A DNA stretch of 64,000 bases from Watersipora subatra (taxonomy: Eukaryota; Bryozoa; Gymnolaemata; Cheilostomatida; Watersiporidae). Shown here piece by piece: positions 1-64,000 of the stretch. Numbering within the stretch: position 1 is the first letter of the stretch; each line of letters opens with the position of its first letter. Under the pieces are notes generated by a model. It was not told where the DNA came from, did no database searches, and worked only from the letters and a program-made list of their open reading frames with translations. Both the position numbers and the translations under genes were made by a program. Location of the stretch: NCBI RefSeq assembly GCF_963576615.1, contig NC_088717.1:40316302-40380301 (forward strand), written 5' to 3'.

Positions 1-23
1 TTGACTAAGTTTCATTGTTATAG

Positions 24-3000
24 ATCCTGAGAGGACATGATGATCATGTGATAACCTGTTTAGAGTTTTCAGGCAACAGGATAGTCAGCGGATCAGATGA
101 CAACACTCTCAAGGTTTGGGACGTGGAGACCGCTCAGGTGAGTCCTTAGTTTTACCACTGATTACCATAGCAGTTAATAAACAATTCTGGTCAAGTGAAA
201 AGGTTGTTTGATTGAAACCACCTTTCCACTTGACAAACTTATTAGCAAGGTGTTAGCTAGTAAGTTTAAGTTAGTCCATATCAGTTCCTAAGTTGAGTGT
301 AACTTGTCTGGTTGCTGACTCTAGTTTTTATCACTCTACGCAATATATACATATGTATTACTTTATTGATATTACTTTATTGACAATAATTTCATTTCAA
401 ATAAGAAAAAATTTCAAGTCATGCCATACAACCATAATAAACCAAAATACAGTTAGCCACTAAAATCAAATAAACAGTTTGACAAAAAGTGTTTTAAATG
501 CCATTCTCTGTTAAGAGAATGGGTATTAGGTGGAAGGTTGTTAAAGCAGCTAGTAATAATATTTTCAAAATAATTATTAGATATTGTATGCAGTTTGTTC
601 ATATCACATAAGTTGAAATTAGTTGACCTGTGAAAAAGAAGATTTCTAAAAATACTATATTTCATTCTGAAGGTTGTCGTTGGTAAGGAGCATGCATGAT
701 GTATAAACAGTAGCTATTACAAGCTGGTAGTTGTAGAGAGACATTCAGTGAATTGATTTCGTAGGAATATCAAGCAGTTATAGCATAGTTGATGTAGGGT
801 TGGTAATAATACCGATGACAGGAGACAAGTAGTTGTCTTGCCTAGCAACAATAGAGGAGTTGTGTAACAGCAACAGCAGGTTAAAGGGATATCAACCTTG
901 GGAGTTGTTTATCCATTCTCTGTTTCATTTTATTTTAACTGTTAAGCTTTAGATCAAATGTTTTATATCGGAGTAAAGATAAATTTGTTAAATTGAACAC
1001 AAGATAAACTCGTTTAAATTAAAATATTTTGTTCTTTCGATTGGCAAGTCTACCAACATTGATGTTGAACCTTACAAGAGCTCATGCAATGACCTTATTT
1101 ATTACTTCCTGCATCTCAATAAACTGTCAATGCTCGGCCACTGTCAGTCTAGTCATGATCAATACCACTGGCTATCTATTGGAGAGGGTCATAATATAGT
1201 GTGGGTCTGTTATCTATCATTTATTCCTGCAGTGCCTGCGCACTCTTGTTGGGCATACCGGGGGAGTCTGGTCATCACAGATGAGGGACAACATAGTAAT
1301 AAGTGGTTCAACTGACAGAACGTTGCGTGTTTGGGACACAGAAACAGGTGAATGTATGCATACACTGCATGGCCACACGTCGACAGTCCGATGCATGCAC
1401 CTCCATAAGAACATGTGAGCCTCTAATATCTTCCTCATCAGCTTCTCCCATGTGCACCTCAACTCTTATTAGTGCCCGGCTTTTGAAATGGAATGTTCTA
1501 GGAGTTTAGCTGCTGAACCAGTCAGACGCTACTATATCCTTGTTCATGTAGCATCTACTTATTGATAACAGCTTCATAATATTGTAGAGTGGTGTCCGGG
1601 TCTCGGGACGCTACATTACGTATGTGGGACATCAGCAATGGCGAGTGCGTACATGTGCTCATCGGGCACGTTGCGGCTGTACGCTGCGTGCAGTATGATG
1701 GAAAGAAGGTTGGTAGTCGCAGTGTTCTCTTTCTTGGATTATCAAATATCGGTGACCTTTACGGTTTTTCTGTATTTAATTGTTGTTTATGCTAAAATTC
1801 GCTGTCAATTTATGAATTGAATAAATTGTTGTACCTGTTTAGGATTATTTTAGTTGGTCCCGCAGTAGTCTTGAAAAGACTTGCTGGATGCTTGAAGAAG
1901 TCGAACCACTGCACCAAATTGATAACAGTATTTCTATTTTGTAACGTGTGTGACTTGTTTTATCTTCAGGTCTAACAAAGTGTTCTAGAAAGTTCCTCTT
2001 CAACTCATATATGAAGCTCTTGCTAGTTTATTATCTGGTCATAAAGTCTGAATTGTGGCTAGTATTTACTGATTAACCCGTCTGTTTACCATGTCGACTT
2101 TGTCTCTCAGTTTAATTGTGCTAGTAAATTGTTCAGGTTGTGAGTGGAGCCTATGACTATACAGTAAGAGTGTGGGATCCGATCACCCAAGCCTGCATTC
2201 ATATATTGCAAGGTCATACAAATAGAGTCTACTCTCTCCAGGTTTGTACATTGTGTTCTCACTGACAATTACCAAAACTTGGCTAGCGAAAGGCGAAGAA
2301 TGTTCCCTGCTGAAAAGCTGTAGTCTCACTGATTAAAAATTGATATAAAAATTCAATTCGGCACTTTTGCTAATTTTTAACATGTTATCCAGATACTCAT
2401 TGCTCAAAAGGTATGACAACTACCGATCTTTTTTGTAACTGATTTTCTTTTGCTAAAGAACTTCAACCATTGAGAGCGGTCTCTTTTATCTCTTTCAGTT
2501 TGATGGCAAGCACATTGTCAGTGGGTCTCTAGACACATCCATCAGAGTATGGGATGTAGACAGCGGCACATGTCTTCACACCCTTACAGGTCATCAGAGT
2601 CTCACGAGCGGCATGGAGATACAAGATGGCCTTCTTGTGTCTGGCAATGCTGATTCCACTGTCAAAGTTTGGGATATAAACACAGGCACATGTCTTCAGA
2701 CGCTAACAGGTAAAACTCTTAAATAATGCTTACTAGCGTCTGCATAGAGCTGTTCATTATGTTGCATAGTCTGTATAGAGCATATGAGTTACTGTTGGTC
2801 TGCTCTATTATTATTAGTTATTATTATTGGTGAACTGCAGGATGATTATCGTATTTTCCACCCATTAAGTTGCACCGAAGTAAAGGTCATGCCAGCCATG
2901 AAATGCATCGTAAAAATATATATACATTGCTCTAGAGTATACATCAACTTTTTTGGGGTAATTTATTTGATAAAATCCAACACCAAGAACAGACATGTTA

Positions 3001-4472
3001 TTTAAAATTTAGACGATGGTCAGTTTAACATAGAATAAATTCCTGGTATGTTAACATAACATGTTAACATACCACAACTGTTAACATATTATGTTAACAT
3101 AACATGTTAAGAGTTATTCTAATAACTATATCATAGATAACACACTAAAGAAGTTTATTAATTATTACTGGTACACCAGTAATAATACATTAATAACTTC
3201 TCACATAAGCAACTCCAGATTGTAAGGCACATCCTTGGCCAAACGATGAAAATAACTGTGACTTGTGGTCCGGAAGTACAGCAGATACACATGGCCAACA
3301 GAATTCATTCTACAATGTCTTTAATACTACTTTACGAGCTATTATGGCAAGAAGTTCTTGTAAATCTGTTTGATCACACTACAGCATCGCAGAGAACAAC
3401 ACATTTGGTATACGAGTTTGAGTAGACTGCACTACCAGAATTTTGAATGCTGTGATAGTGATGAACAATATTATAATTACAGTCGGGCACTCCCTACATA
3501 TTTATTTATTCTGAGGCCCACTTGGTCACTTGGTATGTTAAAGTCTTCATATGTAGGTTCATATACACCTATGGGAATACATGTAATTTGTTTCAAACCT
3601 ACAGTGAGCTTTTAACAATTTTTGCAGATACTTACACGTTGCTATAAATAGATGTATTGCAGCGAGTTGTTAAAAATAGATTATCAAACGAATAAAAGGA
3701 AAGGTAGGAATGAAAGTGCTAGAGACAGAATGCTGGAGACAGTGCAGGGTTGGGGAGATAATAAAAATATAATGTGTAACTTACTCTGGTTTATAGTAAA
3801 AGTTTCAACTATCATAGGTTCTTTTTTATTATTTTTTGCTGTTTTGTTTTCTCTTTGATTTTCCCCTTAATTGTCTTCATTTTACTTATGAAATTGAGAT
3901 GTTTCAAAAAGCTTGTAACGTCGTTTGTTGAACATCATTTCTGATGTTGAGTCAAACGATAGCTTGAATTTCACATCATAATTTGGCAGTTCGTATTTTC
4001 ATTATTGTATGTAGAAGCAAGACTGTATGTTGGTCATTGTAAATGTTATTTTGTGCAGCAAGATGCATAGGTTGATGGCTGGTTGCATCACTGATTGAGA
4101 AAAAGGTCTTATTAGTTATCACGCTTTATTTTAGGCACACACAAACACCAGGGGGCTGTCACTTGTTTGCAATTCACACGCAAGTTTGTGGTTACATCCT
4201 CCGATGATGGAACAGTAAAATTATGGTCCTTACAAACCGGGGAGTTCATACGAAATTTAGTTTCTCTGGAGAGCAGCGGCTCGGGGGGCGTCGTCTGGAG
4301 GGTCAAGGCTGACAACACTCTTCTCGTCTGCGCGTCAGGTAGCCGGAATGGAACCGAGGACACAAAATTAATAGTATTAGACTTTGGGCTAAAGGAAAGC
4401 CAACAGGAGTTGTTAGCGGATGGCCAACTCTCAGCCTCTCACTACAGACTTGACTTAGATTCACATTCCTGA
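24..4472 (+). CDS. FBXW7: FBXW7 (Fbw7/archipelago/SEL-10), WD40 propeller, 3' part of gene
   Basis: Six coding exons: 24-137, 1233-1414, 1588-1708, 2137-2241, 2499-2709, 4135-4472 (stop TGA 4470-4472). All junctions are GT-AG and phases match. The protein starts at the first WD40 blade ([15 protein letters not shown]) and runs through every blade to the C-terminus, so the F-box and dimerisation exons lie before the window. Motifs match vertebrate FBXW7 closely: [98 protein letters not shown]. The three arginines that bind phosphodegrons in human FBXW7 (465, 479, 505) are present at 1317-1319, 1389-1391 and 1604-1606. Family role: substrate receptor of the SCF ubiquitin ligase that directs phosphorylated cyclin E, Myc, Notch and similar proteins to destruction. 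The tail after VLDFG is about 25 residues longer than the vertebrate end. Confidence 0.97.
3045..3205. repeat. Two perfect or near-perfect palindromes in the last FBXW7 intron
   Basis: At 3045-3073 the sequence is a 13-bp inverted repeat around AAC (GGTATGTTAACAT and its complement). At 3148-3205 a longer imperfect hairpin centres on ACTGGTACACCAGT with arms like AAGAAGTTTATTAATTATT. They may be remnants of small inverted-repeat elements. They lie in the 1.4-kb intron between exons ending 2709 and starting 4135, which otherwise holds nothing I recognise. Confidence 0.5.
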
Positions 4473-4974
4473 TAACAGCCTTTGACGTAGCACCAACATT
4501 TTGCATGACGGTTATAGCTCTATTTATTGAATATCCACTGAGCAGGAGTTTACCGACCTACAGAATTTTATAGCTTTAACAATTCTGTATAATAGCCTAC
4601 CTAGGTTTTCGATACATTTAATGTTGAATATTCCTTCTTGAGTCTGTCTTATAAAACTGGTGCTAGCATTTGTATACGGATATGACAACTCCTATATGCA
4701 TTCTTGCTGAATCCTCATCCTGCCTTGGAGAGCATAATATTCCCGTTTTTCATGAAAAATAGGTTAGTGACTTCTACACTTTAGGCTTATTCTTCATGAA
4801 ACATTACGATATTTTATAAACATGCCAGTGTTGTGTTACAGAGCAAAATCACTCTTTGATTCTCCTTTAAGGCAGATGATCAGCCAGCTTCAATCTTTTA
4901 TTCAAAATAGGTGACATGGAATGTTTTAGTTTTTTGTACAAAACCCATTTTACCATTCACTGTTGTTTAGTTTC

Positions 4975-4980
4975 AATAAA
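4975..4980 (+). promoter_or_regulatory. Poly(A) signal AATAAA of FBXW7
   Basis: AATAAA about 500 bases after the FBXW7 stop codon. The 46-bp minisatellite begins about 50 bases later, so the 3' end of the transcript probably lies just before that array. No 3' end data are available here. Confidence 0.5.
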
Positions 4981-5028
4981 CTGACCATTTGTATGTTTAG
5001 ATCTGATAGCAATATGTGTAATAGCCAA

Positions 5029-5710
5029 GCCATGCTGCACTCGATATGGGTTATGTTATATCCTAAGGAGCCAGGCCTTGCTGCACTCGATATGGGTTAT
5101 GTTATATCCTAAAGAGCTAGGCGATGCTGCTCTCGATATGGGTTATGTTATATCCTAAGGAGCCAGGCCATGCTGCACTCGATATGGCTTATGTTATATC
5201 CTAAGGAGCCAGGCCATGTTGCACTCGAAATGGGTTATGTTATATACTAAGGAGCCGGGCCATGCTGCACTCGAAATGGCTTATGTTATATCCTAAGGAG
5301 CCAGGCCATGCTGCACTCGATATGGGTTATGTTATATCCTAAGGAGCCGGGCCTTCTGCACTCGATATGGCTTATGTTATATCCTAAGGAGCCGGGCCTT
5401 CTGCACTCGATATGGCTTATGTTATATCCTAAGGAGCCGGGCCTTGCTGCACTCGATATGGCTTATGTTATATCCTAAGGAGCCAGGCCATGCTGCACTC
5501 GAAATGGCTTATGTTATATCCTAAGGAGCCGGGCCATGCTGCACTCGATATGGGTTATGTTATATCCTAAGGAGCAAGGCCATGCTGCACTCGATATGGG
5601 TTATGTTATATCCTAAGGAGCCAGGCCATGCTGCACTCGATATGGGTTATGTTATATCCTAAGGAGCCAGGCCATGCTGCACTCGATATGGGTTATGTTA
5701 TATCCTAAGG
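5029..5710. repeat. Minisatellite, 46-bp unit, about 15 copies
   Basis: Direct repeats of a 46-bp unit that reads GCCATGCTGCACTCGATATG, then GGTTATGTTATATCC, then TAAGGAGCCAG. Copies differ by single bases; two copies are 2 bp shorter (CTTCTGCACTC in place of CTTGCTGCACTC). It lies directly after the FBXW7 3' end. No open frame or known family. Confidence 0.95.
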
Positions 5711-5892
5711 AATGTCCAAACCAAAACGGCATAAGATTAAAAGCAAACATGTAGCAAACATTTTGAAGGGGTGACTAAATACTAATAGGCGATTGGTTGA
5801 CCTCCATACATACTGTAGAGTTTACTAAATACAAATAGATTATAGTCGTCCTTGAGAAATTTAGGAGGGGTTGCGGAAGGCACATTTATGTG

Positions 5893-8516
5893 CGTCATGA
5901 ACTTTCCACAAGGAATGGGATTAGAGATTATGCAACGCAAGTAGGTCATGAACTTCCCAAAGGAATGTGGTATGGGATTACAGAAGGCAAGCAGATCATA
6001 GACTTATCAAAGGAATATGGTACTGGGTTACAGAAGGCAAGCAGGTCATGAACTTTCCAAAGGAATGTGGTATGGGATTACAGAAGGCAAGCAGGTCATA
6101 GACTTATCAAAGGAATATGGTACAGGGTTACTGAAGGCAAGCAGGTCATGAACTTTCCAAAGGAATATGGTATGGGATTACAGAAGGCAAGCAGGTCATG
6201 AACTTTCCAAAGGAATATGGTATGGGATTACAGAAGGCAAGCAGGTCATGAATTTTCCAAAGGAATGTGGTATGGGATTACAGAAGGCAAGCATGTCATA
6301 GACTTATCAAAGGAATATGGTATTGGATTACAGAAGGCAAGCAGGTCATGAACTTTCCAAAGGAATGTGGTATGGGATTACAGAAGGCAAGCAGGTCATG
6401 AACTTTCCAAAGGAATATGGTATGGGATTACAGAAGGCAAGCAGGTCATGAACTTTTCAAAGGAATGTGGTATGGGATTACAGAAGGCAAGCATGTCATA
6501 GACTTATCAAAGGAATATGGTATTGGATTACAGAAGGCAAGCAGGTCATGAACTTTCCAAAGGAATATGGTATGGGATTACAGAAGGCAAGCAGGTCATG
6601 AACTTTTCAAAGGAATGTGGTATGGGATTACAGAAGGCAAGCATGTCATAGACTTATCAAAGGAATATGGTATTGGATTACAGAAGGCAAGCAGGTCATG
6701 AACTTTCCAAAGGAATATGGTATGGGATTACAGAAGGCAAGCAGGTCATGAACTTTCCAAAGGAATATGGTATTGGATTACAGAAGGCAAGCAGGTCATA
6801 GACTTATCAAAGGAATATGGTATGGGATTACAGAAGGCAAGCAGGTCATGAACTTTCCAAAGGAATATGGTATGGGATTACAGAACGCAAGCAGATCATA
6901 GACTTCCCAAAGGAATATGGTATGGGATTACAGAAGGCAAGCAGGTCATGAACGTTCCAAAGGAATATGGTACGGGATTACAGAAGGCAAGCAGATCATA
7001 GACTTCCCGAAGGAATATGGTATGGGATTACAGAAGGCAAGCAGGTCATGAACTTTCCAAAGGAATATGGTATTGGATTACAGAAGGCAAGCAGGTCATA
7101 GACTTATCAAAGGAATATGGTACGGGATTACAGAAGGCAAGCAGATCATAGACTTCCCAAAAGAATATGGTATGGGATTACAGAAGGCAAGCAGATCATA
7201 GACTTCCCAAAGGAATATGGTATGGGATTACAGAAGGCAAGCAGGTCATAGACTTTCCGAAGGATTATGGTATGGGATTACAGAAGGCAAGCAGATCATA
7301 GACTTATCAAATGAATATGGTACGGGATTACAGAAGGCAAGCAGGATATGAACTTCTCAAAGGAATATGGTATGGGATTACAGAAGGCAAGCAGATCATA
7401 GACTTATCAAATGAATATGGTACAGGATTACAGAAGGCAAGCAGGTCATGAACTTTCCAAAGGAATATGGTATGGAATTACAGAAGGCAAGCAGGTCATG
7501 AACTTTCCAAAGGATTATGGTATTGGATTACAGAAGGCAAGCAGGTCATAGACTTATCAAAGGAATATGGTATGGGATTACAGAAGGCAAGCAGGTCATG
7601 AACTTTCCAAAGGAATATGGTATGGGATTACAGAAGGCAAGCAGATCATAGACTTCCCAAAAGAATATGGTATGGGATTACAGAAGGCAAGCCAATCATA
7701 AACTTTCCAAAGGAATGTGGTACGGGATTACAGAAGGCAAGCAAGTCATGAACTTTCCAAATGAATATGGTATGGGATTACAGAAGGCAAGCAGGTCATA
7801 GACTTATCAAAGGAATATGGTACGGGATTACAGAAGGCAAGCAGGTCATGAACTTTCCAAAGGAATATGGTACGGGATTACAGAAGGCAAGCAAATCATA
7901 GACTTTCCAAAGAAATACGGTATAAGATTACAGAAGGCAAGTAGAGCATAGACTTATCAAAGGAATATGGTATGGGATTATGGAAGGCAAGCAGATCATA
8001 GACTTTCCCAAAGGAATATGGTATGGGATTACAGAAGGCAAGCAGGTCATAGACTTTCCACAGGAATATGGTATGGGATTACAGAAGGCAAGCAGGTCAT
8101 GAACTTCCCAAAGGAATGTGGTATGGGATTACAGAAGGTAAGCAGGTCATGAAATTTCCAAAGGGATATGGTATTGGATTACAGAAGGCAAGCAGGTCAT
8201 GAACTTCCCAAAGGAATGTGGTATGGGATTACAGAAGGTAAGCAGGTCATGAAATTTCCAAAGGGATATGGTATTGGATTACAGAAGGCAAGCAGGTCAT
8301 GAACTTCCCAAAGGAATGTGGTATGGGATTACAGAAGGCAAGCAGGTCATGAACTTTCCAAAGGAATATGGTATGGGATTACAGAAGGCAAGCAGGTCAT
8401 AGACTTATCAAAGGAATATGGTATGGGATCACAGAAGGCAAGTAAGTAATGAACTTCTCAAAGGAATGTGGTATGGGATTATGGAAGGCCTAGGTATAGG
8501 ACTGTCCAAAGGAATT
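5893..8516. repeat. Minisatellite, 50-bp unit, about 52 copies, two unit types
   Basis: A 2.6-kb array of a 50-bp unit: AGGAATATGGTATGGGATTA, CAGAAGGCAAGCAGGTCAT, then either GAACTTTCCAA or AGACTTATCAA. The two endings alternate irregularly and blocks of several units recur, for example a 150-bp group repeated between 6240 and 6700 and a 100-bp pair repeated at 8090-8290, which points to unequal exchange of multi-unit blocks. The first and last units are diverged, as expected at array edges. Short open frames inside are shadows of the repeat. Confidence 0.95.
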
Positions 8517-8674
8517 TGTAAGGTATGAAATAAAGAATGATTAATAAAAGTTTGAGCTACATAAACTGAACACACTCATAAGATCAATAATCAATACATA
8601 ATAAAATATCCAAATATTTGTCGAGCATGTGCGGACAAGACGTTCCCATGATAAATAGTGGTAGATAAGCATTC

Positions 8675-8680
8675 TTTATT
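8675..8680 (-). promoter_or_regulatory. Poly(A) signal of Kazal gene 1
   Basis: AATAAA on the minus strand (TTTATT on plus), 60 bases after the stop codon at 8740-8742. The spacing is typical. Confidence 0.6.
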
Positions 8681-8739
8681 CACAGCTCAGAAAAGGATAC
8701 ATTGGCTGGTTTTTAAATGCCTATTACAACATGACTAAA

Positions 8740-11070
8740 TTAAATAGTGTAATTTATGCATTCTCTTTCAGCATTCTCCAGCCTTTGTAACCGAGAGACG
8801 AGTTCCTCGGTTTCTTGCGAGGCAGGCATATATGTCATAAAAGCAGCTGTTACCTGTGAATACATCCAAAACAAGTCAGTGCATGTTGAACCTGCATACT
8901 GGATACTCAAGCTTATGCTTTCTGAGACAGCAAAATCATAGAGTTTTTGGTATTTGTATTGTACATGTAGATAGATTGGACAACTCTTAGTGTCAATGAC
9001 CCACATACAGTATATAACTTGTTTACTGACCAGTTACTACTTATTGCAATGATATAAAGTGTACAGTATTATTATGATAAATAGTCAATCATGTGAACCA
9101 TGTGTTCATTGTTAGTTCAAATTTTTTAGATTGTCTCACCATAGGTTTTACCATCTGATCCACACAGTGGACTATAATAATCTCGCTCACAATCTCTGAT
9201 GCAGTTGTCTGTTATTGGTTTACATTCTATCGCAGAAAACAGCATGAGCACCGCAGCCAGGACTAAAAAAATCCATACAAATATCTTTTAAGTGCTACAC
9301 GGTGTATCTGGTTTCACACAAAAACACCTATAAATGCTGTCAGTTGTTAAAAGCACAATAATCCAACAAAAGCACAATAATCCCTTTGTGTTAACTACTC
9401 ACAAATATGTAAGAAATTGTATTTCGTGGTTCTTGTTCAATCTATTTATGAAGTTCACAAATGGACTAAAAAAACAATGCATTACCGTGGGTAATCTGTT
9501 ATGAAAACTTTGTAACATCTCTCAAAAAGTTATTAGTCGTTATCCACTCTTGCGGTTGCTGGGTAGGAAGAGGCCTGTCATTTATCTATATCTTTCATAT
9601 GAATGTTTGCGAGTGTGCTATGTTTTAGCTTTCACAGTAACTTTGAATTCTATTTTATTGCATTTGAAGCTTTTTAATGAAAGTTAATATAATACAAAGT
9701 ATCGAAGTCGATCGCAATTCTATCAACTGACTAATGCTAAAGAATGGCTTTGAGACAGTTCAAGTCAGGATATTTTTTATTATTTATAATCAGTGCAAAA
9801 AGTGAGCGAATGAAATAAAAGAAATTAAATGGTTATGTGATGCGTTTACTTAGCAGCCCTCACCTCTCATTGGTCAGTTTAATGACTGCCAGCAATTAGG
9901 ATTGAAAAGAAGAATCTCTCTAAAGAAAATAAGGTTTAAAGTTTAGATCATTTTTAAAGCATTAACCAAAATGCGTATTTGAAAATTAGTTTTCAAATTT
10001 TATCAAGAGCTTTAAAGTAGAAGTATGTTGAATTATCAAAAATAACAAATAACCCAACACTTACATGTTTGAATCAGTAAGTGGAGTTGTCTGACATTGT
10101 AAATGCACAAGCAAACTTTGATTCATAGATTATTTATTATCCATAAAATAGCTAAAGTTTACACAATGTAATGAGAGCAGACAACTCTATAATCGGACTA
10201 CCGTCTTAGCTGAAATCGCTCGGCACCCACCACGAAGCCGAGTCATAAAAAGGGTGGGCCTATGCCGCCCTGAAAATACTAGTCAAGAAAAGGAGGCAAA
10301 ACCCGTTTGCGCCCACTTGTGTTCACGTGTACCCATTTATAACAAGTGAAGCAAATATACTACTGATACTCAAACATATTGCGTTGTTTATTGTGCGGGC
10401 GTGGAGTTAGTAAAGGAGCCCAGCAGGCATCCTTTATAATAATAAAGTGGTACAAATTGAAAAATCTGCTGACAGACAGGCAGTGCCAGTAAAAGAGAGA
10501 GACATCTACACATAGGTTAGTCAAATTCACATGATTTCTATCCTTTACCTTACCTTTACTCTAATTGTTGGCCACGCTAAAACTTAATCAACTAAAGTAG
10601 ACATTGTATTTTTCTATATGCACCTTTACTAGAGATAAAATTGTCAACACAAAATTTACAACTTATGAAGTACTAAAATCCTGCTGAACTTACATTTTAA
10701 TCGCTAAAAGGTTGAAAAATTTAAATCTGTTCAGCATTTATTTGATGCTGTAATTTATCTGCTGACCCACATTGGCGCATATTAACATAAAAACCTCACG
10801 AGCCAAAAGTGTCAAAAGTCTTGATTTGTCTAATAACTTGCAGTACATACGTAGATAGAAAATTATTAATGATATCATTACGGTTTTTTATTTTCTTGCC
10901 GTATAACAACAAATCCCTTGTACTTACAATTTCTAACAATCAGAATCAGGTGAATACATTGCTCATTCTTTGTTAAACTGTTTGTTTCTTCATTAAGACA
11001 TTGAGGGTATATAGTGCTTTTACTTCTCATGCAATAGTATAATAGCAGACTTACTTATGACAATCTTCAT
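8740..11070 (-). CDS. Kazal-type serine protease inhibitor-like secreted protein 1
   Basis: Three coding exons on the minus strand: 11070-11055 (ATG AAG ATT GTC ATA A, only 16 nt), 9262-9140 (123 nt) and 8891-8740 (stop TAA). Introns are GT-AG, both phase 1. The joined protein is 96 residues. It opens with a good signal peptide (MKIVIILAAVLMLFSA), then a Kazal core with NCIRDC, YYSPLCGSDGKTYG and STC. The C-terminal half departs from the family: the usual C-x6-C is missing, and a 40-residue, probably helical tail (TEELVSRLQRLENAEREC) carries the last cysteine. Kazal proteins block serine proteases by inserting a loop into the active site; whether this variant inhibits is unknown. Poly(A) signal at 8675-8680. 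The first exon is inferred from frame, splice consensus and signal-peptide logic. Confidence 0.75.
10195..10350. other. GC-richer island in the first intron of Kazal gene 1, unidentified
   Basis: This stretch (GCTCGGCACCCACCACGAAG, then GGGTGGGCCTATGCCGCCC) is clearly more GC-rich than its surroundings and may be a fragment of a mobile element. I found no terminal repeats and no coding frame. The rest of the intron (9263-11054) shows nothing recognisable. Confidence 0.25.
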
Positions 11071-13123
11071 CACTGCATGTAAGAGTGATAGAGTTGAGAC
11101 AAATGACAAGACACCTGCTATTCATGTGACTCAACATATGCTGTAGTTGGCAATTGATCAAGAGGCTCTTCTATTATCATTACTTTGCCAATATGCATTT
11201 AACAAAATGACACAAATAACTTCAGAAGAAAGAAATTATAGTTTTTGGTCTACACCACAGATATACATGTATGTAGGCCATCAACATCACACGGATTCAG
11301 TTCGCTCATAAGAAGTTCACTATTTGATGTTTAGTGTCAATAAAATGAAAACTGCACATTTAGTGAGCAAGTTTTGTGCACCTTAGACTACAAAAATAAT
11401 TATTAATTTTATACTTGCTTACATCCACTTCAACACAAAGATAACTTCCCATAGCTGAAGCTTCTCTCAAATATGACAACAATTTACTACAGAAGTCAGC
11501 ATAGGAGATCTAGTTGGAGTTACCTTCTCATACTAACGAAAACTCGTGTCACCATGTTCAGAATATTTCCAGACAACCGTAGTGGCCTTTGTTTGTGACT
11601 GAAAGAGCTGATTGGTGAGTTCTACTTGCTTATGAAGTGAGTGCGGAAGCATTGAACTTTAAAGGTGTAATAAGCTGCCATGATTTTATTACAGCAAACA
11701 TTGTAACAAACAAAATAGACTATTTGATTTTTTGTCAGCATCTTCCTGATTTGGTGGCTGAAAGACGAACTCCTTTCGTGCGTGCCTGGCAGACACCGAT
11801 GTCAAACATGCAGCTGTTTCCTAAAAATGTAGAAGTTGTGCTTAAGTTAGCTTGGTCTAAGCTAACATCTTAGCTTGGTATGTATATAAATTATTATGGT
11901 TGCTAGTACTAGTTTTATTATCTTTAGTATCGTTGTTATGTGTTCTGTAGCAGAACCAAGTGTCAATGTTAAGTGAGTTATTTATGAAAGCCAGATGGCT
12001 ATCATTGTGCCCTTGTTAGTTATGTAGTCATACTAGCATATATTACATAGCGGTCATTAATAATGATCGCTATTAAGATCATTATTATGATAATTTTTAT
12101 CATCATGTGGGAATCAAATATTTTCAGCAAAACTGCTTACTCCTTGAGTTCAAGGGAGTGTTTAATTTTACGACAAATACAATGTGTTGCTCCTTCGTCT
12201 TTTAGATTCAATACCTGAAGCTCTCTAACAAAGTTATGCTGCCTCAATTTATAAATAATTTTTCCCTACTGTATGAAAAGGCAACAATCTTTTTTTGATG
12301 ATTCCAAATGTTTCATTAACAATTGAGACATCTGTTGTTCTCATATTCTATGTGTTTTTCAATTTTGTTGCAAGATAATAATACTATTGTTATTATTATT
12401 ATTACAGTAAGCACTGCTGCCTATACAAAATCACTAGACTTAGACAGCGCCTTTGTTAGAATATTTACTAAACTCAATAGAGCCATTTGTTGCATGTTCA
12501 TTTTGTTATTATCATTAACTTCATAATTATTGTTATTATTGACTGCATATAAAATTAGTGGCTAATTAAAACTTTATTTGTTTTTTTAAATAGCTTTCAA
12601 TGTCTGTGAATGCTATGAATGTCTATGCCTTTGATGTCTATAGTCGGAATGAAAAATCTCAAGCTGTAGCAAAAGTAATCCGCAAAGGCTAGAGGCAGCT
12701 TACATGTGATAAACAGTTATTCTACAGCAATATTTCATTATCTCATGTGGGCGGCAAGCAGTTAGTAAAGTTGTATCAAGTAGGTCATACAGTCTCATTG
12801 TAATATATTGCTATTTGGTCAAAAAGTTATCATATTATGTGTTGTTCTTCCATTTATACCAATGATGAATTTGAGAAATCTTTTTGCGATGGTTCGCTGC
12901 AATACCAAAATACTCAAATAATACACATTGTACAAAAAGATTGAAAAACCATGTTTCGCTATACCATTTGGGATGACAAAGTTGCATTGCTGTATTTTAT
13001 CTAATCACTTTAGAGGTCAAAGTTTGACCCCTTAAATTTGTACCAATAAAGAGGCTACTTTAAAAGTCATACAATATAAATGAGACAAATTATTATTTGT
13101 GTACTGCGGCCTTCTACAATATA
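11071..13123. other. Intergenic, no gene recognised
   Basis: AT-rich DNA between Kazal gene 1 and the remains of Kazal gene 2. It has many stops in all frames. A small imperfect palindrome (GCTATTAAGATCATTATTATGA and neighbours) lies at about 12055-12110, and a short TTA-rich tract at about 12388-12405. The 78-codon open frame at 11637-11873 has no motif and no splice context that I can support. Confidence 0.5.
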
Positions 13124-13487
13124 TCAACTATTGATAAGTGTGTCTGACACTTTCAATTTAAAAACTGTAACAATAAATATTACATCAGTTAAAAAATTAC
13201 AAAATAATTCAGCAAATATTTCACTCAAGTGTGATGCAGGGGCATTTGCAGCTCGATGAGTGGCATAACGTGTACTCATTTCCTCAAAATAGTTCTGATA
13301 TTGATCCATGGTTTCAACAAACATTTGCTTGTTGTGATAAAATATAATGGTACTTGGTCTGCCTTACCATAAGTCTTGTGATCCGAACCACAGATTGGGT
13401 TGTATATCTTAGAACAAGCTCGCATGCAAGGGTCAAACTCTGAAGCACATTCTGCTGTTGTAAACAGCATTACAGCCACCACCAAAA
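13124..13487 (-). pseudogene. Kazal-type inhibitor-like gene 2, apparently frameshifted
   Basis: The exon 13487-13368 (120 nt, phase 1 at both ends, acceptor TTTTCAG, donor GGTAAGG) encodes the end of a signal peptide (LVVAVMLFTTAECA) and a Kazal core (CMRACSKIYNPICGSDHKTYG). The next exon should begin with two bases and a cysteine codon. A matching start exists at 13327 (CA AAT GTT TGT) after an AG, but the frame then meets TGA at once, and the implied intron is only 40 nt. One base out of frame, 13124-13324 is open and resembles the tail exon of gene 1 in position and composition. So either one base was lost or gained, the sequence has an error, or the short intron is retained and the protein ends at IRTILRK. 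The first coding exon was not found with confidence; one weak candidate is at 16263-16275. Confidence 0.55.
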
Positions 13488-13789
13488 CTGAAAAGGAAAT
13501 CGATGTATATACTTGATAGCAAAACATCGAAAACCCCCAAAATACTGTAGTCTGCTTGACAAACAAAATATGACCAACAGTTTGCAAAAAAGGATGAAGT
13601 TTTCTTTAAAAAAAAACTGTGTTAGCATTTTGGTAAATTGCACAGAATTCAGAAATGAGCAGAAGGGTAATGTTTCTTATATAATATTCTATGATGATTG
13701 CAAATTAATTCTCGTGTAAATAATTTGCTTCTTGCAACAAGATTGTAGATTCACAGCATTAAACTGTTGATTTATACATACTTTATCTG

Positions 13790-14230
13790 ACTCTCAGTCT
13801 TATTTCTACTACTACTAGTACTGATACTAATATTACTGTTACTACTACTACTGCTGCTGCTACTACTACTACCGCTGTTACTACTATTATTACTACTACT
13901 GCTAATACTACTACTATTACCACCACCACTACTACTACTACTTGTACAATAACTATTACTACTGATACTAATACTACTAGTACTATTACTACTGTTACAA
14001 CTACTACTGATAATAATAATGCTATTATTATCACCACTACTACTACTTACTATTATAGCCAATACCTCAACTTGTACTATAACTATTGCTATTATTGATT
14101 TACTAAAATTACTGCTGCAACTAATGATGCTAATGCTACTACTACTGCTATGCTCTAACGACACTAACTATCACTAGCACTATTACTACTGTTAGTACTA
14201 ACCCTACTACTATTAAAGCTGCTCCTGTCG
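13790..14230. repeat. Degenerate trinucleotide tract (TAC/ACT)n
   Basis: About 440 bases of interrupted ACT/TAC triplets with occasional GCT and ATT. Long open frames on the minus strand made of Ser/Asn or Val/Ile are shadows of the triplet repeat and not genes. Confidence 0.85.
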
Positions 14231-14919
14231 CTGCTGCCACAGCTAATACTAAAGGTAATTATTAATATATTTGAGAACTAATTAGTTACAATACTTACAA
14301 AATTATATTCATGAAATGATCAATGATAAAACGCATATCAATACCGAGGATTAGAGGTCATATTCTAAAATTGACCTTACCAAGTATATTGCTAGGTAAT
14401 GTATGTTAATTCATTGAATACTTATTATGTATGTTACCAGGCTTACCAATGTAAAGTTTCATGTCTGCTAATTGCTTGGACAGAGCTAAGGAAAATGGCC
14501 GCAGCATGCACTCTCCGCCGCATGTGAACTAGCATATGGTAAAACTAGCACGCACCATGACCATGTAGTGTAATCAATAAATTTCACCTGGAGAAATAAG
14601 GTCAAGAGCGCAAAAATCCTAAAATGAAATGGCCTCCCGTCCATGGCTGACATCCTGATGAAAAAGGCCTAATATGACCAGGACATGTGCGCAGGATGGG
14701 TCATTGGGTCATAGGTGATTACCAAGACAACTCTCATATTCACAGCTCTACAAAGGAAAGAAGAATCAGGGTAGGCTCAGACCATGATACAAAGATGTAG
14801 CAAAACGTAACATGAAGTTGAGAGAACTAGACACACATAGATGGCAAAAGAAGTTAAAAACCAAAGCTACACGGGAGTTAGTGACTAAGTCTAAACCATA
14901 CAACAAAAAGAGGAGAGAG

Positions 14920-14985
14920 GAGAAAAGGGGGGAGAAAAAAAGGAGGGAGAAAAAAAGGAGGGGGAGGAGAATATAGGGGGGTATT
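14920..14985 (+). repeat. Polypurine tract rich in GGGG runs
   Basis: Almost pure A/G over 65 bases, with runs GGGGGG, GGAGGG and GGGGG and a final GGGGGG at 14977. Such tracts can adopt triplex or G-quadruplex structures; function here is unknown. Confidence 0.7.
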
Positions 14986-15718
14986 AGTATATTATAACTC
15001 CTGCAATCGTTGAGAACTTTTCTTTTGCTTATATACAATGAATTTCTGTAGCTTTCCATAACATTATATTCAGAAAGCATGACACTGCACTGGCAACATA
15101 GTTCTATGTGTTTTTAGCTACAAAAATCTTTCATCTGGATGTGATGAGTCGGAAACCTTGTATAATCTTGAGAATGTGAGGTTTTGCTATAGCATGTCTG
15201 AAATCAATTAGGCATAAACTCCATATTGAACAGGACTTCCGATTCTATAATTTTTACACAGACTTGTTACAAAGCAATGATGACTGCTTCTCATTGTAGT
15301 AAATGCTTTAACCACAAACCTAGATGACAACCTTTTCAACTTGGGAGGCGCAAGACTTGCACCTGACATTTCTTTCACAGCAACACATGGTGTCAATGTA
15401 GAAAAAATGTGAGCACAATGTAGCCTATTGTATAGCCACCTGATATGTCGTGGCATCTCAACATAGACCATTTTACTAAAGACCATTTACAGCATAGACT
15501 GTGTACTACATACGCAATATCCTACATAAATCATATTTAGTATAGAGCATAATTATACCGTATAATCCATATGTAGCATTGTTCAAATATAATATAGATC
15601 ATTTACTATATAGGTCAAACTCAACGTAGACTCTTTTTACTATCAATCATAACACATCACAGCTTATAAATAAACATACATGTAAATGTATATAGATATC
15701 TTCTTTCTTTGTCTTTCT

Positions 15719-15890
15719 TCTATATATATAAATTTGTTTGTTTGTCGTTCGTATGTCCAATTATAGCGATAAAGTTTTGGAATGAAAATGCCGATAGAAT
15801 TGAACGTGAAAGCATCAGTTCTGCAAATAAGCATACGATCCGCTTGGCTACGCGGCCTCCTTGCCACACTATAGAATAACTATGCACATA
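15719..15890 (+). mobile_element. Possible Helitron 5' end remnant
   Basis: TCTATATATATAAATTTGTT followed by TGTTTGTCGTTCGTATGTCC resembles the 5' terminus of the Helitron at 33467 (TCTATATACATAAATCTAAG, then a TTTGTCTGTC block), and both share a TATGTCCA-TTATA-CGAT motif (internal in the other copy). No matching CTAG 3' end was found nearby. Flanking 14231-15718 and 15891-16272 show nothing recognisable. Confidence 0.35.
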
Positions 15891-16272
15891 CTTATTATAC
15901 CTGCCAGGCAGAAAAACAGAAAAAAGAAAGAAAGGCCTTGAAAGACAGACCCACGCTTCATGTTTCAGCTAGCAGACTTAAACTAATTTACTAGACAAAA
16001 ATTTATTAGGAAAAAAATACATGACCAGAATTTCCCGAAATGTTATAAATGTACATATAGCATCAACTTAATTAAAGTTATAGTTCTAGTTTATTGACCC
16101 TGACCCACTGACTCAAGCATTAGTATGTTTAAAATGTCGTAACATGTTGCAACAAGTATGTTTATGATATGCCATAAATAAACCAATTATTAAATATATA
16201 TTATATATACCTAAAATAAAAACTAAAACTCACATGTAAATATGTGAATTATAGATACTTACATTTATATAC

Positions 16273-17554
16273 CATAAAAACTCTAATTAAACGCCATGGC
16301 GCTCTATCTTTCAACCCTTCTTCTCTAGTGACGGTCAATTAGAGGTGGCGTTCAAATCAAGGCTGGCATTGTATTTTTTAAATGGCTCGTTAGAATTTAG
16401 GGTAGTTTAGCCCTTTTATGGGCGAAGCGAATGTCACCTATATTTTGTCCTCTTTTTTCCAGGGAGCGATATTCAACCTTTTGGATGCAATAAATCTGCT
16501 AACTCATCTCCAACTTATCAAAGCTTTTTTAATAAATATCCATTGAGAAACCGAAAAATATCTTTACCATTTGATACCTATTGCTTGTAATTACTCTCCA
16601 ATGATATTATAGCCTGCGTCCTGCGTTGCAGGTTGTTGGCATTTTCAGTTTTTTATTTCATTCTAAATTGGAAAACATTTTTACTTTATATTTACCAATG
16701 TTTTATTAAAGCTCATTGCACTCATTAATATGTTTACTACAGTATGCAGCCAAAACTAGCTTTTTATGTGCAATAGAAGAGGAGTTACGAGAATCGATCA
16801 ATTGTAAGTTTAGATTACCGCAATGATGCTATCAAATAATATGCTATAAATCTGTAAATTTGTAAGTTGTATAATGATAATTGATCAAATGCTACAAATA
16901 TATATTCATGAATCAGTGACATAAACAAACCGTACTTATATTACATGCAGAAATAAAAATTCACGTTTTAAAACAAAAATATTTGCATTGTTTGCTCAGA
17001 TAGCTGCATTCTGATTGTTGCTTTCAATGGAACGAGCTTCTTCTGGTTGTCCAATACTTTCCACAATGTCTTCTGACATCAAATTTTTTTTGCACCGCTG
17101 AACTAGTCGATATTAGCGTCCGAACAATTTTTTGGCAGAGCAAAACGTTTACGCGTTGCATTTAGCACAAATGCAACGGGTAAAAGTTTTGCTTGTTAAA
17201 CGTAATCTTTGGCCTAAAACTAGTTGTTCATGTACTATCATAAATGTAAACAGTTTTTTATATACATGTATTTCAAAGTATCAAGACGGCGTTAATTATG
17301 AAACTGCTATTAGCCTGAGACAGTTATTAATTATTTTTTGATGCTACTTTCAAAGTTTTAACGAAAAAAAACAAACAAAAAGCTTTGGAGTTGGACAACG
17401 AGAGAATTGATTGTTATTGATGTAAATGATTCATTATTAATACACTCTTCCGGACACTTCATTACTGATTACTTGGTATAATGGATTCGTAAAGATTAAA
17501 GATTGTCAAAGTGGTGTTCAAATAAAGGGGGTGTTCAATTAGAGGTTTTACAGT
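16273..17554. mobile_element. Non-autonomous DNA transposon, terminal motif AAACCTCTAATTGAA, copy 1
   Basis: The left end (AAAAACTCTAATTAAACGCC, then ATGGCGC) and right end (GGTGTTCAATTAGAGGTTTT ACAG) are imperfect inverted copies. Sub-terminal blocks (TAGAGGTGGCGTTCAAAT near 16345, GGTGTTCAAATAAAGGGGG near 17515) repeat the motif. The interior shares GCGAAGCGAATGTCACCTAT and AAAAAGCTTTGGAGTTGG with the element at 41664-42543. No transposase frame. Superfamily not determined. Confidence 0.6.
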
Positions 17555-17849
17555 AAATGTAAGTACTGGTACAATAGACCAATTTAGGGCTTGTCCAACT
17601 ACGTATAAAGAATTGGCTATAAAAAGCCGAAAGTTTGATGTTTGATTTCATCATGTCATCAATATTATCAATATATACATCATAATACATGTATATATCA
17701 ATATATCAATATTCCTCAAAATATTACAACGTTTTTTTAGAAACTTGACCACATTTCAACCAATCTTCTAAGCCTCCTGTTATATCCCTTTTTTGTTAGG
17801 CATAGAACATTACTTGTGCAGTAAATTGTATTACTCTTATTGGATGTTA

Positions 17850-18312
17850 TATTATTGTGACTATTGTGACTCAGTTGTGACTATTGTGGCTCAGTTGTGA
17901 CTATTGTGACTCAGTTGTGACTATTGTGACTCAGTTGTGACTATTGTGGCTCAGTTGTGACTATTGTGACTCAGTTGTGACTATTGTGACTCAGTTGTGA
18001 CTATTGTGACTCAGTTGTGACTATTGTGGCTCAGTTGTGACTATTGTGACTCAGTTGTGACTATTGTGACTCAGTTGTGACTATTGTGACTCAGTTGTGA
18101 CTATTGTGACTCAGTTGTGACTATTGTGACTCAGTTGTGACTATTGTGACTCAGTTGTGACTATTGTGGCTCAGTTGTGACTATTGTGACTCAGTTGTGA
18201 CTATTGTGACTCAGTTGTGACTATTGTGACTCAGTTGTGACTATTGTGACTCAGTTGTGACTATTGTGACTCAGTTGTGACTATTGTGACTCAGTTGTGA
18301 TGCTCAGTTGTG
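17850..18312. repeat. Minisatellite, 20-bp unit, about 23 copies
   Basis: Nearly perfect tandem copies of CTATTGTGACTCAGTTGTGA with a few GGC for GAC changes spaced irregularly. It lies between the copy-1 transposon and Kazal gene 3. Confidence 0.97.
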
Positions 18313-18711
18313 ATATCGGATGACATTAAAATTTGTTATTGTCCTCCAATATTATGAGCAGTAGGTCCAGCGATTAAAGCGATTCCTTTCAATTTTAATC
18401 AGATAGCCCATAGCTGGAGCTACTGAACTAGAGTTTTAAAACCAAATAATTTTGGCAAACTGGTAGAAGGCATGGGGCATATGCATGTCAAGTTTAAACA
18501 AAAGGTTTGGACACCGACATTCGCATGGACCAACACAAAACGTACACACACCACATCACAAAATGACAATGAGACTTATTAATAAAGATAACATATTATT
18601 ATTGCCAATATCTAAAGCATAAGAATGAGTCTCATGTTCTAACTTTTCATGTAGGTATGGATTTATTTGTCATATAATCTAGCAAGTGAATACAGGTAAT
18701 CGATCAGCGTA

Positions 18712-21700
18712 TTAGCATCCTCCAACCTTTATTACTCTGAGAGAAATGCCATTCTTCTGCGCTTCACAGACAGCCTGGTCGAAGAGGCAAAGGTTTGCTG
18801 TAATTAAAGTTAGTAAAGGTAGGAAAGTTTCGCAAGCAGCAATTGAGAACAAGCTAGCCGATTGTACACTATAACAATCCTACTGATTAGACATGACAGG
18901 TAGGTTGATAGATTACATGTTCCATGTCATGATTACATCAGAATCTCTAGCCACCTTGAAAGGAGATTTAATAAGTTTCTGCAAAACCTCGCCGTGGTTT
19001 ATCAGTAATTCTATTTAAATAGATTTTTTTTTAATTTTCAGTATGACGGTTACATACCTAAATTAAAATCACTGTTCATAAAATTCGTGTTTTATAATTT
19101 ATAAATCCTTCAACTGCACAATAATGTGTGATTTTAGAATAACACTAACAATGAGAAACACGGATACCCTATTTTCATATTAACATAACTGTTGTTATTG
19201 TTATTTTCATTATTCAATTATTATTACTATCAATACTATTTCTTGTAAGGTATAAGTAAACATTCTTAAAGTTGAATAAGCATTTTATTTTTCATTGCTA
19301 TTCTTATTAATATTTGAGCTTCTATAAATGTTGTTTGATAGTGTTTATAAGAAGATACCAATAAACCTATTATTATTATTGTGGTTATTATTTTAGTTAT
19401 TACTATTTTATATATGTGCTTCAAAGTATTTTGTTATACATGTAGCTCAGATTTCTTCACTTGAAGGCATGGAGTTGTGGCACCTTGCAAAAGATCTGCT
19501 GTAACTATAACCTAGCTCCAAGTCCAGCCTTATTATTGGTACTACTGTTTTTTATGCGAAAGTATAGGAGAAAGTAGATCAGAGTATGACTAACCGTTAT
19601 GCAGACACTTTAATTGCACTATTATTATTTCTATAATCATTTTTGTTTTTATAATTGAAATGGTTGGGATTATTATTTCTATTGTAAATATTGCTATTTC
19701 ATGTGTTCTGTATATCATTGCATTTGTTTTTATTTGTAACATTCTTATCGGTGTCATTAGTATTAATTCAAATGTTATAACTTTTACTCAACTTTTTATT
19801 GTTACTACCACTAATACTGTTACTACTACTACTGCTGCTACTACTACTTTTACTACTACTACTATTACTACTACTATTACTACTACTACTATTTCTACTA
19901 CTACTACTATTACTACTACTATTACTACTACTATTACTACTACTACTGCTGCTACTGCTACTACTATTACTAATGCTATTACTACTACCATTATTGTTAT
20001 TGTTTCTGCACATGCAAAGTTACTAGTTTGTCTGTGACTAATTAGTTTCCGCTAAACAAATAACTTGTTAACTAGCCATTCAGAATAATAAATGTTTCCT
20101 AACCCTCAACAGAGTTGAGTACTACCGGTATGTTGTTCAAGCTTGTGTGATGCTATTAGGATTCTGAGAGGTTGGTATTAACACTTTCAGATATCAAAAA
20201 CTCTTACAGGCCTCTCAATGCTCATTAAACTGAGGCAGATGTTTGATCAGTGATCATTATATCTGTGCAAGGTACCACAAAACTAATTTCTGCTATGAAT
20301 GTAACTGGCTCACTAGATAAAAGGTTTAAACTGACGTTATTTATTTTATTCAAAGATCAAATATTGACTCTAAAGATGTTAACTCATTTATTATCTGTCT
20401 GAGGTCTTATGAGAGCCTTACGAGAGCTTTATGAGAGCCTTATGAGAGCCTTACGAGAGCCTTACGAGAGCTTTACGAGAGCCTTACGAGAGCTTTACGA
20501 GAGCTTTACGAGATATAACATGAAATACACATGAGGCCAGAACAAGAACTTGGTGTATTTGATTATCATATCACAGTTTATCTGCTACTATGTAATCTCT
20601 TACTATCTACACTTTACATGTATGTACATTAATTAACATAAATTTTGTCTCTGTTTATGAACTACAAGAATTTTTAGCATTACCATAAAGTTTTTTATCC
20701 GTTCCACAAACAGGAAACACAGTATTCTCGCAGTTCCTCTCACAAGAGTCGGTTGTCGGTGCACTCTCTGTTAACACAGCAAACAGTAGCACGGCTGCAG
20801 CCAAAACTAGAAAGATCCAAAAATATTTGATAATAAAACAAATTTGCAGCAAAATCATCAGGTTCTGTTGCTTACCTTGAGAGGGAAGTAAAATAATTGT
20901 TGTTTGTGCTATATCGTTATGTCGCTGGTATTGAGCAAAACAGAGAAACAGATACTGTCATCAAGGTGCCAGTTTCTTCAAAATATATGAGCATAAACTT
21001 ACCAGAAGCGCTTTAGTTAACAGGTAGTCAGCTTTTTCAGACTACAGGTAGTCAGCTTTCTCACACTACAGGTAGTCAGCTTTCTCAGACTACAGGTAGT
21101 CAGCTTTCTCAGACTACAGGTAGTCTGAGAAAGCTGACTACTTGTAGTCTGAGAAAGCAGTCTCAAGACTGCTTAAAAGCACATCTTTTAAGCAGTCTTG
21201 TCTGTTGCCAGCTTTCTACACCAGTTTAGACAGTTCTACTATTATTGACTGCCTTAGAGCTTACCTTCTTCAAGCGATAAAAGATTTCGTAGTCCAAGAA
21301 GATTGGCGTAATGAGCAGAAATATAATCAAGATATGGCTGGAACCATTTTTGGCTTTGAACTTCTATTGTATTGTACATTCAATTCTAATGAAAGGTTAC
21401 ATTTTATGTCTGTTGTTATTATTCTTTATAAATGACTCAAAATCTCTTACTCTTGCATGTCTTGAGTATTCTTAATGACTTGCTAGAACCTTAAACATTG
21501 GACTACTACGTATGTGATATTCTTGGCAACCTTTGACATAATGATAAGGTATATCAGCCCACCGGCAGGTGGGTGAGTCTGGCTACCACGACAAAACCAT
21601 AGACACAACCAAAACTCTTCAACAGGAAGGAGCACATAGTACAGTATATAACAGAACAGCTGTCTCGAGAGCTGAGATCTAATATCAAAGTATATTTTGG

Positions 21701-22473
21701 TGTGTTATGACTGCAGCTGATCCTAAACTTTGCTATCAGTAACTGTATTTGGTCAATTTCGAGTTCTTTAGCAACATAAAGCTTTTATCCATGTAGTGTA
21801 ACTGGTTAGAATACTTCAACAATGAAGTGCAATACTCACATATATGAATCTTCATGGCTTCTGGCTATGTCAGAAGAACTCAGCAAAATGGTTACATTAA
21901 CCATTCATGGGAAGCAGCACATGGTAAAGTTAGTTAAGATAAGGGGTGAAATATATATAGACAAAACTTGTTTGTCTGTATCGAAGCTAAATGTATTGAC
22001 CAAACATTGAATATAGATAGTCCAGCTATATAGCTTGGGTGCATGCTAAATGTACATAACCTGACCTGTTAGTTTTCAACTAGTCAGATGAGTAGACCAG
22101 AAGGAAATAGCTACATGGCTTACGTAAGCTAACTGAAAGACGGCGAGCAAATGTCTAGTTGGTAATGTAGCCATTCCACCTTTCCAATGACGTCTAGGTC
22201 AAGTGGTTTAATAGTGAACGACACTAGTGACAGGTGCTTGAAGCGCCTGTCAACAAATCTTCAATAATTCCCAAAAACTCCTTTTAGAAAAGATGTCTGT
22301 TGCAATCTTTTCTGGCCGCAACATCTGTGTCATCCCTTAGATCTTTCTTGGACATATTTATGGTAGAGTTTTGCCAAGCAAGCTAAGTATAGTAAATTGT
22401 ACCCTGTGGTCCACGGTGTGATCTTTCATGAATAACATTTGTATTTTGTATTTTACTTACAAATGCCAGTCAT
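18712..22473 (-). CDS. Kazal-type serine protease inhibitor-like secreted protein 3
   Basis: Minus-strand exons: 20806-20684 (123 nt, phase 1 on both sides) and 18797-18712 (stop TAA). They join to a well-formed single Kazal domain: SCERNCENTVFPVC, GTDKKLYANLC, LFDQAVC, then RVIKVGGC at the very end. Cysteine spacing is C-x3-C-x7-C-x10-C-x6-C-x(n)-C, as in invertebrate non-classical Kazal domains. The residues before it (LAAAVLLFAVLTESA) are the end of a signal peptide. By analogy with gene 1 the start codon lies in a tiny upstream exon. A good candidate is 22473-22461 (ATG ACT GGC ATT T, donor GTAAGT), which restores frame and a signal peptide; it is inferred. An unspliced start at 20858 is also possible but reads through a sequence that looks like a splice acceptor (TTTCTAG). 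This is the most canonical of the three Kazal genes. Confidence 0.75.
19799..19990. repeat. Trinucleotide tract (ACT)n
   Basis: ACT/ATT triplets, more regular than the tract at 13790. Lies in the large intron of Kazal gene 3. All three plus-strand frames stay open as poly-Thr, poly-Leu or poly-Tyr type runs, which is repeat shadow. Confidence 0.9.
20402..20514. repeat. Short tandem array, 11-bp unit GAGAGCCTTAC
   Basis: About ten copies of an 11-bp unit with CTT/TTT and TAC/TAT variants, in the intron of Kazal gene 3. Confidence 0.9.
21020..21205. repeat. 24-bp direct repeats followed by their own inverted copies
   Basis: Four to five copies of GGTAGTCAGCTTTCTCAGAC-TACA are followed by inverted copies (GTAGTCTGAGAAAGCTGACT), then by a separate hairpin AAGACTGCTTAAAAG / CTTTTAAGCAGTCTT. 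The whole 185-bp block can fold back on itself. Confidence 0.9.
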
Positions 22474-22910
22474 AAGGCAGTCATGCTAGACGTTTTATAC
22501 TACTAAATATATGTAAATAGTGTCAGAAAAGTTCAGTGTTTTTTGACCAAGATGTTTACAATAGCTGGGAAAAGTATCTTCACACTTTTTATTGATCCAT
22601 AATAACCCACCACTATCAATCAGAGAATAGCACTCATTCGCAAGTTGTAAACATGTGAAAAAAAAACTATTGTATAAATACTGACACAACACAATGCATG
22701 GCAAAAACTGATTTAAATATGGATACAGTTAAAAAGAACATCAAACATTTATCTTCGTAATAAAGGATCTATCTAGCAGGCTGATATCTAATGAGAGGTG
22801 TAAACTTGAATGCCTTTTGTGTAATCTGCACCAGCAGAAGTAAAAGCATAGTCGACATATTGAAGCGTTCAGTCATGTGCAGAATACAAACGTCACTTCA
22901 AACTCCTAGC

Positions 22911-25900
22911 CTATGTCTGTAATTCACACACTGCACAAGGTATGATACGTCCTTCAAAGGGTCCATCAATTCGCTGAGAGGATCTGGTAGTGAACTGTTT
23001 GCTTTTTGCTGATAAAGGGGTGCACTTAAAATTTTCTTGCGATGCCGTCACGATTCCCTGATAGAGTCGAGTAGCAGCGTGTGAGCATACCTTCTCACCC
23101 CAGCGAACATAGGTGGTTCTGCCTGACAGCTCAGCCATGTCTACATTAAAAATTAAAGAAATTTTCAGAGCAGCAGACTGAGCGACGACAACAAGTTCTT
23201 CACACCTCCCTGCGGGTTATGTCAGTGTTTCTGACTGAGGAAAGGGTTTATGACAGAAGTACCTATCTTGATCGATTGCTCTTATACCCTAATACTAGCA
23301 TGCGTATATCAAGGTACTAAAGTTGACGTACTAATCATTACTATAATAAGACCCGTGTCCGTCCAAATGTCTGAAGCTATGCTATAATGAATAGGAAAAA
23401 ACTGATTGTACCGCACCAGAGTCACACCCAGATTTTTTGATTCAAAGCCAAGCACACTACCACTGCACCATTTGACCACCTTGCAGTATCACAGAATAAT
23501 TAAAGTTATAGTTATTACACATGACAATCTCTCACGGCACTCGGGTCTGTCAGCGTACAAGTCTTTACTATAATAATAGTAAGAGCAGTGTTCGCTCATC
23601 TGTTCAAAGCTATACTAAGAGCATTAGGAAAAAAGATGGCTTCACACTGGGACCATTCTCAGATATTCTGTTTTGAAGCCGGGCAGACTATTAATTGCAC
23701 CTCTCCACCATCTCGCTACATCTAGGAATAATTGTGCACATATTTATTACTCATGATGATCTCTCACCGCGCATGAGACTCCCAGCGTACTAGTATCATA
23801 ACACTAGCCTTACATAGAGCTGACTGCAGTAAGGTTATAGCAACTACAATGTATATAAATGGAAGAGATGGTACCGGTGAGCTCGATATACAGTCCATGT
23901 TTACTTCAGTCAACTTTTTATGTTCTCAAGTTTAGTCCAAAAGATATTAGAAACTCTAAATCTCTATTTTCACGATGTATTAGAGAAACTAAATTTAATT
24001 ACTGGCTGTGAGATAATATAGCTATCATTCAGCCTGCAATAAAAATATGTATTAGATGTTGGTCAATATAGGGCTGAAACCCGTGACATATACATGTAGT
24101 TTATTAGATTGATGCTCTACACAACTGAGCTAATCAGGCACCTTCCAAAGCCTACAAATAATTTCGTGTGCCAATCAGAAAAGAAAGATTGCTTTGTGAT
24201 AGTAAAAGGAACAGACAGACAATGACCATTCTTTACTATAGTAACATCTATGACTATCCGTATGTCTGAAGCCAAGGTTGAAGGTTATGAGAAAAGATTA
24301 CTTCATACAGGATTTGAACCCATAATAATAATTATAGTAACAAGGTGGAAGGTTATAAAGTGAACGGAATTTTTTCAACTAAAATTTATACATTTACCAT
24401 ACTATGCAGTATCTACCATTAGATTCAAGAGACTATGCAGTATCTACCATTAGATTCAAGAGACTATGCAGTATCTACCATTAGATTCAAGAGACTATGC
24501 AGTATCTACCATTAGATTCAAGAGTTGGTAGAGATTATTGGGTAGATCTCACCAACATACCTTCAACAGATTCATATTCAAATTCAGGTGGTCTACGCGT
24601 TTCCTCTCTCATACCCTGTAGCACAAGTTAAGAAGATAAGCAATGTGGTTAACAAATGGCATAGAGCTGCCCATACAATACCTCAGAAAACAGTGGTAAG
24701 CAATGGTATACTGAGTATCAGCCACAATCCTATAAGAAAGTTAGATAAGTGTATGTATTCTATAGGAACAGTAAATGTTTTCAAAAAAGATAAGTTACCT
24801 CTATTTGCATAAAATTAGCTTTGACTACAACACACTTTGAAAAACAGAGTTTATCCAGAAGAACGTTATTGAGCGAACATTGATAGTTTAATATAAAACA
24901 AAGATAGAACGATCTTTTGGTAAAATGGAAATGATTCTGTAAAAGTCGAATACCTCAGTTTTAAGAATACAGTAATTATAGTATATGTAGTTTACATAGT
25001 TGATATATTTTATATAGTTGATATATTTTATATAGTTGATATATTTTATATAGTTGATATATTTTATATAGTTGATATATTTTATATAGTTGATATATTT
25101 TATATAGTTGATATATTTTATATAGTTGATATATTTTATATAGTTGATATATTTTATATAGTTGATATATTTTATATAGTTGATATATTTTATATAGTTG
25201 ATATATTTTATATAGTTGATATATTTTATATAGTTGATATATTTTATATAGTTGATATATTTTATATAGTTGATATATTTTATATAGTTGATATATTTTA
25301 TATAGTTGATATATTTTATATAGTTGATATATTTTATATAGTTGATATATTTTATATAGTTGATATATTTTATATAGTTGATATATTTTATATAGTTGAT
25401 ATATTTTATATAGTTGATATATTTTATATTGTTGATATATTTTATATAGGTGATATATTTTATATAGTTGATTTATTTTATATAGTTGATATATTTTATA
25501 TAGTTGATATATTTTATATAGTTGATATATTTTATATAGTTGATATATTTTATATAGTTGATATATTTTATATAGTTGATATATTTTATATAGTTGATAT
25601 ATTTTATACAGTTGATATATTTTATATAGATGATATATTTTATATAGTTGATATATTTATATAGTTGATATATTTTATATAGTTGATATATTTTATATAG
25701 TTGATATATTTTATATAGTTGATATATTTTATATAGTTGTTATGGTTCACATAATTATAGCAAACATATATCAAGGTTTCTATGTTGTTACTTGTTATCC
25801 AGTTTCTCAAAGTTGTTATACACGAAGGTAACAAATGAACATTACCGTGATAATATAGCTGCATGTATGTGACAGTGTAGCTGCATGTATGTGACAGTGT

Positions 25901-27032
25901 AGCTGCATGTATGTGACAGCATAACTGCACGTAAGTGACAGTATAGCTGCATGTATGTGACAGTATAGCTGCATGTATGTGACAGTAAAGCTGCAAGTAT
26001 GTGACAGTATAGGTAGCAACAGCCAAATTAAACTGCACATGAAAATATGTTCATTGCTGATCAATTTAACATTTAACCAAGTTAACTGTGAGTAGGCCAA
26101 AAATAATGAAGTACAATTTATGAGAGATTAAACTTTGATACCGTACTCTAAATGTACTGTAAATGTAAAAGGTATTATTGGTGAACATGCATTACATAAC
26201 AAAATAGCTCATATTGAAACACTTTGAAAATGTGTTTCATTGAGAAATTATATTTATGTAAAAGTTCATCATAACTTATTTAGTATTCAGTATTTTATTT
26301 ACTGTAATAGTTTGTTTGGAAACTTGTAAAAAGTAACCTTAATACTTGTTTCAGTTCGCAAAACTTTCTTCATAACTTTGCTGATCTGATCACAATACTT
26401 GACAGCTACCAACATTCCAGTAAGTCTAATCTCAAAGTACCTCGAGTTTATATTTCAATGACAAATCACAATCGAAAAGTCAAAATCATGTTAAATGAAA
26501 CTATGTAATACAGCGTGTATAATTGTCCTTAATAATACAATAAATGTTATGTTTATGTTACAACTAAGCAGAAAGTAAATACTCACATTTAATATTGGTG
26601 TATCTGCCTTTTCTGCAACAAGTTCAACTGGGTGATAGGCAAGAGGAAGCAAATCTCGTTTTATTCTTCTCGTTTTGTTTATCTGGCATATAGACATCAC
26701 ATTTTATGAAATTTCCTAACCAATGCAATGAAATACTTTGAAAATTGAATTAATGAAAACGACATAAGAACAATAAAACCATGTTAAATATTTTAAATAG
26801 GTTAAAATAAATAGCAGTAACAGCAGTCTCACCCACCCACCATTGTTGCCTTTAATTCCTCCAGTTCCGCTTGCAAAGTTTGTTGTGTGTTAGCCAAACT
26901 GTGTATATTAACGAGAGTGTAGTATCCTCCGTAACTTAGAACTCCAGTTAATATAATATTATATAATATCAGCACAGCCAATAAGGTTGATATTTTATTC
27001 AACCAGCTGCCCAGTTTTTCTACGTCTTTCAT
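22911..27032 (-). CDS. Type II membrane protein with coiled coil and short-chain collagen C4-like domain
   Basis: Four minus-strand exons, all GT-AG: 27032-26841, 26682-26587, 24615-24561, 23140-22911 (stop TAG). Phases 0, 0, 1 agree and give 190 residues. Order: short cytoplasmic head (MKDVEKLGSWLNK), one membrane segment at about 14-38 (STLLAVLILYNIILTGVLSY), a coiled-coil stretch (LANTQQTLQAELEELKATM), a basic furin-like site (TRRIKRDLLPL), an acidic linker (PPEFEYESVED), and a C-terminal domain beginning GRTTYVRWGEKVC with TRLYQG and ending IIPCAVCELQT. YxRWGxxxC and PCAVC are hallmarks of the C-terminal domain of spongin short-chain (C4-like) collagens. No Gly-X-Y repeat is seen, and the domain appears to stop after its first half. 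Function unknown; a shed extracellular protein is my inference. For exon 1 three overlapping donors exist; ATG|GTGGGT is the one that keeps frame. Confidence 0.7.
23340..23800 (-). mobile_element. Two tandem tRNA-derived SINE copies
   Basis: Two related units (about 23345-23560 and 23565-23800). Read on the minus strand the first has tRNA-like A and B boxes (TGGTGCAGTGGTAGTGTGC, then GCTTTGAATC). Both share a tail block (ATAATT, then GATCTCTCACGGCAC) with the SINE copies at 32560 and 47740. Confidence 0.5.
24072..24360 (-). mobile_element. tRNA-like SINE heads and fragments
   Basis: At 24072-24144 the minus strand reads GGTGCCTGATTAGCTCAGTT, then GTAGAGCATC, and later GGGTTTCAGCCC, which are recognisable A and B boxes of a tRNA, but stems are broken, so it is a SINE head or tRNA relic. 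A second fragment at about 24220-24360 carries GGATTTGAACCC. Confidence 0.45.
24400..24523. repeat. Four tandem copies of a 31-bp unit
   Basis: Exact repeats of GACTATGCAGTATCTACC followed by ATTAGATTCAAGA, ending just before exon 3 of the C4-like gene (24561). Confidence 0.95.
24998..25739. repeat. AT-rich minisatellite, 18-bp unit, about 41 copies
   Basis: Nearly invariant tandem copies of GTTGATATATTTTATATA. Rare single-base variants sit near 25430-25480 and 25610-25660. It lies in the second intron of the C4-like gene. Confidence 0.98.
25853..26013. repeat. 22-bp tandem repeat, about seven copies
   Basis: Copies of GTAGCTGCATGTATGTGACA followed by GT or GC. Open frames of His/Ser/Tyr type across it are repeat shadows. 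In the intron of the C4-like gene. Confidence 0.9.
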
Positions 27033-30000
27033 TTTAGGTGTTGGCAGACGGAGCTACAGGGTGCGACTGAGAGTGAAGCGCAGTGATTGATAAACAAGTC
27101 TAACTAAAGTAGGTAGATGATAAGAAGCTGATAAAAAACTAAGGAAATGCACCCTGATAGCCAGTTCCTTGAAACCATTGAGTATTCTGTGTTAATAACA
27201 CTTATAACACATCTAATCGCTTTATAAATCAGATATAAAAACTTCTCCAAATCAAGTTTCAACTACTTTAAAAGTTTGAAAACAGTGCTCAACGTCGAGG
27301 TGTGTTACATGAGCCATAGCGGCTTCACTATGGTGTTCTTTATTGGTAAGGAAGGGCGAGTAATAAAATGGGTGGGTAAATATTAGGCGGTTGGGCTGGG
27401 GTTTGTTTAGAAAGAGGGTGGATAAGATATAGATTGTTGACACATGTTTCACTTATACTCGCTGAACTATGGAGCTAACTCAGAAAGAGTAGCATTCTAA
27501 CAAGAGAGTTCTAATGAAAGTGGCTGTGACCTAATAGTCTGAAACCCCGCATCGCATACAACAGGTCCGGGTTTAATTCTTAAAGAAGGCTACTGATAGT
27601 GACAGGAATGACATCAACCTTAAATTGCTCTCTGCGAATAGCTAGGTCTCCTATCATAAAGGTCCCATTGCCACAGGTCTCAGACATGTTCCTAGATATC
27701 ACAGAGACAATGTTTATATAACAATGCTGCAGTAAGCAAAGCAGATACCCTGCTCTGAGGTATGGCTCACACATTTGGTACTAACAAGAAGTAGCGCTAG
27801 AGATCACTGGGGAGGGAGTTGTCATACTATAAAATACCCTCTCAATACTCCACCAATTAACTACAGTAAGTAATATTTGCTTATAAGTGATTATTTGAGT
27901 TATATCAGTTATTGATAACCGATAATTATCAATAACACATATAAACTAACTGATATATTTACCAACGCAAGTATATTTTTAATTGATAAAAATATACAAT
28001 AAGTTATTAATTGAAACTAAAGCACATGCGTTGCTATAATTGAAAAGACTAAAGCAGCAACATGATATTAACTCTCTACATTTCACATTCTACAGATGAA
28101 ACAATGAATCCATTTCCTGGTGATCAGTGTGAAGGAGGTTTGCAGTTTCACCTATCAACCATGCTGCTCAGTGTATGAAAAAAAAGGTAAATTTTTACAT
28201 TGAATGCTATCTTTATGTCGTAGTCATGATAATACTCGTAATGATAATGGTACTAAAACTAATGCATTAATAAAAACAATATAATACTGTAGTACAGCTC
28301 ATTCATAAAAGAAATAAAAATAGTATTCCCAATTGTAATGCAATAAAGAAGTAATAATTGCAATAATGCTAAATGCAATGCATTAATAAGAAAGTAATTT
28401 AACAATACTACATTTAAGAAATCCTAATGGTTAAATTAAAAACTCTCAATACTGTTAATTCTAAACCGAAAGTGAAGCATTAGCATCTCCTAACTCAAAA
28501 GGTAATTTAGATGTTATTTGGTTCCCGAAGCCGATGGTGACAGTTGCTTTAACAAGTCTGCTAGTGTGACAGCATGCTCATTTCCTCACCGGTGCCCAGC
28601 TGCTGAACATTTTAACACTTCCAACAAGGTTCTCTCTATATGAACAAGGTGGCTAAACTAAAGCTGAGATGTGACACCTGGGCTAGTTGGTCTAATGTTG
28701 GTTTACATCTATGTAAGATGGTATGTTCTATATGAAACAACATGCTTTGACCTTCTGAAGATTCATTAATACTTTGATGCCTAATTTTGTACATGTATAT
28801 TAATGTACAAGCTGGTTTATTTACCAGCTCATACATTAATAGACGTTTATAAAAAGATCTCACATTAGCATTTAATGTGAGATCTTAGACTGTGTTACAA
28901 ACTGGATTCTGCCTTGACTTATTTACTTTTTCTCGATATATTTATAAAATTAATGTAATTGCCTGTATATCAAAACCTTGCAAAACAACTCTTGACACAT
29001 CTTAAAAGCCATTTGACGGTATCATAACCTATTTAAGAGTGGCAAATCCAATATTTTATTTTCATTGGTATAGATAACAGAATAGTTGTTCGAAACCCAC
29101 TGATTAGAATACGTTTGCAAAATAACACTGGCATGTCACTTAACCCGCTACATGAAATTGTAAAAATTGTGCATTCTGTGACTATCGATTGGCTGCCATT
29201 TTGTCTATCTGCAGGTCATTTGAACAACAGATAGACAGAATGTAGTTTCGCTTTGCCGTTTCTGCCTTTTAACAACACTCTCCCTTGTTAGCTTATGACA
29301 TGGTTTTCAGCCGATTTTCGCTATATCCATTTGCTGTTTCTTCCTTCGTAACCTTGCTTGTCATCTTGCTCGTCGTAAGTTTGATCATCATCTTATAACA
29401 TCACGCTTCACCATTTGCCAAACTACCTGATGATACTAGGATTTTCCATTACTCTTATGTATACCCAAATTCCACCACTCAATCAATTTTGCATATCATT
29501 TTATACATATTCCCATACAAATTGTGCTGTTTCGTTTACAAATTTTATATTTTAATAAATCCTAAATGCTTCTAGACTTTAAAGTTCACATATTAAACAG
29601 TTTTGAACATACATTTATAAGTAATGCAGGACCTCACAGGAGACAGCTGTGATGGAGATCTATAGCGACGTGAATGGTATTATACTTTCTCATGATAAAC
29701 AAAACTGACAGTTTGAATTTTATCTTCTGAAGCTGTTCAGGTCATTGGAGCATTACCATTGACTAGGAAACTGTATTACTATCAACTTGACTGTTTTGGC
29801 TAAGTATTAGCAAATGGAAAAACAATGATTAGTGGCATCAAAACATACCGCTGAGCTGCCTTTGAAAAGCTAAATAACCACATTGTAATCGAAGTCAATT
29901 CACTGCCCATTATCTAGAATTAGTAAGAAGACATTAGTAATATGCCAGTAATCTTGAAGTGATAGGGTGATTGGCGAACAACCCAGGAGTGTTGCGCTCA

Positions 30001-30388
30001 CACATTGATTTTGCAGCCATTTCTGAGTAGCTTGCACTCCTACTAGACTAAATCACTAGATAACATAACAAAAAGGTGACGCATTTCAAATGTATCATCA
30101 GCTTGCTTTGCTATCTCTTTCACACTAGCAAAAAGCATACGAAGTAGGAATCTTAACAAGACTCTCAGACATAATATACAACTAACTCTACGTCAACAGT
30201 CACAAGTCAAGATGGGCATATTACGAGCTCCAGTGAATTTTACACCGTTTTGTGCAGTTTTTCCGAGGAAAGAAACGCACCGACATAAGCAGTGTTAGTA
30301 ACTGGCGGAACTGAGATGTAAAGGTTAACTTGAGTGTTGCAAATATTCCATACAAAACGGTTCATCACAACCTTGGAAGAAAAATATT
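27033..30388. other. Intergenic, mostly unrecognised
   Basis: Apart from the SINE at 27505 this 3.3 kb holds no gene I can support. It has hairpin-forming stretches at 27895-27990 (TTATTGATAACCGATAATTA region), 28785-28890 (AAGATCTCACATTA / TAATGTGAGATCTT, and GTACAAGCTGG / ACCAGCT) and 29190-29245 (TGTCTATCTG / CAGATAGACA). Confidence 0.5.
27505..27725 (+). mobile_element. SINE with tRNA-like head and conserved-core-like tail
   Basis: CTGTGACCTAATAGTCTGAA and later GGTCCGGGTTTAATTC look like A and B boxes. The following GTGACAGGAATGACATCAAC plus TTAAATTGCTCT resembles the central block shared by several invertebrate SINEs (GACAGGAAGGGCATCC type). The 64-codon minus-strand frame here is a shadow. 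Confidence 0.45.
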
Positions 30389-30583
30389 CTATCTAATAAT
30401 TCTAATATTATAATGTTTTATTATATTCTCATGACACCACCAACATATATTGTGTACAAACGAATAACTTATGAACAAAAAGTTATAGTAATACCGAAGA
30501 CACAACTGAAGAACTATTACCATAACAACTCCTAGCAGCAAGATCATGTTAGCAATTGCAGCTATGTCGTGCGTAACCAACAT
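30389..30583 (-). CDS. Possible first exon of a small membrane protein
   Basis: About 180 bases past the eIF4A stop on the same strand, an ATG in a fair context (AATTCCCATG) opens MLVTHDIAAIANM followed by ILLLGVVMVIVLQLC, a clear hydrophobic helix, then a possible donor (CTTCG|GTATTA, near 30492). The DNA just upstream (30590-30665) is relatively CpG-rich (GCGCATTC, GCAAGCGGCGAGAG), like a promoter. I found no convincing next exon and do not recognise the protein; it may be chance. Confidence 0.25.
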   Translation of the reverse strand: MLVTHDIAAIANMILLLGVVMVIVLQLCLRYYYNFLFISYSFVHNICWWCHENIIKHYNIRIIR

Positions 30584-30730
30584 GGGAATTAACGCGCATT
30601 CAAAGGGGAAACATGCAACGAAAGCAAGCGGCGAGAGTGAGTCTGCGACAGAGCAAATGGCAAATCGTCATATAGCAAAGGCAATTAAATGTACAGTTTA
30701 AATGTCGACGAGGACAATTCATATAAACTG

Positions 30731-30736
30731 TTTATT
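30731..30736 (-). promoter_or_regulatory. Poly(A) signal of eIF4A
   Basis: AATAAA on the minus strand, 31 bases after the eIF4A stop codon, giving a very short 3' UTR. Confidence 0.6.
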
Positions 30737-30766
30737 TCCAACAAATGTAGCAAGCATGTACAGCAA

Positions 30767-38787
<8,021 letters not shown>

Positions 38788-41036
38788 TTTCCTACTCAAT
38801 GCGGGAATAAAAGGATGGAATCACGGTATCCGGATGTAGAACAGTATCGTGCGCGAAGAGCTAAAAAAATTATGATTATTATAAAAGAGTGTGTGAATAA
38901 AATGAATTTTTTTGATAAAAAATATGTAAGTTGTTTTAAGTTTTATGCATTTAATAAACTACTTAAAACTAAAAAGAAAATATCTAAAAGCACGGTTTTG
39001 TTTATTTTTAATTTTGGTGCGGAGATACACAGCAGCTAAATGACTAATTATAGCGACCTTCGTGAAACTCAAACCAGCTGGGTGAATTAAAATTTCCACA
39101 AAGAGCGGTCAACTCCTTTCTTTATTCAAGGCTAGGCAACTCCAAGATGTGCTTAATGTGCAGTCAAGAGCATAATATGCTCTTGACTGCACTTGACTTG
39201 AATAAAATATTATTTTAAATACCAGGCCAGCAAAAGTATGCTATAGACTAGTCAGGTCTGCAATCAAAAATATTTACAGATTGTCTGTAGAGCCAGGTAG
39301 CATTGGAAGAGTGTTCAAATATCTTCCTCCAAGAACGTCTTTGAGCTCATCTTTCAAAAACTTTTGTGGTAAAATAATGTGATATATAAATTATACTATA
39401 ATTTAAAATAATGTGTTAACTAAACAAATGCAAGCACCACTTTCTGCAGGATTATTTTAGTTAATTTGTTTACGTAACCACGTACAAATGTAACTATATG
39501 CTATAGAAATGAATTCCAAAATTTTACCTGTGAATAGATAAACAGCTGAGCTGATAACCACATAATAAACAAAATTCGATGAAGACAAACAAAAGATAAA
39601 TTCTTGCATTTTCATACTAGCATACAAAAATGTTTTTGACTACTAATATAGCAACATGCTCCATTCTGACGGTTAACATGAATCTGCCCTTATCTTGAAT
39701 AATTTATGTTGAGAAATTGATTAAATATATTTCTACAGGTTTGAAGTATATTAAAGTTTGAAGTTACTAGTATACTAACTTCTCAATTTTTGAACAGGGC
39801 ATAGAATAGGGCATAAACTTTGTAACACTGGAAGTCAATTAGCCATTACAAACATTGAGTTGATTTCACATTTTAATGATATTTTAAAGCTGTAACAAAC
39901 ACATTTATGACGGCTCGAGCTATAGCTACAAAATCAAACACAAAATGTACATGATACGTTAGTCTATGGTTGCATGCTATGATTCTTTGATCTTATGCAT
40001 TAAATGTTGGAAACATTCATATGCTTATCAACTACTTTATACTATAACATTCTAAAAACTTCAAGCATTCTAAACAGTTTAGTGGGACTCGGGCTATCAC
40101 AGGACCTGTTGTGAAAGCCTTGAATACACACCAAACCAGCTAGTCTTTTACCGCTTTTCATCTTCCAAAATATTAACAAATTCTAAAAATAGCCTAACTT
40201 TTGAACCTATACAAATCTCTGTCAAAACTCACAAAAAACTAAATCCAATTTTTTTACCGCATTCGAAAATTTAAGCTTTAGACAACTTAATGAACATATT
40301 AATTACTTTACTTTTAATTTTACGTAAAATAACTAGTTATGGCATGTCTCAAAACTCCAGCACTACGTTGTTCCGGAAAGATCACATTTAAGTTTTAACC
40401 AGACAATGAGCACTAGCTTAAATTGGGTCGAATTTTGACCCAATTTAAATTTGTCGAACCACAGCAAACTAACCCTTTCAGCTACAGAACTTTACATATT
40501 TGGTGAGGCATGCCGCTAGCACCACTAGTGAGCTAAAATTATTTATTGTTCTTTGGAGGAAAAATTAAAAAGCAACAATTTAAATAAAGGAATATATACA
40601 AACAAACAGTCAAGGCTATTGCGTATAATACATAGGTCATATTTTAGAGGAAAAAACTGCTAGCGATTCCAACAATTAAAAACATAAATTAATAGATACA
40701 GCTACAAATGACATAATACTAAACATAAAAGGCATCTTACGAATTTCATACGTATATAACTTTATGCAATGACAAAGCGGACGGCATAAATTTGGTCAAA
40801 ATTAAAGGGATGCTTAATATAATATAAAACTTGATAGAGAATTGCAAAAGTATACGTAAGAAATCGCTATAATAAATAGACTGCATTAAATAAAAGAACT
40901 GTTTGAGAAGTGAAGATCAATGAAGATGAGATGTAGTAGTAGAGACAGTATCACAATTATTGCGGGACGGAGTGCATCGTATCCTACTATGCTCTGACAG
41001 TCTTGGGTAACAAAAGTGATGTCTATGAGATTCTTT
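38788..41036. other. Intergenic between eIF4A 5' end and ABCC4-like 3' end
   Basis: AT-rich with no recognised gene. It holds two perfect hairpins: GTGCAGTCAAGAGCAT / ATGCTCTTGACTGCAC at about 39158-39192, and TTAAATTGGGTC / GACCCAATTTAA at about 40418-40448. The eIF4A promoter must lie just above 38787; I see no clear TATA box. Confidence 0.5.
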
Positions 41037-44000
41037 CTAAAACTTCCTCTGGTACTTGTTGGCTTCTTTGTTGGGCAAAAGATGGTTAAAAGCTGCTGTT
41101 AGTCGACTACTTTGGAACGCCGGAATATAATACCCAGGATTCCGTGCGGGAACAGCTGATGCCATTTCCGCCTCCTTCATGGCAGGTGCGACGTAAGGTT
41201 TATTCTCATACTTGTGTCTGGCAATTTCACGCAGCAGAGCTGATTCCTGATTTCCACGCTAAAAATATTGGAATGAGTTTTCAACCGCAATGCCAGAGGT
41301 TAGAGGTTACCAACAGCTAGTAAACTTCCCTTTCTTTCATGTAAACAGCGTGACATCAGTGGTAAGGGATTAGCATTGATATCAGTAGTAAGGGATATAT
41401 ATATACGAGACACCGTAAAATAATCGTCTATCAGGGTAATCGTATTCTGAGGGTGCACCGATATATATATATATATATCTATATATATATCACCCAACGA
41501 GTCCATCGATCTCGCGTTCCTCAATGGTTTAGCATATTGTCTGGGGAAAGGGAGGTTCTGATATCAAATTTTCCGCGATTTGGGTTCTTCATTCCAAGAT
41601 TTTAATAGCTATAACTGTACATACCGAAGGACAGGTACACAAACTCTAATTTATATATATCGTAAAACCTCTATTTGAATGCCATGGCGCTGTATTTTCC
41701 ACGCTTTTCCTATAAACCTTCTCCTATAATAGCGACGTTTTATTAGAGGTGATGTTCAAACAGAGGGGGCGCTGTGTTTTCCGAAGCTAAAGCTAATGCC
41801 GAAGCGATGCTAGTCGCCTATAATTTGCACTCTCCTTCGGATGGAACAACATTAAAGCCAAAAGCCTCAGCATTTTTGCTAAAATGTTTTTTATTAAAAG
41901 TATCAGAGCGAATTAAACAAGGAACTACTATGAGTAAAACATATTAGCTAGATACAGTTATTAATTATTTAGATGGTGTCGGTTTCAATGTTTTAAAGAA
42001 AAAAATGTGAAGCTTTGGAGTTAAAAAACAGACTTTGATGTGCCATAACAATGGCTGCTATTACGTCATACTGTGTTCATGAAGAGTATTTTCATCATTC
42101 ATCAGAACGCTTTAAAATCTTCAGGCAAGATTGTAAACTATACATTATAGATGAATATGAAGACAATTGATCAAATTTAAACCTTAGTGACTTCGATACG
42201 ATTTAGGTCTTTGTGACTTCGAATCAAGGTGTAGTCCTGATGATTGTGACTGTTGACCTTTTCAGGTACATCATCAATAAAGCCCTGGCAACCACCACAG
42301 CAACAACGGAGGAAATAATTGTTATTAAGTGAACCGAGTCATTATCAGTACCATTCTATTGATCACTTTTCTACTGATCACTTTTTATTACGGGTTTGTA
42401 AAGATCAAAGAACGTTAAAGTGTCGGTCAAATAGAGGTGGTATTCAATTAAAGGGTGATGCTGCATTTTTCAACTCTTCTCCTATAGTGACGTTCTATTA
42501 GAGGTGGTGTTCAAATAAAGGTGCCGCTCAAATAGAGGTGTTATGCCATCCTGTTTAGCGAGATAGCCTTGAAGTAGCATTAAAAATGCACAGTAACAGC
42601 ATAAAGCGAAGAATATGGAGGCAAGGCTACCTGCTTGACGAGGTTGTAAAATATTCCCTTTTCATTCTGTAGAAGGACATGGGGCGGGTCTAGCTCCTTG
42701 ATCTTGCCATTGTCCATGACCATAATGCGATCAGCGTCTATAACTGTCTTAAGTCGTCGAGCTATCGTTATGACTGTGCAATGCTCAAAATTTCTCTTGA
42801 CTATCTTCTGCAGGAGAGCCGCTGACCTGCGTGTATGATCATAGATTGAAGATTTAAACAACAATAATAATAACAACAATAATAGCAAGAATAAACTTTT
42901 CAGGATGATATGCTTATTTGAAGCAAACATAGAATGAAAATATAACAGTCATGAAAAAGATCTAGCCTCTAATGGATACTGTCAATCCCCAATGTGTCAA
43001 GTTAATCTGTCGCAATACCAGTCCTCTATTATCCAAGCCAAATTAAGAATAGCTCTATGTTGGCCTTTTGCAAAGGATTGCTGGGTTGCAGCAACTTAAT
43101 CTCACGCAAGACTTTCCCCTAAAAGGAAACCTTGGAAAAGGGCCAGCATCTGATAACTCTTCAATGAACCAGAGCGGAGACACTTAAGAGAAGAGGATAG
43201 AGCAGATGGAGTTTAACTCAGTCCTGAACTGCTAATTGTTACTATAAATAAAGTAATTAGTTCAACTCATAGGCAAGTACAAGGAGCCAGTCCTTTATAC
43301 ACAAACCAAATCAAGAATGGCTCTCTGTAGGCCTTTTGTGAGGGATTGTAGGGTTGTAGCGACTCGAAGTTAAAGGATTGTCATATTCATTCTTACAAAA
43401 ACATAAGACAAAATGCGCATTTCTTTCCTACAAAAACTAAGTTAGGTGCGACAAAAGAAATCCAGATAATTGCGCATTAAATATGGCTAATAATATTTTT
43501 TGAGCAAATACACAGCTCATCGTAAAGCTCTTCCTATTAGATATAACACAGCACAAGTGGCTGACATCGCATAGTGATTATTTTAGACACTCTCAGCATG
43601 CCTCTAATCATGTTAGCAAATAACTGCACTGGCCAAAGGAATCATTTATCAATGGCGAGTCATTACAGGGTCCAACAATTTGTTTACCCTGTAATGTAAT
43701 TTACCCTGCATATATTTGTTTCATATGTCAAACCATCGTAAATGGGGTCGAACATTCTTATAAGGTTACATTGTATTATATTTGATTCATTCTTGAGCCC
43801 AAAAGCGATGATAAAAAATTTTCATTACGATTTTATTAATAAACAAGTCCATATAACATCATAACAAAAAGTCTATCTAAAACCATGTAAAAAGCTAAAT
43901 ATTAAAACCTAAATTATATTTACAAAATTAAATTAATAAAACAACAAAGGTTTTATTGATACTTCACCTGAGAGACATGTAATTGGAATGTGATACTTAA

Positions 44001-44276
44001 ATTCTGTAGTAGAGTGAGTGATAGAACGACACAGCCTGACTTACTCTAACTTACACCACATATAAGTTGCATTTGTTTAATCTAAATATTATTTATTACA
44101 TTTTATTTTCACCACCTTTTCACTTAGAAAATCATAATGATTCAAACAAATATTTTGACATTGTTAAGACAAACTTTGTATGTCAAGACAAACTTGGTAT
44201 GTTGAGCCATATTGTTGGAAATTTTATAGCGATGTTGAAGAATTCCTTGATAGATGGTATTGTCAGTTGAGATGGT

Positions 44277-44335
<59 letters not shown>

Positions 44336-47300
44336 GAGGGTCAGTCAATAAGTAGTGGGAATTTGGTCATAACTTTTGTTCTATTTTATTTAGCAATTTA
44401 ATATTTTCTAGATTGTTATAAATGGGAGTTCTCATCACTTACCCAAAAATTCATCATTTTAGTGATTCAACTATTTAATATTATTTATATTCAAAATGGA
44501 AGCCAAGCTGAAAACATGTGCACTCATAGAGCAAAGAACTGTTATAAGATTTTTGAGAGCTGAAGGTGTAAAAACGAGAGGCATACACAAAAAAATGAAA
44601 CAACAATATGGGGAAAGCTGTATGTCACAAACAAGCTGCTATTGGTGGGTTGATTCATTCAAGAATGGGCGAGAAGACAATCTCTCCGGTAAAGAAGGAG
44701 TTCAAATCTCAGAGAACGACACGGAAAGTAATGCTCACAGTATTCTGGGATAGAAAGGATCCTAAAACTTGGGATTTCAAGAGCCAAGGTAACACTGTTA
44801 ACTCTAAAAACTACTGTGAGCTTTTGGCTGGGGTGAGGCAAGACATAAGGAGCAAGAGAAGAGGCCTCCAGAATAGAGATGTCGTGTTTCACCAGGACAA
44901 TACCCACCCACATACTGCTGCCCATACAATGGCCAAAATTGAGGAACTGGGCTGGGAGGTGTTAGTACAACCTCCTTATAGTCCAGATCTAGCACCAAGC
45001 AATTTTCATCTTTTTGGACCATTAAAGAACCACATGAGAGGCAAGCACTTCACTACTGATGCAGCTCGTCATGGAAGCTGTGCGCGAATGGTTTAGAACC
45101 CAGCGGCCAGAATTTTATTCTACAGGAATTGAGAAACTTCCAGAAAGGTGGAACAAGTGCATAGAAAACGAAGAGGATTATGTTGAGAAGTGAACAAAAA
45201 ATTGTAGCTATATCTTATTGTAATAAAATGTTATGACAAAATCCCCACTACTTATTGACTGACCCTCGTATATATATATATAAAACAGTTAGTCAGTTCC
45301 GTTCCAGTCTAAGTCTATATGTAAAGGTACACACCCTACCTCCTGCCGCTTATAATAATAGTAAAAACGTATTCTAAAGACCTTTGAATAATCTGGAGGC
45401 ACGGAAGACAAGAGAACAAACAGGTAAACAGACAAACAAAGCTAACGGAGACTGTGACTATTGAGCTCTCAGCTGTATAATCAACTGTTAGAACGTTATG
45501 AATAACGCGTAAGGCATAGCCATGCTTGTCGTGCGGCATAAGGCGTATTTGGGACATTGTGCGTTAAGACAAACTTTGCATGTCAAGGCATACCTCGGAT
45601 CAACATTGTCCATTGTCTCTTCAATTATTAAAATCTTAGGGTTTGGCTTGAGCAAGACCCGTGCGAGACAGAGCAACTGTTTCTGTCCTACACTGAGGTG
45701 TGGTTGTAGGTGAGACATGTCAGCATACAGCCTTCCTGGAAGGCTCTCTATCTTGTGCTTTAGGTTTACCTACCAACACAACAAGTTTACGTACTAACGT
45801 AACAGGTTTACCTACCAACACAGATCTATACTGGCCTGCAGCAACAATAAGAGCAACATAAAATATTTAGATCGTACAAGATAAGTAGGGAATGTGAGTT
45901 GTATCCTCATGATAAAAGACAGAAACCAATTGAGAAGAGAGCTGATGTGTTTAAACTTTGTGTTTAGAGATGAAGTAAGTTTTACTGTAGGCCTAACAAC
46001 ACTGGTTAAAATACATTTTTAGTATTTCCTATAAAGTACTATTGATAGCAAGTGTGCCAGACACAGGAATCCTAGACTGTTAACGGCAGAAAAATATCTT
46101 AAAGCTAGCAGACGGATTGACTCAGGTTTCTCACCTCTTCTAATATCCTCCAAAGGTCAGAATCTGATGCCTTTCCATTTATATCAAGATTTTGCCTCAG
46201 ATTCCCGCTGAACAGAGGAGAGTCTTCAGGAACCACTGCTATTTTTTCCCTCAATTCCTGACACACAACAACACAGACGAATAAAGGCAGAACAAAGGGA
46301 TATCCAGTTCTCTAAATGTTTCTTAGAAATTCACGTATACTAAAGAGTCTTGATGCAAACACGAAGACACAAAGATTTTACTCTACTAAAAATAGATTTA
46401 TCGCAGACGGTAAGAATGGATTAATACTATAATTAATACTACATGGTATGTGATTATGACTAATAAACATCTTAACGATAATAATAATACCCAACTGAGG
46501 AATTTGATGCAAATTACGTAGTTACGGAGTCCGTCAGCTGACGGCACCTACCTTGAGACTAAGTGATCCAGTGTCAACTCCATCTATTCTTATGACTCCC
46601 TTAGATTCGTATAGTCTGAGTATTGCAGCGACCATCGAATGTTTACCTGCACCAGCCTTTCCAACAACACCAACCTTACAAAGAATAACGATCACGCTTC
46701 ATCAGCAGAGATGCGGAGATACCAGCTGATTCAATGGTATTCCACACAGTTTTTAATTATATAAATATATACTTTATGTAAATATTAAATATCTCATAAA
46801 ATATGGTTTTATTTATAAACACTAAAAAGAAAACTAAAAGTTTTACTCAATAAGACAGCCATGCCATCACTATCGTCATTCACACAAAATGTGATCAGTT
46901 CCATAGATAGATGCCTTGAATGAAGGCATATTTGGTGAGTAAGTTGGTGTTAATAATTATATATAAATTTAAACATGTCATTCTCCTAAAAGCGGTTACA
47001 GAACAAGTGAATAACTACACTTTACTTTCTAAAAAGCTTTAGACAATCAAAAACACATTGTGGTAATTTTAGGAATGTTTGCATTTAATATTATTTTGGC
47101 TTTCTGTGGCTCTGAGAACTTTTGGTTTGGATAAAATAAGAATTTTATTAGTTTGATTAATTCACAGATCATAGACATCAGCAATGCTGAGAGACTATTG
47201 AAGTATTAAGTACTACTACTGTAGGCTGTTAACATTGATTTAAACTTGAAGTCATGCGTTATTAAGGATCTCTAGTTCTATTGTCACAAAAAGTACGGTA

Positions 47301-50300
47301 GACTCCTACAAGGTGAATAATCCGTTTCAAAAATGTTTATGTTATAGGGATATTACGTTATATGTACAGTAAAATGCCTGTAAATAGCCTTATCTGTTTC
47401 AAGATAATCCCAAACTAACCCCTTTGGCATTTGAGATAGGAACAAATTAAAGCAACTTTTTAATTTAATTACTGTACAGTAACTGTAGTATTATTGGCTT
47501 GTATCGACAACTTTTCTCATTTTTATTATCACTTTCACCTGGTGTAGAGTTCAAGATTACAGTAATTTCACAACAAAATATGGGGAGTGCACACTTTCAA
47601 AGTCGATTTAAATATATTTTTCCACTTTTTCCTAGACAAAAGGTCTATGGTAGAATTAAAAAAATAAAAAGTATTATATAGGTCTTAAGTAAAGCAAAAC
47701 AAAAGTATATTTACTATCGTATCGTGTCTGTTTATGCGCTTTTTCGATGTCAAGGTTAGAGGTCGGAGCTAGGTTAGGTTGGGGCTAAGGTATAAAAGAT
47801 TGATTTCAATGAGACTTCAATTCACGGCATTCATATTAGTAGACCGACACTGTAACACCTGCACCAATGGACTGCCTTTAAGGATTTCTGAATAATTGTG
47901 CAGCTACATATTCTCTTTGCTTTATTGGCCCGCCTGATGATCTCTGACAGCACGATAAACTGGGAGGGTACTGGTATATACATCAGAGATACCCCTATAC
48001 GTCATTTTACATAGTATCTCTCCACAGTGCGGCAAGTGAAAAGCTGATATTTTTAAGGCTAGCTATGGAACTCTCGTTATTAAACTTGCATTAATTTGAC
48101 GCTTTACGTTATATGTAATTTCTTACACAATACCAAGCAAGAGCTTTACAAAAATTCTTTACATGAAATGGATATTATGTTGTAGGAGCATCTACTGTGC
48201 ACACAAATTCAGTGAAAGGCTTGCAACTGTCAATCCCGAATGATGTCAAGGACATATGAAGGCATACCTTCTCATATGCCCTAAAGCAGCAATAAATATT
48301 CCTGAGTGCCCTGACTCCGGTGTCAGGGTAAGTAAGTGAAACACTCTCGAATGTTATGATGCCGTAGGTGGGCCAGGTACTAGGCATATCTACTGATGCT
48401 CCTGTCGTGCCTGGGTATGTCTCAGATTTTAGTTGACTATACTTTAGAACCTGAAACAAAAGCTCACATTGTCTGGGACTACAACTAGAATTTTAATGCG
48501 GTTTACATTAGATGTCAGAGACTTTAGACTAAGAACTTCAACATTGTCCAAGTATGTGGACTCAATAATATTATATACACATACCCGATCTACTGCTCCC
48601 ATCTGGTGGTCTACTTCTATAGAGTTTCTGACGGTAGTTTGGAATGTCCAGACAAGGTTGACAATGTAAACAAGAGACAGGCATAAACACACGGTCTCAA
48701 TTTCTCCTCTCACTGAATAACAGAAACAAAGATACACGTAAGTGAGCTACACGCATATTAAGATGTACAAAATATATATACAGCAGGATGTCTGCTTATG
48801 AAAGATCCTGGATGTAAAATTTCCAAGCTCTGAAACGTGTTTTAGTAGAAATAACGCTGCGACTTGCGAAAGATGTTTCGAGACACAAAAGGCTGACAGG
48901 CCTTTCATATTTTGGACCTTCTGTAATGTTTCGCTTGTTTCGTATTTTGGCCTGTTTGATTCCCGTGAGAACGTACAATGCATACAATGTGTAGAAATAA
49001 CATGATATGACTTCAAAAAATATGAAGTATAAAAGTGCATCTATCTTTTTCAATCTCTTTCAGCAACTGACAGTTGCTAGTGAAAGTCAGTAAATGATAA
49101 GTGTCTATCTTCATTAAGGATTTAGTGTTTATTTCTAACTTTTTATAACTTTTATTCACCATATTCCCACTCCCAGTATATTCACCATATTCCCACTCCC
49201 AGTATATTCACCATATTCCCACTCCCAGTATATTCACCATATTCCCACTCCCAGTATATTCACCATATTCCCACTCCCAGTACATTCACCATATTCCCAC
49301 TCCCAGTATATTCACCATATTCCCACTCCCAGTGTATTCACCATATTCCCACTCCCAGTATATTCACCATATTTCCACTCCCAGTATATTCACCATATTC
49401 CCACTCCCAGTATATTCACCATATTCCCACTCCCAGTATATTCACCATATTCCCACTCCCAGTATATTCACCATATTCCCACTCCCAGTATATTCACCAT
49501 ATTCCCACTCCCAGTATATTCACCATATTCCCACTCCCAGTATATTCACCGTATTCCCACTCCCAGTATATTCACCATATTCCCACTCCCAGTATATTCA
49601 CCATATTCCCACTCCCAGTATATTCACCATATTCCCACTCCCAGTATATTCACCATATTCCCACTCCCAGTATATTCACCATATTCCCACTCCCAGTATA
49701 TTCACCATATTCCCACTCCCAGTATATTCACCATATTCCCACTCCCAGTACATTCACCATATTCCCACTCCCAGTATATTCACCATATTCCCACTCCCAG
49801 TGTATTCACCATATTCCCACTCCCAGTATATTCACCATATTCCCACTCCCAGTATATTCACCATATTCCCACTCCCAGTATATTCACCATATTCCCACTC
49901 CCAGTATATTCACCATATTCCCACTCCCAGTATATTCACCATATTCCCACTCCCAGTATATTCACCATATTCCCACTCCCAGTATATTCACCATATTCCC
50001 ACTCCCAGTATATTCACCATATTCCCACTCCCAGTATATTCACCATATTCCCACTCCCAGTATATTCACCATATTCCCACTCCCAGTATATTCACCATAT
50101 TCCCACTCCCAGTATATTCACCATATTCCCACTCCCAGTATATTCACCATATTCCCACTCCCAGTATATTCACCATATTCCCACTCCCAGTATATTCACC
50201 ATATTCCCACTCCCAGTATATTCACCATATTCCCACTCCCAGTATATTCACCATATTCCCACTCCCAGTACATTCACCATATTCCCACTCCCAGTATATT

Positions 50301-53300
50301 CACCATATTCCCACTCCCAGTGTATTCACCATATTCCCACTCCCAGTATATTCACCATATTCCCACTCCCAGTGTATTCACCATATTCCCACTCCCAGTA
50401 TATTCACCATATTCCCACTCCCAGTATATTCACCATATTCCCACTCCCAGTATATTCACCATATTCCCACTCCCAGTATATTCACCATATTCCCACTCCC
50501 AGTATATTCACCATATTCCCACTCCCAGTATATTCACCATATTCCCACTCCCAGTATATTCACCATATTTCCACTCCCAGTGGTCTTTGATTACCTAGTC
50601 TAGATGGTCAATACCAAAAGTAAACAAACATACCGAGTGTAGATTTACTCATTATTTCTCTGTTCTTTCTTCTTTCCATGTATACTTTTTCTATATTTAT
50701 TATGTAGTAATATAATTCTAATATGTATCTGTTACAGGTTTTAATCATTATTTATAATTTATATAAAAACGATGTCTAAGTTTGGTGGAGGTCTAGATCT
50801 GATTAGGACATTTATAAGGTAACATGCATTTCTACTAGAAAAATTTTCTACTTGCAAAACGCTTCCGAAACAAATTAATTTTGTAAGTAGAGTTTAAAAT
50901 ACAGATATTTCCTTTATGTATGCAATCGAATGACACAGTAGTAAACTGAATTTTTCACACCAAAATACTAAAAATGACCTAAGGGTACAAAAACAAAAAG
51001 AGCTTTGCTAAGCACGATGAAGAAAAGCTAAGGGAATTGGCCAGATAGACCTAATGAATGTGCAATATTAATAATATACAAGACTTATTGTGCTATGCTC
51101 ATACTTTGATGTGTTGTACAGCTTTGCCTCAACCACATTGTACAATAAGAACTATAAATTCTTACTTGATAGACCGAATTTTATAAAATAATTTACTTCA
51201 TTTAATATACCAAAACTTTACAGGGAGGATTTAGTGAAAAAAAAATTTTTTTCATATTTTAATTTGAAGCAAACCATACCAAAACCAAGTCAGTTTAAGT
51301 GCCTTCTGTTAGCGACCACATGAAACATGCTTCTGTTAGCGACTACATGAAACATGGACCTGCAATCACATCATTTATCGATGTAAAATTATATAGAACC
51401 ATACTTTTGAATATTTTAACATTTTCCTTTTTGCAGTGAAAAGACCAGCTTGTCATCTTGCGGAGCGTACAACTCGACTAAAGGCAAATGAGCTAGTACG
51501 ATTCATACTCAATGGTTGAGGGCATGCACTTCTCACATGGTTCATACTCAGAGAGCTAAAGGATAATAATTAACTCACTAGTGACTGGGTGCTGAGAGAC
51601 GACAACGGAGATGAGAGCAAGGGAAGTAACGAAAACCATGCAGATAATATCGAGCACGATAGCGAACCAACGATTGGATGCGATGTATGTATAGCACGCA
51701 GCCGTATGTTTATCCTGCAGGATATCGAAGCAATGCAGGAATCTGTCCTCTGAGCCGAGAGCCCGAATTGTCCAGAGGCCTTCCAAAGTTGTGGATAGGT
51801 GGTTGAAAACCGGAAACCGGGCTGAAAAACAGCAATTTTAAGGAGTCATAGTGATCTAATAAGCAATAGATGTATTCATAGAGATATGTACAAGGCCAAA
51901 ATAGAAAACTTACATTCATGCCAAAAGTTGTGTTATCTTCATATGATAGTTAATGCACTTGTCTTACTAGTTTAAACAAATCAATATTACATTATTACTA
52001 TTATTATGCATATTACAGAATTGTCTCATTCAGAAGTAAACGAACAGTAGGCTAAGTGATCCCTTTTCAATAGGCTTACAAAGGTGTCACACAGACAAAA
52101 CTATGTCAAATTGTTAAATAGTCAATGAAAGCTGTTGTATGCTGCCATTGGTCTTCATCAATTAACCTTAGGTGTCACAAGATGACACAAGGTTACACAA
52201 GACACAACTATTTAAAGTAATTCCAAAACAGAGACATGTAGTTGTCTGCCCTTTGTGTGCCCTAACAGTTAGAAATACTCACATCTACTCTCTATGAGCT
52301 TGATATCCCTGGCAGAGTGACAGTAGTAATATCTGATTAGAATAAAGAATGCGATTAAAGGTATGAGTAGGATGCCCATCCAGAAGTTGCCTGCACATGC
52401 GATAACCAGAGCTCCGACTATTGTACCAAAAGTCTGCAAACACATCAATGTACTTCAGAATTTTTATATAACTCCAAATACATTCAGCCAGCTCCAAATA
52501 ACAACAGTGCTAAACTACCAAAAGCTGGTCCTAGCCAAGATTCACATAGATTTGTCTTGTCTTGAATTGATTTTTTTATCAAGCATTAGTAAGAGAAACC
52601 ACAACTTTGAAAATCATGCAGGATCAACAAAAAGTCACTCTGGTTATACTATTGCGTTTGTTAGAATATAAATATTCTATTTTTTCAAATTTGCAATAAA
52701 GTGCAAAACCGATTTTATGTCTGACTAGTGCATTCACTGGTCTGAGATAAAATCAAACTTAAACAGAAATGATAAAACGTCAGCTGAAAGACAACCTGAG
52801 TTAATTTAGAACCTTGCTGACAGTACAAAGAGAAGCTAAATTTACTCAGAAAAACAACTCAATAGATTTGAATGCTTACAGAAATCTTTTAGGAGTGGCA
52901 CCATTGAAGACTACATGATTTATCAGGTGAAACCCTACTAATGCCTTAAGTTGTAGTCATAATAATCCTATCGATTAGAAAGATAGAGGGGGTGAGATAG
53001 AGGGGAGAGGAAAAGGGGAGATTAAAAAGGGGAGAGAGGGGGAGAGAGAGTCATCAGCATGCCAGCACTAATACTTTATAAGTTAGAGCTTACCATGAGC
53101 ATATCAAATGTGGTGGCTGGCAGGAGGTCATCAGATTGCACAACGTCCTGAGAGAAGCGTTTTAAAATCTCGCTAACAGGGTCCTTCTGAAGATCTGAGA
53201 GAGGAGCCCGGACTATAACCTGGTGTAATACAAAATATGGCTACAGTGTACTTTACAGCTCTACCTTGATTAGATGATGTGTGACTCAGCAACAATAAAC

Positions 53301-56300
53301 CAGCAATGGTAAGATGGATGTACAATATGAAAAAAAGAGTAAGAGATATAACAAACCTTGAATAGGTCAGAGTGAAGGATTTTGCTGGCTGCTAGCATTG
53401 AGTGGAAGAACGTGATTCCCGTTAAAAGAGAGAATAAAATACAACAGAGACTGATGCCTATATAAAGGAAGTAATATGTGGTTGAGGAACTGGCTGCATC
53501 CACCCATAAATTGGACCTGCAAAAGTAATAAAGAATATCATAGTCAAAACAACAAAATAGGATGCTGAATATTTATAAGGACCATCCACATTGTGGTGCA
53601 GTGTATAATACCATGGTGTAATGCAGAGTGTCATGATGTAATGCATAGTGTTATGGTGTGATGTATAATACCATGGTGTAATGCATAGTGCCATGATATA
53701 ATGCATAGTGTTATGGTATAATGTATAATACCATGGTGTAATGCATAGTGCCATGATGTAATGCATAGTGTTATGGTGTAATGCATAATACCATGGTGTA
53801 ATGCATAGTGCCATGATGTAATGCATAGTGTTATGGTGTAATGCATAGTGTCGTGATGTAATGGATATTGTTATGGTATAATGTATAATGCCATGGTGTA
53901 ATGCATAGTGTTATGGTATAAAGCATATTTTCATTGCATAATGCATAGTGCCATTGTGTAATGTATAGTGCCATTGTGTAATGCATAATACCATGGTATG
54001 GAGAGAAAGATTTACAGTGTTCCATTCATCAAAGCCAATACTCTAATCGTTTGCCCAAATCCAGCCAGCAAAACCCCAAGTACAACAATGTAAAAGCCCA
54101 TACAACATTTTTCCTATGTGTGGATAGATGACAAAACACAATAGAACCATGACTGGTTGATTATACATACTATAAGTATGACTAATGTTGAAAAACTATG
54201 GTATATTATAGTGAGCAACTCTGTCAGAGAACTGAAATATGCTTGGTTATTTCATTAATCTACTATTCTCTTGCTGGAACTCTCCCCCCGTGTTAGCGTT
54301 AACACAAAGGCAGTGCCGATATATCTAAGAGAAATCAGTTATCAACTAAAGTGACGCTCGATGCTATAAGGTGGACAACTGTTAACTACTGAGCAAATCA
54401 TCTTCCCTTCTATAAAAGCCAAGGGGAACCATCCACCCTTCGACTCCAGCATGGCGGTGGATACTAAGCCGGTATTAGTGAAATAACAATAACATAAACT
54501 TTAAGCCGATTTGTGACACTGTTCAAGGACTAGTTAATAATATGATCGATGAGAAACAACTAGTTCAGTGTCGTCGAGTGGACAAATACTAAAATCGATA
54601 AAAGCAAAAATGGAAGAGAGTTACTGTTTTAGGCTACAGTATAGCATAGAGGTCTAAGCACTCAATAAGCACTCGATAAGCTAAAAGATGCTAAGCTGGA
54701 GAGTGATGCGAGTGACAGCTGAATTAAGTGAAGCATATTTATTAAATGTTCTTAAATAGTCTCATTTGTTTGACTAACATTAGTTTATCACATTCACAGT
54801 AACTCTGAATTTGACATCTGTGTTTCAATTCAATCGAAATTACCTCACAGAGCGAATTCAAGACAAAATGCTTCCAAATATTTGGCTTTCAACGTGCTAT
54901 GATGAACCCATTTGTCACGCAAAACTTCTGTCCCATAAAAACGCATGGCCTTCAATGCGTTCTGATAAATAAATTAAAACAGTCCATGGGAGCTCACCAG
55001 TAGATTATAAGCCAATCACTGAAGACATATGTGCCAAGAGTGATGAACCAGAGAATGACTATAGCGAATACCATTCCTCCTCCTCCAGCCATTGCTATGT
55101 AATCTCCATACACACTCCATGGTGTCCCTGGATTTGATTGCCTAGAGCCCGATTTGTCCGATATCAGCAAGCTGTGTAAGGACTTGGTCTACAAAAGTGC
55201 CATGAAATGGTCTTCCTAATGCTGTCAGCAGGTCAATAAACAGGATTAATCTGCTCTACCAATCTCATTAAGCAAGCATAAATATAAGTGGGAACAACTC
55301 CTTAGAATAGTGAAATATCTGCGCATCTTGTTTTTTGTCACGACCAATACAAAAGCAAAACAAATTTAATTCCTTGCCTCAGTGCCATCAAGGTTGATGC
55401 TGACAAGGCTGGCATTCAGACTTTCCATGGAAAGCTGCTGACTTCCACAGACTCTCCTTTTTGTTTTGCTGAGGCCAGCAGTGGAGGCGAGGCTAGCTTC
55501 TATAGTTGGAGCGCGCTCCACCTCATACTCGGCGAGCATCGCGGAGAAGTCCACTCCTGAGGCTATAAGCTCTTCATATGTTCCCTGAGAGCTAATGTTA
55601 CCCTGCGAAAATAAGAAAAAAATTCTGCAGTTTTGGAAGTTGTCCACTCTCTAATGTTCAGCAGACTAAAACACGCTTCAAATAGGCCTCATAGATGAAA
55701 ATGTATGATATATCTGATCTCTATCCTGTGGCAGTTCACCAAGGTCCAGGTCAATAAGAGAACAGCTATATAGTAGTTTGTTACAGATAATTTGATTTGA
55801 AGGAATAGAGACAATGAATAAAGATCTTCAAGGTTTGATCTTATAGAACAAAAGTAGATAAATTCTACAACCAAGAAATTCAATGAGCAATGATACAAAA
55901 ATTTATGATCAGAAAGTAAAATATTTTAAGATGAAAAATATTGGTCATTGAGGAAAGAGCAAAGACATAAAAAAATGCTCGTGACTTGATATCAAATGCT
56001 ATTAAGTGCTGGGGTTTTTGTGCTTTATAATATATTGTTACGCACTTTTAAAAATATATTTTGTTTTTGTGATGGGACACTGGTTTAGCCACTCCAGAGC
56101 TATTCATTGGCTGACTGTCCTATAAATTTAATGAACAAAAAATTGAATTCAGCACCTCATCACCCATCAGCCAGAAGTACTTCCTGTCAACATCAACTCT
56201 AAATGTCTGCTGGCACCTTACTACCACGAACAAATTACTATTATTTTATTAAGCTGTACCACTTACAGTTTCTTGCTATTTCAAAAAAAAGTTAGCATCA

Positions 56301-59300
56301 ATCTAAAAATTTGTTTCAACGGTCACAAATCTTTAGATCGATTCAAATCAACATAACCTGGTCTACAAATCAACATTGCCTCTCTCTGCTACAAACTGAG
56401 GAGTTATGTCTCCGTGAACCAGGTACTATAACAATGCGTCATCTAGAGGCAATGGTAACGATGCTACAACAAGAAAAAACAATCAAGGTACTAAGTCATA
56501 TATGATGATATCTTTGTTATATTTTTACGATCAATAGTAGCTTCTTACAACAAAACTGTTTAATAGCGTTTGCTTTAGCTTAAAACAAATCATAATATCA
56601 GAGTCAGGAAGGATTAGAGAGTTTATTTTTGAAGAAAGATGGCCTCTAACCTAAAATGATATATAAGTGATCATATTATGGAGTTAAAAGTGCCTGCACC
56701 TCTCATCTCAAACTGTCCTCAAATTCCACCTACCTCAAGCCCTTGGGTGAGATTCAAGTATGCGAACCAATTATATTGCACCTACCTCTTGCATGACAAG
56801 AACTTTGTCAGCAACCTTGACATATGGCAGCTGCTGGGTTACCAAGACGACCGTTGAATCTTTCAGCAGACCACACACACACTTGTTAAAGATCGTCCTA
56901 CCCACGTAGGAATCCACACAGCCTGTAGGGTGCAGTCAACAAAAAGCACGATGAATATTGCTTCTCTGATTTTTATAAATAAATTTTTACAACATCAAAA
57001 AGAAAAAAAGTTATAGGAAAGAAGATTGAGATCTTTGAAAATAATGGCTGTGACTTTTTGTAAACGGATACTGGGTATTGAACGTGCTGACAGTCAGCCG
57101 TATACTTACTATGTACTTTTGATAGACTTACCAAAGGGATCATCAAGAAGATATACATCAGCGTGTCTATATATTGTTCTGGCCAGACTTATCTTCACTT
57201 TCTGCCCAAAGAAAAGCTCAAAGCCGTGTTCTCCAACAATAGTCATGTCACTTTGGGGCAATGATTCGATATCCTACAACATAAACCTAATAGAAAACGT
57301 GGTGACGCAACTGTCTTCATCAGTTAAACATTTGAGGCACGCGTTTAAACTCTGAGGTCTCTCCTAAAGAACGCGAGCTGAAGTTGGTTTACCATTCCAC
57401 TGAAGATCACAGAAATGAGAAAATAGCGTAACATAATATATTTTAAATAAAGATTAAGTATCTAAGTCCATTTTCTTGGTCAATCTTCGTCAGCTACTGA
57501 CAGTTTTATACATTTACATTCACACTTCAGTGTCCAACGGCAATGTGCCAGGCTAATGGCAAACAACTACATGACCTGTCACTGTATACAAGCTGATTTT
57601 TAATACCAGTGCAATGCCGGACATTCCGCTAGTACATATATATATATATATATATAAATAAATATATAGAATAATTTAAAATAATTTAAAAGAAGATAAA
57701 AATTTTGACTATTATATTTACACTACTAATAGTTTCGTGTTAAAAACACTCATCAGGTGACATTCATTTATGCGCAGAAGCTTATATATACGTAGGAACA
57801 TACAAGCTAGGCAGTGATCTTATAATGAGGCATGCAAGCACTGTAAATTCCCAAATTGATGGCAGTAGTAAAAGTGCAAAGGCTAAGCAATAAAATTGTA
57901 AACAATAAATGGGATGAAAAAAGCTAATCTATTAACTGTTTATTAGCAAAAATTTACTTGAGTGTCTACACCCAGATACCATTTCAGATTTCTTATTCAG
58001 TGTCGCCATATGTGGCTTGTACATAATGTAGAATTTTTCCCACAGACATAGTTCGCACTTCTTGGCACGATTATTGTAAGCTGCTGATCTGTGGATAATA
58101 TTCCATCGGACTAACTAGACCTACATCGGATTAACCGAAAATACGTTTAAGAAGAGGTACGCCAACCACAAGTCTTCCTTCATCAATACCAGCAAAAGAT
58201 CAGCAACCAGGCTAAGCGAACATGTATGGTCCCTCAAAGAGAAAAACATCATGCATACCATCAAATGGAATATTATCCACAGATCAGCAGCTTACAATAA
58301 TCGTGCCAAGAAGTGCGAACTATGTCTGTGGGAAAAATTCTACATTATGTACAAGCCACATATGGCGACACTGAATAAGAAATCTGAAATGGTATCTGGG
58401 TGTAGACACTCAAGTAAATTTTTGCTAATAAACAGTTAATAGATTAGCTTTTTTCATCCCATTTATTGTTTACAATTTTATTGCTTAGCCTTTGCACTTT
58501 TACTACTGCCATCAATTTGGGAATTTACAGTGCTTGCATGCCTCATTATAAGATCACTGCCTAGCTTGTATGTTCCTACGTATATATAAGCTTCTGCGCA
58601 TAAATGAATGTCACCTGATGAGTGTTTTTAACACGAAACTATTAGTAGTGTAAATATAATAGTCAAAATTTTTATCTTCTTTTAAATTATTTTAAATTAT
58701 TCTATATGCACTGCCTTTATGGCATTGAGCACTTTTTAGTCAAAAGATTTCCACTAGATATATTAGTAAATAAATATATATATATTCTGTGAGCATCAGT
58801 ACAAGTTCTCTATAAACACAGTTTAACAATAGCTATCTTAGCACACTAACTATTTAATGCATATTCTGGATGGCTCCATAGACTCCACACCTGGGTAACA
58901 TCTATTTTATGCACTCAAGAAAAAAACTTGAAAAGAGATTAAAACTTCTATGCAATATTATTGGTAGATATTAATACTGCATCTCTGCATAAGTATTCCT
59001 ACTGTAGGCCAAGAGTAAGACAAAAGCCAAAGAAACCAGTTTTTGATCCCTTAGACAGATGGATAGCTCAAACATAAAAAGCACAAAAAACCCTTCAAAA
59101 TAGGACAACAGTGAAACTAACGAATCAGTAATGATGAGAAACTGTACACAAAATAAAAACTAAATAGTGACAGCATTATGACAATGATGAACTCATGGCT
59201 GGATTGGAGAAGGAGAGTGCTGACCAGACTACAAGACACAAGTGCTACAAGACACTGGGAAAGATAATAGCTATAGATCACCTTGTTGAGGTCACAGGCT

Positions 59301-59473
59301 TTGACCACCTTATTGTAACGTCCCCTATCATAGTCTTGACCAAAGAGAATATTGTCTCTAACACTGGCAGTGAATACCCAGGGAGCCTGTGAGGCGTAGC
59401 TCATCTTCCCTTGCAGCCTGAGGAAGCCTCGTAGCCTCGGTATCTCTCCTAGCATTGCCATCAACAGAGGAGT
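41037..59473 (-). CDS. ABCC4/MRP4-like ABC transporter, 3' part, with altered ATPase motifs
   Basis: Sixteen minus-strand exons: 59473-59282, 57273-57132, 56922-56786, 55602-55378, 55188-54998, 53516-53357, 53219-53094, 52433-52283, 51821-51579, 48712-48585, 48450-48268, 46674-46552, 46257-46135, 45769-45594, 42826-42631, 41258-41037 (stop TAG). Phases agree at every junction; one intron (donor at 55377) is GC-AG. Order: NBD1 from just after Walker A (LLMAMLGEI, SYASQAPWVF, NILFG), linker, TMD2 (SDWLIIYW, LKRFSQDVVQSDDLLPATTF, LEGLWTIRALGSEDRF), NBD2, and an ABCC4-like tail. Human ABCC4 is the nearest family I know: an exporter of cyclic nucleotides, prostanoids and drugs at the plasma membrane. 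Odd: NBD1 signature LFFGQ, D-loop GCVD, switch TQQ; NBD2 Walker A GAGKHS, Q-loop VVPED, Walker B ILIIEE, switch IARRL; NBD2 signature LSVGQ is normal. TMD1 and NBD1 Walker A must lie beyond 64000. Confidence 0.93.
41664..42543. mobile_element. Non-autonomous DNA transposon, AAACCTCTAATTGAA family, copy 2
   Basis: Begins GTAAAACCTCTATTTGAATG, then CCATGGCGC, and ends GCTCAAATAGAGGTGTTATG. Several internal TAGAGGTGGTGTTCAAAT-like blocks recur at 41738, 42425, 42500 and 42525. It shares GCGAAGCGATG and GAAGCTTTGGAGTT with the copy at 16273. It lies in the last intron of the ABCC4-like gene. No transposase frame. Confidence 0.6.
43012..43365. repeat. Diverged direct repeat, about 85 bp, two copies
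   Basis: 43020-43100 and 43285-43362 share CCAGTCCT, CCAA-TCAAGAATGGCTCT, GGCCTTTTG and GGATTG-GGGTTG blocks. Probably an old local duplication or two copies of a dispersed repeat, in an ABCC4-like intron. Confidence 0.6.
44276..44334. repeat. (TA)n microsatellite flanking the mariner insertion
   Basis: About 29 TA dinucleotides run up to the mariner left end; a shorter TA run follows the right end at 45269. Mariner elements insert at TA, so the element sits inside a TA tract. Confidence 0.95.
44335..45268 (+). mobile_element. mariner (Tc1/mariner) element, internally deleted, 934 bp
   Basis: Terminal inverted repeats of about 26 bp (CGAGGGTCAGTCAATAAGTA at the left, its complement at the right) differ at one base and are flanked by TA. 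The length is short of the usual 1.3 kb. It lies in the ABCC4-like intron between exons 45594 and 42826, in the opposite orientation to the gene. Confidence 0.93.
44496..45193 (+). pseudogene. mariner transposase remnant
   Basis: The N-terminal helix-turn-helix part (EQRTVIRFLRAEGVKTRGIH, then YWWVDSFKNGRED) is followed, after a deletion and frame change near 44690, by the catalytic core (MLTVFWDRKDPKTW, NTVNSKNYCELL, VFHQDNTHPHTA, PPYSPDLAPSNFHLFGPLK). A second frame change near 45065 leads into the usual tail (EFYSTGIEKLPERW, ending DYVEK). The catalytic aspartates (D of FWD, HQD and SPD) are visible, but roughly 100 residues of linker are missing. Not able to make a working enzyme. Confidence 0.9.
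45763..45822. repeat. Duplicated splice-acceptor segment before ABCC exon 45769-45594
   Basis: GGTTTACCTACCAACACA occurs at 45763 and again at about 45805, with a diverged third copy between. On the minus strand each full copy is a splice acceptor TTGGTAG followed by GTAAACC. The distal one would add 42 nt in frame, including a TAG stop. Confidence 0.7.
47740..48010 (-). mobile_element. tRNA-derived SINE in ABCC4-like intron
   Basis: Reverse-orientation relative of 32560-32880. Shared blocks on the minus strand: GGGGTATCTCTGATGTATA, GCACAATTATTCAGAAATCC, CATTGGTGCAGGTGTTACAG, TTGAAGTCTCATTGAAATC. The region 46750-47740 next to it is AT-rich with nothing recognised. Confidence 0.6.
49157..50581. 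repeat. Minisatellite, 26-bp unit, about 55 copies
   Basis: Almost perfect copies of TTCACCATATTCCCACTCCC followed by AGTATA. Rare variants (AGTGTA, AGTACA, CACCGTA, ATTTCC) recur with a spacing that suggests block duplication: an AGTACA-AGTATA-AGTGTA trio appears at about 49280, 49750 and 50270. The 423-codon open frame across it exists because no frame of the unit has a stop. In an ABCC4-like intron. Confidence 0.97.
52980..53050 (+). repeat. Polypurine GA/GGGG tract beside ABCC exon 53219-53094
   Basis: Nearly pure purine (GAGGGGGTGAGATAGAGGGG, then GGAGAGGAAAAGGGG) over 70 bases, ending about 45 bases from the exon's donor. On the transcribed-RNA sense strand it is a C/T-rich tract just inside the intron. 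Confidence 0.7.
53600..54000. repeat. 20-bp tandem repeat with 60-bp higher-order unit
   Basis: Monomers like ATGCATAGTGTTATGGTGTA. Groups of three (endings TTATGGTGTA, CCATGGTGTA, CCATGATGTA) recur every 60 bp between 53640 and 53820. Open frames with Met-His-Tyr repeats are shadows. In an ABCC4-like intron. Confidence 0.9.
57590..57632 (+). mobile_element. Helitron 3' end remnant
   Basis: AATGCCGGACATTCCGCTAG followed by T matches the 3' end of the Helitron at 35585. AATGCCGGACATT forms a small hairpin directly before CTAG. No 5' end is seen; the Penelope-like palindrome starts 31 bases further on. Confidence 0.45.
57664..58707. mobile_element. Penelope-like retroelement, inverted 3' ends (443-bp arms, 158-bp centre)
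   Basis: 57664-58106 is the reverse complement of 58265-58707. Both arms are 443 bp, and in the parts I compared base by base they are identical. The centre 58107-58264 plus the right arm encode the C-terminus of a Penelope-like GIY-YIG protein. The arms carry that gene's 3' end and about 270 bp of 3' UTR. Inverted or tandem terminal copies are known in Penelope-like elements; the equal arm length and identity suggest a recent event. Located in the ABCC4-like intron between 59282 and 57273. Confidence 0.8.
58119..58439 (+). pseudogene. Penelope-like element, GIY-YIG endonuclease C-terminal fragment
   Basis: The open frame reads TYIGLTENTFKKRYANHKSS, then RLSEHVWSLKEKN, IKWNIIHRSAAYNN, CELCLWEKFYIMYK and LNKKSEMVSGCRH before the stop. 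These blocks are typical of the end of Penelope-like ORFs. A TAG lies immediately upstream in frame, and the reverse transcriptase part is missing, so it is a 5'-truncated copy. Confidence 0.85.
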
Positions 59474-59582
59474 CTAAAAGAGATAACAATTTTAGGACTA
59501 TGTGCAAGTATTTGAGGCTAAAACTCATGTTTATAAATCATAGGAGACATGCTGCCGACCTTGTATAACAACAGCATTCATA

Positions 59583-60546
59583 CAATATATATAATTCCTA
59601 TAATATAAAATCATATAATGTGCAGCCATATAATATATATATTATATATAATATATGTAATATGTATTCATATATTTTAATAATGTATATTAAATGAATA
59701 TATATAATATATATTCATATAATATATATTATATGAATATATATACCATATATTTGTATAATATATATTATATGAATATATATAGTACATATTCATATAA
59801 CATATATAATATATATATTCATATAATATATATTATATGAATATATATGATATATATTCGTATAATATATATTATATGAATATATATGATATATATTCGT
59901 ATAATATATATTATATGAATATATATCATATATATTCGTATAATATATATTATATGAATATATATCATATATATTCATATAACATATATAATATATATTC
60001 ATATAATATATATATTATATGAATATATATGATATATATTCGTATAATATATATTATATGAATATATATCATATATATTCATAAACATATATAATATATA
60101 TTCATATAATATATATATTATATGAATATATATGATATATATTCATATAATATATATAATCATATAATATATATATTTATTCATATAATATATATTATAT
60201 AAATATATATGAATAATATATATATTATTCATATATTATTCATATATATATGAATATATATATTATATGAATAATATATATATTATATGAATAAATATCA
60301 TATATATTCACATAATGTATATATTATATGAATAGGGATATATATTATATTATTATATAATATATATATTATATGAATAAACATATATATTATAGGATTA
60401 TATATTATATGAATATATATCATATATATTCATATAATATATATAATCATATAATATATGTATATATTCATTTATATAATATATTTATTCATATAATATA
60501 TATAATATATATTTATACAATATATATTTATATAATATAGTATTCA
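59583..60546. repeat. AT satellite of TATATTATATGAATATATAT units
   Basis: Nearly 1 kb of alternating TATAATATATATTATATGAA and ATATATCATATATATTCATA blocks, strongly self-complementary at every scale. Open frames with Asn-Ile-Tyr runs are repeat shadows. It lies upstream of the first visible ABCC exon. Confidence 0.95.
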
Positions 60547-60588
60547 TATTAATTGCTTGACGGAAAATGAACACTGTGATGCCAACTG

Positions 60589-61043
60589 AAGTCTGGTTCA
60601 CACTGTATCACGTTATGTCGGAGTTGTCCTCTACATTGTGATCTGTCGACTATGTACGCCGTAAACTGATGGCTTTGCCAAAGCATCAGCAATATGTCAG
60701 AAAACATCGCAGCTGTCAAGCTTTTGTGATAGTTGGCCGAACATTCATGACAGTATTTGCAATGGGCAGGCAGCCCATCGGCAATAGTGATTGACTGTCA
60801 CGGATTTCTTGATTTATATTTCCTTTCATGATAGTTGTTACTAATAATTCATCGTTTCGGTGACTCTATTATATAATGAGTACGATATACCACGGACTAT
60901 TCACTGATGTAAACGTGAAAGGGTTTGTGGCAGTGTGAACTATGTAATCACTGACGATCACCGACGTATCATAGAATTAACCCCACTGATCACCGATGTA
61001 TTGTGGAATTAACCCCGGTGTACTGCTATATAGTGTGAACCAG
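60589..61043. mobile_element. MITE with CTGGTTCACACT terminal inverted repeats
   Basis: Begins CTGGTTCACACTGTATCACG and ends ATATAGTGTGAACCAG, an exact 12-bp inverted repeat. Near the right end a direct repeat (CCACTGATCACCGATGTAT-like) occurs twice. No coding frame. About 455 bp. Confidence 0.65.
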
Positions 61044-61049
61044 CTGTAA

Positions 61050-61800
61050 CAACCGAATGAAAACAAATGCGATTTATGTTAGTCAACATCATCTTGTTTT
61101 CTCTCTAAACAAACAGTGAGTAACATGAATAGTCATATCATATAGATTTTAGCCTGTCTTCTAGCTAATAATGGTCTAAGCAGAGCATTGGAAAACAAAT
61201 AAACCTAATATAACTACCATATGCATCACAAACAGACCTTTGTTAAATCGCTTACAGAGAGTAACATAAAAACAGATAGCAACAATATAGGTGTCGCACT
61301 CGACATGACATGTTATATCCAATATTACGATATTACGATATTACGATGCACACCGGCACTAAGGAGGGTGTATTATCCATAAAACATTACCGAGCTGCTT
61401 CTTGTCTAAAATTATAGAGTAATGTTTAGGAAGGTGTGAAGCTAGCAATCACTCAATTGGCCAATCGTCTTTCCTATAACAAATGGGCATGACCAATTAG
61501 ACGCCATTAGATATGCTGCAGTAAGTGGGAGCGACACCACATTGAGGTGAATCCCCATAGTCAAGTGGGCCAGAGTAAGTGCTGTAGCCGCTGCAGTTTG
61601 AGAGGCAAAATTTATGTACGATCAAACAGGGCGCAATTAGTCGAAATGCTAATTATTACACTGCTATTACAACACCTAGAAAGTCTGCAAAGTTCATTAT
61701 TCATTGATTTTATGTTGTTTATATTAAACTTGCTATTGTTGTATCACAAAAAACTCCTCATGTAAAATCTCTCATTTTTAGCGGCAGCAAAAATATAAAA
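61050..61800. other. Unassigned DNA between MITE and satellite
   Basis: No exon of the ABCC4-like gene or other gene recognised. It has a triple ATTACGAT repeat near 61325-61345. The open frame at 61547-61765 has no motif or splice context. Confidence 0.5.
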
Positions 61801-61814
61801 ACAGCCAAAGTTTA

Positions 61815-62010
61815 CACATGTGTGCAATATTTCATATATGCATAAACACATACGTATACTACATGTACATGCATAAACACATACATATACTACATGCATA
61901 TGTATAAACACATACCTATACCACATGTATATGTTTATACATATACATACATGTGGTATATGTATGTGTTTATTCATATACATATACTACATATATATGC
62001 ATAATCACAT
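61815..62010. repeat. 31-bp satellite, left block
   Basis: Units such as CATATACTACATGTATATGC followed by ATAAACACATA. Part is inverted near 61920-61980 (ACATGTGGTATATGTATGTG). The same unit resumes at 63590. Confidence 0.85.
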
Positions 62011-62021
62011 ATATATATATA

Positions 62022-62080
62022 TATAGAGAGAAAGAGAGAGAGAGAGAAAGAGAGAGGGAGAGGGAGAGAGAGAGAGAGCT
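62022..62080. repeat. (GA)n microsatellite at the left edge of the hAT element
   Basis: GAGA tract with GGGA interruptions, directly abutting the hAT terminal repeat. Confidence 0.95.
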
Positions 62081-62324
62081 GCACAACGATTATAAAAATT
62101 GATCGCGATTAATAACTTGTCTGAACCAGTTAATCTTCGATTAATCTTAGAATTAATCTAGCAAAAACCTGCATATTCAAAAACAAATAATACAACTACA
62201 TATAGATTAATTATATTTTAAACAATTGTTAGCAGTAGTACATGTTATGTACAATGTACATAAGTTACAATGTAATTATTATTATGAGTATGAAAACGGT
62301 CAATGAAAGTCTATAATTAAGTCA

Positions 62325-62431
62325 GCCAAGAGTTGAGGCAGCACAGTTTATTCACATTATCTGAATAAAGAAATGCCCTCTTCCTACATACAACATTGCT
62401 AGCTTTAGAGAATAGCCGCTCACAGGTAGAC
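62325..62431 (-). pseudogene. hAT transposase C-terminal dimerisation fragment
   Basis: The minus strand encodes STCERLFSKASNVVCRKRAF, then LYSDNVNKLCCLNSWLT and a stop. It matches the SSERLFS-KR-L-V--L-N pattern at the end of hAT transposases. Upstream it is broken by the MITE at 62430, and no other transposase part was found on the far side. Confidence 0.75.
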
Positions 62432-62601
62432 CTGCCAACCCAAGAGTGGGGCAATGCGTGAGATTTGGTTTTGGGGCAACTGATGTAGCAATGATAGTAT
62501 ATATGAAATTGTGGAAATTGGGGCAAACATCTCACGCATTTTTATTTTTTCTTTGGGGTGATTGCGTGAGTCTCACGCCCAATGTGTGAGAGTTGGCAGG
62601 T
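62430..62601. mobile_element. MITE, ACCTGCCAAC family, copy 2 (172 bp)
   Basis: Terminal repeats ACCTGCCAAC / GTTGGCAGGT are perfect. Nearly identical along its length to the copy at 62758. It cuts the hAT transposase fragment. Confidence 0.85.
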
Positions 62602-62757
62602 ATGCTCATAGGGGACAGTAGTGCCGGTTGTCACTAGTAGCCTATTAGTTATTGTCTGCGACAGCTGGTGATGATTTCTGCGCGGTAGGATGAGAATTAG
62701 TTAAAATATATCTTAATGATGATGTGCTGTGGTGGTAAACAAATTTTTTCTGGCCAG

Positions 62758-62929
62758 ACCTGCCAACCCAAGAGTGGGGCAATGCGTGAGATTTGGTTTT
62801 GGGGCAATTGATGTATCAATGATAGTATATATAAAATTATGGAAATTGGGGCAAAAATCTCACGCATTTTTATTTTTTCTTTGGGGTGATTGCGTGAGTC
62901 TCACGCCTAATGCGTGAGAGTTGGCAGGT
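62758..62929. mobile_element. MITE, ACCTGCCAAC family, copy 3 (172 bp)
   Basis: Same length and ends as copy 2, with only a few base differences. Both sit in the same orientation within the hAT element, 156 bp apart. Confidence 0.85.
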
Positions 62930-63589
62930 ATGATTCTGGCATATACTGCACTTCGCTTTCTTGTTTACGCTTCCAACAACCTACAGAAATGCGCTACCTA
63001 GGTTGGAAGACATTTTTCTGCTTTCATGTTCCAATAAAGTGTCAATTTTATATTACTAATATTCTGAAGCTGAAATATGATGGTGGTTTTTTTGAAAAAT
63101 GAAAATACATGTATAATTTACTTTAAAAAGCTTTTAAAAATAAACAAAAATAAACTGTAAGATATTAAATAATACTGAAATCACTTTTAATGCTATTACC
63201 TAGAAACATGTTCAAACAACTAACAACATGGCCGCTTACAGCTGGATCGGCACGGCGCTTGTGCATTGTGTTGTATAAACAAGTTTAATGTTAGAGACTC
63301 ACTATGTTTTCATAGTTGAGTGCAAAATAATTGTGGTTTAATTTATTGGTAAAGAAAGTGTCTTGTCATCATATTTATTTGTTAGTAAATTAAATGGTAG
63401 TAACCTGCTACGTTAGAATACTAACGTATGGTACTAAACAGTACAAAGGAAAGGAACCACATCAAGATCACCACCTGCATTTTAATTGAAGATTAATTGG
63501 CCCAACTCAGTTAATCGTTTATTTGTATTAGTCGTGTTAATCGTTTAATTAACGCGATCATTGTGCAGCTCTAATATATATACATATAT

Positions 63590-64000
63590 ATATATATATA
63601 TACTACATGTATATGGATAAACACATGCATATACTACATGTATATGTATAAACACATACATATACTACATGTACATGTATAAACACATGCATATACTACA
63701 TGTATATGTATAAACACATACATATACTACATGTATATGCATAAACACATACATATACTACATGTATATGTATAAACACATACATATACTACATGTATAT
63801 GCATAAAAACATACATATACTGCATGTATATGCATAAAAACATACATATACTACATGTGTATGCATAAACACATACATATACTACATGTATATGTATAAA
63901 CACATACATATACTACATGTATATGCATAAAAACATACATATACTACATGTGTATGCATAAACACATACATATACTACATGTATATGTATATGAATTATT
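63590..64000. repeat. 31-bp satellite, right block, runs off the window
   Basis: About 13 tandem copies of CATATACTACATGTATATGT plus ATAAACACATA with GCATAAAAACA variants. Open frames with Cys-Ile-Tyr-Met patterns are repeat shadows. Confidence 0.95.

Follow-up and report, generated by a model that had tools for sequence, protein, structure and literature searches.

The window, by which we mean the whole stretch of 64,000 nt that was analysed, carries on its minus strand 16 exons of an ABCC4-type gene, and eight further exons of the gene lie past the right edge of the window. With a probability of roughly 0.5, the product of this gene, full-length except for a start exon that was not found, would no longer be a normal hydrolysis-driven pump but would have ATP bound at NBS1 and no normal cycle. 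We put it near even that a non-pumping function is what selection would be maintaining. Judged from the sequence, the usual ABCC polarity is reversed, with NBS2 altered and NBS1 mostly retained.

The gene model was built by hand. Its 24 exons, all in order on the same strand of a single 61 Mb contig, were spliced from the minus-strand DNA and give 1,297 codons with no internal stop and with a terminal stop. All 23 introns have usable sites and are in phase (22 GT-AG and one GC-AG). Of the 15 introns between the window exons, all are GT-AG except the one after 55378, whose donor is GC; this corrects the statement of the original prediction that all 15 exon junctions were preserved. Splicing 15 exons from 57273 to 42177 results in one open frame. 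The range given originally missed the 16th window exon at 59473-59282, and the last coding exon (42284-42177) also lay outside it. In the exon at 45769-45594 the acceptor was set 12 nt upstream, which adds VNLK; human MRP4 has VQLK there. Recovery of the 5' exons had been proposed as a check, and eight exons of this previously unseen half are open in the flanking DNA (C10:40380905-40391052), exon 1 excepted, so that the claim of an intact frame now extends to them. No convincing candidate for the start-codon exon was found in 26 kb upstream using an ATG + phase-2 donor + NP/SP filter. Apart from this exon the gene is full-length and unbroken, and apparently encodes a functional ABCC4-type membrane protein. 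A decayed pseudogene was rejected on the same counts of stops and of usable, in-phase introns.

The domain order is TMD1-NBD1-TMD2-NBD2 and ABCC4 is the best match across nearly the full length, as the earlier label of ABCC4-like had it. The protein is collinear with ABCC4/MRP4 residues 26-1275, and the phmmer E-value to an MRP4 chain is 2.6e-279, which makes the match more than chance. Against a bit score of 933 for MRP4, the best CFTR chain reaches 671 and the best MRP1 chain 599. Identity to human MRP4 is 87/280 in TMD1, 102/229 in NBD1, 116/304 in TMD2 and 112/244 in NBD2. An NBD2 tree of 10 rows separates the candidate and human MRP4 from the other 8 with support 85/83, which is below the tool's own mark of 95/80, and the candidate sits on a very long branch (2.33 against a median of 0.35). 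Genome searches with pieces of MRP4 placed the locus first among scored TMD2 matches, fourth among TMD1 and eighth among NBD1 matches. A CFTR identity was rejected, given 702 bits against a cut-off of 1761 and a short NBD1-TMD2 linker, although among the NCBIfam models the one for CFTR scores highest. The best reading is of a fast-evolving ABCC4-type protein.

We re-extracted the motif codons from the minus strand, and the six motif readings of the original prediction proved right at their coordinates. In the spliced model, exon 10 (59282-59473) covers NBD1 past the Walker A Lys (TPLLMAMLGE) and the NBD1 Q-loop SQAPW. Exon 11 (57132-57273) holds the Walker B LLDDPF and the NBD1 signature LFFGQ (CTTTTCTTTGGGCAG, 57202-57216), which is part of NBS2 and reads LSGGQ in human MRP4. 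Exon 12 (56786-56922) contains the NBD1 D-loop and the switch region TQQ, in which CAG (Gln, 56834-56836) stands at human MRP4 H592, and exon 13 (55378-55602), the one with the GC splice donor, encodes the end of NBD1 and the linker. NBD2 starts in exon 20 (48268-48450), where the A-loop Tyr is kept, and continues with the Walker A GKAGAGKHS in exon 21 (46552-46674), the Q-loop VVPED in exon 22 (46135-46257), the signature LSVGQ and Walker B ILIIEE in exon 23 with its corrected acceptor (45594-45769), and the switch region IARRL in exon 24 (42631-42826); exon 25 (42177-42284) encodes the C terminus and the stop.

Mapped on human MRP4, six of the 14 motif residues of NBS2, the canonical site, are substituted and all five motifs are touched. 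The substitutions are S1082H at the Walker A Ser/Thr (CAT, 46639-46641), Q1122E in the Q-loop (GAA, 46225-46227), D1201E in Walker B, H1233R at the switch His (CGA, 42757-42759), and S536F and G537F in the NBD1 signature. The Walker A Lys (K1081) and the catalytic Glu (E1202) of this site are kept; since the latter is kept, the Walker B change (GAAGAG, 45617-45622) is from Asp to Glu only. NBS1 is mostly kept on the same mapping, including the NBD2 signature, and the NBD1 D-loop Asp is kept in the alignment to human MRP4. The alignment sets Gly against the A-loop Trp of NBS1 (W419G), although a 4-residue gap makes this uncertain; such a change could weaken ATP binding at NBS1. The residue count of 6/14 for NBS2 versus 1/14 for NBS1 corresponds to p = 0.077; in this count S452T and F1177L of NBS1 were scored as equivalent and the NBD1 D-loop row was excluded. 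The prediction of a substituted composite site agrees with these results. The consensus hydrolysing NBS2 expected of an ABCC4/MRP4-type exporter is absent by sequence, and NBS2 is very probably not a normal ATPase; residual activity is possible because its Walker A Lys and catalytic Glu survive.

The further claim that change was concentrated in this one composite site was not borne out. Among the NBD2 columns that do not vary across a panel made up of human MRP4 and ABC genes from the same genome (matches below 40% identity dropped), 6/13 ATP-motif columns and 13/48 other columns are changed (Fisher p = 0.31). Altogether 19/61 panel-invariant columns are changed in the candidate, whereas the eight leave-one-out controls show between 0 and 7 changes each; control L069 counts 6 changes once G1078T is discounted as a splice-seam artefact (raw 7). 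In NBD1, 24/67 of the columns common to three canonical proteins are changed. TMD2 begins after the linker in exon 14 (54998-55188) and runs through exons 15 (53357-53516), 16 (53094-53219), 17 (52283-52433) and 18 (51579-51821), the last giving the top scored TMD2 match to human MRP4 in the genome, up to its last helix in exon 19 (48585-48712). Both coupling-loop motifs are changed relative to human MRP4, the one in cytoplasmic loop CL3 of exon 16 from RNPIGRILNRFSKD to KDPVSEILKRFSQD. The substrate pocket is changed in part: following the residue list of work on human ABCC4 (PMC11948813, PMC10202912), F156, L367, R946, Q994 and R998 are kept (Q994 and R998 in exon 19) and W995, in the same exon, is Thr.

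As same-genome controls we used 43 loci, all found via similarity to the candidate or MRP4 and with matches below 40% identity dropped; several overlap or are near-identical copies. Wherever covered they are canonical (S1082 in 17/17, Q1122 in 29/29, D1201 and E1202 in 38/38, H1233 in 39/39), and the NBD2 substitutions of the candidate are absent from all 43 of these fetched loci. No second close copy was found among the 56 scored of 569 candidates, where the best matches elsewhere, taken over single NBD exons, do not exceed 53% identity.

A neutral simulation carried to 34.5% of residues changed gave a mean of 21.5 stops, with 0/60 runs stop-free. The observed frame has none where about 20 would be expected, and long neutral decay is incompatible with a stop-free frame at this divergence, in line with the earlier view that this is not a decaying gene. 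A different matter is a gene orphaned recently, whose altered function was lost lately and which is drifting before its first frame-breaking mutation. We regard this as unlikely. It would account for the 19/61 changed NBD2 columns, for the GC donor and altered coupling loops, and for the very long NBD2 branch, which also fits general relaxation. However, the 1,297 codons are open and 23/23 introns usable and in phase, and in simulation as little as 0.02 neutral substitutions per site gave a mean of 2.7 stops with 5/60 runs stop-free, so a purely neutral phase could account for no more than a small share of the divergence. That the pattern is an artefact of gene model or assembly, through misjoined paralogues or sequencing errors, is extremely improbable. 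The hand-built model and its missing start exon would allow it, but each motif codon was read straight from the DNA, the 24 exons follow one another on a single strand of a single contig, their splice sites in phase, and there is no near-identical donor copy among the 56 scored of 569 candidates.

In the preferred reading of a protein that no longer pumps normally, ATP would bind NBS1 through the NBD1 Walker A and the NBD2 LSVGQ and could hold the two halves together, and normal Mg-ATP binding and hydrolysis would fail at NBS2. In a normal site Mg2+ is held by the Walker A Ser, the Q-loop Gln and the Walker B Asp. A protein without normal hydrolysis at NBS2 could not cycle, and may act at the membrane as a binding protein, a scaffold, or a switch or gate that depends on nucleotide; with R946, Q994 and R998 kept, ligand binding is possible. 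A review of the family (PMC7756269) describes ATP as remaining bound at NBS1, where it may serve as a hinge. It is also conceivable, if rather doubtful, that the protein is still a slow transporter, in which the Walker A Lys, catalytic Glu and LSVGQ permit ATP binding or slow hydrolysis and binding alone is the power stroke. The mostly kept NBS1, K1081, E1202 and the five kept pocket residues are consistent with this, and in TmrAB translocation is driven by ATP binding (PMC7205462). Hydrolysis resets that machine, however, and is needed for the reset here as well. The Walker A Ser, Q-loop Gln, Walker B Asp, switch His and two opposed-signature residues are changed together, as are both coupling-loop motifs. 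According to the review, mutants of the ABCC1 NBS2 switch His nearly abolish transport except for Gln or Asn, the NBS1 His is tolerant, and Q-loop Gln-to-Asn mutants are not dead (PMC7756269). W995, Thr in the candidate, is the residue whose mutation impaired cAMP transport most in human ABCC4 (PMC11948813). There is only a slim chance that NBS2 has been converted into a metal- or nucleotide-sensing regulatory site with NBS1 holding ATP, which would make a reversed-polarity ABCC sensor or gate; putative transition metal or Ca2+ binding at NBS2 is suggested because Ser/Gln/Asp became His/Glu/Glu. The conversion reading also invokes the kept Lys, the kept Glu and the switch position changed from His to Arg.

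In the candidate about 80 residues of linker follow NBD1; the CFTR R domain is far longer. CFTR (ABCC7) and SUR (ABCC8/9) are ABCC relatives turned channel or channel regulator (PMC7756269), but their degenerate site is NBS1 and that of the candidate is NBS2. Exporters of the ABCC1 type with a degenerate NBS1 likewise keep one ATP site for binding and have the other altered, although in the candidate the two sites have exchanged these roles. Among full-length human ABC proteins it is, according to the review, invariably NBS1 that degenerates, with NBS2 kept as the engine (PMC7756269); the candidate pattern is the reverse. Among the papers listed from a limited open-access literature, covered through titles and the starts of abstracts, none described an ABC protein in which NBS2, or NBS2 together with NBS1, is degenerate, and nothing useful appeared on ABCC4 in lophotrochozoans. 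If selected, a reverse-pattern ABCC would offer a natural experiment on how far ATP binding by itself can go in this fold, and would bear on the question why evolution usually sacrifices NBS1; if merely relaxed, it would still show clearly an ABC pump whose engine was lost while its frame was intact. Human MRP4 itself has a consensus ATPase site with the catalytic E1202 in NBD2 (PMC10202912), and differs from the candidate in the NBS2 motif set, of which the NBD1 signature is a part, in the coupling loops and at W995. A gene of the same genome at C7:54.89-54.91 Mb, assigned by eye from about two NBD1 and three NBD2 exons, has ABCC4-like NBD1 and NBD2 stretches as the candidate does but, unlike it, carries the canonical LSGGQ, NBD1 His, GRTGSGKSS, IIPQ, IDEATANVD and TIAHR.

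We re-extracted the six motif codons of the original prediction from the window (C10:40316302-40380301 of a 783.7 Mb assembly in 239 contigs, which by its size and its intron-rich genes would be from a eukaryote and most likely an animal), and all lie exactly where it had placed them. The spliced minus-strand exons form a single open frame, in agreement with the intact frame that had been claimed, and the 5' half, whose recovery had been proposed as a check, was obtained from fetched flanking DNA, which encodes the N-terminal region and TMD1 as well as the Walker A of NBD1 (GPPGSGK|T). The final model of this ABCC4/MRP4-type gene (the candidate) has 24 exons and 1,297 codons plus the stop, and of its 23 introns 22 are GT-AG and one is GC-AG; its sole missing piece, the start-codon exon (about 25 residues by comparison with MRP4), was not found. 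The candidate gene is real and well preserved. Its protein ends in EVTKV (42180-42194, minus strand), where T-x-V resembles a class I PDZ ligand; human ABCC4 ends in a similar motif.

The candidate aligns with MRP4 over residues 26-1275, the best chain scoring 933 bits (E 2.6e-279); human MRP4 gives 924 bits (E 1.5e-276), ahead of CFTR (671), YCF1 (616) and MRP1 (599 bits). Each half carries Pfam ABC_membrane and ABC_tran. Identity with MRP4 is 102/229 in NBD1, 116/304 in TMD2, 112/244 in NBD2 and 87/280 in TMD1, the last with an MRP4 stretch stitched from two MRP4 chains. Among NCBIfam models, CFTR is top at 702 bits, far under its cut-off of 1761, and MRP second at 673 bits (cut-off 1470). 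When pieces of MRP4 were used as genome queries, the candidate locus was the best of the scored matches for TMD2, fourth for TMD1 and eighth for NBD1. No second close copy was seen among the 56 of 569 candidates scored in the assembly, identity elsewhere being at most 53% over single NBD exons. The gene at C7:54.89-54.91 Mb, which we label ABCC4-like from our reading of a few NBD exons, has canonical motifs. Closely similar ABCC-like exons recur on either strand of C7:1.63-2.12 Mb, in what looks like a recent segmental expansion.

At NBS2, the canonical hydrolysing site, the candidate carries S1082H, Q1122E, D1201E, H1233R, S536F and G537F (human MRP4 numbering) and retains K1081 and the catalytic E1202. 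The opposite site, NBS1, retains K451, Q480, D559 and D560, with S452T, and its NBD2 signature is kept as LSVGQ (F1177L). Gln replaces its switch His (H592Q), and according to PMC7756269 ABCC1 is little affected by changes at this residue; the A-loop Trp of NBS1 is aligned to Gly, in an uncertain alignment. In NBD2 of 43 other loci of this genome, all picked by similarity and several overlapping or near-identical, the covering loci are canonical at S (17/17), Q (29/29), D and E (38/38) and H (39/39). One control gene (L069 6386-6613, C10:27.48 Mb) has the NBD2 signature SVGE, not SVGQ; its Q-loop Gln, Walker B Asp-Glu and switch His are canonical.

The proposal that change is concentrated at the ATP site did not hold: 6 of 13 ATP-motif columns (R1076K, T1077A, S1082H, Q1122E, D1201E, H1233R) versus 13 of 48 other panel-invariant NBD2 columns are changed (p = 0.31), 19/61 altogether. 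Eight leave-one-out controls had 0 to 7 columns altered, one of the 7 being a stitching artefact. In a 10-row tree built from NBD2, the candidate sits on a long branch (2.33 versus a median of 0.35). In NBD1, 24/67 columns common to three canonical proteins are altered. With residue sets of our own choice, and S452T and F1177L counted as equivalent, site 2 is altered at 6/14 residues versus 1/14 at site 1 (p = 0.077). The coupling motifs also differ, GQIVNLLSND to ENIIKLMAQD in TMD1 and RNPIGRILNRFSKD to KDPVSEILKRFSQD in TMD2. Of the 14 pocket residues taken from PMC11948813 and PMC10202912, five are retained (F156, L367, R946, Q994, R998), and W995 is Thr.

To ask whether the gene is decaying, its DNA was mutated at random in simulation (60 runs per setting). 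At 0.02 substitutions per site the mean was 2.7 stops, with 5/60 runs stop-free; with 34.5% of residues changed it was 21.5, with 0/60 stop-free. No internal stop was observed, and therefore the frame was protected while most changes arose, an argument from stop counts that is distinct from a dN/dS test. A very recent loss of function may be compatible with zero stops. The architecture, motif losses and open frame are established as read from the assembly. ATP would be bound at NBS1, and NBS2 would lack a productive Mg-ATP cycle; the likeliest role is a putative binding-only switch, scaffold or gate. In ABCC1, according to PMC7756269, NBS2 hydrolyses while ATP stays on NBS1, NBS2 switch-His mutants other than Gln and Asn lose transport, and Q-loop Gln-to-Asn mutants are not dead; the candidate has Arg at the switch and Glu in the Q-loop. 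Compared with the full-length human ABC proteins covered there, its polarity is reversed, NBS2 being altered and NBS1 mostly kept. Among the matches listed from a limited open-access literature, no described ABC protein with NBS2 or both sites degenerate was found.

Repeats and a transposase remnant lie in the introns. A perfect 443-nt inverted repeat (57664-58106 and 58265-58707, arms 100% complementary and 158 nt apart) lies between exons 10 and 11 and is probably a young fold-back element. A 26 bp minisatellite (49153-50581; 55 copies, 98% match) lies between exons 18 and 19, and a Mariner/Tc1-like transposase remnant (44602-45096, plus strand; Pfam Transposase_1, E 1e-13) between exons 23 and 24. 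Further large arrays are at 5023-5711 and 5894-8489.
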